From positions 1-41,561 of the forward strand of contig CADCLN010000035.1 of assembly GCA_902802265.1 (NCBI GenBank): 41,561 bases of DNA. The letters run 5' to 3'. This document shows, one piece after another, positions 1 through 41,561 of this stretch; position 1 is the stretch's first letter; every line of letters starts with the position of its first letter. The stretch comes from an uncultured Bacteroidales bacterium (GTDB lineage Bacteria; Bacteroidota; Bacteroidia; Bacteroidales; Bacteroidaceae). The translations under genes and the position numbers were made by a program. The notes beneath the pieces were generated by a model that had not been told where the DNA came from, ran no database searches, and saw only the letters and a list, made by a program, of their open reading frames with translations.

Positions 1-345
1 TATCGGGATGTTGTAATACTGCTCGGCAAGACGGATCATCTCGTCATAGGCATCACGAGCCATTTCTGTCCTACGAAGCTCTATCTCCAGCTCACGGATG
101 CGCTTTAGGAGTGCATCGCGGTCGTCATCACGATACGTCTTCTCAACACTTACGTTACCTGGTATTTTCTTCATCGCTACGCCATCTTTCTTGTCTGCGA
201 CTGCAAATTTAATCAAATTTGTGTAAACCCAGTTACGATTCAGCCCATATTTTCTACATATGGCACCTTTTGACATATCTGTAGTCAGATACTCATGGAG
301 AATTTCAAGGCTCTCTTCGCTTGTTTTCTTTACATTTCTACTCAT
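1..345 (-). CDS. IS3-family transposase OrfA, partial
   Basis: Reading from the ATG at 345-343 to the window edge gives 115 residues without a stop. The N-terminal half has a helix-turn-helix pattern (SKGAICRKYGLNRNWVYTNL, about residues 25-44). The C-terminal half is a charged coiled coil (LLKRIRELEIELRRTEMARD) followed by AEQYYNIPI, the usual run-up to the OrfA/OrfB frameshift in IS3 elements. OrfA would bind the element ends and is normally joined to the DDE catalytic OrfB by programmed frameshifting; that part is outside the window. Family assignment is from motif pattern only. Confidence 0.75.
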   Translation of the reverse strand, partial: MSRNVKKTSEESLEILHEYLTTDMSKGAICRKYGLNRNWVYTNLIKFAVADKKDGVAMKKIPGNVSVEKTYRDDDRDALLKRIRELEIELRRTEMARDAYDEMIRLAEQYYNIPI

Positions 346-388
346 AAGTTGAACTCTAATTTTGTCAACTTATTCAGTACACTACACA
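1..388 (-). mobile_element. IS3-family insertion sequence, partial (5' end of the element)
   Basis: The segment carries an OrfA-type transposase reading leftward off the window edge. To the right of its start codon lies a plausible terminal inverted repeat ending near 388, which reads outward-in as TGTGTAGTGTACTGAATAAG, with the TG start typical of IS3-family ends. The other end and OrfB lie outside the window, so the boundary, target duplication and intactness cannot be confirmed. Confidence 0.7.
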
Positions 389-402
389 GTGTTTTTTGAA
401 GC

Positions 403-498
403 AAAGTTACATTGTAATGGTTAATCAGCTTATAATCATTGAATTATGTTGAAAAAAGTTACATTAAAGTTACATTAAAGTTGCACTAAAGTTACATC
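403..498. repeat. 11-bp tandem direct repeats AAAGTTACATT
   Basis: Four head-to-tail 11-bp units occupy 455-498 (AAAGTTACATT twice, then AAAGTTGCACT and AAAGTTACATC). A lone exact copy sits at 403-413, just inside the IS end. The unit length equals one helical turn, so every copy faces the same side of the DNA, as in iterated protein-binding sites. No protein or function can be assigned. The stretch 390-896 otherwise holds no convincing gene, only this repeat and the 22-bp array at 618-771. Confidence 0.8.
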
Positions 499-617
499 GA
501 TTCCGTCTTTTTATGGCGCAAATTTGTCAAACTTAGCACTCTGGCGAAGTCAATTTAGCAAAAAGGTGATAAAGCGACGTTAAGTGTGCCACAAAAACTT
601 TATGGTGAAATAGAGTT

Positions 618-771
618 GTACGTCAGTGGCACTGCATTGTTGCCGTGGTGGCATAGTTATCTTGCTGCGGTGGCAATGCAGTGTTGCTGCGGTAGCAATG
701 CAGTGCCAGACGAGTAGCAATGCAGTGCCACCGCAGCGGGAGAACTTTGCTACGGAGATGGGAGAACTTTG
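618..771. repeat. 22-bp lattice repeat array A (7 units)
   Basis: Seven consecutive 22-bp units start at 618, 640, 662, 684, 706, 728 and 750. Each is an 11-bp linker of the general form CNNCNNCRGTG followed by an 11-bp word. Words here are GCACTGCATTG (once), its reverse complement form GCAATGCAGTG (three times) and GGAGAACTTTG (twice), plus one divergent unit. The same words recur in the arrays at 16632 and 33192. A seventh-unit continuation fades after 771. Short forward ORFs across it (626-814, 811-1029) look fortuitous because they follow the repeat words rather than any protein pattern. Confidence 0.85.
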
Positions 772-831
772 CTATTCAGATGAATGTACAAAGATTTTTG
801 AAAAAGAGATGTGATGTGTCTGTTTCAAGAA

Positions 832-888
832 AAGAGTGAGGAATCGCCATTCAGCAGAAAACTATGGGACAGCCGATTCTTCACTCTT
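832..888 (-). terminator. Hairpin, likely terminator of the 2214-897 gene cluster
   Basis: Arms AAGAGTGAGGAATCG (832-846) and CGATTCTTCACTCTT (874-888) pair over 15 positions with one mismatch around a 27-base loop. The hairpin lies just past the stop codon of the 30-aa ORF on the reverse strand. A near-identical hairpin follows ddh. There is no long U run, so it may be a processing or protective stem rather than a simple intrinsic terminator. Confidence 0.6.
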
Positions 889-932
889 AAGTGTTTTTAC
901 ACCAAGTGGCGGATGAGTTCCTCTTTGTCGCC
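832..932. repeat. ddh (3' fragment): Direct-repeat copy 1 of the ddh 3' region
   Basis: This stretch repeats 2311-2430 in the same orientation: first a hairpin (832-888 against 2311-2370), then a 44-bp block (889-932 against 2387-2430) that differs at a single base and covers the ddh stop codon and last eleven codons. The second copy has an extra AT-rich insert of about 17 bases between hairpin and block. The two copies bracket the genes at 897-2214. Confidence 0.85.
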
Positions 933-989
933 GTCAATGAGGGCTCTGATGTCTTCCACCAGTTCCTTATACTTCTCTTCTTTTGTCAT
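897..989 (-). CDS. 30-residue peptide ending in the Ddh C-terminus
   Basis: ATG at 989-987 opens a 30-codon frame whose product begins MTKEEKYKELVEDIRALID and ends GDKEELIRHLV, the exact last eleven residues of the diaminopimelate dehydrogenase encoded at 2395-3294. The frame starts 17 bases after the stop of the upstream ORF and is followed by a hairpin, so it would be transcribed as the last cistron of that cluster. The whole sequence has an amphipathic-helix look. It could be a real small protein, or a scar of a duplication that happens to stay open. No function is proposed. Confidence 0.4.
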   Translation of the reverse strand: MTKEEKYKELVEDIRALIDGDKEELIRHLV

Positions 990-1006
990 GAATGATTGTA
1001 TCTTTA

Positions 1007-1777
1007 TTATTTACGGATGTAATAATTAGGAAGGTGACCAGGTTCTGTTAATTTCAGACGTGTGCCAGTCTTATCAATGTTGGTTCCCTGTGCCACGCGT
1101 TGGTCCAGTCCCATCTGATTTATATATTCTTGTTTTCCTTGCTCGCCACACAAATCATCGTCCATCCTGGCAACAAGTTCCGCATTTTCACTAAAGGGGG
1201 TAACGTCTTTGTCATCGAGCTCCATCTTGATTTTATCTGTATCGTATTTCTTCACCAGCGAGTCGCCTTCGATTGACCAGGTACCATGCATAGTAATATT
1301 CAGTACCATGGTACCTAGGAAGAATGGGTGCTTAATATTGCGAGACCGACGTGTGGTGAAGGTGTGATCCCCCAGAAATTCAAATATAACACTTTCTTGT
1401 CCGTCTGTTAAAACACTCTCCCACGTACCAATCAGCTGTTTTTCTTTAACGGGACGAACAGTCATATAGGTGTTATTATTGAATCTTTCCATATCTTCCT
1501 CGGAGATGTTCATCAGGAACTTGTTTTCCTCATTCACGTCGGCATAAGACAAAAGGGTTTTATATAATTCAGTTCGCTTTTCGGAATTTGAGACATAGTT
1601 TGAAACACTGTTTGACTGAAGCAAATTTCGGCATAAGAGCAAGAATGTTTCGCGAGTCTCAAAATGGTTGTTTAGCATAAAAATCTGGTATTCCTCCTCC
1701 TTTGTGACTGGTTTCTGAAAGCAAATCCATTCTTTGGATTGTTTCTCAAGCATGTTTCTGGCGTTGTAGAAGGTCAT
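1007..1777 (-). CDS. Hypothetical protein with lipocalin-like C-terminal region
   Basis: The 256-residue frame starts at an ATG that overlaps the stop of the preceding ORF (ATGA at 1777-1774). Residues 1-95 are helical and charged. Residues about 105-175 contain LIGTWES, FEFLGDHTFTTRR and GTWSIEGDSLV, a beta-strand pattern like lipocalin-type GTW domains. No signal peptide or membrane segment is visible. Because its first helix reads as a natural continuation of the upstream protein, this may be the second half of one gene broken by a frameshift rather than a separate cistron. Family not recognised. Confidence 0.6.
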   Translation of the reverse strand: MTFYNARNMLEKQSKEWICFQKPVTKEEEYQIFMLNNHFETRETFLLLCRNLLQSNSVSNYVSNSEKRTELYKTLLSYADVNEENKFLMNISEEDMERFNNNTYMTVRPVKEKQLIGTWESVLTDGQESVIFEFLGDHTFTTRRSRNIKHPFFLGTMVLNITMHGTWSIEGDSLVKKYDTDKIKMELDDKDVTPFSENAELVARMDDDLCGEQGKQEYINQMGLDQRVAQGTNIDKTGTRLKLTEPGHLPNYYIRK

Positions 1778-2214
1778 TCCAGGAACTTTCTGTCGTTAAG
1801 TGTGCGCCATGATTCCTGACTACTGTTGAAGATGTTCTCATTTGTCTTCTTAAACTCTTCATTTGTATTAAAATGACCAGTGGTTATGTAGTTGAAGAAT
1901 ATAAAGAGCGTATCGTCAGGGATACTTTCCAAACGGTCTATGTTATGCTGCAGATAATTTGTGACAGCGTAGCCTCTTTCCTCAAAAGATAAGCGGTTCC
2001 GAATAACTGTCAGGCTCTGGTCAATATCGTTGATGATGGTCATAGCCAACAGTCTGCGAGCCTGCTGCTGTTCTTTATTCTCCAACCAGGCAGAAGTACC
2101 GAAGGTTAAGACAATAGAGATTGTTGTACCAATTATGGTAAGTAACAATTCCTTAACTGTTCCATTAAATTTGTTCTCCCCCCACAATTTGGGCATTCTA
2201 AATTTTGCATTCAT
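1774..2214 (-). CDS. Hypothetical membrane-anchored protein
   Basis: The 146-residue product has one strong hydrophobic segment at about residues 22-44 (KELLLTIIGTTISIVLTFGTS) after a short basic N-terminus, which predicts an inner-membrane anchor. A helical region follows (ENKEQQQARRLLAMTIINDI). The stop codon overlaps the next start by four bases. Similar Bacteroidota proteins in my memory run through a single longer frame with this N-terminal anchor, so a one-base frameshift at about 1775 is possible. Function unknown. Confidence 0.6.
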   Translation of the reverse strand: MNAKFRMPKLWGENKFNGTVKELLLTIIGTTISIVLTFGTSAWLENKEQQQARRLLAMTIINDIDQSLTVIRNRLSFEERGYAVTNYLQHNIDRLESIPDDTLFIFFNYITTGHFNTNEEFKKTNENIFNSSQESWRTLNDRKFLE

Positions 2215-2310
2215 TGTTCTTTATAATCTTTAATTCCGCAGCATTTTGGTTTAACTTTCTTTATAAGTACCTGAGTTGGCAAAGGGATTAAATCCATGTA
2301 ATTTGTGAAA

Positions 2311-2370
2311 TGAAGAGAGAGGAATCGCTATTCGCAGAAAACACTGCGCCAGCCGATTCTTCACTCTTCA
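2311..2370 (-). terminator. Hairpin downstream of ddh (second copy)
   Basis: Arms TGAAGAGAGAGGAATCG (2311-2327) and CGATTCTTCACTCTTCA (2354-2370) form a long stem with two mismatches. An inner GCAG/CTGC pair lies in the loop. It sits 25 bases past the ddh stop on the reverse strand and is the partner of the hairpin at 832-888. Confidence 0.6.
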
Positions 2371-2394
2371 TTCTTTATTTTATATTAAGTGATT

Positions 2395-3294
2395 TTACAC
2401 CAAGTGGCGGATGAGTTCCTCTTTGTCGCCTGGAAGGAAGTTGATGACGGGTATCTCCACCATGGTGTAGGCTCCAGGCTGCTGCTTCAGGGAGGCACGC
2501 GCTACGTTGACAAGCACTTGTGCGGTGAGAGCGGGGTTGTTGATGCTCATGTTGAAGACGAAGTGCTGGTTGTGGGTGGTGCCGCTGACTCCTTTGCGGA
2601 CAAGGTTGACGCCGTGGCCTACGTCGTTGAGGGCATCAACACTGGGCACTTGCTGCACGTGGGTCTCGTCGTTTACGAAGTAGGGGTCTGACTTGATGGC
2701 TGCCTCGACGGTCTTGAAATCGGCTCCGTCTTCCAGTTCTACATAGACCATGCGGCGATGGATGCCTGTGCCCAGGGGGATGGTCATGGAGAGTGCGTCG
2801 CGCACGCCCTGAATGGCACGCACGGCAACGGAGTGCCCCATGGAGCGGCCTGGACCGAAGTTGGTGTAGGTAACGCCTTTGGGGGCAAGGCTTTCCATCA
2901 GGGTGCGCACAATGGAGTCGCTGCCTGGATCCCAACCTGCGGAGATGATGCTGACGCAGCCGTGCTTCTTGGCTTCGGCGTCGAGCGAGCGGCGCAAGTC
3001 AACTATCTGGGTGTGGATGTCGAAGGAATCGACAGTGTTGATGCCGAGTGCAAGGCATTGCTTGGCGTATTCTTCCACTTTGCGCGTGGGGGTAGCAAGA
3101 ATGGCTACCTGCACATCGGACAGTTCTGAAATGTTCTTTACTACGGGGATGTCGGCGAGCTCGGCTGGACGACCGACGGTTCCGTTGCGACGTACTACTC
3201 CGACACATTCCATGTCGGGGGATGCTTGGATGGCTTCAAGGGCGTATTTGCCGATGTTGCCGTAGCCGATGATGGCTGCTCTGATTTTTTTCAT
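2395..3294 (-). CDS. ddh: meso-diaminopimelate D-dehydrogenase
   Basis: This enzyme makes meso-diaminopimelate from tetrahydrodipicolinate, ammonia and NADPH in one step of lysine and peptidoglycan synthesis. The 299-residue length fits the family. The N-terminus has the Rossmann motif GYGNIGKYAL (residues 10-19). The middle carries SFDIHTQI, ISAGWDPGSDS and FGPGRSMGHS, characteristic of Ddh, and the end contains THNQHFVFNMSINNPALTA. The protein is cytosolic. The ATG at 3294 directly precedes the Rossmann strand, so the start is secure. A TANNTTTG element lies upstream at 3418-3411. Its last 44 bases are duplicated at 889-932. Confidence 0.95.
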   Translation of the reverse strand: MKKIRAAIIGYGNIGKYALEAIQASPDMECVGVVRRNGTVGRPAELADIPVVKNISELSDVQVAILATPTRKVEEYAKQCLALGINTVDSFDIHTQIVDLRRSLDAEAKKHGCVSIISAGWDPGSDSIVRTLMESLAPKGVTYTNFGPGRSMGHSVAVRAIQGVRDALSMTIPLGTGIHRRMVYVELEDGADFKTVEAAIKSDPYFVNDETHVQQVPSVDALNDVGHGVNLVRKGVSGTTHNQHFVFNMSINNPALTAQVLVNVARASLKQQPGAYTMVEIPVINFLPGDKEELIRHLV

Positions 3295-3410
3295 AAAAAA
3301 TGTGTTTGCGGTTTTTGAAAGGTTTTCGGTTTAAGTTTTTTGGGACTTTGTTTCGTCCGCACAATCTGTTAATTTTATAATCTTTATAATCGTACAACCG
3401 TTTTTGGCTG

Positions 3411-3418
3411 CAAAAGTA
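3411..3418 (-). promoter_or_regulatory. Probable -7 element of ddh
   Basis: On the reverse strand the sequence reads TACTTTTG, matching the Bacteroidota -7 consensus TANNTTTG, 117 bases before the ddh start. A good TTG is not found at the expected 19-20 base spacing, so the call rests on the -7 box and the position in a divergent intergenic gap. Confidence 0.45.
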
Positions 3419-3492
3419 GGGATTATTTGTGATTTTGTGATACAAAACGCATATTTTTTTAGCAAAAAGCAGAAAAAATAATAATTATTCTT

Positions 3493-3500
3493 TATCTTTG
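3493..3500 (+). promoter_or_regulatory. Probable -7 element of the signalling operon
   Basis: TATCTTTG matches TANNTTTG and ends 28 bases before the ATG of the response-regulator gene. The expected upstream TTG box is weak. This would drive the six co-directional genes 3529-14740. Confidence 0.55.
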
Positions 3501-3528
3501 CCGCAAAATAATCAATAAGAAACAATAA

Positions 3529-4689
3529 ATGGTAAAAATTCTGAGTGTCGATGACGAAGCGGACCTGGAGGTCTTGCTGACACAATATTTTCGCAGAAAG
3601 ATTCGCAAGGGGGAGTATGAATTCTACTTTGCGCATAATGGTTTGGAGGCTTTGCAATGCCTCCTGAAGCATCCTGACATCGAGATTATTCTTTCGGACA
3701 TCAATATGCCTGAGATGGACGGATTGACGTTGTTGGCTAAAATCAACGAGATGCGCAATCCTGCTCTGAAGTGCATTATGGTGAGTGCATACGGCGACAT
3801 GGACAATATTCGCCATGCCATGAACAATGGTGCGTTTGACTTTGCCACCAAGCCGATTGACCTGGACGACCTGCAAATCACCATCGAAAAGGCGGTGGAG
3901 CAGATTGAGTTTGTGAGGGCTGCCCAGAAGGATCGGCAGGAGCTGAAGGATATTCATGCGGACCTGACTGTGGCAAGGGAGATTCAACATGCCATCTTGC
4001 CTCGCAATTTTGTGCTGAAGACGCCTGAGGCTGATCGCGTTGACATCTTTGCCTCGATGATTGCGGCGAAGGATGTAGGCGGCGATTTCTACGACTTCTT
4101 CCGCATTGACGACACGCACTTTGGCTTCTGCATAGCTGACGTTTCGGGCAAGGGTGTGCCTGCGGCTATCTTTATGGCCGTGAGCCGCACGCTGATCAAG
4201 GCCACGGGCGTGAGGGGAATTCCCTCCAACGAGTGTATGCAGATTGTGAACGATATGCTGTGCGGAGAGAGTGTGGATTCGATGTTCGTGACGGTGTTCT
4301 ACGGTGTGTTCAACATTTTGACGGGCGAGATTGACTTCTGCAATGCAGGACACAATGCGCCCTACATTCTCCATGCCGACGGCAGGGTGGAAGCTGTGGA
4401 GGCTGACATCAACCTGGTGCTTGGTGCGCTTGAGGGCATTCCCTACAAGCGAAACAAAATGACGTTGCAGTCTGGCGATACGCTGGCGATGTACACGGAC
4501 GGTGTGACGGAGGCTGAGAACGTAGAGAAAGAGCTGTATGGTGAACCTCGGCTGGAGGCTGAGCTTGCCACGCTGAAGGGTGCCAGCAGCAGGCAGATAG
4601 TGGAAGCTATCAACCAGAGTGTGAAGGAGTATGCGGGGGAGGCTCCGCAAAGTGATGATGTCACACAGCTGGTCATTAAGATGAAATAA
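3529..4689 (+). CDS. Response regulator with SpoIIE-type PP2C phosphatase output
   Basis: Residues 1-125 are a receiver domain: acidic pair D8-D9, phospho-acceptor D57 in LSDINMPEMDG, S86 in VSAYG and K108 in TKPID. A helical linker (residues 126-155, ending AREIQHAILP) leads into a PP2C/SpoIIE domain (about 170-386) with the metal-binding acidic sites in GGDFYDFF, IADVSGKGVP, MYTDGVTE and SDDVTQL. Such proteins dephosphorylate Ser/Thr sites, often on STAS anti-anti-sigma factors, when the receiver is phosphorylated. No STAS or anti-sigma gene lies in this window, so the target is unknown. First gene of the operon; the next begins 15 bases later. The likely phospho-donor is the kinase at 8980-9831 (inference). 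Confidence 0.9.
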   Translation: MVKILSVDDEADLEVLLTQYFRRKIRKGEYEFYFAHNGLEALQCLLKHPDIEIILSDINMPEMDGLTLLAKINEMRNPALKCIMVSAYGDMDNIRHAMNNGAFDFATKPIDLDDLQITIEKAVEQIEFVRAAQKDRQELKDIHADLTVAREIQHAILPRNFVLKTPEADRVDIFASMIAAKDVGGDFYDFFRIDDTHFGFCIADVSGKGVPAAIFMAVSRTLIKATGVRGIPSNECMQIVNDMLCGESVDSMFVTVFYGVFNILTGEIDFCNAGHNAPYILHADGRVEAVEADINLVLGALEGIPYKRNKMTLQSGDTLAMYTDGVTEAENVEKELYGEPRLEAELATLKGASSRQIVEAINQSVKEYAGEAPQSDDVTQLVIKMK

Positions 4690-4704
4690 AAACGACGAGG
4701 TCAG

Positions 4705-6369
4705 TTGACAAATAGAGGTAAATACGTGTTGTCGGTCATAGCGACCATGGGCGTGTTGGCGATGGTGGCAGCTATTTCCTACTTCATCGGCAAGGGGCAA
4801 TCTGTAGAGGAGCTTGAAGCCATGAAGGGGGAGGTGGAGACGTTGCGGGCTGAAGAGCGAGAGGCTGCCGTGGTGAAGCGGGTAAGTCAACAGATGGAAG
4901 AGATTGCTGCCCAGCAAAAGGAGATTTCCGACAGACAGCGCGACAAAGCCGAGGAGTCGTCGAAGTTGGCTATCCAGCTGCGCGACCGTGCCGAGCAGGA
5001 GTCTCGCTGGGCACACGAAGCGGAAGGGAAGGCTATCGTGGCGCTGAAGGAGGCTGAAGTGCAGCGTGCCAATGCCGAGCAACAACAGCAGATTGCTTTG
5101 GAGCAGCGCGACAAGGCTACGTTGTCGAAGACGATTGCAGACACGTTGACCATTCGCACGCAAGCGAAAACGATGGGGCTAACCTCCAGAAATCAGCGGG
5201 AAATCGGCGACACGGTGGTGGCTGACTTGTTGGCGTATGCCAGTTGGTACTTCCTGAACAGATACAAGGGAAACACTTATTATGCGGAAACGTTTAAATC
5301 CTTGACGCTGGCTACTAATTCCGTACTTTCATACAACATGGACAAGCGAGGCGGCGTGAATGCCATCAGCATGATACCCGACGGAAGGGGGAGCTGTGTG
5401 GCTGTTTCCGATTATGGGGAAGTAGAGATTTTCAATCCGTCGGACAAGAATACGACGATTTTACTGCAGGACAAGAGGTACGACTTCCGCGACGTGTGGG
5501 CTGGGAAACAGGCTGTCTATGCGTTGTCCAAAGAAGGAAGCCTGTGTGTGATTGGCTACAACCGAGTTTTGCAGAAGACGATAGGGTTGCCGCCTGGAGA
5601 CTATTTCAAGATGATTCGCGCCGACAGCAATACAATGTTGCTGGCCGGACGGCAGGGGCTTTGCTGGTACACATTCTCGAATGGGTTGGTTTCTGCCCCG
5701 ATTCCGCTGAAAGGGAAGTTGTCAGCCATCTGCAAACGTGAACAGGTATTCTGCCTGTTCTTTGCCGATGGTTCATACGCCGAAATGGATGGTGCGGGGA
5801 AGGTGACAGAGAAGAATCCCATCATTCCACGCATCGTGACGGCTGCCCATTATGCAGAAGATTTGCAGTGCCTGTGTCTGGGACTGAAAGAGGGGCCTGT
5901 CCACCTGATCAACAAATATAACCGAAGGGTGGAAATGCTGGATGCGCACAATGCCAAAACGCTGTGCATCACTACGGTAGGCCCTGTGCTGATTTCTGGT
6001 GCATACGACAAAGCCATCAACATCTGGAAACTGGACAATCTGTTGTTCAACACAGGACTGAATTTCTGGGAAGAGATGCAGACAAAAGTGGCACCCAAGC
6101 AGAAAGTCACACTCCGAGACGACCGTGCCCCCAACGAATGGATTTCACCGGTGGAATATCCCTTCCGTGGCTGGACATTGGCTGTGGAGGGTGACCCTCT
6201 GGCAGGCTACGTCTGGGTGGGCACCGCCACAGGTGACGTTATCCGCATGAACATATCGGTGGACAACATGGCTCAGCGTGTGCACCGCAAACTGAGGCGC
6301 AACTTCACGGATGTGGAATGGATACGCTGGGTGGGTGCTGCTGTGCCCTACACCAAGTTCAAAGAATAG
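4705..6369 (+). CDS. Membrane-anchored coiled-coil protein with C-terminal beta-propeller
   Basis: The 554-residue product starts at a TTG (4705) preceded by ACGAGG; the next ATG would cut into the membrane segment. Residues 7-26 (VLSVIATMGVLAMVAAISYF) form one membrane span. Residues 28-150 are a long Q/E/R-rich coiled coil. Residues 160-200 (VVADLLAYASWYFLNRY) resemble the helical lead-in found before WD40 domains in STAND-type proteins. The rest is a run of WD40/PQQ-like blades (AVSDYGEVEIFNP, VYALSKEGSLCVIG, LISGAYDKAINIWKLDN). No enzyme domain is seen. Its place between a phosphatase and kinases suggests a scaffold or sensor. Family not named. Confidence 0.75.
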   Translation: MTNRGKYVLSVIATMGVLAMVAAISYFIGKGQSVEELEAMKGEVETLRAEEREAAVVKRVSQQMEEIAAQQKEISDRQRDKAEESSKLAIQLRDRAEQESRWAHEAEGKAIVALKEAEVQRANAEQQQQIALEQRDKATLSKTIADTLTIRTQAKTMGLTSRNQREIGDTVVADLLAYASWYFLNRYKGNTYYAETFKSLTLATNSVLSYNMDKRGGVNAISMIPDGRGSCVAVSDYGEVEIFNPSDKNTTILLQDKRYDFRDVWAGKQAVYALSKEGSLCVIGYNRVLQKTIGLPPGDYFKMIRADSNTMLLAGRQGLCWYTFSNGLVSAPIPLKGKLSAICKREQVFCLFFADGSYAEMDGAGKVTEKNPIIPRIVTAAHYAEDLQCLCLGLKEGPVHLINKYNRRVEMLDAHNAKTLCITTVGPVLISGAYDKAINIWKLDNLLFNTGLNFWEEMQTKVAPKQKVTLRDDRAPNEWISPVEYPFRGWTLAVEGDPLAGYVWVGTATGDVIRMNISVDNMAQRVHRKLRRNFTDVEWIRWVGAAVPYTKFKE

Positions 6370-6411
6370 AGTCAATTGTTATTTACTGTTTACCATCTTA
6401 ACATTTTACCA

Positions 6412-8958
6412 TTGAAAAGGTTCATCTTTATACTGTTCATCGCCTTGCTGCCAAACATCCCCTGTTTGGCTCAGGAGATGATGGGTGTGCCCTTCTTCAA
6501 GAACTTTTCAGCAAGAGAGTACAATGCCCACAACCGCAACTTCGACGTACTGTGCACCGACCAGGGGTTTACGTTTGTGGCAAACTTCGAGGGATTGCTT
6601 ATCCACGACAATGTGGTGTGGCGCGTCGTTCACACACCAGGCATTTCGCGAGTGACCGATCTGAGCATGGACAAAGATGGGAAGGTGTGGTTTAGCGGCA
6701 TCAACGTAAAGGGTTGCGTGGAATCTATCTATGGTGACAGCATCCAGATAAGATACGTGCAAAGCGACAAGGACGTAAATGGAGTCATGCGCAAAAAGCA
6801 GCAAGAAAAGAATAGTATCGTTGACCGCTGGAACAACATTGAGGTTCGAAATCGTCTGAAGATAAGTGACGACCGCACCCTGCTTGCAACCGCCACAGCG
6901 GGAGTCATTGCCATCAACGCGAAGGGGGAGAAGGTTTGGGAAGTAAATGAAACGGACGGACTCTGTTCCAACAGCATCAACAAACTGGCTTACGACGGAA
7001 AGGGGTCTGTATGGGGAGTAACCGACAATGGCTTGTTCCGCATATCCGTGTCGGAAGTCTATTCGCATTTTGACGAACACGAAGGGCTGGACGGACAGGT
7101 GACTTGCATAGAGATGGTGGAAGGCAAGCTCTTTGTGGGAACGCTGAAGGGTTTGTTCCTGCTGGAAGATGGGCATTTTGTGAAAGTTGAGGGCATATAC
7201 CAATCTTGTTGGCATTTGGCAGAAACGGTACGGAAAAATGTCATTGCCGCTACCAGCGAGGGTGTGTTTACCTATGGCCATTCTTCCCACCGTTTATCTA
7301 ACAAAATGTCGTTATCCATCTTGGTGGAAAACGACGACACGTTCCTCAGCGGTGAAATGGACGGAATCTATCGCCGTGGATATGATGGCTTTGAGGAAAA
7401 GGTAGATGACATCAGTTACACGGTGCTCCTGAGTCGAGACAAGCATGGTGGCATCTGGGCCCTGACCCTGGGTGGCGAATACTATTACATGGCTCCCAAA
7501 GCTAAACATTTCAACCGGCAGAAGGCAGGTCCTCTTTCGTTGCTGTTTGAATATGAAGACTATTTAGGCAGACATTGGCATAGCCGAGAAGACGGAAAGG
7601 GATTGATGGCAGACAACATGAAGAAAGAATTTGCCGCATGGTTTGAACCTTTTGCCAACTACAACATACAGGCTATGCTCATCAACAATGGTATTGCTTG
7701 GGTAGGCGGAAACTTTGGTCTGATTCGCATCAATTTGCAACTCAGCGAAAAGACAGAACCCATATTGCCAGAAATTTATCTGCGTACATTCGACCTGAAG
7801 GGGCAGAAACTCGACATTACCGTAACGACAGACAAGCATGACCCCCTGGGCAAAACCCGTTACAGCTACCGACTGCATACCGACGATGCCTGGTCGGCAT
7901 GGGACGAAGACGAAGACATCCATTTCCAGAACTTGGCTTATGGCCGATATCAACTGACCGTGCGCTGCATCGATGCTTACGGACAGATTTCCGAGACGGG
8001 GGAACGTTTCTTCAAAATTCCCTACCCCATTTACATGCGGTGGTATGCTTTGCTATTATACCTCGTCATCATCGGACTGCTTGTCGTTTCCTGGCTGAAA
8101 TATCGTACCCGACAACTGCAGCTGAGACAACTGCAACTGGAAGCCATTGTCAATGAACGCACCCAGGAACTGCGTCTTGCTCAAAAGAAGCTGGTTCGCA
8201 AAGAAAAGGAAGCCACTGTGGGTAAGCTTACGAAGGGGCTTATTGACCGTATTCTGAACCCCATGAATTACATTAACAATTTCTCTCACCTCACCCTTGG
8301 CCTTACCAAAGACTTGAAAGACAATCTGAATGACGATGAAGAAAAAATGACACCCGACATCTACGACGACTGCATGGATGTGGTTGACATGATGAAGACA
8401 AATCTTGAAAAAATAGAACAACACGGACTCTCCACCACGCGCATCCTGAAAGCCATGGAGGAGATGCTGAAGGAACGTTCTGCCAAGGTGGAAGCCATAG
8501 ACATCGGAAACCTCTGCCAGCAAAGCATCGAGATGCTCAATAATTATTATAAGGAAGACATCGAAAAGCTGCACATCCAGGTGGAATGGGAAAAGCCCGA
8601 ACAGTCCATCACCATTGAAGCAAACGCCGAACTGCTCAACAAGTCCATCATGTCGATGATAGCAAACAGCATTTATGCCATCAAGAAGAAATATGAACGC
8701 CAGCAATACCAACCCATTCTTCGGCTAAACATTACCCAAGAAGGCGCTCATCACCTCATCATCCTCTACGACAACGGTATCGGCATTGAAAAAACCATCA
8801 TAGGCAATATCTTTGACCCTTTCTTCACCACCAAAACCACGGCCGAGGCAGCAGGTGTAGGACTCTACCTCAGCCAACAAATCATACAAGACTTTGGCGG
8901 CAACATCACCGTCAAATCCGAAAAAGACCAATACACAGAATTCACTATTATCTTATAA
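6412..8958 (+). CDS. Propeller-type sensor histidine kinase homologue lacking the phospho-accepting His
   Basis: I chose the TTG at 6412, not the one at 6376, because it opens straight into a signal peptide (KRFIFILFIALLPNIPCLAQ). Residues 30-480 carry two-component-regulator propeller blades (MDKDGKVWFSG, YDGKGSVWGVTDNGLFRIS, DKHGGIWALT). A Y_Y_Y domain follows (about 480-540), then a membrane span (543-563) and a coiled coil. The dimerisation helix reads GKLTKGLIDRILNPMNYI: where the partner kinase has HE, this protein has D612-R613. The ATPase domain looks complete, with an N box (MIANSIYAI), DNGIGI and GVGLYLS. So it probably binds ATP but cannot autophosphorylate on His. It likely senses a periplasmic signal and acts through the neighbouring kinase (inference). 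Confidence 0.85.
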   Translation: MKRFIFILFIALLPNIPCLAQEMMGVPFFKNFSAREYNAHNRNFDVLCTDQGFTFVANFEGLLIHDNVVWRVVHTPGISRVTDLSMDKDGKVWFSGINVKGCVESIYGDSIQIRYVQSDKDVNGVMRKKQQEKNSIVDRWNNIEVRNRLKISDDRTLLATATAGVIAINAKGEKVWEVNETDGLCSNSINKLAYDGKGSVWGVTDNGLFRISVSEVYSHFDEHEGLDGQVTCIEMVEGKLFVGTLKGLFLLEDGHFVKVEGIYQSCWHLAETVRKNVIAATSEGVFTYGHSSHRLSNKMSLSILVENDDTFLSGEMDGIYRRGYDGFEEKVDDISYTVLLSRDKHGGIWALTLGGEYYYMAPKAKHFNRQKAGPLSLLFEYEDYLGRHWHSREDGKGLMADNMKKEFAAWFEPFANYNIQAMLINNGIAWVGGNFGLIRINLQLSEKTEPILPEIYLRTFDLKGQKLDITVTTDKHDPLGKTRYSYRLHTDDAWSAWDEDEDIHFQNLAYGRYQLTVRCIDAYGQISETGERFFKIPYPIYMRWYALLLYLVIIGLLVVSWLKYRTRQLQLRQLQLEAIVNERTQELRLAQKKLVRKEKEATVGKLTKGLIDRILNPMNYINNFSHLTLGLTKDLKDNLNDDEEKMTPDIYDDCMDVVDMMKTNLEKIEQHGLSTTRILKAMEEMLKERSAKVEAIDIGNLCQQSIEMLNNYYKEDIEKLHIQVEWEKPEQSITIEANAELLNKSIMSMIANSIYAIKKKYERQQYQPILRLNITQEGAHHLIILYDNGIGIEKTIIGNIFDPFFTTKTTAEAAGVGLYLSQQIIQDFGGNITVKSEKDQYTEFTIIL

Positions 8959-8979
8959 TCACAAAACTGCAATAAACAC

Positions 8980-9831
8980 ATGGAAACCACACTGGAACAG
9001 CAAATAGCCACCTTGCAGCAGCAACTCCACATGCAGGAAAAAATGGCATCATTAGGAATGCTCAGTGCTGGCATTGCCCACGAAATACAAAATCCGCTCA
9101 ACTTCGTCATCAACTTCAGCAAGATGTCGGCAAAGTTGCTGGACGACTTGACCGAACTCGTTGAAGACTGTGCAGACAAACTGGACGAAGACGACGCAGC
9201 CGACCTTGAAGACATTGCCGCCGACCTGAAAGAAAACATGCAGAAAATTCAGGAACACGGTGAACGTGCCATCAGCATCATCCGTGGCATTTTGCTCCAA
9301 AGCCGAGGCAAAGCAGGTGAATTTCTGCCAACCGATGTGGGTCAACTGGTACATGAATATGTATGGCTCAGTTATCATGCCCTGCGAGCCAATGACAAGA
9401 GTTTCAACATCACCATACAGGAAGATATTCAGGAAGGTATGCCCAAAGTCATGGTCATTCCGCAAGACCTTAGCCGAGCTGTTCTGAACGTCGTGAACAA
9501 CGCTTGCTACACCGTCAAGGAAAGAGCAGAGAAAGAGGGAAGCACCTACGTGCCAACCATTGCCATCAAGGTTGCCCTCCGACAAGAAGGGGGAGAAGCA
9601 GAACTGCAGATAGACATCAAAGACAACGGCATGGGTATGACTCCAGACATTCAGGAAAAAATATTTGAAAACTTCTTCACCACGAAACCTGCCGGCAAGG
9701 GTACAGGGCTGGGTATGAGCATCACCAACAACATCATCACCAACAACCACAAGGGAAGACTGCTGATGAATTCTGAACCCAATGTCGGTACAACCTTTTC
9801 GTTCATCATCCCTGTAAAGATTGCAAAATGA
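8980..9831 (+). CDS. Soluble sensor histidine kinase
   Basis: The 283-residue protein has no membrane segment. A short coiled coil (residues 3-22) leads into the HisKA helix MASLGMLSAGIAHEIQNPLN with H34 as the phospho-acceptor. The HATPase domain has the N box NVVNNACYTV, the G1 box DNGMGM, FENFFTTK and the G2 box GTGLGMSI. It lies 21 bases after the pseudo-kinase gene and its DHp sequence is the closest match to it, which suggests duplication and a heteromeric pair. Its likely phospho-target is the receiver at 3529-4689. The stop overlaps the receptor start (ATGA at 9828-9831), implying translational coupling. Confidence 0.9.
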   Translation: METTLEQQIATLQQQLHMQEKMASLGMLSAGIAHEIQNPLNFVINFSKMSAKLLDDLTELVEDCADKLDEDDAADLEDIAADLKENMQKIQEHGERAISIIRGILLQSRGKAGEFLPTDVGQLVHEYVWLSYHALRANDKSFNITIQEDIQEGMPKVMVIPQDLSRAVLNVVNNACYTVKERAEKEGSTYVPTIAIKVALRQEGGEAELQIDIKDNGMGMTPDIQEKIFENFFTTKPAGKGTGLGMSITNNIITNNHKGRLLMNSEPNVGTTFSFIIPVKIAK

Positions 9832-12218
9832 ACATCCGTAAATACATATTTACCCTTTTCATCCTGTTGTCAACCACGATCTCTGCACAAAAGAACGTGG
9901 GTGTGTCAAATAGCCAAGACGACATCCAGATATACAGGCAAGCTGTAGAAGCATACGAATTTGGACACTTTGAAAAAGCCGACTCCATCCTGAAAAATGT
10001 GGCTGGCAGCATGAAGGGAGAACTTCAAATCAATGCCTATCGTGTGTTGGCATTGAGCAGTCTGAACATGGGCAACACCGAAGCAGCCGAAAACTACGTC
10101 AGCAAACTGTTGGCTGCCGACCCCTACTATAAGGTTTACAACGAGGCTCCTCGATTCATCGACATGGTGGAGAATATGAAGGCAGGAAAGTCTGCCACCA
10201 TCACCACGGCTTCGCAGCAAGCCGAGAGCATCGAAGAGGCTCCTGTCCCTGTGACGCTCATCACCGAGGAGATGATAGCGGGCTGCGGAGCCAGAACACT
10301 GAAGGAAGTGCTGATCACCTACGTGCCTGGCATGACGGACATTGCCAGCAACGAGGAAATGAATGTCGCCATGCGCGGCATTTACTCTTCAAGCCAAGAG
10401 AAGATACTCATTCTGCTGAACGGTCACCGCCTGAACAGCTATTCGACGAATGCAGCCACGCCTGACTACAGCATGAGCCTGGAGAAGGTGAAGCAGATAG
10501 AGGTGCTGCGGGGTCCTGCCTCGTCCATCTACGGCGGTGTGGCTCTGACGGGTGTGGTGAACATCATCACGAAGGAGGGCAGCGAAGTGGATGGGTTCAA
10601 AGTGAAGGGAACCATCGGCAATTACGGTCAGCTAAAGGGCGACTTTATTTTCGGGAAACGCTACATGGGGCTTGACATTCTGGTCTGGGGCAGCCTGTAT
10701 AACAGCACTGGAGAGAAACGCTATCTCGAAGGCACGGAAGAGGCACAACCCTACTCCATCCTGCCTTGCTCAGGCGACATGATAATTGGTGGCTACAACC
10801 GTGAACCCACCTACGACGTGGGCATCCATCTTCGCAGCAACACCTTCCGTCTGATCTACAACCGACGCTTTGCCAAGTCGGTCGCCGCCTTTGCCCTGAG
10901 CAGCGGATTCACCCCCTACAGCTACAAAGAATATCTGAAGTGGAACAACAATGCCCCTGGCTACGCGGTCACTTCACAACACATCGAATTGGGCTACAGC
11001 GACAAAAAGGGCAGATTCTCCTGGCAAGCCACTGCTTTCTTTGACAACCAGAACCAGCAGCGGCTGCAAGTGGTGGGCGACACCATTCCCGACCTGGACG
11101 ATTTTACCACCATCTTCCCCTACCACAATGCCCCTGGCGTGAGGATGGACAAGGGAGGGTTTCAGTGTGTGACATGGAACGAATACACCATGGGGATAAA
11201 GGCTCAGGGAAGCTATGATTATCATTTCGGGGGAGGGCAGCAAGGTACCATCCTAATAGGAGGTGAATACAACCACTTTACGCTGAACAATGCCTCGTAC
11301 TTTGAAGGTGTGAATTACCATGAAATCATCAAGACTTTTCATGACGAGAAACAACTCATGACAGGAAATGAGGAATGTATGGATTTCTTCATGCAAGTCA
11401 AGCACTTCTTCACCAAGACATTCTTCATCAATGCGGGATTGCGCTATGACTACAAAAGACGCCGACTGGGTATGAAGCTGAACGAGTTTTCACCCCGTTT
11501 GGCCTTCATCTACAACAACCCCCTCTTTCAGATAAAAATGAGCTACGCCCGCTCCTTCGTTGATGCCCCATATTTCTACCGCAGCAACACCCTGGACGTG
11601 GAGTTTGGCGATGAGGAACTTCAACCAGAAATTCTGAACTCTGTCCAACTGTCGTTCCTGAGCAACAACAAGCTGATAAAGGGAATGTTGATCGATGTGA
11701 ACTTCTTCTACAACAAAGCCACCGATGTCATCTGCTACACGGGAAACATGGCTTTCAACGCTGGTAAAGTGACGGTAGGAGGCATGGAACTCGTGGCAAG
11801 ATACAAGCACAAACGAATCACGGCAGAAGCAAACTGCACGATGCAAAGGGTGCTCTCCCACGGATATTATGACAATGTGGATGAGGAAAATGAAAGCAGA
11901 ATATTCAACATTCCCCCCATCCAAGTGAACGGCATCTTTTCCTACGAAATTGTCCGAGGACTCAGTTTGTACACCAAAATGAACGTGACGACCGCCCAGA
12001 CTTCTGCCTTCGTTTCGCTGATGGGAGACTCCTATACCATCCCCATTCCAGCCCGTTGCCTGTTCGATGTAGGTGCGTTTTACCGCCACCGCCATTTCGA
12101 TGTTTCATTCGATATTCATAATCTGTTTAACCACAAATATGTGCAAGGCGGAAGCAGCGTTGCTCCCATGATGCAGCAGAGCCTCTGGTTCACTGGCAGC
12201 CTTGCCTACAAATTCTAA
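9828..12218 (+). CDS. TonB-dependent outer-membrane receptor with N-terminal helical-repeat domain
   Basis: Residues 1-21 are a signal peptide (FTLFILLSTTISA). Residues 30-120 are TPR-like helices (YRQAVEAYEFGHFEKADSI, YRVLALSSLNMGNTEAAENY), where Bacteroidota receptors more often have a carboxypeptidase-like or STN domain. The plug spans about 135-235, with VPVTLITEEMI, MRGIYSS, ILLNGHRLN and VEVLRGPASSIYGG-type motifs (here IEVLRGPASSIYGG). A beta-barrel follows to the terminal aromatic in LAYKF. The protein imports or senses a ligand at the outer membrane using TonB; the ligand is not evident. Overlap with the kinase stop codon ties it to the signalling genes. The start is fixed by the ATGA overlap and signal peptide. 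Confidence 0.9.
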   Translation: MNIRKYIFTLFILLSTTISAQKNVGVSNSQDDIQIYRQAVEAYEFGHFEKADSILKNVAGSMKGELQINAYRVLALSSLNMGNTEAAENYVSKLLAADPYYKVYNEAPRFIDMVENMKAGKSATITTASQQAESIEEAPVPVTLITEEMIAGCGARTLKEVLITYVPGMTDIASNEEMNVAMRGIYSSSQEKILILLNGHRLNSYSTNAATPDYSMSLEKVKQIEVLRGPASSIYGGVALTGVVNIITKEGSEVDGFKVKGTIGNYGQLKGDFIFGKRYMGLDILVWGSLYNSTGEKRYLEGTEEAQPYSILPCSGDMIIGGYNREPTYDVGIHLRSNTFRLIYNRRFAKSVAAFALSSGFTPYSYKEYLKWNNNAPGYAVTSQHIELGYSDKKGRFSWQATAFFDNQNQQRLQVVGDTIPDLDDFTTIFPYHNAPGVRMDKGGFQCVTWNEYTMGIKAQGSYDYHFGGGQQGTILIGGEYNHFTLNNASYFEGVNYHEIIKTFHDEKQLMTGNEECMDFFMQVKHFFTKTFFINAGLRYDYKRRRLGMKLNEFSPRLAFIYNNPLFQIKMSYARSFVDAPYFYRSNTLDVEFGDEELQPEILNSVQLSFLSNNKLIKGMLIDVNFFYNKATDVICYTGNMAFNAGKVTVGGMELVARYKHKRITAEANCTMQRVLSHGYYDNVDEENESRIFNIPPIQVNGIFSYEIVRGLSLYTKMNVTTAQTSAFVSLMGDSYTIPIPARCLFDVGAFYRHRHFDVSFDIHNLFNHKYVQGGSSVAPMMQQSLWFTGSLAYKF

Positions 12219-12280
12219 ATAGTAAATAGTAGATAAAGTTGATAATTTTCTAAATCTATATATATAATAGTAAATAGTAA
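12219..12280 (+). other. AT-rich spacer with degenerate TAAATAG repeats
   Basis: The 62-base gap between the receptor and the adenylation-enzyme gene consists of loose copies of AGTAAATAG and a TATATATA stretch. No hairpin terminator is seen, so read-through from the receptor gene is possible. A second promoter here cannot be excluded. Confidence 0.4.
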
Positions 12281-14740
12281 ATGGTAAATAGCAAATATTA
12301 CAAATTGCTTTCACAGCAGATACATACAAACATAGCCAAACATCCCCAAAAGGTTGCCTATAGCATTCATGGGCAAACCACAACATTCGCCGAAATGGAC
12401 CACATGGCAACCAGCATTGCCACTGCCATCGTGAAGGAACTGCCTTCCGATGCCATTGACAGGGAACGCCCCGTGCGCATAGGCATCCTGTTGCCACGCG
12501 ACTCCCACTTTATAGCGTGCATCCTCGCCTGTGTGAAACTGGGATGCTCCTACGTGCCCATCGACATAGCCACTCCACCCGAAAGACTGAACTTTATCCT
12601 CGAAGACTCACAACTGGATTTCCTCATCAATGCTGGCAACCTGCCCAAACTGATGAAGACTTCCCTTGAAGACTGTCTGCCCTGTCTCCACAAATCGCTG
12701 TCGGAAGCTTACTTGATATACACTTCGGGTACAACGGGGAAACCAAAGGGCGTATCACAAACCTACTTGACCATCTACAACTACATGCTTCGAGCCACAC
12801 AGCCCGAAGACTTCCATGTCACCCCAAACTCCATTGTGCTGCAGTTCGCCAGCATCAATTTCGATGTCTCGGTCATGGAAATATTCGTTTCCCTCTTCGC
12901 CGGAGCAACTTGTATCATTGCACAGGTGGAAGACAAGCAGGATGTCAAGAAGCTCTACCAACTGCTCCTGCGCGAAAACGTTACTTTCTGCTACTTGCCG
13001 CCATCGCTCCTGGCCATGTTCCCCGACTACAATTTCCCTGCCATGGAGACACTCTCGGCAGGCGGCGAAGCCATACCCCACAGTCTTGTGGCGAAGATTG
13101 CAGGACACTACCCTTTCCGCTTTGTCAATGGCTACGGACCTACAGAGTCGTTCTATGCCACGACCTACGTCATTCCCGATGAAGCCCACTGGCGCTGCAT
13201 CGGCAAACCCGTACCTGGCGTAGTTGGGTATGTGGTCGATGAAAACCTGCAGCCCGTACAGCCAGGTCAGCAAGGCGAACTGCTGCTGGGTGGCAACCAG
13301 CTGTGCAATGGCTACTGGAACCGTCCCGAACTCACTGAACGCCTCTTCTTCCCCAATCCCTTTGCAGAAACCAAAGAGGCAGCACCCCGACTTTACCATA
13401 CAGGAGACATCGTCCAGCTCAATGCCGACGGATCTTTCGACTACATGGGACGTGCCGATTCTCAGGTAAAACTCCGAGGCTTCCGCATCGAACTGGAAGA
13501 AATCACTACCCGCATCGAAAGCCACCCCCGTGTGCGGCGAGCCTTTACCCGCATCGAACAGCCTGGAGGGGAACAGCAGCTCGTCACCTACGTCAGCACC
13601 GAAGACGGAAATCCCGACCTCAGCGACATCAAGAAATATGCTAAACAATATCTCCCGTCATACATGATGCCCGTGTTCTGGAATCATGTGGATTCGTTCC
13701 AGCTGAACATCAACGGAAAGATAGAAAAGAGCCAACTGAAGAACAGGGCATGGATTGCTAGCATGGGAAGCGACGAACCTTTGTCCAACTTTCAGCGAAT
13801 CCTGATGAACGAAGTGGCCCGAATCATCGGAGTAAAAAGCGTCAACCTCGACCTCGACCTCATCGACGAAGTGGGCCTCACCTCCCTCCAAGTCATGCAA
13901 GTACCAGCTGACTTAGACTCCAGCGGATTCACCTGCACCGTCGATGACATCTATCGCTACCGCACCATTCGCCAAATCTGCGAAAAGCACCTCTACAGAA
14001 TATCCTTCTGGTACAACAACCCCGAGGAGCATCCTGATCGTCCCGTCATCATCTTCGTCTGCGGCTATCCCCACTTTGCTTACAACGAAGCACTCTGCCA
14101 GCAGTTCACCGATGCCTATAACATCTTCGTCATCGAAGGTTTCCACAATATCCTCTGCTTCGAATTCAGCATCACGACTCCCGTGCTCATCGAACTCTAT
14201 AAACTTATCGTCCGACCCATACTCTCACACTACCACGTCGTAGCCTACATGGGCTACTGCTTCGGTGGCGAACAAGCTCTGGCGCTGGCCCACGACCTGC
14301 ACAACGACACCGACGGACCGAAGCCCTATGTCATCGTAGTCGATGGAGAAGTGCGTCGCGACAAAGACCCTGACCACTACATAGCCCTGCGCTGGCCCGT
14401 ATTCACCGACCAGCAGAACGAACTGCGTCGCCAGCTCGACGTGTCCCTCTTCTCCACCTTCCCCGACGACGACATCTACAACGGCCCTGTAGCCTCCTTC
14501 CTCTGTCAATACTTCGACGAACAGCAAGCCTGGACACCCGAAGAACAGAAAGAGATACCCACATGGAAGATGGACAACTATCGCCACCGCTTCCAAACTG
14601 CTCCCGAACTCTGGAGGGCAGACTACCCACAGGCCGACATCATCACTATCCCTGGCAGCCACTACACCTGTATGCACAATTCCGAATGTCTGCAAATCAT
14701 TTCAGACTACGTGCACAAACACTGCAAAGACCCGCTCTAA
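12281..14740 (+). CDS. Stand-alone NRPS-like enzyme: adenylation, carrier and Cys-thioesterase domains
   Basis: The 819-residue product has an adenylation domain (about 1-490) with the core motifs AYLIYTSGTTGKPKG, NFDVSVMEIF, NGYGPTE, YHTGDIV and NINGKIEK. A carrier domain follows (about 510-590) with phosphopantetheine site S535 in EVGLTSLQV. The alpha/beta-hydrolase thioesterase (about 600-819) has nucleophile motif GYCFGG, so C660 replaces the usual Ser, and H794 in IPGSHYTCMH. The conserved Asp after FDVS-type motif A4 suggests an alpha-amino-acid substrate; reading the pocket gives roughly D V M Y L A G Y A K, which I cannot match to a residue. No condensation domain or phosphopantetheinyl transferase is nearby. 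The product is unknown. It is the last gene of the run, 62 bases after the receptor. Confidence 0.85.
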   Translation: MVNSKYYKLLSQQIHTNIAKHPQKVAYSIHGQTTTFAEMDHMATSIATAIVKELPSDAIDRERPVRIGILLPRDSHFIACILACVKLGCSYVPIDIATPPERLNFILEDSQLDFLINAGNLPKLMKTSLEDCLPCLHKSLSEAYLIYTSGTTGKPKGVSQTYLTIYNYMLRATQPEDFHVTPNSIVLQFASINFDVSVMEIFVSLFAGATCIIAQVEDKQDVKKLYQLLLRENVTFCYLPPSLLAMFPDYNFPAMETLSAGGEAIPHSLVAKIAGHYPFRFVNGYGPTESFYATTYVIPDEAHWRCIGKPVPGVVGYVVDENLQPVQPGQQGELLLGGNQLCNGYWNRPELTERLFFPNPFAETKEAAPRLYHTGDIVQLNADGSFDYMGRADSQVKLRGFRIELEEITTRIESHPRVRRAFTRIEQPGGEQQLVTYVSTEDGNPDLSDIKKYAKQYLPSYMMPVFWNHVDSFQLNINGKIEKSQLKNRAWIASMGSDEPLSNFQRILMNEVARIIGVKSVNLDLDLIDEVGLTSLQVMQVPADLDSSGFTCTVDDIYRYRTIRQICEKHLYRISFWYNNPEEHPDRPVIIFVCGYPHFAYNEALCQQFTDAYNIFVIEGFHNILCFEFSITTPVLIELYKLIVRPILSHYHVVAYMGYCFGGEQALALAHDLHNDTDGPKPYVIVVDGEVRRDKDPDHYIALRWPVFTDQQNELRRQLDVSLFSTFPDDDIYNGPVASFLCQYFDEQQAWTPEEQKEIPTWKMDNYRHRFQTAPELWRADYPQADIITIPGSHYTCMHNSECLQIISDYVHKHCKDPL

Positions 14741-14772
14741 CTTCAAACTCTTTTAACTTCAGACCCCCTCTA

Positions 14773-16546
14773 ACTCCCTCAGTCCAGCGACGAAGTTTGG
14801 GCTAACGACGCTTTTGTGGGTGCCGACTACGTCAGCTACTCCATTCAGAATAATATCTGGTATGGCTGCGGACTCAACATCGCCATCGGCCTTGTCGGAA
14901 AAGACATGTCGCCCAATGCCAAGAAGTTATTTGTCAAGAATTCCTACTTTAATCCCGACGAAGCCTCGGACGACGTGAAGGACCAAGCCGTACTGGAGAC
15001 TGCTGCCGACACCGGTGGCGACATTCTGACTACCAACCCAACGTTTGCCGACATCGCCCACGCCGACTTCCACTTGCACCCAGGTTCGCTGCAAGCCCGA
15101 TACAAGACGGGTGACCCACGCTGGTTGACTCCTTACAGTGCTGCCCAAGCGCTGCCCGCCGACATCGTGCTGAATCTGCCCAAAGCTGAAAACATTACCG
15201 ACCGACTCAACGCAGCCATCGGCAAGGTAGATAAGGTGGGCGACATCACCATCTTGCTCGCCATGGGCGTGAAGTACACCATCACCCAGACCATCAAGTC
15301 CGCAGGGTCGGTCACCATCGTCGGCAACGGTTCGCAAGTGAACTGCACCAAAATCAACGGTCCACTCATTACCCTGGAAGGCACCGAAGCCTGCCCCAAC
15401 AATATGAACGCCGACGGAACAGTGGGTGACAAGAACCCCTTCTACCGACACATCGAAACAGTGTCCATCTCGGGCATCCAGACATCCCTGAAAAAAGTTT
15501 CCACCATCATCCGTGACACACAGAAAACCCTCGTGGACAACGTCTTCATCGACGAATGTGTGTTCGAAATAGAAGGCTCCGACAATCTGTTCGACTTCAC
15601 CGGCTACCCCGCCATCCTCGAAATATCCAACTCCACGCTGTGGTCGGAACGCGGACACACAGGGCATCTGCTCTCCGCTGGCGGACGCGTAAGGGACCTC
15701 GACAAAACGCAGAACACCCTCATCCAAGCCATCACCATCGACTACTCCACACTGTATCAAATATCGCGTGGCACTCAGCTCAACAATCTCGCCGCCAAAG
15801 CCAGCCGCACACTGAACCTCACGCTCACCAACTCCATCCTCTATAACTGCACCGCCAACGGACAGGAGGTCTGCGGATGGATGGGCGGAGCGGAGAGCGA
15901 CGGCCCCATAACCACTTATAACAAGAATACCTACTGGAACGATGGTGCTGTGCAGGCAGGCTGGATAGACGAAGACGAAGCCCTCGACGGACGTGACCTC
16001 ACCCGCACAGCCTTCCTGGCTGACCCAGGCTTTTACGACGTAGAGAGTGGCGACTTCGCCATCGCCAACCGCGCACCACAGGCTCAGGTACCCGAAAACC
16101 AGCCTCAGTACGGCGACCCCCACTGGCAGACTTGGCCCGCCGGCGACAGTTATGTCAACACTCAGTTCAACCCCGACCAGGCAACCCTTCTCACCGATAA
16201 GGTGTATGCCAATCCTGACACTCCCGTCACCCTCATCGTCACCCCCGCCACCGACTACCAGCTCGAAAGTGTCAGTGTCACCGACGAGCAGGGCAACTCC
16301 CTCCCCGTCGAAATGGCAGACTCGGAAGACTCGGCAGACTCGCAAACGCTCGTCTTCACCATGCCAGAAACGGATGTCACCATCATCGCTACCTTCACAC
16401 AAGAAAAAGCCGTTGGCATCGACTCCCCAACAGCCATCTCCGCACAGCACACCGACAGCCAGTGGTACACGCTGCACGGCATACCTGTGCAGAAACCCAC
16501 ACGAGGCATCTACATCCACAATAACAAGAAAGTGCTGGTCCGGTAG
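14773..16546 (+). pseudogene. 5'-truncated secreted beta-helix-like protein gene (DUF4957/DUF5123-like)
   Basis: An open frame begins right after a stop at 14770-14772, without a signal peptide, and its first readable residues (SSDEVWANDAFVGADYVSYS) already look like mid-protein. A GTG at 14816 could start 576 residues, but nothing supports it. Two parallel modules are visible: TNPTFADIAHADFHLHPGS with GDPRWL, and ADPGFYDVESGDFAIANRAP with GDPHW. Between them lie right-handed beta-helix-type repeats. The end (LHGIPVQKPTRGIYIHNNKK then VLVR) is a Prevotella-style C-terminal tail of exported proteins. The missing N-terminus and signal peptide argue for a 5' deletion placed directly behind the adenylation-enzyme gene. 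Confidence 0.65.
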
Positions 16547-16564
16547 CACGGTGAATACAGTCCA

Positions 16565-16615
16565 TAAAGTTTTGTGCCCTCAACGAAAACCGACGTTGAG
16601 GGCACAAAAACTTTA
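16565..16615. terminator. Strong bidirectional hairpin terminator
   Basis: Arms GTGCCCTCAACG (16574-16585) and CGTTGAGGGCAC (16593-16604) pair perfectly, extended by AAAGTTTT on the left and AAAACTTT on the right; the loop is a short A-rich run. The flanking A and T tracts suit termination on either strand. It closes the truncated gene ending at 16546. Confidence 0.8.
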
Positions 16616-16631
16616 CGAGAAAAATGAATTG

Positions 16632-16807
16632 GTGCTTCAGTGGCACTGCATTGTCACTTCAGTAGCAAAGTTCTCTCACTGCGGTGGCACTGCATTGCCA
16701 TTGCAGTAGCAAAGTTCTCTCACTTCAGTAGCACTGCATTGCCACAGAAGCGGCAAAGTTCTACTACTGGAGTCAGAGAACTTTGCCGCTGATTTCGGAG
16801 AACTGCC
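16632..16807. repeat. 22-bp lattice repeat array B (8 units)
   Basis: Eight back-to-back 22-bp units start at 16632, 16654, 16676, 16698, 16720, 16742, 16764 and 16786. Words are GCACTGCATTG (units 1, 3, 5), GCAAAGTTCTC or a one-base variant (units 2, 4, 6) and the inverted form AGAGAACTTTG (unit 7); unit 8 is divergent. The first five units alternate strictly between the two words. Linkers such as TCACTTCAGTA and TCACTGCGGTG are themselves short imperfect palindromes. The array fills the gap between a terminator and the 3' end of xth. Confidence 0.9.
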
Positions 16808-16823
16808 CTGGGCGGCAGTGGGG

Positions 16824-17612
16824 TCAGAAGTTTATTTCGACTGAAACAGGGCAGTGGTCGCTGCCGAGGATGTCGGTGTGGATGTGGGCTGCAACGAGCT
16901 GGGGTTGCAGACGGTCGGAGCAGAGCCAGTAGTCGATACGCCAACCTGCGTTTTTCTCACGGGCATGGAATCGGTAGGACCACCAGGAGTAAACATCGGT
17001 CTGAAGTGGATGGAAGTAGCGGAAGGTGTCGGTGAAACCTGCTGCGAGCAGCTGGGTGAACTTCTCGCGCTCTTCGTCGGTAAAGCCTGCGTTGTGATGG
17101 TTAGTCTTGGGGTTCTTGATGTCTATCTCCTGATGGGCTACATTCATATCGCCACAAACGAGCAGGGGCTTCTGCTGGTCGAGCTGCATGAGGTATTGAC
17201 GAAAGGCGTCGTCCCAGGTCATGCGATTATCCAGACGTCGGAGTCCGTCCTGCGAGTTGGGCGTATAGACGGTGACGAGGTAGAAGTCGGGGTATTCCAG
17301 TGTGATGACTCGTCCCTCGGTGTTCATGTCCATCCAGCCGTCGTTGGGCATGGCGTGAATGATGGTTTCGGGCAGTCCGTAGCTGACACTGAGCGGATGG
17401 AGACGGGTGTAGATAGCGGTGCCACTGTAGCCTTTCTTGTCGGCATAGTTCCAGTAGGATTCGTAGCCAGGGAACTGAAGGTCGAGCTGCCCGGCCTGCA
17501 TCTTGGTTTCTTGCAGGCAAAAGAAATCCGCGTCGAGCGCGGCAAAGGTCTCGCTGAAACCTTTACCTTGCACGGCGCGGAGTCCATTAACGTTCCAGGA
17601 AATGAATTTCAT
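16824..17612 (-). CDS. xth: Exodeoxyribonuclease III / AP endonuclease
   Basis: The 262-residue enzyme cleaves abasic sites and degrades 3' ends in base-excision repair. The ATG at 17612 opens with MKFISWNVNGLRAV, the family N-terminus. Catalytic motifs are visible: LQETKMQ (Glu), CGDMNVAH (Asp/Asn), NAGWRIDYWL and the terminal GSDHCPVSVEI (Asp-His). Longer frames upstream run into the CoA-transferase gene and are not used. It follows that gene after one base, so it is the last cistron of the 20980-16824 operon. Confidence 0.95.
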   Translation of the reverse strand: MKFISWNVNGLRAVQGKGFSETFAALDADFFCLQETKMQAGQLDLQFPGYESYWNYADKKGYSGTAIYTRLHPLSVSYGLPETIIHAMPNDGWMDMNTEGRVITLEYPDFYLVTVYTPNSQDGLRRLDNRMTWDDAFRQYLMQLDQQKPLLVCGDMNVAHQEIDIKNPKTNHHNAGFTDEEREKFTQLLAAGFTDTFRYFHPLQTDVYSWWSYRFHAREKNAGWRIDYWLCSDRLQPQLVAAHIHTDILGSDHCPVSVEINF

Positions 17613-17613
17613 G

Positions 17614-19110
17614 TTACGCAAACTTACTGAAGTCAACCTTGTGCATATCGCCCTCTTTGAGGAATGTGTCGTGGAAGGCATGGGTGGCTGCCATGTTGTG
17701 GCAGGACTGGCCTGTCTTGGATATTTTGAGGTAGTCCCATAACAGCTGCTTGTAGTCGGGGTGTGCACAGTTCTCGATGATGGCGTGTGCACGCTGGATG
17801 GGACTCTTGCCACGCAGGTCGGCTACGCCCTGTTCGGTGACGATGATGTTCACATCGTGCTCGGTGTGGTCGATGTGGCTGCAGAAGGGGACAATGGAGG
17901 AAATGAGTCCATCCTTTGCCACGGACGGGCAGGTAAAAATACTGAGGAAGGCGTTGCGCTCGAAGTCGCCGCTGCCGCCGATGCCGTTCATCATCTTGGT
18001 GCCGCAAATCTGTGTAGAGTTGGCGTGGCCGTAGAGGTCAACCTCGATGGCAGTGTTGATAGCGATGAGTCCGAGACGACGGATAACCTCAGCGTTGTTG
18101 GAGATTTCCGACTGGCGCAGCACGAGTTTGTCTTTGAAGAAGTCGATGTTGTCGTAGATGCTCTGCAGTTTGTCGTTAGTGACGGTGAGCGAACAGGTGG
18201 AGGCGCATTTTACGCGACCTTGGAACATGAGGTCAACAATGGCGTTCTGGAGCACTTCGGTATAGATTTCCATGGCTGGCATGTCGGGGTCGCTGCCGAG
18301 GGCAAAGAGGATGGCGTTGGCTGTGGTGCCTACTCCACTCTGGAAAGGCAGAAAGCCTGGAGGAATGATGCCACGGCGACGTTCTGCAAGGAGGAAGTTT
18401 GCCACGTTCTCGCCAATCTTGTCGGTGATGGGGTCTGCATCCTTGAAGGAACGTGCCTCGTCGGGGATGTCGCACGCTACGACGCCGACAATCTTCTTGG
18501 GGTCAATCTGCAGGTATGTGGTACCGATGCGGTCGGTCACATGCTCGATGGGGATGGGCTTGCGCTGTGGGGGGTCAAGAGGTTCATAGACATCGTGAAT
18601 GCCGATGCTCTTGGGGGAATGGAAGGCATTGAGTTCAAGGATGACACCTTTCTTGGCCAAACGGGCAATGGTGGGTGAGATGCCGCCTGCTGCGGTGAGA
18701 TAGACTTTGCCGTCGTCTTCGATGGCACAGACTTCGATGATGGCCCAATCCACATCGCCCAGGAATCCGTAGCGCAAGTCTTGTGCCATCATGCCGAGGT
18801 GGATGTCGTTGTAGGCGAGTTCACCTGCATTCACATGCTTGCGGAAGGTGGCGTTGGTGGTGTAGGGTGCACGGTAGCGAATGGCATGTTCGTCGCTGAG
18901 TACACCGTCGCAGGACTGTCCCGTAGAGGCACCTGTAAAGATGCCTATCTGGTAGGGGCGACCTGCTTCGTGTTCTGCATGAGCCACTTTTGCAATTTCT
19001 GCTGTCACGGCCTTGGGTGTTCCTGCGGGAGTAAATCCCGAAAGGCCGATGTTGTCTCCGTTCTTAATAAGTGCTGCAGCTTCGGCTGCTGTCATTGTTG
19101 TAAAAGCCAT
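17614..19110 (-). CDS. Acetyl-CoA hydrolase/CoA-transferase family protein (probably succinate CoA-transferase)
   Basis: The 498-residue protein fits the Ach1/Cat1 class that moves CoA between succinate and acetate or propionate, a step used in propionate and succinate fermentation by Bacteroidota. Visible family features are GLSGFTPAGTPKAV near the N-terminus, FQSGVGTTANAIL, the catalytic Glu region MEIYTEVLQNAI, GIGGSGDFERNAF and ITEQGVADLRG-type motif VTEQGVADLRG. No signal peptide, so cytosolic. It lies 15 bases after glsB and one base before xth. The acyl acceptor cannot be told from sequence reading. Confidence 0.88.
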   Translation of the reverse strand: MAFTTMTAAEAAALIKNGDNIGLSGFTPAGTPKAVTAEIAKVAHAEHEAGRPYQIGIFTGASTGQSCDGVLSDEHAIRYRAPYTTNATFRKHVNAGELAYNDIHLGMMAQDLRYGFLGDVDWAIIEVCAIEDDGKVYLTAAGGISPTIARLAKKGVILELNAFHSPKSIGIHDVYEPLDPPQRKPIPIEHVTDRIGTTYLQIDPKKIVGVVACDIPDEARSFKDADPITDKIGENVANFLLAERRRGIIPPGFLPFQSGVGTTANAILFALGSDPDMPAMEIYTEVLQNAIVDLMFQGRVKCASTCSLTVTNDKLQSIYDNIDFFKDKLVLRQSEISNNAEVIRRLGLIAINTAIEVDLYGHANSTQICGTKMMNGIGGSGDFERNAFLSIFTCPSVAKDGLISSIVPFCSHIDHTEHDVNIIVTEQGVADLRGKSPIQRAHAIIENCAHPDYKQLLWDYLKISKTGQSCHNMAATHAFHDTFLKEGDMHKVDFSKFA

Positions 19111-19125
19111 ATAATTAAAAGTATA

Positions 19126-20106
19126 TTATGATATTATCTTGTTTGCTCCGCTCGTTATCTGCACGTATTCGGGGTGTTCTTGAGCAAAGTTGTCTATGTA
19201 GCGAATGCGCTTTTCATCGTAAATCTCGCCCACGGCAATGAGAATGCCTGTTTCCTCAACATCGCCAAAGCCGTAGTTGATGGCTGTGCCAAACATCTTC
19301 ATGGTCGGTGACAGGCACATGTAGGCATTGACCAGGGGAGGGATGCTGTAGCCTAAGGACCGAATTTCGCGATTGAGCACTTTGTAGTCTTCCTTGAAGT
19401 CGTCGTGGCAGAAGAGTTTCTCAAACTGACGGGCATCGTGTTCCAGCTGCAAAGGTTTTACAGGCAGCACCAGTCCTTGTTTGTCGGCAAAGTGCTTACG
19501 CAAGAAGTAGAGTATCATGTCACGCCCCATACGGTTGTAGGAGGGGTACATGGTCACTTTGCCGAAGTAGTATTTGCAGCCAGGCATAATCACGGCAAGG
19601 GCTCCCAGTCCGTCCCACAGGTTGTCGAGGGCAAAGATGGCTTTCGACCCTGCACGGGTTGACTGGTATTCCAGCGTGACAAATGAACGTCCCAACTCAA
19701 TGATGTAGGGCAGGTAGTTCTGGATGAATTCGTCGGAGAAATGAAACATGTGGCTCGTTGCCAAAATGGGTTGCCCTTTGCTGTCGAACTTGATGTCTGG
19801 TCCCAGGATGTAACGATAGCCGCCGATGATTTTCTCTGCTTCGGGGTCCCACACAATCAGTTGCTTGTAGGGATTGTCCATGGTGTCAAATTCGTCCAAG
19901 TCGCAATCTAAGCCTGTACCGCCACCCGCTGCACGGAAGGCAATTTCGCGTAAACGACCTATTTCCCGCAGCACGTGGGGGGAGTCTTGCCATGTGACAA
20001 TGTATATTTCATTATTGCTGCGACTGGTCATGCGCAACTGCTTGTCTGCCGTGAGTTCTGACTTGAGAACTTCCACAGGGATGGGTTCTATGATTGGTTT
20101 TTCCAT
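19126..20106 (-). CDS. glsB: GNAT-type N-acyltransferase, glycine-lipid synthesis (GlsB-like)
   Basis: The start is the ATG at 20106 (MEKPIIEPIPVEVLKSEL), giving 326 residues; an upstream extension overlaps the neighbour. The central region IGGYRYILGPD, YIIELGRSFV and YFGKVTMYPSYNRMGRDMI matches the acyl-ACP-dependent OlsB/GlsB family, which adds a 3-hydroxy fatty acid to the amino group of glycine or ornithine. The adjacent acyltransferase gene at 20114 is the expected GlsA partner, and this pair makes glycine lipids in Bacteroides. The two genes are separated by seven bases. Function is by family and context. Confidence 0.8.
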   Translation of the reverse strand: MEKPIIEPIPVEVLKSELTADKQLRMTSRSNNEIYIVTWQDSPHVLREIGRLREIAFRAAGGGTGLDCDLDEFDTMDNPYKQLIVWDPEAEKIIGGYRYILGPDIKFDSKGQPILATSHMFHFSDEFIQNYLPYIIELGRSFVTLEYQSTRAGSKAIFALDNLWDGLGALAVIMPGCKYYFGKVTMYPSYNRMGRDMILYFLRKHFADKQGLVLPVKPLQLEHDARQFEKLFCHDDFKEDYKVLNREIRSLGYSIPPLVNAYMCLSPTMKMFGTAINYGFGDVEETGILIAVGEIYDEKRIRYIDNFAQEHPEYVQITSGANKIIS

Positions 20107-20113
20107 ATCTTCT

Positions 20114-20980
20114 TTATAATTCGTACACTTTGTCTTGCACCCATTGTGCCCATTGCGAGGCGGACTTCGATTTGTCCGTAAATGTCTGCCAAGGAATGGG
20201 TTCACCAAATGTGACCGTAAAATTCTTACCTACATTCTTGTACATTTCATCGACCAGGAAAAGCATGGCCAGGTTCACTTTCAACTTATGTTTTTGACAA
20301 AAACGGGCTATCTTGTAGAAACGTTTGGAGTTGTGTCCGGAAAAATGCACAGGGATGACGTCGCGATGGGTTTCAATGCTCTTGGTAATGAAAGTCTTTT
20401 TCCACGGCAAATCACGAATGGTGCCATCGTCTTGCTGACGTGAACACAGCCCAGCAGGAAACATCACCACATTGCGTTCACTCTGGAAGGCTGCTTCTAC
20501 CATCTTCGGGAAATTCCGACTCTGACCGCCCATCTTGTTGATAGGCACACAAAGTGGAGCCAAACCTTTCAAGTTCATCAGAATGTCATTGACCAGATAG
20601 ACCATCTTGCTGTCCCATTTGCCACAGACAATGCTGCCTAACGCCACACCGTCCTCACCACCCAACGGATGGTTCGACACGATGGTAAACCAACGGCCGC
20701 CCTCGTTACTGGGCAATGCATCGAGTCCTGGCTGCACCACACCGTTTATCTTGGTTTGCAGTGTAATGTTCATTTCCAGATACTTGACACATTCGTCAAG
20801 GAAATCCTTCCCTATCTTGCCTTTTGCACGGCCAGTCAGGTAATGGTTTACCTCGTCTTGATGCAATATTTTCTTCAGCCAACCGACCACAAAGCCAGGA
20901 ATGTATTTGGCTTTTGCCCCAGCCTTCTCTTGGATGATTTTGTCAATATCGACTCTGAAATCTTGCGTTTCTTCTGCCAT
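20114..20980 (-). CDS. glsA: 1-acyl-glycerol-phosphate-type O-acyltransferase, glycine-lipid synthesis (GlsA-like)
   Basis: The 288-residue protein has the PlsC acyltransferase motif NHPLGGEDG (the HX4D box, about residue 125) and the downstream FPAGLCSR motif (acceptor-binding EGTR-like position). An interfacial hydrophobic helix lies at about residues 22-33 (PGFVVGWLKKIL). In the glycine-lipid pathway GlsA adds the second fatty acid to the lyso-lipid made by GlsB. It heads the reverse operon glsA-glsB-CoA transferase-xth, and a good promoter lies at 21064-21034. Confidence 0.8.
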   Translation of the reverse strand: MAEETQDFRVDIDKIIQEKAGAKAKYIPGFVVGWLKKILHQDEVNHYLTGRAKGKIGKDFLDECVKYLEMNITLQTKINGVVQPGLDALPSNEGGRWFTIVSNHPLGGEDGVALGSIVCGKWDSKMVYLVNDILMNLKGLAPLCVPINKMGGQSRNFPKMVEAAFQSERNVVMFPAGLCSRQQDDGTIRDLPWKKTFITKSIETHRDVIPVHFSGHNSKRFYKIARFCQKHKLKVNLAMLFLVDEMYKNVGKNFTVTFGEPIPWQTFTDKSKSASQWAQWVQDKVYEL

Positions 20981-21033
20981 ATTACTGTGCTTCTTTCTTT
21001 TCTCTCATTTTGCCCAAATTGGCAAATTTCGTG

Positions 21034-21064
21034 CAAAAATACGGCTTTCTTTTGACTCTTTCAA
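21034..21064 (-). promoter_or_regulatory. Promoter of the glsA-glsB operon
   Basis: On the reverse strand TTG (21064-21062), 20 bases, then TATTTTTG (21041-21034) matches the Bacteroidota TTTG/TANNTTTG promoter. It lies 54 bases before the glsA start. Confidence 0.65.
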
Positions 21065-21150
21065 CAAAAATGTCAAAATTTTAGGCAAAAGCCTATCATT
21101 TCGTACCAAGCACCGTGTTTTATATAAAGAATTTGGGATGATAGAACGGA

Positions 21151-22719
21151 TTACTTCAAATAGGTGTCCATCAGTTTTTGGGCATTTTCGTCTCCCAGGT
21201 CAATGGCTCGCTGCAGACTTTGACGAGCGGAGGTTTTGTCGCCTTTCTGAAGCTGAGCATAGCCTAAGATGCGGTAGGCATCGGGCTGGTTGGGGTCGAG
21301 GGCAAGGGCTGACTGGCAAGCTTCGATACATTCATCCACATGGTTGACACGAAGACAAATCACTGCCTTTTCGACGCGGTAAGCCACATTGTTGGGTGCC
21401 GCCGTAACGGCAGAAATGATGTCGTCGTAGGCTTGCTGATACATGTGTGCATTGATTTCTATCTGTGAACGTTCATAATAGAACAAGGCATTGACCTTGC
21501 TGTTCATCAGATAAGCGTATTGATTGTAGTCGAGCACAGCTTCACGATATTTTTCGTTGTTTGCCAACACTTGTCCGCGTCGAAGCACATAGTTTGCAGC
21601 TTCGCGTGGCAAGGGGGTACCAAAGGAAGCAATCGCTGTGTCGAGCGGAGCTAATATGTCGGCCAGACTATCGCCCCGTGTTTCACGCAGGGCACTGATA
21701 GCATAAAGAACCCCTGGCGACTGATGACCCTCTGCACAGAGGCGGTCATAGATGGCCAATGCTCCACCTACATCTCCCTTAACACTGAGAATCTGGGCAC
21801 GAAGGGTGGAGGCATAGACGTTGGCTGCCGACTTGTTTTCGGAAAGAGACTCGTATTGCTGCAAGTCGGCTTCTGCTTCATCATATTGACGCAAATCGGC
21901 ACGGAGTGTGGCACGACGATAATATCCTTCAGCATTGTCGGGATAAGTGCGGATGAAACGGTCTATAAGTGCTCCATATTCCTCATTGCTTGCCGATTGC
22001 GACTTAAAGTAGGTGTAAACCAGAGACTCTTCTTTTGTGTCGGGCAGTCCCTTGGGGATGTTGATGCCGTTCAATGCCACCTGAGTCGCTGTCGGCATGA
22101 AGGCTGATATTTTCAGTTCGTCACGATAACGGATGTCCATCACATAACTTTTGCCTCCCACAGCAGATTGCAAGATGCCAACCAATTCGCCACTTTCATT
22201 GAAGACAGGAGCACCTACAGCCTCTGTGCCTAAATCAGCAGAAAGCGTATAGTAACTGTACTGGTCTTTAACGGGAGAGGTTTCCAGCACACGTCCCGAT
22301 GCACAGACTTTGGATTTCTGCTGTGTGAAAGGAAGTGCATAGACTACTCCACCCTGCGGAATTGCAGTCGTACTGACAGGGAGCACAGCATTACCTTTTG
22401 TGTTCACCAAGAAACGCACCATCGAATAAGTGTCGTCTGCCCCCTTGATGCAGTCCACATCGGCAGTTTTTCCGCTTTGGTCAGTTACCACAGCCCTGTA
22501 GGCATCTTTCATCAGCGCATAGTCGGCAAGCGCTTCGCCGTTTTCACCCACATAGAAGGCCGTGCCCGTGTGAAGAACGTTGCCATCCTTGTCAAAAGTA
22601 TTCAACTGCACAATGGCTTTTTGCACCTTGCTGGCATATTTAGGCAGCGGTGCTTGTTGGGCAAAAAGAGGGGAAAAAGATAAAATGAAAAGGACGAGGG
22701 CAAGTATTCTTTGTTTCAT
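21151..22719 (-). CDS. Exported TPR protein with inactive trypsin-like domain
   Basis: The 522-residue product starts with a signal peptide (MKQRILALVLFILSFSPLFA). Residues 28-200 follow the fold of HtrA/trypsin-like proteases (GTAFYVGENGEALADYALM, GAPVFNESGELVGILQS). The three catalytic sites are missing: the His site reads ADYALM instead of NYHV, the Asp site DTYSMV instead of DLAIL, and the Ser site GTEAVGAP instead of GNSGGP. Residues about 225-520 are TPR repeats (AEGYYRRATLRADLRQYDEAEADL, DAYRILGYAQLQKGDKTSA). It probably binds proteins or peptides in the envelope rather than cutting them. It ends 8 bases before recN starts on the same strand's upstream side. Confidence 0.8.
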   Translation of the reverse strand: MKQRILALVLFILSFSPLFAQQAPLPKYASKVQKAIVQLNTFDKDGNVLHTGTAFYVGENGEALADYALMKDAYRAVVTDQSGKTADVDCIKGADDTYSMVRFLVNTKGNAVLPVSTTAIPQGGVVYALPFTQQKSKVCASGRVLETSPVKDQYSYYTLSADLGTEAVGAPVFNESGELVGILQSAVGGKSYVMDIRYRDELKISAFMPTATQVALNGINIPKGLPDTKEESLVYTYFKSQSASNEEYGALIDRFIRTYPDNAEGYYRRATLRADLRQYDEAEADLQQYESLSENKSAANVYASTLRAQILSVKGDVGGALAIYDRLCAEGHQSPGVLYAISALRETRGDSLADILAPLDTAIASFGTPLPREAANYVLRRGQVLANNEKYREAVLDYNQYAYLMNSKVNALFYYERSQIEINAHMYQQAYDDIISAVTAAPNNVAYRVEKAVICLRVNHVDECIEACQSALALDPNQPDAYRILGYAQLQKGDKTSARQSLQRAIDLGDENAQKLMDTYLK

Positions 22720-22727
22720 GTTCTTTT

Positions 22728-24398
22728 TTACTGAAAATTAAGCAATGAGCGTGCATTCTGCAAGGCAGCGTCAGTAAGTGTTTCGCCAGAAAGCATGTGA
22801 GCAATTTCTTCGACACGCTGTCCTGGAGTGAGTTCCACAATGTGCGACAGGGTAGCGTCTTCGTTGTCTTCTTTATACACCTTATAATGAAAATTACCCA
22901 ATGCGGCAATTTGTGGCAAATGGGTAATGGAGATGACTTGGCGGTTCTGTTCGCCCATTTCACGCATGATTCGAGCCATCTTTTCGGCAATGCTGCCACT
23001 TACTCCTGTGTCGATTTCATCGAAAATAATGGTCGGCAACTTCACAGCTCCTGCAATAAGGGCTTTGAGCGAAAGCATGACTCGGGCTATTTCACCACCC
23101 GATGCCACTTTGGAAATGGGTTGAAGCATGGCAGATTTATTGGCAGTAAACAAGAATGTCACCGTATCAACACCTGTTGGCATGAGACCGGAAGTTTCTG
23201 CCACTTCGACATTGAACTGCACGTTAGGCATCCCTAATGGTTGCAACATATTCACCATCCGCTGTTCCAATGCAACGGCTATTGTCTTACGTTTTTCACT
23301 CAGTTGTAGAGCCAAGTCGTATGCCACCTTATATTGAGCATCACGCTGGGCGCAGAGTTGTTTCAACACATCCTCGGAATTATCCATCAGATTGAGTTGA
23401 CGTTCCAAATCGTGTTGCAACTCAATCAATTGTTCTACGGTGTCCAAATGATGTTTCTTCTGCAAAGTATAGATTGTGTTCAACCGCTCACCTACTTCGT
23501 CTAATCGCTGCGGATTATATTCGATGGAATCACAATTTTGTACGATTTCATCGGCAATATCCTTGAGTTCAATATAACAACTTTCCAGGCGTTTCACCAA
23601 TTCATCGACTACAGGAAATACGCTCAATATCGATTCCATCGATTGTTTTCCCGCTTTTACCTGCTGTAAGGCATCGATTCCATCGTTGTTTGAACACAAG
23701 GCATTGCTGGCTGCATAGAGCGACTGTTTGATTTCTTCTGCATGTTCCAGGGTCTCTTGTTCTGCTTCCAGTTCGGCTTGTTCGCCCTCCTTCAGCGCAG
23801 CCTCAACAAGTTGGTTGTACTGAAAACGTAGAAAATCCTCGTTGTCACGATTTCTACGGCTTGCCTCCACAGCTTCATCATATTGTTTTGCCAATTCCTT
23901 ATATGTCTGATAGGCTTCCTTGTAGGCTTGCAACCGTGTGGTGTTGTCTGCCAGTATATCCAGTACGTTCAACTGAAAATTCTCCTGCGAAAGCAGCAGG
24001 TTCTTATGCTGGGAATGTACGTCAATCAGCTGTTCACCAAGTGTTTTCAACAGCGTGAGCTGTACAGGCGTATCATTGATAAAGGCTCTGCTTTTACCTG
24101 TACTGGTTATTTCACGGCGTACAATGCAGACGGTTCCATCGAAGTCCAAGTCGTTTTCTTCAAAAAATTCATCCAAATGGTAGCGCGACAAATCAAAGGT
24201 GGCTTCCACCACACAGCGATTTGCCCCGAACTTGATGCTTTTGGAGTCTGCTCGCTGTCCGAGCAGCAAGCCAATGGCACCCAATATAATAGATTTACCT
24301 GCACCCGTCTCACCAGTAATCACCGAAAAGCCCGTATGCAGGTCTATATCTAAATGCTCAATGAGCGCATAGTTTTCTATGTGAAGTGTTTGAACCAA
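22728..24398 (-). CDS. recN: DNA repair protein RecN
   Basis: RecN is an SMC-like ATPase acting in double-strand break repair. I place the start at the TTG at 24398 (giving VQTLHIENYALIEHL after the initiator), because the family begins there and the longer frame to 24482 adds residues unlike RecN; this gives 556 residues, the usual length. Walker A is GETGAGKS at about residue 29. The long coiled coil occupies the middle. The C-terminal ATPase half has the signature KVASGGEIARVML, Walker B PTIIFDEIDTGVSG and the switch His in SITHLPQIAALG. It belongs to the conserved Bacteroidota run coaBC-porD-recN. Confidence 0.93.
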   Translation of the reverse strand: MVQTLHIENYALIEHLDIDLHTGFSVITGETGAGKSIILGAIGLLLGQRADSKSIKFGANRCVVEATFDLSRYHLDEFFEENDLDFDGTVCIVRREITSTGKSRAFINDTPVQLTLLKTLGEQLIDVHSQHKNLLLSQENFQLNVLDILADNTTRLQAYKEAYQTYKELAKQYDEAVEASRRNRDNEDFLRFQYNQLVEAALKEGEQAELEAEQETLEHAEEIKQSLYAASNALCSNNDGIDALQQVKAGKQSMESILSVFPVVDELVKRLESCYIELKDIADEIVQNCDSIEYNPQRLDEVGERLNTIYTLQKKHHLDTVEQLIELQHDLERQLNLMDNSEDVLKQLCAQRDAQYKVAYDLALQLSEKRKTIAVALEQRMVNMLQPLGMPNVQFNVEVAETSGLMPTGVDTVTFLFTANKSAMLQPISKVASGGEIARVMLSLKALIAGAVKLPTIIFDEIDTGVSGSIAEKMARIMREMGEQNRQVISITHLPQIAALGNFHYKVYKEDNEDATLSHIVELTPGQRVEEIAHMLSGETLTDAALQNARSLLNFQ

Positions 24399-24430
24399 GA
24401 TTGTATTTTGAGGGTTGAAAATTGTGAAGA

Positions 24431-25333
24431 CTATTTTATCTTGTTCCAATAGGAATTCTGGCTGGCATTGATGTTGGAACAAATTTCCTTGACACTTTGC
24501 CGTTCCTTCTCTGTGCCGTGGCCCTTATAGATACTGACGATTTCATCGCGCTTGAAGTCGGTAAAAATCTGTGGAAGTGTTGACATGGGCTTGTTGTGGT
24601 GAGCCTCATTCAACATCTCCAGAGCTTCGGTAATGGCAGTGCGTCCACGGTCAGCATTATTCGCCATTTCATCGAGACCTGAGCGGTAGTATTTGTACTG
24701 CATTTGACGGAAAGGCTCCATCGAACTCTCCATGTAATCGTTGATGATAGCATGACGATTTCGCGAGTCTTTGAATGCAGCCCACCCTGGTTCGGACAGC
24801 GTCTGTGCGTTGTTGACGATGTTTTCCACCACATGAAGCACTTCGGTGCCGCCCAGAGGTGAGAACGTATCGAGATCCAGGCCAATAAACAGATAGGCGT
24901 AGTAAGCAAGTACGGCTGTCAGATTGTTGTCCAGATTGTTGTCATTCCATTCCAACGGGTCATACTCCTTGTATGTAAACTCCAGATTGGCGTCTTTCAT
25001 GGAGAAAACCGTGGTGTTGTAGGAAGAATTAAACACAGGACGAGCCAACTGGAAGAGTATTTCACCCGAAAAGTGGTCAGAACTGGCATCGTACTTGGTC
25101 AGCGTAATATTCATCGTACATTCTATGCGCTCGTCTTTCTGAAACTGCAAGTCTGTCCATGCTTTTGCATTCATAAACTCAGTAATGGCTGCTTCAAGGG
25201 TTTCAAACACAGAGGTACTTGTTCCTTGAATCTGTGAATGAATCACTTTGACTGTGCAGTTTAGTTCCTGCGAATAGACCTTCAGCGGAGTAAGGCAAAA
25301 GGCTGTGATGATGATATAGAATAAAGTACGCAT
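24431..25333 (-). CDS. porD: DUF4835 protein, PorD-like (type IX secretion associated)
   Basis: The 300-residue protein has a signal peptide (MRTLFYIIITAFCLTPLKVYS) followed by QELNCTVKVIHSQIQGTS, the typical opening of DUF4835. Further conserved stretches are FQLARPVFNSSYNTTVF, FTYKEYDPLEWND and AYYAYLFIGLDLDTFSPLGG. The family is annotated as PorD of the type IX secretion system in related organisms; I rely on memory for that link. It lies between coaBC and recN, a conserved neighbourhood that does not by itself indicate function. Confidence 0.8.
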   Translation of the reverse strand: MRTLFYIIITAFCLTPLKVYSQELNCTVKVIHSQIQGTSTSVFETLEAAITEFMNAKAWTDLQFQKDERIECTMNITLTKYDASSDHFSGEILFQLARPVFNSSYNTTVFSMKDANLEFTYKEYDPLEWNDNNLDNNLTAVLAYYAYLFIGLDLDTFSPLGGTEVLHVVENIVNNAQTLSEPGWAAFKDSRNRHAIINDYMESSMEPFRQMQYKYYRSGLDEMANNADRGRTAITEALEMLNEAHHNKPMSTLPQIFTDFKRDEIVSIYKGHGTEKERQSVKEICSNINASQNSYWNKIK

Positions 25334-25353
25334 CGTTTTTCTAATGATGAATT

Positions 25354-26574
25354 TTAGGAATGTGTGCCCTGCTTCATACAGTTCACCAATGTATCAATGA
25401 TGTCTTGAGCCACTTCTGCTTTCGGCTTCAGCGGATAAACCTGCTTATCTGTGGCGGTGATGATGGTTATCTTGTTCGTGTCAGTACGGAATCCTGCCCC
25501 CTTGTCGTTGAGCGAATTGAGCACAATGAAGTCAAAGTTCTTCTTTTGCAACTTTCCTTGCGCATTGGTCTCTTCATCGTTGGTTTCCAAGGCAAAGCCT
25601 ACAAGCAGCTGACCATCAGACTTCTTTTTGCCAAGGGCAGCAGCAATGTCGTGGGTGGGCTTCAGACGCACCACCAGTTCATCGCCTTGCCGTTTGATTT
25701 TCTGTTGCGCCGTTGTTTCTGGCGTAAAGTCCGCCACAGCAGCACAAAGGATTCCTGCATCGACTGCCGGATACAGTTTCATACAGGCATCGTACATCTC
25801 CTGAGCACTTTCCACGTCCAGACGGTGGATATTGGGATGCTGCGTCTGCATCGCTGTAGAAACAGGGCCGCAAACCAATTCGACGACGGCTCCACGATTG
25901 GCACATTCTTCTGCCAACGCAAAGCCCATTTTTCCAGAAGAATAGTTGCCGATGAATCGAACAGGGTCAATCTTCTCGTAGGTGGGTCCGGCGGTTATCA
26001 AAATCTTTTTGCCCACCAAATCACCCTGTTGCGAAAAGAATTGCTCCAGACAAGCCACTATGTTCTCGGGCTCTTCCATTCGTCCCTTGCCCTCCAGCTT
26101 GCTGGCAAGAAAACCTGTGCCTGGCTCTATGATGTGATTGCCATACGATTGCAAGGTTTTCAGATTCTGCTGAGTAGATGGGTGGGCATACATGTCCAAG
26201 TCCATTGCCGGAGCGATGAACACGGGGGCTTTCATGCTGAGATAAGTGGTGATGAGCATATTGTCTGCCACGCCATGGGCCATCTTGCCTATCGTGCTGG
26301 CTGTGGCTGGAGCAATCAGCATGGCATCTGCCCAAAGCCCCAAATCAACATGACTGTGCCACGAGCCGTCACGCTGCGAGAAAAATTCGCTGACAACAGG
26401 TTTGCTGGTCAAAGCCGAGATGGTTATCGGTGTGATAAACTCCTTGCCGGCAGGGGTTATGACCACCTGCACCTCAGCTCCTTTTTTGATGAGCTGACGT
26501 ATTATGAGACACGACTTGTAGGCTGCTATGCTACCTGTTATCCCCAAAACGATGTGTTTACCTTTCAAAGACAC
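25354..26574 (-). CDS. coaBC: Phosphopantothenoylcysteine decarboxylase / phosphopantothenate-cysteine ligase
   Basis: This bifunctional flavoprotein performs two steps of coenzyme A synthesis. The decarboxylase half (residues 1-185) has GITGSIAAYKS, the catalytic His in HSHVDLGLWADAMLIAPAT and the substrate clamp GFLASKLEGKGRMEEPE, where Ser takes the position that is Cys in Escherichia coli; I believe this is common in Bacteroidota. PAMDLDMY stands where PAMNxxMW is usual. The ligase half (190-406) has KKILITAGPTYEKIDPVRFI, NYSSGKMG and a Lys-rich NTP site. The 406-residue length is normal. It follows dnaN after 35 bases. Confidence 0.95.
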   Translation of the reverse strand: MSLKGKHIVLGITGSIAAYKSCLIIRQLIKKGAEVQVVITPAGKEFITPITISALTSKPVVSEFFSQRDGSWHSHVDLGLWADAMLIAPATASTIGKMAHGVADNMLITTYLSMKAPVFIAPAMDLDMYAHPSTQQNLKTLQSYGNHIIEPGTGFLASKLEGKGRMEEPENIVACLEQFFSQQGDLVGKKILITAGPTYEKIDPVRFIGNYSSGKMGFALAEECANRGAVVELVCGPVSTAMQTQHPNIHRLDVESAQEMYDACMKLYPAVDAGILCAAVADFTPETTAQQKIKRQGDELVVRLKPTHDIAAALGKKKSDGQLLVGFALETNDEETNAQGKLQKKNFDFIVLNSLNDKGAGFRTDTNKITIITATDKQVYPLKPKAEVAQDIIDTLVNCMKQGTHS

Positions 26575-26609
26575 GGTGCAGTCCTCTTCTATATATATAA
26601 TAATGTGTA

Positions 26610-27734
26610 TTAGTCTTGCAACATCATTGGCATGAGCAGCATAATCAGGTCTTCCGACTCGCCCTGCTCTGCTGGCACAATCACACCGGCACGGCTTGGA
26701 TCAGCCAGTTCCAGTATCACCTCCTGGCAAACAACGCTGTTGAGCACTTCCAACAGGAATGGACCATTAAAGCCAATAGACATTGCATTGCCATTGTACT
26801 CGCACATCACGCTTTCCTCAGCCGAAGTAGAGAAGTCGATATCCTGTGCACTCACGGTCAAGTTGTTGTTGTCCATGTGCAACTTGATGAGCGAATTGGA
26901 AGCACTGGCAAACACGCTGACACGGCGCAGGGCGCTGATGAATGCCATGCGGTCAACGGTGACACGGAAGGGGTTGTCGGTTGGAATGACAGAATTGTAG
27001 TTCGGATAGCGACCCTCAATGAGTCGGCAGCTAATGCGATAGTTCGCCAACTGCACCTTGGCATTACGCTCGTTGAAACTAATCTGCACATCGCCTTCCT
27101 CTTTGGACAGAACGGTCTTCAGCAGCAAAGAGGGCTTCTTGGGCAAAATGAACGAATGTGGCTCCTCACTAAACACGTTCAACAAACGGTCGCGCACCAG
27201 TTTGTGACCATCGCTGGCTACAAGTGTGAGGTAATCAGTAGCGATGTCGAAGAAGATACCATTCATCTGCGGACGCAACTCGTCGTCAGCCGCAGCAAAC
27301 AGAGAACGAGTGATGCCATCGAGCAGAAGGCCTGCTTCTATGGTCAACGATGCATTTGTGCCACTACCATCTACAGGAATGGGATACTCGTCAGCATTCT
27401 TTCCCATTAGATTATACTTACCATTCTGATAAATGATTTCCACCTTCAAGGTGTCTGGATTGACGTAGAAAGTAATGGGCTGGTCTGAAATCTCCTTGAT
27501 AGAATTAATCAGCTGCTTCGATTCAATAGCAAAACGTCCTTCGCCATCAACATCATTCACCTCCAGGTTCGTCATAATGGTGGTTTCGCTGTCCGACGCA
27601 GTCATAGAGAGGTTTCCACCAGAGAGTTCAAAAAGGACACAGTCGAGTATTGGCAACGAACTTTTATTGTTCTGCACACGACTGATAGTCTGCAAACGAT
27701 TGCAGAAAATTGTACTTGATACGTTAAATTTCAT
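26610..27734 (-). CDS. dnaN: DNA polymerase III beta subunit (sliding clamp)
   Basis: The clamp encircles DNA and tethers the replicative polymerase. The start is the ATG at 27734 (MKFNVSSTIFCNRLQTISRV), the normal clamp N-terminus; the ATG nine bases upstream adds only MCT. The protein of 374 residues shows the three clamp domains, with NKSSLPILDCVLFE, EDGRFAI-like GEGRFAIESKQL, FAAADDELRPQMNGIFF, LIEGRYPNYNSVIP and the terminal LLMPMMLQD. A textbook promoter lies at 27788-27759, interlocked with that of the divergent gene at 27861. Confidence 0.96.
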   Translation of the reverse strand: MKFNVSSTIFCNRLQTISRVQNNKSSLPILDCVLFELSGGNLSMTASDSETTIMTNLEVNDVDGEGRFAIESKQLINSIKEISDQPITFYVNPDTLKVEIIYQNGKYNLMGKNADEYPIPVDGSGTNASLTIEAGLLLDGITRSLFAAADDELRPQMNGIFFDIATDYLTLVASDGHKLVRDRLLNVFSEEPHSFILPKKPSLLLKTVLSKEEGDVQISFNERNAKVQLANYRISCRLIEGRYPNYNSVIPTDNPFRVTVDRMAFISALRRVSVFASASNSLIKLHMDNNNLTVSAQDIDFSTSAEESVMCEYNGNAMSIGFNGPFLLEVLNSVVCQEVILELADPSRAGVIVPAEQGESEDLIMLLMPMMLQD

Positions 27735-27758
27735 TGTGCACATGAATTATTTTGCTCA

Positions 27759-27788
27759 CAAAGGTATGGAATAGTTTTGAAGAGACAA
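27759..27788 (-). promoter_or_regulatory. dnaN promoter
   Basis: Reverse-strand TTG (27788-27786), exactly 19 bases, then TACCTTTG (27766-27759) matches the Bacteroidota sigma-ABfr consensus. It ends 24 bases before the dnaN start. Confidence 0.8.
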
Positions 27789-27806
27789 AAAAAATCCGTA
27801 ATTTTG
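27777..27806 (+). promoter_or_regulatory. Promoter of the DUF3127 gene
   Basis: TTG (27777-27779), exactly 19 bases, then TAATTTTG (27799-27806). Its -33 box lies within the spacer of the dnaN promoter and vice versa, so the two promoters interlock over 12 bases. Confidence 0.75.
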
Positions 27807-27860
27807 TCGCCGATTTTAAGAAAACAAAATAGTAAATAACAAAAATAGTTCACAAAAACC

Positions 27861-28280
27861 ATGGAATTAGAAGGAAAAATCATTCAAGTGCTCGATGTCA
27901 GAGAAGGTACTTCTGCTCGCACAGGTGCCCCTTGGAAGGTACAGTCTTACGTTCTCGAAATCCCCAACGGTGCTGCATACCCACGCCGTATGGTGTTCGA
28001 AGTTTTCGGTGAAGACAAAATCTCGTTGTTCAACATTCAAGAGGGTCAGGAGGTAAAAGTCTCTTTCGACATTGACGCTCGTGAATACCAGGGACGCTGG
28101 TTCAACACCATCCGTGCCTGGAAAGTTGAACCTCCTACAGCCACCGCACCCGCAGCAGCAGCACCAGGTGTTGCACCCGCAGCACCACAGCCCGCAGCAG
28201 CACCCGTTGCTAACGAAGCCCCCGCTGTTTCTTTCCAACAAGAAATGAACGAAGGTTCTACAGACGACCTTCCATTCTAA
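27861..28280 (+). CDS. DUF3127 protein, OB-fold with SSB-like acidic tail
   Basis: The 139-residue product begins MELEGKIIQVLDVREGTSA and has the strand pattern of DUF3127 over residues 1-92 (VQSYVLEIPN, RMVFEVFGEDKI, VKVSFDIDAREYQGRWFNT), an OB-fold-like domain. Residues 93-130 are an Ala/Pro-rich linker and the end is DDLPF, the same tip that single-stranded DNA-binding proteins use to bind repair and replication partners. This suggests a nucleic-acid-binding role alongside the replisome, supported by divergence from dnaN; it is inference. The gene has its own promoter and a terminator at 28297. Confidence 0.85.
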   Translation: MELEGKIIQVLDVREGTSARTGAPWKVQSYVLEIPNGAAYPRRMVFEVFGEDKISLFNIQEGQEVKVSFDIDAREYQGRWFNTIRAWKVEPPTATAPAAAAPGVAPAAPQPAAAPVANEAPAVSFQQEMNEGSTDDLPF

Positions 28281-28296
28281 GGGGCAAGAAAGAAAT

Positions 28297-28330
28297 TAAA
28301 TCCGCATTTTATTGCGGGTTTAATTTTTTT
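28297..28330 (+). terminator. Intrinsic terminator of the DUF3127 gene
   Basis: A 10-bp stem TAAATCCGCA (28297-28306) with TGCGGGTTTA (28313-28322), one T-G wobble and a six-base loop, is followed by ATTTTTTT. It lies 16 bases after the stop codon. Confidence 0.85.
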
Positions 28331-28342
28331 GTATTACCTTTG
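28312..28342 (+). promoter_or_regulatory. tRNA-Arg promoter, overlapping the terminator
   Basis: TTG (28312-28314), 20 bases, then TACCTTTG (28335-28342), 26 bases upstream of the tRNA. The -33 box is part of the loop and right arm of the preceding terminator hairpin. Confidence 0.65.
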
Positions 28343-28368
28343 CTGCGTTTTTCCAGTCATATTATGCC

Positions 28369-28440
28369 GCTCCCATAGTTCAATGGATAGAACAAATCTC
28401 TCCTAAAGATTAGATTCGAGTTCGATTCTCGATGGGAGTA
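28369..28440 (+). tRNA. tRNA-Arg (anticodon CCT)
   Basis: A full cloverleaf can be folded: acceptor GCTCCCA with TGGGAGT, D arm GTTC/GAAC, anticodon stem AATCT/AGATT enclosing the loop CTCCTAA (anticodon CCT, reading AGG), variable AGAT, and T arm TCGAG/CTCGA around TTCGATT. The discriminator base is A and CCA is not encoded, as is common in Bacteroidota. Confidence 0.93.
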
Positions 28441-28452
28441 CGCGAGAAAACA

Positions 28453-28605
28453 AAAACTTTATTCCTCTTTGCCGACACCTGCAAGCGCCAGCAGGTTCAA
28501 TGTACTATTGGGGGTGAAGACCGCCTGTATCTCAACGTATTCAAGGCTGATGATGTATCTGCCACCCTCTACGACCAGAAGGAAAAGCAAGTGATGGTGC
28601 TTTAA
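28453..28605 (+). pseudogene. Remnant of a type-B carboxylesterase
   Basis: One frame reads ADTCKRQQVQCTIGGEDRL, then YLNVFKADD, then YDQKEKQVMVL and a stop at 28603-28605. GEDRLYLNVFK matches GEDCLYLNLWK of the next gene, and YDQKEKQVMVL matches YDQKDKQVMVL near that gene's C-terminus. So the beginning, a middle motif and the end of an esterase have been joined by large internal deletions. There is no start codon. It begins 12 bases after the tRNA. Confidence 0.7.
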
Positions 28606-28639
28606 CAAAATTTATTAACAACTAAAAACAGGAAAAACA

Positions 28640-30174
28640 ATGAGTGCGATTGAAGAGAAACTGATGGCCAAGTACGGTGAGAACAAGCCGATTGCCGACC
28701 ATAATTATGATGCGTCGCTGGCCACCAAGTGTGTGAATGGAACTTTCGTGGGCAAAAAAGTGGAGAACATCATTTCCTATAAAGGTATTCCCTTTGTGGG
28801 TCAGCAGCCAGTGGGCACCCTGCGTTGGAAAGCTCCTGTGGACATTACGCCAAACGACGGGGTCTATGAGGCCTATTACTACGGGAAGAGCCCCGTCCAG
28901 TCACCAGGTGACCCTGCTGCCCTTTATCCTATGGGTGAAGACTGCTTGTATCTGAACTTGTGGAAGTCGGACGACGCTGCTGCCAAGAAGCCGGTCATCG
29001 TGTGGATTTACGGCGGCGGCTTCGAGGTAGGTGGAACGACTGATCCACAGTACGATTGCCACAACTTTGTGAAGGAGAACCCCGACGTCATTGTCGTCAC
29101 CATCGCTTACAGGATTAGCTTCTTCGGTTTCCTGCATCTGTCCCACCTGTCGGACGGCAAGGACTATCAGGATGCTGCCAATCTGGGACTCATGGACCAC
29201 CCGACAATGTGACCATCTGGGGCGAATCTGCCGGTGGTGGAAGCTGTACGCTGCTTCCGCTGGTCAAGGGCTCTCATCAATATTTCAAGCGTGTCATCTC
29301 ACAGAGTGGTGCTCCTGGTCAGACGAGATCACCGGAGCAGGCTATTGCGTGTACGAATAAATTGATGAAGGAACTCGACTGCAAGACCGTTGCCGACCTG
29401 ATGACGGTCAGTGCAGAGAAGATTGCAGAAGTGTGGACGCACCTGTTCGGATTTTATCAGACACTCGGTATGCCCACATTCCCGGAGCGGGACGGTCGCT
29501 ACCTGCCACTGAACACGTGGGAGGCATACGCCAATGGAGCAGCAAAGGATATAGTGTTCCTGCAGGGCTGCAACAAGGACGAAATGAACACCTTCCTGGC
29601 AGGTGTCGGATTGGACACCTGGAACACATGGGCCAAGAAACGCTTGGAGGAAAAACTGGCTCGGTTGACGGACAAGGAGAGAGAACTGGTGATGGGCTAT
29701 CTCAACGACATCCAGGGAGAAAGTTACGAACCCACCGTCAACATCTTCAGCCAGATCATGTTTGTCGCACCGCAAATCAAACTGTCCGAGCTGCAAGCCA
29801 AAGCGGGTGGCAAGTCATACACTTACTACTACAGGGTGGAATCGTCGCAGCCATTTATCAAAGCCGGTCATGCCTCAGAGTTGTCGGTCGTGTTTGCCCA
29901 TCCGGAAATCGACGACTTCACAGGACGATTGTACGACGAGGCTTTCTGCAAGACCATCCGTAAGATGTGGGTGCAGTTCGCCAAGACCGGCAATCCGTCA
30001 CTCACTGCCGCAGAATCTCCCGACGGGAAAGCGAAAGATTGGCCCATCTACGACCAGAAAGACAAGCAGGTGATGGTGCTCGACGAATTCGACATCCATC
30101 CGGCAACGGAAGCTGACATGAAGATAGTAGATTGGGAGAGGACCTATTTCCTTACCAACTACTATATGCCTTGA
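28640..30174 (+). pseudogene. Type-B carboxylesterase, frameshifted by an internal deletion
   Basis: The first frame (28640-29212) encodes the N-terminal half (GKKVENIISYKGIPFVGQQP, GEDCLYLNLWK, VIVWIYGGGFEVG oxyanion region, AANLGLMD) and then stops. The second frame (29209-30174) begins PDNVTIWGESAGGGS-like and carries the nucleophile Ser in GESAGG, the acidic residue in GCNKDEMN and the His in AGHASEL. In the family, LGLxDQ is followed by about 20 residues before GGDPDNV; these are missing here and the frame is shifted, so a deletion of roughly 55-60 bases lies at about 29195-29203. No signal peptide is present. A tandem remnant lies just upstream. Confidence 0.75.
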
Positions 30175-30188
30175 CCGATTCAAGCATC

Positions 30189-31556
30189 ATGGCAAGGAAG
30201 ATAAAAGACAAAGACAGAGATGGCATAGACTTCGGGAAGTCGAAGATTGGCCCGCTGTTCAACAGCATCTTCTATCCCACGTTGTTGTCAATGGTGTTTG
30301 CATCGCTCTTTACGGTCGCAGACGGCATCTTCGTTGGACAGGGTGTGGGAAGCAATGCGCTGGCAGCTATCAATATTGTCTCGCCACTGTTTCTGGTCAC
30401 AACGGGCATTGCACTCATGTTCGGTGTGGGCATGTCAGTTGTGGCAAGTATTCATCTGTCACAAAACAACAGCAAAGCCGCTAATATCAATATCACCCAA
30501 GCCTTCGATGTGGCTACGTTGCTGATGGTCATCATTGCTATTGCTGTTTATTTCTTCCGCATACCTTTCTTGCGACTTTTGGGAAGTAGTGATGCACTAT
30601 TGCCATTATGTCAAGACTATCTTCTCCCCATTCTTCCTGGCTGTGTTTGCATCGTCTTCCAGATGATTGGCATCTTCGTCATCAGACTTGACGGATCTCC
30701 CAAGTTTGCAGCATCATTAGAAATTTTTCCTGGCTTACTGAATATCTTTTTGGACTGGCTGTTTGTGTTTCCGATGCAGATGGGTATTGCGGGTAGTGCC
30801 ATCGCATCGTCGATTAGCTGCGCCGTTGCCGCGGGAATGGTTGCCTGGTACATGTTCTTCCGTGCACAGACCGTCAAGATGTACAGACTAAAGCTCAGCC
30901 TTACCAGCTTTTATCTGACAGCACGCAATGTCGGCTATATGGCGCGTAGTGGTTTTTCTTCTATGCTGGGAGAACTGGCCATGTCCATGATGTTGCTTAT
31001 CGGCAACTACGTCTTTATACGTGAGTTGGGCGAAGATGGTGTGGCCGCCTTCAGTGTAGCCTGCTACCTTTATCCTATCGTGTTCATGATCAACAATTCG
31101 GTTGCACAGTCTGCACAGCCTATCATCAGTTTCAATTATGGTGCAGGCAATCGCTACCGTGTGCAAAGAGCCTTCAGGGTTAGTCTCAGTACCGCTACCA
31201 TTTGTGGCGTATTGGAGACAACGATTCTCACCTTGGCTGCTAAACCACTTATCAGCCTTTTCCTGCAAGCAGGCACTAAAGCTCATGAAATTGCTATGGG
31301 TGGACTTCCTTTGTTCGCTTATTCTGCCATATTCTTTGCCATAAATGTTGCCATTATCGGATATTATCAAGCCACTGAGCAGAATACTCGGGCTACCTTA
31401 TGTATGCTGTTTCGAGGTCTGATATTCCTTGTACCAGCATTTATTTTCATGCCTATGTTCATTTCTCCACAAGGTATGTGGCTCGCCGTTCCTGTTACAG
31501 AATGCATGACGTTGGGTGTGATACTATTGACAAATAAGGGCATTATTAGTCGTTAA
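30189..31556 (+). CDS. MATE family multidrug/metabolite efflux transporter
   Basis: The 455-residue inner-membrane protein has about twelve hydrophobic segments in two halves. The start is the ATG at 30189 (MARKIKDKDRDGIDFGKSKI), 14 bases after the esterase stop; upstream frame extension is esterase sequence. The first helix region PLFNSIFYPTLLSMVFASLFTVADGIFVGQGVG and the second-half AQSAQPIISFNYGAG are typical MATE motifs. Such transporters export cationic drugs or metabolites using Na+ or H+ gradients; the substrate is unknown. It is the only clearly intact gene in the decayed stretch 28453-34244. Confidence 0.9.
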   Translation: MARKIKDKDRDGIDFGKSKIGPLFNSIFYPTLLSMVFASLFTVADGIFVGQGVGSNALAAINIVSPLFLVTTGIALMFGVGMSVVASIHLSQNNSKAANINITQAFDVATLLMVIIAIAVYFFRIPFLRLLGSSDALLPLCQDYLLPILPGCVCIVFQMIGIFVIRLDGSPKFAASLEIFPGLLNIFLDWLFVFPMQMGIAGSAIASSISCAVAAGMVAWYMFFRAQTVKMYRLKLSLTSFYLTARNVGYMARSGFSSMLGELAMSMMLLIGNYVFIRELGEDGVAAFSVACYLYPIVFMINNSVAQSAQPIISFNYGAGNRYRVQRAFRVSLSTATICGVLETTILTLAAKPLISLFLQAGTKAHEIAMGGLPLFAYSAIFFAINVAIIGYYQATEQNTRATLCMLFRGLIFLVPAFIFMPMFISPQGMWLAVPVTECMTLGVILLTNKGIISR

Positions 31557-31646
31557 TTGAGTGATGATTACAGCTGGTTGTTGTTTTGCTCAAGATCTGG
31601 GAAGATGCAATCCAGCGTACTTTTAACTAACAAATATAAAAAAACA

Positions 31647-33177
31647 ATGAAACAAACAATTATTCTCGGCAACTTCATCACGATGGATGAAAAGAGGCCT
31701 TTTGCCAAGGCAGCATTAGTAAAGAACGGCGTGTTTGCCTATATCGGTAGCGCGGAAGAAGCAAAGAAACTCGCAAGTGCAGATGCGCAGGTGCTGGATT
31801 ACGGCGAAAACTACATCTACCCAGGCTTTATGGAGTCCCACTGTCACGGCAGCTTTGCCGGAGAACGTGCTATCGGACAAGCGAACCTGATGGAGGGAGG
31901 AATGACCACCGACTATGCAAGGCGAGATCTGCTCCGATAAGCCGCTCTTCATGCAAACTGGTAGCGGACACTCCATGCTGCTCAACACCAAGGCGATGGA
32001 GTGGGCAGGCATTGATGCTGCCTACGCTAAGAAATGGGGCTACGACCTGGTACATGTAGATAAGAATGGTGAACCTGACGGCTACATCTGTGAAGGGCCT
32101 TTGTTCGAAATATTACCGAAGTTGCCTACTACGGTGAGAGACATCAAGGAATATCTGCTCTCTTGGCAGGAATTTGCGTTTAGCAAAGGTTATACGGTCG
32201 TTGGTGATGCTGGTGCAGAAGCTATACATCGCGCTGCTCCCCAGGCGTACTATGAGCTTGAGAAAGAAGGCAAGCTGAAGCTGCGCACATACGCATGGAT
32301 GTATGTGACTGATAATGCCGATGCAAAGACAGAGATAGCCCGCATCGCTGCTCAGCGTGCTGAGATGAGTGGTGAGTATTTCCATATCATCGGCGCCAAG
32401 GCTTTCCTCGACGGTGTGACCGAGGCTCATACGGGTTGGCAGAACCAGGACTATCTGGACCAGCCTGGCTATCACGGCAATGAGCGCTACAACGACCACG
32501 ACAAGATGGTGCAGCTGATTGCAGAGGCTGACAAGGAGGGAATGTCTGTTCACGTTCACTCCGAGGGCGGCGGTGCTACCCACTACATGCTCGGCTGTAT
32601 CGAGGATGCCGAGAAGATTACCGGCAACAAGGACCAGCGCAACGTGCTGGCGCATTTGCACTTCGTGACTGATGAGGACATCCGCCGCATGGCAGAGACA
32701 GGCTCCGTGCCAGCCGTTCCGCCACTGTGGACAGCTAAGGCCCCTGGCCTTTATGAGCAGGAAGTAGCATACGTAGGTCAGGAATTGGCAGACCAAGCTT
32801 ATCCCATCAAGTCGTTCTATGACGCAGGTGCCAACGTGGTGTTCCATTCCGACTATCCCGTTTCGCCGATGATGGATATCAAACTCAGCATTTATACGGC
32901 TGAGAAGCGCGATTATCCAAAGGTATTGACTGGCGGCGCAACAGCCCCACGCAATCTCAAGGAAGCCATTACCCGCGAACAGTCGCTACGTGCCATGACC
33001 ATCAACGTAGCCCGTCAGTTCCATCAGGAGCATCGCTTGGGTTCCATCGAGTTTGGCAAGATAGCCAACATGACGGTGTTCGACTGCGACTTCCTGCACG
33101 ACGACATCGAGAAGGTTGCACAGGCTAACATCGTTGCCACCATCATTGATGGCGAAGAGGTCTTTAAGGGAAATTGA
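31647..33177 (+). pseudogene. YtcJ-like amidohydrolase, frameshifted by an internal deletion
   Basis: The first frame starts at ATG 31647 (MKQTIILGNFITMDEKRPFA) and holds the metal-site motif GFMESHCHGS, then runs into a stop at 31940 after TTDYA. The second frame resumes at about 31921 with EICSDKPLFMQTGSGHSMLL and goes to the end, with HVHSEGGGATHYML, AHLHFVTDEDI and FHSDYPVSPM metal-site regions and the final GKIANMTVFDCDF. In related proteins some 35-45 residues separate these two points. The missing stretch plus the frame change indicates a deletion near 31915. Family members are zinc-dependent amidohydrolases of uncertain substrate. Confidence 0.75.
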
Positions 33178-33191
33178 TCATTTAAACTGAA

Positions 33192-33422
33192 AGTTTCGAG
33201 TAGCACAGTTCTCCCACTTCAGTGGCACAGTTCTGCCGCTGCGGTGGGAGAACTGTGCCACTCGTCTGGCACTGCATTGCCACTGCTGCGGCAGAACTGT
33301 GCTACCCAGACGGCAGAACTGTGCGACGGCAGTAGGAGAACTTTGCTGCCGAAACGGGAAAGCGGTTCCACAGAGGGAGCTGTGGAACCGCTGTGGAACC
33401 GCTGTGGAACCGCTGTGGAACC
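33192..33422. repeat. 22-bp lattice repeat array C (9 units) running into an 11-bp tandem repeat
   Basis: Nine 22-bp units start at 33192, 33214, 33236, 33258, 33280, 33302, 33324, 33346 and 33368. Words are GCACAGTTCTC/G, its inverted form AGAACTGTGC (three times), GCACTGCATTG and GGAGAACTTTG. From 33379 the lattice collapses to four exact copies of the 11-mer GCTGTGGAACC (33379-33422) without changing phase. The array starts 15 bases after the broken amidohydrolase gene. Confidence 0.88.
33361..33392. terminator. Perfect 13-bp hairpin inside array C
   Basis: AGCGGTTCCACAG (33361-33373) and CTGTGGAACCGCT (33380-33392) pair perfectly around AGGGAG. A further copy of the left arm occurs at 33491-33503. 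It could act as a factor-dependent stop or a structural element; there is no U tract, so terminator function is uncertain. Confidence 0.45.
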
Positions 33423-33578
33423 GCAACTAAAGGACTAATAAAATGTATTTATTGGCTGACAATCTGTATATTATTATTATTGCTCTCATAAGCGGTTCCA
33501 CAGAACCACTGAAAATAGCAAAAATTGAGGGGTATAAAAAATAAAAAAGTTTTTTTAGAAAGGAAGTGGGATTTCCAG

Positions 33579-33602
33579 TGGAACTGTGGAACTGTGGAAC
33601 CG
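33579..33602. repeat. 8-bp tandem repeat TGGAACTG
   Basis: Three head-to-tail units (TGGAACTG, TGGAACTG, TGGAACCG) echo the GTGGAACC motif of array C. The surrounding 33423-33658 holds only AT-rich DNA and these echoes; the reverse frame over 33427-33840 has no protein-like features. Confidence 0.7.
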
Positions 33603-33658
33603 TAGCACTTTCTTTGAACGGATTCCTGTACAAAAAGTTGTGCAGACAGGACAAAAAC

Positions 33659-33696
33659 AAGCCTTTCGCCTGTGTGGAGGTGCAGACGAAAGGCTT
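33659..33696 (-). terminator. Intrinsic terminator for the reverse-strand FISUMP remnant
   Basis: AAGCCTTTCG (33659-33668) and CGAAAGGCTT (33687-33696) form a 10-bp stem. On the reverse strand the stem is followed by GTTTTTGT, giving a U-rich tail. It lies 77 bases past the end of the remnant gene. Confidence 0.7.
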
Positions 33697-33772
33697 TAGG
33701 AGGTTGCGCGTTCTTGCCCGTTTGGGAAAGGATGCACGTAATTTGACTACGCCGAGCTGAAGGTTCTTGAGG

Positions 33773-34244
33773 CTACGGGCAGACAGCACGCACACTAAGC
33801 CCAGAGGAACGGTGGCCGCGGTTCCCAACCTGTTGAACAAAATTGAATCGCAGGAAATACATGTAGTCTGGGTTTAAAGGATAGAGTGAACTCGACATAT
33901 ATTCGCCGAGGCCATTGCTTAACGAATTGTCGTGGCGATACTCAGCTTTAGGTAAGAAGATAGAGCTACCATTCGGACCTACAACTTTGTATCCGTCCAC
34001 ATCATTTTGAGTAGTCCAAATCCATGTACAATTTGTTTTCAGTTCGGTCAACTCGTCGTATGTTGGCATGCGCCATGTACCGCCCCATTTAACATGAGCT
34101 GCATCGTCTTCAAGGTCAAGGACGGTCTTGTTGTCAACCGTGCCATAGGTGGTTCATGTCGCCATTGAGAATCTTTTGGGCACGGACGGTGGTGGTCAGT
34201 GCCGTTGCCGCAAGGAGCAGCGCAGTTTTTCTGAAATGTTCCAT
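33773..34244 (-). pseudogene. Exported FISUMP-domain protein, internally deleted
   Basis: ATG at 34244 opens a signal peptide (MEHFRKTALLLAATALTTTVRA) and QKILNGDMNH, then meets a stop near 34136. In another frame the sequence continues as TVDNKTVLDLEDDAAHVKWG, GTWRMPTYDELTEL, GYKVVGPNGSSIFLP and the end SGLSVRAVCP, the hallmark C-terminal half of Fibrobacter-succinogenes-type major paralogous (FISUMP) domains. Family members carry a long stretch between these two parts, absent here. The break lies at about 34147-34152. A TANNTTTG element precedes the start and a terminator follows. Confidence 0.8.
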
Positions 34245-34291
34245 CGTCTTGGTTAGTTAATTAAAGGTTGTTAGTTTTTGAAATTTTTTCG

Positions 34292-34299
34292 CAAAGATA
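34292..34299 (-). promoter_or_regulatory. Probable -7 element of the FISUMP remnant
   Basis: Reverse-strand TATCTTTG matches TANNTTTG, 48 bases before the ATG at 34244. No good -33 box was found at the usual spacing. Confidence 0.5.
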
Positions 34300-34344
34300 A
34301 AGAAAAAACGACAATTGTGCCTTTCGTCCATGTTAAAATTGCCC

Positions 34345-34385
34345 CCAAAACACAGAAAACCGCTGATTTCACAGGAAACCAGCGG
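34345..34385 (-). terminator. Terminator downstream of carB
   Basis: CCGCTG (34360-34365) and CAGCGG (34380-34385) form a short stem on the reverse strand, followed by TTTTCTGTGTTTT. It lies 48 bases after the carB stop codon. Confidence 0.55.
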
Positions 34386-34432
34386 CCATTTGCACACTAT
34401 ACTGAACATTTTTTAAGTATCAGGTGAAGGTT

Positions 34433-37400
34433 TTACTCATACTCCTGCCAGCTCTTGATTTGCAAATCCTTCAAGCCCTTTTCGCAGAAAGCTTCGATGA
34501 AGGCTGAGGCAAGACGGGCATTGGTGATGAGCGGGATGTTGTGGTCGATGGCTCCACGACGAATCTTGTAGCCGTTGGTAAGTTCGCGCTTGGAGTGGTT
34601 TTTCGGTATGTTCACCACGAGGTCGAATTTGTGGTCGGCAATCATCTTCATCACATTGGGCTTGTCGCTGTTTTCTTCGTCGGGCCAAGCTACAGCCGTA
34701 GCGGCCACGCCGTTGTCGTTGAGGAATTTGGCTGTTCCTTCGCTGGCACAGATGGTGTAGCCGCTGCGTACCAGGGCACGGGCTGCATCGAGCATGGCGA
34801 CTTTCTCCTTCGTGCCGCCCGAAGAAATCATGATGGCTTTGTCCTTGGAGGGTATCTTGTAGCCTGTAGCAATCATGGAGTTGAGCAGGGCTTCTTCGTA
34901 AGTGTCGCCCATGCAGCCTACTTCACCCGTACTGCTCATGTCAACGCCCAAGACGGGATCGGCATTCTGCAAACGTGCAAACGAGAACTGACTGGCTTTC
35001 ACGCCCATGCGGTCAATGTCGAATTCGCTCTTGTCGGGCTTACTGTAGGGTGCATCCAGCATGATGCGTGTGGCGGTCTCGATGAAGTTGCGCTTCAGCA
35101 CTTTGCTGACAAAGGGGAAGGAACGGCTGGCACGCAGGTTGCACTCGATGACCTTCACATCGCGACCCTTTGCCAGGAACTGGATGTTGAAAGGACCCGA
35201 GATGTTCAGTTCCTTTGCAATGGCACGGCTTATCTTCTTGATTTGACGAACTGTAGCAAAGCTGATTTGCTGGGCAGGGAACACCATGGTGGCATCGCCA
35301 GAGTGTACACCTGCAAATTCCACGTGTTCGCTGATGCCGTATTCTACGACTTCACCATTCTGAGCCACAGCGTCGAACTCTATCTCGTTGGTTTCCTGCA
35401 TGAATTGTGAAATAACCACAGGGTATTCCTTGCTGACTTCGCTTGCCATGCGGAGGAAGCGTTCCAGTTCTTCGTAATCGTAGCAGACATTCATGGCTGC
35501 ACCCGAAAGCACATAGCTGGGACGTACCAGAACGGGGAAGCCCACACGCTCAACGAATGCCTTCACGTCGTCCATGCTGGTGAGTGCGCTCCACTGGGGC
35601 TGGTCAATGCCCAGCTGGTCGAGCATAGCCGAGAACTTGTTGCGGTTCTCGGCACGGTCGATGCTGACAGGCGATGTGCCGAGGATGGGCACACTCTGGC
35701 GATAGAGCTTCATCGCCAAGTTGTTAGGTATCTGGCCACCCACCGAAACGATGACACCACGCGGATTCTCCAGATCGATGACATCGAGCACACGCTCAAA
35801 GGAGAGTTCGTCGAAGTAGAGGCGGTCGCACATATCGTAGTCCGTAGAAACCGTCTCAGGGTTATAGTTAATCATAATGCTCTTGTAGCCCAGCTTGCGA
35901 GCCGTGGTAATGGCGTTGACCGAACACCAGTCGAACTCCACGCTACTACCGATGCGGTAAGCACCTGAACCGAGCACAATGACCGACTTCTCATTATTAT
36001 AATAATTGACATCGTAGCCCGAAACGGCATACGTCATGTAGAGGTAGTTCGTCAGGTCGGGATGTTCGCTTGCCACCGTAGGAATACGCTTCACGGCAGG
36101 CAGGATGCCCAGCTTCTTACGGTAGCTGCGGACGGCCAGATTGGCCTTCTCCATATTGCCTGCCTGGGACTTCAGCACAAAACGGGCAATCTGAAAATCG
36201 GAGAAGCCCAGCACTTTGGCCTGCGACAGCACATCGGCAGGCAGTTCCTCGATGCTGTTGTATGTTTCCAGCTTCTTCTTGTAGTCAACGATATTCTTCA
36301 GTCTTTCAATGAACCAGGGGTCAATCTTGGTCAGTTCGCAAATGCGGTCGATGGTGTAACCCTCTTCCAATGCCTGAGCAATGGCAAAGATACGCAAATC
36401 TGTGGGGTTTGCCAACTCTTCGTCCAGATTGTCGAAACGTGTATGGTCGTTACCCACAAATCCGTGCATACCCTGACCTATCATGCGCAGACCTTTCTGT
36501 ATCAGTTCCTCAAACGTGCGGCCAATCGACATGATTTCGCCCACCGACTTCATGCTGGAACCAATCTTACGGCTCACACCCACAAACTTCGTCAGGTCCC
36601 AACGCGGAATCTTACAGATGAGATAGTCGAGCGACGGAGCCACGTATGCCGAGTTGGTGGTACCCATCTCGCCAATCTGGTCGAGGGTGTAGCCCAGGGC
36701 AATCTTCGCAGCCACGAAGGCCAACGGATAGCCTGTAGCCTTGGATGCCAATGCCGAAGAACGAGAAAGGCGTGCATTGATTTCAATGATGCGGTAGTCA
36801 TTGGTCTGTGCATTGAAGGCAAACTGGATGTTACATTCACCCACAATGTTCAGATGGCGCACACAGCGGATGGTGATGTCCTGCAACATTTTCACCTGTT
36901 CCTCAGTGAGCGAACAAGTAGGAGCCACCACGATACTTTCGCCCGTATGGATACCCAGCGGGTCGAAATTTTCCATCGAAGCCACCGTGAAACAGTGGTC
37001 GTTGGCATCGCGGATACATTCAAACTCTATCTCCTTCCAGCCCTTCAGACTCTCTTCCACCAACACCTGAGGTGCAAAAGTAAAGGCCGACTCGGCAATC
37101 TCGATGAACGTCTTTTCGTCTGGACAAACACCGCTGCCCAGTCCACCCAAAGCGTAGGCAGAGCGAATCATGATGGGATAGCCAATGCGACGAGCTGTGG
37201 CCACAGCCTCTTCCATCGTCTCACAAGCCTGTGAAACAGGAACCTTCAGGTTGACCTTGTTCAGTTCCTTCACAAAAAGGTCGCGGTCCTCCGTGTTCAT
37301 GATAGCCTCCACACTGGTACCCAGCACCTCCACACCGTACTCCTTCAACGTACCGTTGCGGAACAACTCCGTACCACAGTTGAGCGCCGTCTGCCCGCCA

Positions 37401-37663
37401 AAGGCCAGCAGGATGCCGTCGGGACGCTCCTTCTTGATAATTTCAGTTACAAAAAAGGTATTGACAGGCAAGAAGTAAACCTTGTCAGCAATACCTTCAC
37501 TCGTTTGGATTGTTGCTACGTTAGGATTCACAAGCACCGAGCGGATGCCCTCCTCACGAAGCGCTTTCAAAGCCTGACTACCCGAATAGTCAAATTCACC
37601 AGCCTGTCCAATCTTCAGTGCACCCGAACCCAGAACAAGCACTTTCTTTAGCTGTTTCTTCAT
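34433..37663 (-). CDS. carB: Carbamoyl-phosphate synthase large subunit
   Basis: The 1076-residue enzyme makes carbamoyl phosphate from bicarbonate, ammonia (from the CarA glutaminase) and two ATP, feeding arginine and pyrimidine synthesis. It has the duplicated ATP-grasp architecture: first half with VLGSGALKIGQAGEFDYSG, GQTALNCG, RSAYALGGLGSG and INARLSRSSALASKATGYPL; second half with VIVLGSGAYRIGSSVEFDW, VRPSYVLSGAAM and ECNLRASRSFPFVSK; and a C-terminal allosteric MGS domain (KVAMLDAARALVRSGYTIC). Length and motifs are normal. No carA lies next to it in this window: the genes on both sides are unrelated, so the small subunit must be elsewhere. Confidence 0.97.
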   Translation of the reverse strand: MKKQLKKVLVLGSGALKIGQAGEFDYSGSQALKALREEGIRSVLVNPNVATIQTSEGIADKVYFLPVNTFFVTEIIKKERPDGILLAFGGQTALNCGTELFRNGTLKEYGVEVLGTSVEAIMNTEDRDLFVKELNKVNLKVPVSQACETMEEAVATARRIGYPIMIRSAYALGGLGSGVCPDEKTFIEIAESAFTFAPQVLVEESLKGWKEIEFECIRDANDHCFTVASMENFDPLGIHTGESIVVAPTCSLTEEQVKMLQDITIRCVRHLNIVGECNIQFAFNAQTNDYRIIEINARLSRSSALASKATGYPLAFVAAKIALGYTLDQIGEMGTTNSAYVAPSLDYLICKIPRWDLTKFVGVSRKIGSSMKSVGEIMSIGRTFEELIQKGLRMIGQGMHGFVGNDHTRFDNLDEELANPTDLRIFAIAQALEEGYTIDRICELTKIDPWFIERLKNIVDYKKKLETYNSIEELPADVLSQAKVLGFSDFQIARFVLKSQAGNMEKANLAVRSYRKKLGILPAVKRIPTVASEHPDLTNYLYMTYAVSGYDVNYYNNEKSVIVLGSGAYRIGSSVEFDWCSVNAITTARKLGYKSIMINYNPETVSTDYDMCDRLYFDELSFERVLDVIDLENPRGVIVSVGGQIPNNLAMKLYRQSVPILGTSPVSIDRAENRNKFSAMLDQLGIDQPQWSALTSMDDVKAFVERVGFPVLVRPSYVLSGAAMNVCYDYEELERFLRMASEVSKEYPVVISQFMQETNEIEFDAVAQNGEVVEYGISEHVEFAGVHSGDATMVFPAQQISFATVRQIKKISRAIAKELNISGPFNIQFLAKGRDVKVIECNLRASRSFPFVSKVLKRNFIETATRIMLDAPYSKPDKSEFDIDRMGVKASQFSFARLQNADPVLGVDMSSTGEVGCMGDTYEEALLNSMIATGYKIPSKDKAIMISSGGTKEKVAMLDAARALVRSGYTICASEGTAKFLNDNGVAATAVAWPDEENSDKPNVMKMIADHKFDLVVNIPKNHSKRELTNGYKIRRGAIDHNIPLITNARLASAFIEAFCEKGLKDLQIKSWQEYE

Positions 37664-37718
37664 GCGATTGTACGTTTTTACGTTCTTACATTTTTTGTGT
37701 TTGTACGTTTTCGGGCTG

Positions 37719-37726
37719 CAAATTTA
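37719..37726 (-). promoter_or_regulatory. Probable -7 element of carB
   Basis: Reverse-strand TAAATTTG matches TANNTTTG, 56 bases before the carB start. The nearest TTG is 24 bases upstream, longer than the usual 19-20, so the call is tentative. The leader between box and gene contains loose repeats of TACGTTTT. Confidence 0.45.
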
Positions 37727-37776
37727 CACAAATCTTCGGACATGATAAGACAAATGACACAAAAAACCGCATTTTT

Positions 37777-37808
37777 TTTGATAATTTGCTCAAAACACAG
37801 TATCTTTG
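37777..37808 (+). promoter_or_regulatory. Promoter of the DUF4492-cydAB operon
   Basis: TTTG (37777-37780), 20 bases, then TATCTTTG (37801-37808) fits the Bacteroidota consensus and lies 19 bases before the ATG at 37828. Confidence 0.7.
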
Positions 37809-37827
37809 CCCGCAAACTCGTTGGTCT

Positions 37828-38061
37828 ATGAAGCAAGAAGGATTCTTCTTCCGCACCTTCCATCTCTACTACGACGGATTTAGAAGCATGACATTGGGAA
37901 AAACACTTTGGCTGATTATCCTCATCAAGGTGTTCATCATCTTTGCTGTATTAAAACTATTTTTCTTCCCCAACCACATCCATCAGAATGCCCCTCCTGG
38001 CGAAGAAGACGACTTTGTCGCCAAGGAACTCATCGACCGAGCAACCCCGTCTCATTATTAA
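37828..38061 (+). CDS. DUF4492 small membrane protein
   Basis: The 77-residue product (MKQEGFFFRTFHLYYDGFRS) has one membrane span at about residues 25-45 (TLWLIILIKVFIIFAVLKLFF). DUF4492 proteins occur directly upstream of cydA in Bacteroidota and are presumed to be accessory to the bd oxidase; no direct role is known to me. The ATG at 37828 fits the promoter 19 bases upstream; the longer frame from 37618 would overlap carB on the other strand and lacks conserved sequence. cydA starts 21 bases after its stop. Confidence 0.85.
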   Translation: MKQEGFFFRTFHLYYDGFRSMTLGKTLWLIILIKVFIIFAVLKLFFFPNHIHQNAPPGEEDDFVAKELIDRATPSHY

Positions 38062-38082
38062 TATCAAAACCATACAACCGCT

Positions 38083-39645
38083 ATGCAAGACACCCTTTTA
38101 ACCATCGACCCCAGCATCATCGACTGGTCACGAGCACAATTTGCGCTTACAGCCATCTACCATTGGCTCTTTGTCCCTCTGACGTTGGGACTGGCCGTCA
38201 TCATGGGCATCATGGAGACGTGCTACTACCGCACCCAGAATCCCTTTTGGAAAGATGCGGCCAAATTCTGGCAAAAGCTCTTCGGCATCAACTTTGCCAT
38301 GGGCATAGCCACAGGCATCATCCTGGAATTTGAGTTTGGCACCAACTGGTCAAACTATTCATGGTTTGTCGGCGACATTTTCGGTGCACCGTTAGCCATC
38401 GAGGGCATCGTCGCCTTTTTCATGGAATCCACCTTCGTTGCCGTCATGTTCTTTGGCTGGCAAAAAGTTTCCGCAGGCTTCCACCTGGCATCCACCTGGC
38501 TCACAGGATTGGGAGCGACCCTCTCTGCCTGGTGGATTCTCGTAGCCAACGCCTGGATGCAAAACCCCGTAGGCTGCGAATTTAATCCAGACACCATGCG
38601 CAACGAAATGGTCTCCTTCTCCGACGTAGCCCTTTCGCCCTTTGCCATCGACAAGTTCTGCCACACCGTCATCTCCGCCTGGATCATCGGAGCCGTCTTC
38701 ACCGTAGCGGTCAGCAGTTGGTATCTGTTGAAAAGGCGTGAAACTCAGCTGGCACTTCAGAGCATCAAGATTGGTTCCATTGTCGGACTCATCGCCTCCA
38801 TCGGGGCAGCACTTTCAGGACATCAGTCCGCTTTCCGCATCGCCCAAGTACAGCCCATGAAACTGGCGGCCATGGAAGCCCTCTACAACGGCGGCACCGA
38901 CCAAAGCCTGACAGGCATCGCCCTGGTCAATCCGTTTGTTCAGCCCGACTATCAGAACGATGCCGAACCACCCATGCGAATAGCCGCCCCCTTTGCCCTC
39001 TCCATCTTGGCAACCAACGACCCCCATGGTTATGTGCCTGGCATCAACGACATTCTGAATGGCTACACACGCCCTGACGGGACCGTGGAACTTTCGGCAG
39101 ACGAAAAGATACAACGCGGCAAACTCGCCATCCAGACGTTAGCCGAATATCGCCAAGCCAAAAAGGCAGGAGCAGATGAAGCCACCTTGCAGCCTCAACT
39201 TGACATCCTGAAAGCCAACATGCCCTACTTCGGCTATGGCTATATCCGCGACAAGAGCGAACTGGTGCCATACATCCCCGTGAACTTCTATGCCTTCCGC
39301 ATCATGGTGGGCGTGGGAAGCCTGCTCATCCTCTTCTTTGCCGTCGTCCTCTTTTTCATCTACAAAAAAGACATCACAACACCCCGTTGGCTGCATTTGT
39401 CGGCCATCATCATGGTGCCGTTGTCCTACATCGCCAGTGAAAGCGGCTGGCTTGTGGCCGAATTTGGCCGACAGCCCTGGACAATTCAAGACATGCTGCC
39501 AACATGGGCTGCCGTGAGCAACATCCACTCCTCCAGCATCATGTTCACATTCTTCATCTTCCTCATCCTCTTTACCACCATGCTGGCTGTGGAAATCAAT
39601 ATCCTATTGAAACAAATCAAGAAGGGACCAGAATATTCATCTTAA
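38083..39645 (+). CDS. cydA: Cytochrome bd quinol oxidase subunit I
   Basis: CydA holds haems b558, b595 and d and oxidises quinol to reduce oxygen to water, giving microaerobic respiration and oxygen scavenging. The 520-residue protein has about nine membrane spans, the N-terminal haem-ligand region FALTAIYHWLFVPLTLG, GINFAMGIATGIILEFEFGT, FFMESTFVAVMFFGW, the haem His in DKFCHTVISAW and the quinol-site motif GRQPWTIQDMLPT. The Q loop is of the short type. The operon order DUF4492-cydA-cydB is standard; cydB follows after 26 bases. Confidence 0.96.
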   Translation: MQDTLLTIDPSIIDWSRAQFALTAIYHWLFVPLTLGLAVIMGIMETCYYRTQNPFWKDAAKFWQKLFGINFAMGIATGIILEFEFGTNWSNYSWFVGDIFGAPLAIEGIVAFFMESTFVAVMFFGWQKVSAGFHLASTWLTGLGATLSAWWILVANAWMQNPVGCEFNPDTMRNEMVSFSDVALSPFAIDKFCHTVISAWIIGAVFTVAVSSWYLLKRRETQLALQSIKIGSIVGLIASIGAALSGHQSAFRIAQVQPMKLAAMEALYNGGTDQSLTGIALVNPFVQPDYQNDAEPPMRIAAPFALSILATNDPHGYVPGINDILNGYTRPDGTVELSADEKIQRGKLAIQTLAEYRQAKKAGADEATLQPQLDILKANMPYFGYGYIRDKSELVPYIPVNFYAFRIMVGVGSLLILFFAVVLFFIYKKDITTPRWLHLSAIIMVPLSYIASESGWLVAEFGRQPWTIQDMLPTWAAVSNIHSSSIMFTFFIFLILFTTMLAVEINILLKQIKKGPEYSS

Positions 39646-39671
39646 CCCACAATAACGTAACAGAACGCCCT

Positions 39672-41486
39672 ATGTCATACGAATTTCTTCAACACTATTG
39701 GTGGTTCCTCGTCTCATTACTTGGAGCCATACTCGTCTTCCTGATGTTTGTACAGGGAGCCAACTCACTCATCTTCACACTTGGCCACACCGACGAAGAA
39801 CGCCGTCTGCTCATCAACTCCACAGGTCGCAAATGGGAGTTTACATTCACCACACTCGTCACCTTCGGCGGAGCCTTCTTTGCCTCCTTCCCACTGTTCT
39901 ACTCCACCAGCTTCGGCGGAGCCTACTGGCTGTGGATGATTATCCTCTTCTCCTTCGTGCTCCAAGCTGTCAGCTACGAATTTCAAAATAAACTGGGCAA
40001 CTTGCTGGGCACACGCACCTTCCAGTGCTTTCTGGTCATCAACGGCATACTCGGTCCACTGCTCATAGGCGGTGCCGTTGCCACCTTTTTCAATGGCTCA
40101 AATTTTCTCATCAACAAAGACAACATCACCGAAGGTTTCCAGCCCGTCATCAGCCAGTGGGCAAACGCCTCCTACGGCCTTGATGCCCTGGCGGACCCTC
40201 GGAACCTCATCCTTGGAGTGGCGTTGGTTTTTCTGGCGCGCATCCTCGGCACCCTCTATATTATAAATAATGTAAACGACGACACCATCCGTTCACGGGG
40301 AGCAAAACGCCTCACCTTTTCAACACCCTTCTTCCTCGTTTTCTTCCTCGCCTTTCTTGTATATACGTTACAAAAAGATGGATATGCCTACGACCCCACA
40401 ACAGGCGTGATTTTCATGGAACCGACGAAATACCTCAACAACTTCCTCGAAATGTGGTATCTGCTGGTCATTCTGCTGGCAGGCGTAGCACTGGTGCTCT
40501 ATGGCATCATCCGTACCCTGCTTTCTGTTCATCGTAAACTATACACTGGAGGCATTTGGCCCGTCGGCATCGGCACAGTCCTCACCGTCCTCGCCCTGCT
40601 CGTCAGTGTAGGCTGGAACAACACGGCCTACTACCCCTCCAATGCCGACCTGCAGTCCTCCCTCACCATAGCCAACTCCTGCAGCAGCGAATTCACCCTC
40701 CGCACCATGGCCGTCGTCAGCCTGCTCATTCCCCTTGTCCTCGCCTACATCATCCATGCCTGGCGCAAAATCGACAGCCGAAAGATAGACCGCGACGACA
40801 TCCTGCACGGCGTGGCGGCCCTTCAGCACCGCAGTGTCGCGAAGGTCGCGCAAGAGGTTGAGGGCATGAACGCCACGAAGGGTGTTTTGTACGGCAGCAA
40901 GCCCGCCAAGGGCACGTTCGTCGGCATAGATATCGAAACGACTTCCACCAGCCCCGATCGCGGCTACATCGTCAACGTCGGCTGGGAGGTCATGGAGCTT
41001 TCCGAGGACGCCGAGCCCACCGATGCGAACTCGCTGTTCTGCGGTTTGCCCGACCAGTACGAGGAGACGGGCGTCCCGCTGTCCGAGATCCATAAGATCA
41101 CGTGGCAGGACGTGGGCGACAAGTTGCCGTTCCGCGAGGACGTGGAGCTGCAGAAGCGCCTGCTGAAGGTGTTGAAATCGCATCCGTTCATGGCGCACAA
41201 CGCTGCTTTCGAGGATAGCTGGCTTCTGCTGCACCTCGATGGCTACGCCGAAGCGCGCAAGGCCGGAAAGATCATCCCCATCGACACGAAGGACATCTGC
41301 CGCGCGCTCGATCCCGAAGTGCGTTTCCTTTCGTGGGAAGCCAAGCCCGCAAGCTTGGAGGCCTGGGCCCAGCGCCGCGGCGTCCTTGCCTCCGACGAGG
41401 AAGAGCGCCACTTGGGCCTGGACGACACTGATCTGATGTTTCGCACCCTCATCGCCGAGCTGAAAGAGCGCAACCTGCTCCACTGA
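39672..41486 (+). CDS. cydB: Cytochrome bd subunit II fused in frame to a foreign DEDDh exonuclease
   Basis: From ATG 39672 (MSYEFLQHYWWFLVSLLGAI) about 376 residues are a normal CydB: NSLIFTLGHTDEERRLLINSTG, AVSYEFQNKLGNLLG and the near-terminal WRKIDSRKIDRDDI. A native CydB would stop within a few residues of this point. Instead the frame continues for about 230 residues as an exonuclease: FVGIDIETTS (DxE), HKITWQDV, FMAHNAAFEDSW and HLGLDDTDLMF (HxxxxxD). Base composition rises sharply at the junction, near 40800: 26 of 60 bases are G or C at 40261-40320 against 37 of 60 at 40861-40920. A joining artefact of two genomes is the simplest reading. An internal ATG at 40866 may be the exonuclease's own start. 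Confidence 0.8.
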   Translation: MSYEFLQHYWWFLVSLLGAILVFLMFVQGANSLIFTLGHTDEERRLLINSTGRKWEFTFTTLVTFGGAFFASFPLFYSTSFGGAYWLWMIILFSFVLQAVSYEFQNKLGNLLGTRTFQCFLVINGILGPLLIGGAVATFFNGSNFLINKDNITEGFQPVISQWANASYGLDALADPRNLILGVALVFLARILGTLYIINNVNDDTIRSRGAKRLTFSTPFFLVFFLAFLVYTLQKDGYAYDPTTGVIFMEPTKYLNNFLEMWYLLVILLAGVALVLYGIIRTLLSVHRKLYTGGIWPVGIGTVLTVLALLVSVGWNNTAYYPSNADLQSSLTIANSCSSEFTLRTMAVVSLLIPLVLAYIIHAWRKIDSRKIDRDDILHGVAALQHRSVAKVAQEVEGMNATKGVLYGSKPAKGTFVGIDIETTSTSPDRGYIVNVGWEVMELSEDAEPTDANSLFCGLPDQYEETGVPLSEIHKITWQDVGDKLPFREDVELQKRLLKVLKSHPFMAHNAAFEDSWLLLHLDGYAEARKAGKIIPIDTKDICRALDPEVRFLSWEAKPASLEAWAQRRGVLASDEEERHLGLDDTDLMFRTLIAELKERNLLH

Positions 41487-41561
41487 CGAAATCAGGTGCG
41501 CGTCGCATAAAAGCGCCTCGCAACCGCTTCATACCTGCAACGCTTGCGCAGTTATGCGTGA
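40800..41561 (+). other. GC-rich segment of foreign origin, probable assembly chimera
   Basis: Everything from about 40800 onward differs in base composition and codon choice from the rest of the window (CGC, GCC, AAG and CTG heavy, with few A or T third bases). The encoded exonuclease looks actinobacterial, for instance from Coriobacteriia or Bifidobacterium, by its style; this is impression, not search. The last 75 bases after the stop at 41486 contain no gene I can support. Confidence 0.65.

Follow-up and report, generated by a model that had tools for sequence, protein, structure and literature searches.

The intergenic stretch at positions 16640 to 16807 of the window, that is, of the whole 41,561-nt stretch of DNA analysed here, raises a simple question: what are short, exchangeable words doing at an exact 22-bp period between two genes, and are they peculiar to one genome? 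We refer to this stretch as array B. Each of its units has the frame GTRG, a 10-bp word, CYRC and four further bases (NNNN). The array and its surroundings were annotated as follows.

16640..16807, + strand: array B, seven good 22-bp units plus a decayed unit 8
16640, 16662, 16684, 16706, 16728, 16750 and 16772: starts of the array B units, one every 22 bp; the decayed unit starts at 16794
16644-16653, 16666-16675, 16688-16697, 16710-16719, 16732-16741 and 16754-16763: forward words of array B
16776-16785: inverted word of array B; 16798-16807: its decayed word
16749..16790, no strand assigned: the single inward flip of array B, where CAAAGTTCTA faces GAGAACTTTG
16562..16618, no strand assigned: a separate hairpin immediately left of array B, seen by eye, TAAAGTTTT.GTGCCCTCAACG / CGTTGAGGGCACAAAAACTTTA
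14816..16546, + strand: a DUF5123-domain gene with its 3' end toward array B from the left
16824..17612, - strand: a gene to the right of array B and convergent on it, of the Exo_endo_phos family and exodeoxyribonuclease III-like

Two word families make up array B, W1 (CACTGCATTG) and W2 (CAAAGTTCTC). Units 1 to 6 read CACTGCATTG, CAAAGTTCTC, CACTGCATTG, CAAAGTTCTC, CACTGCATTG, CAAAGTTCTA; unit 7 is an inverted W2 (GAGAACTTTG) and unit 8 is decayed (GAGAACTGCC). The sequence-only reading of this DNA had described eight exact 22-bp units, with two words strictly alternating in units 1 to 5. The 22-bp spacing does hold throughout, but only seven units are good, and the alternation reaches unit 6 before W2 reverses at unit 7. 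Word inversion, usually as one flip per array, was absent from that description. W1 is close to its own reverse complement, so that its orientation is often hard to assign. TRF reported array B with a score of 180 and a period of 44 bp. The flip stretch is predicted to fold into a hairpin (-17.6 kcal/mol as single-stranded DNA, z -6.3). The right arm of the separate hairpin is similar to the leader on the left of another array in the window, array A, and an array A query aligns with 16587-16786.

Arrays A and C show the frame and words of array B, in agreement with the earlier claim that the same vocabulary recurs in two other arrays.

626..775, + strand: array A, seven units in the order 1+ 2+ 1- 1- 1- 2- 2-
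33200..33374, - strand: array C, about seven units, with variants such as CACAGTTCTC / CAGAACTGTG
33379-33424, and also 33578-33600: 11-bp tandem GCTGTGGAACC beside array C

The family proved to be dispersed across the genome of the window (G000). BLAST of array B against this genome gave 123 matches (40 of 91 candidates scored). The arrays examined numbered 40, comprising 37 places elsewhere and the three arrays in the window. About 18 more places, some of them short matches, bring the family to ~58 places. The exact word W2 (GCAAAGTTCTC) was present in 104 copies, compared with three for a reversed control. Among the 100 exact W2 matches listed, all 40 same-orientation neighbour distances of up to 120 bp were multiples of 22, which bears out the fixed lattice; 22 of the 100 had no exact neighbour within 200 bp. 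The exchangeability of the words was also supported. Strict alternation held in array B but did not carry over to the genome as a whole, where 152 neighbouring pairs in the 40 arrays differed in word family and 108 did not (130.4 different on shuffling), nor to the three families found in other species, each of which uses one main word. Word alternation in G000 is a tendency and not a rule.

These three families belong to other species of the same genus (G014, G009 and G013), where dispersed arrays are built of words unrelated to those of G000 and follow the same grammar. G000 and G014 keep a spacing of 22 bp, G009 and G013 one of 23 bp. Across the families, including that of G000, words span 10-17 bp in both orientations and linkers 4-12 bp. 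For the 12-bp word of G014 (ACGCAGAACTCT), 75 of 80 distances were 22 in a free scan of 21 arrays. With no spacing imposed, all same-orientation distances equalled 23 for the words of G009 (GCACCCTGCGC, 28/28) and G013 (CGTACCCCTCGRCTACG, 36/36). In G013, 22 places were examined of 40 candidates scored, and the exact 15-mer was found in 77 copies, compared with one for the control; 18 of the 77 had no exact neighbour within 200 bp. The genome collection contained one further record with the two-word pattern of G000 itself, contig CAJONZ010000040.1 from a rumen Bacteroidaceae MAG (probably G014); there the two G000 words form a two-unit stretch. The family is therefore not confined to a single assembly, as had been named as a reason to dismiss it: similar arrays with other words occur in assemblies of other species, and G000's own two words recur in one of them.

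Orientation with one inward flip is a stronger rule than alternation. Within an array, words keep one orientation up to a flip and the opposite one after it; an array has no more than one flip, and it points inward. On-lattice arrays obeyed this rule in 33/33 cases in G014, 16/17 in G009 and 22/22 in G013. For W2 in G000, both orientations were present in 31 arrays, and in 28 of these the forward words came first and the inverted ones after a single flip (3 violations versus 25.8 when shuffled; ordered pairs 153 versus 5). W1 fitted worse, with 16/26 arrays obeying (10 violations versus 18.1 when shuffled, P 0.0012). Exact-word scans, which are independent of any flip in the query, yielded 13 +- and zero -+ opposite neighbours within 120 bp in G000 (among the 100 matches listed), with inward pairs at 23, 45, 67 or 89 bp, that is, in 22-bp steps. 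In G013, the counts were 14 and one, the outward pair being 86 bp apart. The BLAST queries that recovered the arrays contain a flip themselves in the case of G014 and G009, and none in that of G013. Arrays without a flip obey trivially (12 of the 22 in G013, where flips occur in 10, and one in G009). The 33/33 of G014 was obtained with a lattice chain that permitted only 22 or 44 and excluded the extra weak off-lattice hits borne by L064, L069 and L070; in the free scan, 18/21 arrays obeyed. The register of the flip was 22 in 33/33 G014 arrays under the same chain and 23 in 9/10 G013 arrays. In G009, opposite neighbours were 21 bp apart in 15 of 17 cases; of the other two, one pair was 44 bp apart and one, pointing outward, 25 bp. 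The single G009 array that breaks the rule, L186, opens with a weak word at a distance of 25 bp.

What was observed, then, is conserved words, constant spacing, variable linkers and one inward flip, at intergenic positions, in four species with different words. We tentatively favour, at somewhat short of an even chance, reading the arrays as intergenic tandem sites for a putative DNA-binding protein that differs in specificity from one species to another. This reading is preferred because the words are conserved, the spacing is constant and the linkers are poorly conserved, and because 21-23 bp corresponds to two helical turns. Each word would be one protein site. The lattice would align these sites along the same side of the double helix, and the inward flip would form a dyad between the two oppositely oriented runs. 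From species to species, the geometry would stay the same while the words and the protein reading them change. We infer that such a protein could read the words and stack along the lattice, with a role in chromosome organisation or insulation between genes. The two-turn interpretation offered earlier gains from the fact that linkers differ in sequence and not in length: linker identity between arrays was 36-54% (26-31% expected from composition). Word identity between loci was 90-91%, a figure inflated by the gathering of words by similarity to a consensus, with 2 of 11, 4 of 17 and 3 of 12 mismatches tolerated; with this reservation, the conserved word, constant spacing and freer linker of a phased array were all found.

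Several observations count against phased binding sites. To our knowledge, a reader protein whose specificity has been replaced inside one genus would be unusual. The exact words lacking close exact neighbours in G000 and G013 do not favour it either. Linkers in G014 have a vocabulary of their own, with one sequence making up 12/81, and those of G013 were more alike inside an array than between arrays (0.61 versus 0.35; no such excess in G009 or G014), which is what tandem duplication would give; both findings speak against the reading.

We also scanned 20 further same-genus genomes, G009 and G013 included, for 21-24 bp repeats, using one or two contigs each and up to 20 kb per contig, with some stretches very short or masked. 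Other such repeats were present, and G009 and G013 were examined in depth. Pooled intergenic near-repeat spacings numbered 10, 15 and 19 at 21, 22 and 23 bp, compared with 1.3, 3.0 and 1.7 in first-order Markov resamples, and 14 of the 20 genomes contributed to this peak, which favours phased sites. Other spacings were raised as well, namely 14 bp (16 versus 1.3, or 6 versus 1.3 with a stricter filter) and 24 bp (8 versus 1.3), and these count against the phased-binding reading. In 17 genomes from other families of the order, there were 13 such hits in 45 kb, from five genomes and several of them AT-rich.

Individual lattices took various forms. In G054, from another family of the order, a 23-bp tandem of TTGTCAATTTTTATCTCACAATC occupies two gaps, at ~8240 and ~9645 of L223, with every copy in one orientation. 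Palindromic words occur in L099 (G019; ATCGACCACGACGTGGTCG at 23 bp) and L114 (G012; CGGTGTGACTCACACC at 24 bp), and the lattice constant may be fixed per species. Next to an exoIII gene, L126 (G067) and L128 (G001) bear near-palindromic words (TCGCGTAGGGAT, TCCCTAGGGGAT and similar ones) at a 21-bp spacing, separated by AT-rich linkers; by eye, the site is the same in the two species. The exoIII locus of G014 carries a plain terminator (by eye, in a set of 30 loci viewed of 43 genomes with a match).

The chief rival of phased binding sites is a non-autonomous hairpin element resembling REPINs or BrickBuilt, copied by a transposase that reads the words, drifting by lineage and without host function. 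We consider it possible, though doubtful. In its favour are the dozens of intergenic copies scattered over each genome, with a sequence specific to the lineage, as well as the hairpin at the flip and the recurring linkers. G000 provides further support: leaders are shared by 25/40 arrays, which looks like element copying and counts against phased sites, and at six loci in addition to array A, leader and array together are alike over ~360-420 bp. The leader of array A, on its left, is common to other arrays. The other three families behave differently. Shared flanks (up to 250 bp) were found in 0/17 G009, 0/22 G013 and 4/33 G014 arrays, leaving 68 of 72 arrays outside G000 without one, and this together with the low linker identity makes them unlike recent copies. 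Conservation of the outer flanks fades over ~8-16 bp with no sharp ends, again not as a mobile repeat would predict.

The leaders themselves vary in content. That of array A holds an 11-bp tandem of AAAGTTACATT at 455-497, and similar leaders precede several other G000 arrays. By eye, an array C-type leader in loci L028 and L045 bears other words (GTGCCTAAGC, GGTTCCACGTC), and the facing partner of the leader word appears to change too, as though the leader exchanged words.

The suspected spreader was a Y1 transposase, whose gene has an array ~300 bp away in G000 and ~900 bp away in G014. Y1_Tnp matches numbered two in G000, one in G014 and none in G009 or G013 (drafts ~91% and 83% complete), the last result being at odds with a mobile repeat. 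One of the G000 matches hit the REP-transposase NCBIfam model with 33 bits, under the cut-off of 80. The IS200-like Y1 genes in question, at L060 (G000 C23:37777) and L153 (G014 C10:12640), both have an array within ~1 kb; that at L060 carries long inverted ends of its own, and the second G000 gene is at C31 (L061). We viewed the neighbourhoods of nine of 25 Y1 matches, in eight genomes. Two had arrays of known words, four (G065, G061, G019 and one of two in G033) had some 21-23 bp repeats and three had none. Given these neighbourhoods, a Y1/RAYT transposase as general spreader is unsupported. A phage or plasmid origin was also rejected, with no match in viral contigs (two patterns) or in plasmids or phages (array B only).

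Folding at the flip bears on two further explanations. The mean RNA energy of flip pairs was -16.2 in G014 (33 pairs), -21.1 in G009 (15) and -31.0 in G013 (9), compared with -4.4, -9.9 and -10.6 for same-orientation pairs. Two stretches without a complete flip gave z +1.6 (L071:1036-1092, which ends before the inverted word) and z 0.6 (L198, with no flip). Words facing each other across the flip covary in G014 (19 mismatches versus 30.5 when shuffled, P ~0.0001), which points to a hairpin and against phased protein sites. Facing words leaned the same way, not significantly, in G009 (14 versus 16.7, P 0.10) and G013 (9 versus 12.1, P 0.16), and off-register opposite words in G009 scored equally well (17 versus 22.1, P 0.02). 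In G000, word subtype is homogeneous inside arrays in both orientations, so that pairing is indistinguishable from common origin.

One of these is RNA structure, the arrays acting as hairpins in 3' UTRs that would terminate or shield transcripts. The covariation and strong predicted folding would fit, as would a bias toward gene ends. Of 40 G000 arrays, 33 are flanked by genes called on both sides with a home-made caller (13 convergent, 16 tandem and 4 divergent gaps), and the array lies nearer the 3' end in 13/16 tandem gaps. None of the 40 shares more than 20 bp with a called gene, a point in favour of phased sites. In G014, where 18/21 arrays were classified, nine gaps were tandem (seven nearer the 3' end, one tie), five convergent and four divergent; with only 5/18 convergent, the convergent excess is not general. 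We nevertheless regard an RNA-level role as improbable. No U-run followed the hairpin in arrays inspected by eye, a simple scan found a terminator-like hairpin between gene and array on four of 19 G014 sides and none on 15, and forward and inverted words were unequal in number in most arrays with both (30/33 in G014, 11/16 in G009, 10/10 in G013). Nor was there covariation in G014 among nested pairs (23 versus 20.5), off-register pairs or same-orientation pairs.

A neutral satellite, in which quasi-palindrome templated mutation and slippage keep meaningless arrays symmetric, would account for the restriction of G014 homogenisation to words facing across the flip and for the likeness of linkers inside G013 arrays. 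It leaves one word family over unlinked loci, and poorly conserved linkers of constant length, unexplained, and we consider it very improbable. Both RNA structure and template-switching symmetry are less likely than phased sites or a mobile repeat.

To compare array positions between species, the flanking genes of the 21 G014 arrays were matched to the G000 stretches, about a tenth of that genome. A plausible orthologue adjoined the G014 array at five loci, and in four of them the G000 orthologue also adjoins an array; at the fifth (L075 versus window 28250-28660), no G000 array was seen. At one of the four, L069-L013, the orthologue is only 58% identical, and since the G000 stretches were picked for holding arrays, we regard only L046/L082-L035 as firm. 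The pairs L066-L016 (repeated domain), L070-L030 (weak) and L069-L040 (35%) were dropped. At one G014 locus, two units of G000 vocabulary stand a few bases past the stop codon of a gene, and G014's own array follows 58 bp onward. Over 121 aa, this gene is 83% identical to the one that adjoins the L035 array in G000. Old and new vocabularies are adjacent at this G014 locus. This locus is offered in favour of a wider version of the phased-site reading: a genus-wide, perhaps order-wide, address system in which a fast-changing reader, a protein or guide-directed complex, would act in each species on dozens of intergenic arrays, the word being replaced wholesale, the two-turn lattice and single inward flip being kept, and old arrays being rewritten in place. 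In this full form we think it unlikely. If the geometry is indeed kept while the word is replaced, the specificity of the reader would have changed repeatedly within one genus. Nature would then have run an experiment in how a protein and its DNA sites co-evolve, and the arrays would offer a way into the organisation of Bacteroidales chromosomes. With the words listed, a reader could be found species by species.

Finally, we compared the arrays with known systems. Iterons are phased direct repeats of ~22 bp, or two helical turns, with a conserved word and a freer linker, and they are found at replication origins, grouped in a single cluster or a small number of them; the arrays described here differ in occupying dozens of chromosomal loci and in having an inward flip. 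No Rfam family was matched at threshold: 13 hits in window 16400-17000 were all below the gathering score, and there were none at gathering in L062, L071, L075, L111, L198 or L026. As far as tested in this stretch and six related loci, the arrays are thus not a known annotated repeat family, the other ground on which they might have been dismissed. In the open-licence literature searched, no such lattices were found in Prevotella or other Bacteroidaceae. CRISPR repeats, described as 24-48 bp long with regular unique spacers (PMC3733652), were rejected on architecture, the words here being shorter, at 10-17 bp, and in both orientations, with linkers of 4-12 bp.

According to the published descriptions consulted, the likeness to REP, BIME and REPIN-RAYT systems lies in multi-copy intergenic palindromic repeats with lineage-specific sequence (PMC3733652, PMC6006769, PMC3116915), and the GTRG frame of G000 recalls the GTAG tag. 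Hairpin units and inverted pairs, as in REPINs, were found at the flip, alongside additional words that lack a partner. BIMEs are described as containing REPs in alternating orientation (PMC2817692), whereas the arrays here have several same-orientation words and then one flip, and two array-bearing genomes have no Y1 match.

The sequence-only reading knew of no named bacterial repeat of this kind. This needs qualifying, as BrickBuilt, a minisatellite-MITE of Porphyromonas gingivalis, has fixed 23-nt repeats in the same bacterial order, although its anatomy as described does not match (PMC4596501). It is the closest named relative, compared here by its description. The account of it gives 19 dispersed intergenic copies with predicted stem-loops, direct repeats flanked by a leader on one side and a tail on the other, IS5-like terminal inverted repeats, and up to 22.8 repeats per element with 0-6% indels (PMC4596501). 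By that account, the two share intergenic, dispersed copies, species-limited sequence and predicted stem-loops. The 23-nt unit matches only G009 and G013, G000 and G014 being at 22 bp, and shared flanks of the leader or tail kind occur mainly in G000 (25/40, versus 4/33, 0/17 and 0/22 in G014, G009 and G013). Compared with BrickBuilt as described, the arrays are short, constant in spacing and flipped once, mostly with no shared flank outside G000. We regard them as a variant of intergenic interspersed repeats, with a chance that they represent a new kind of chromosomal binding-site system.
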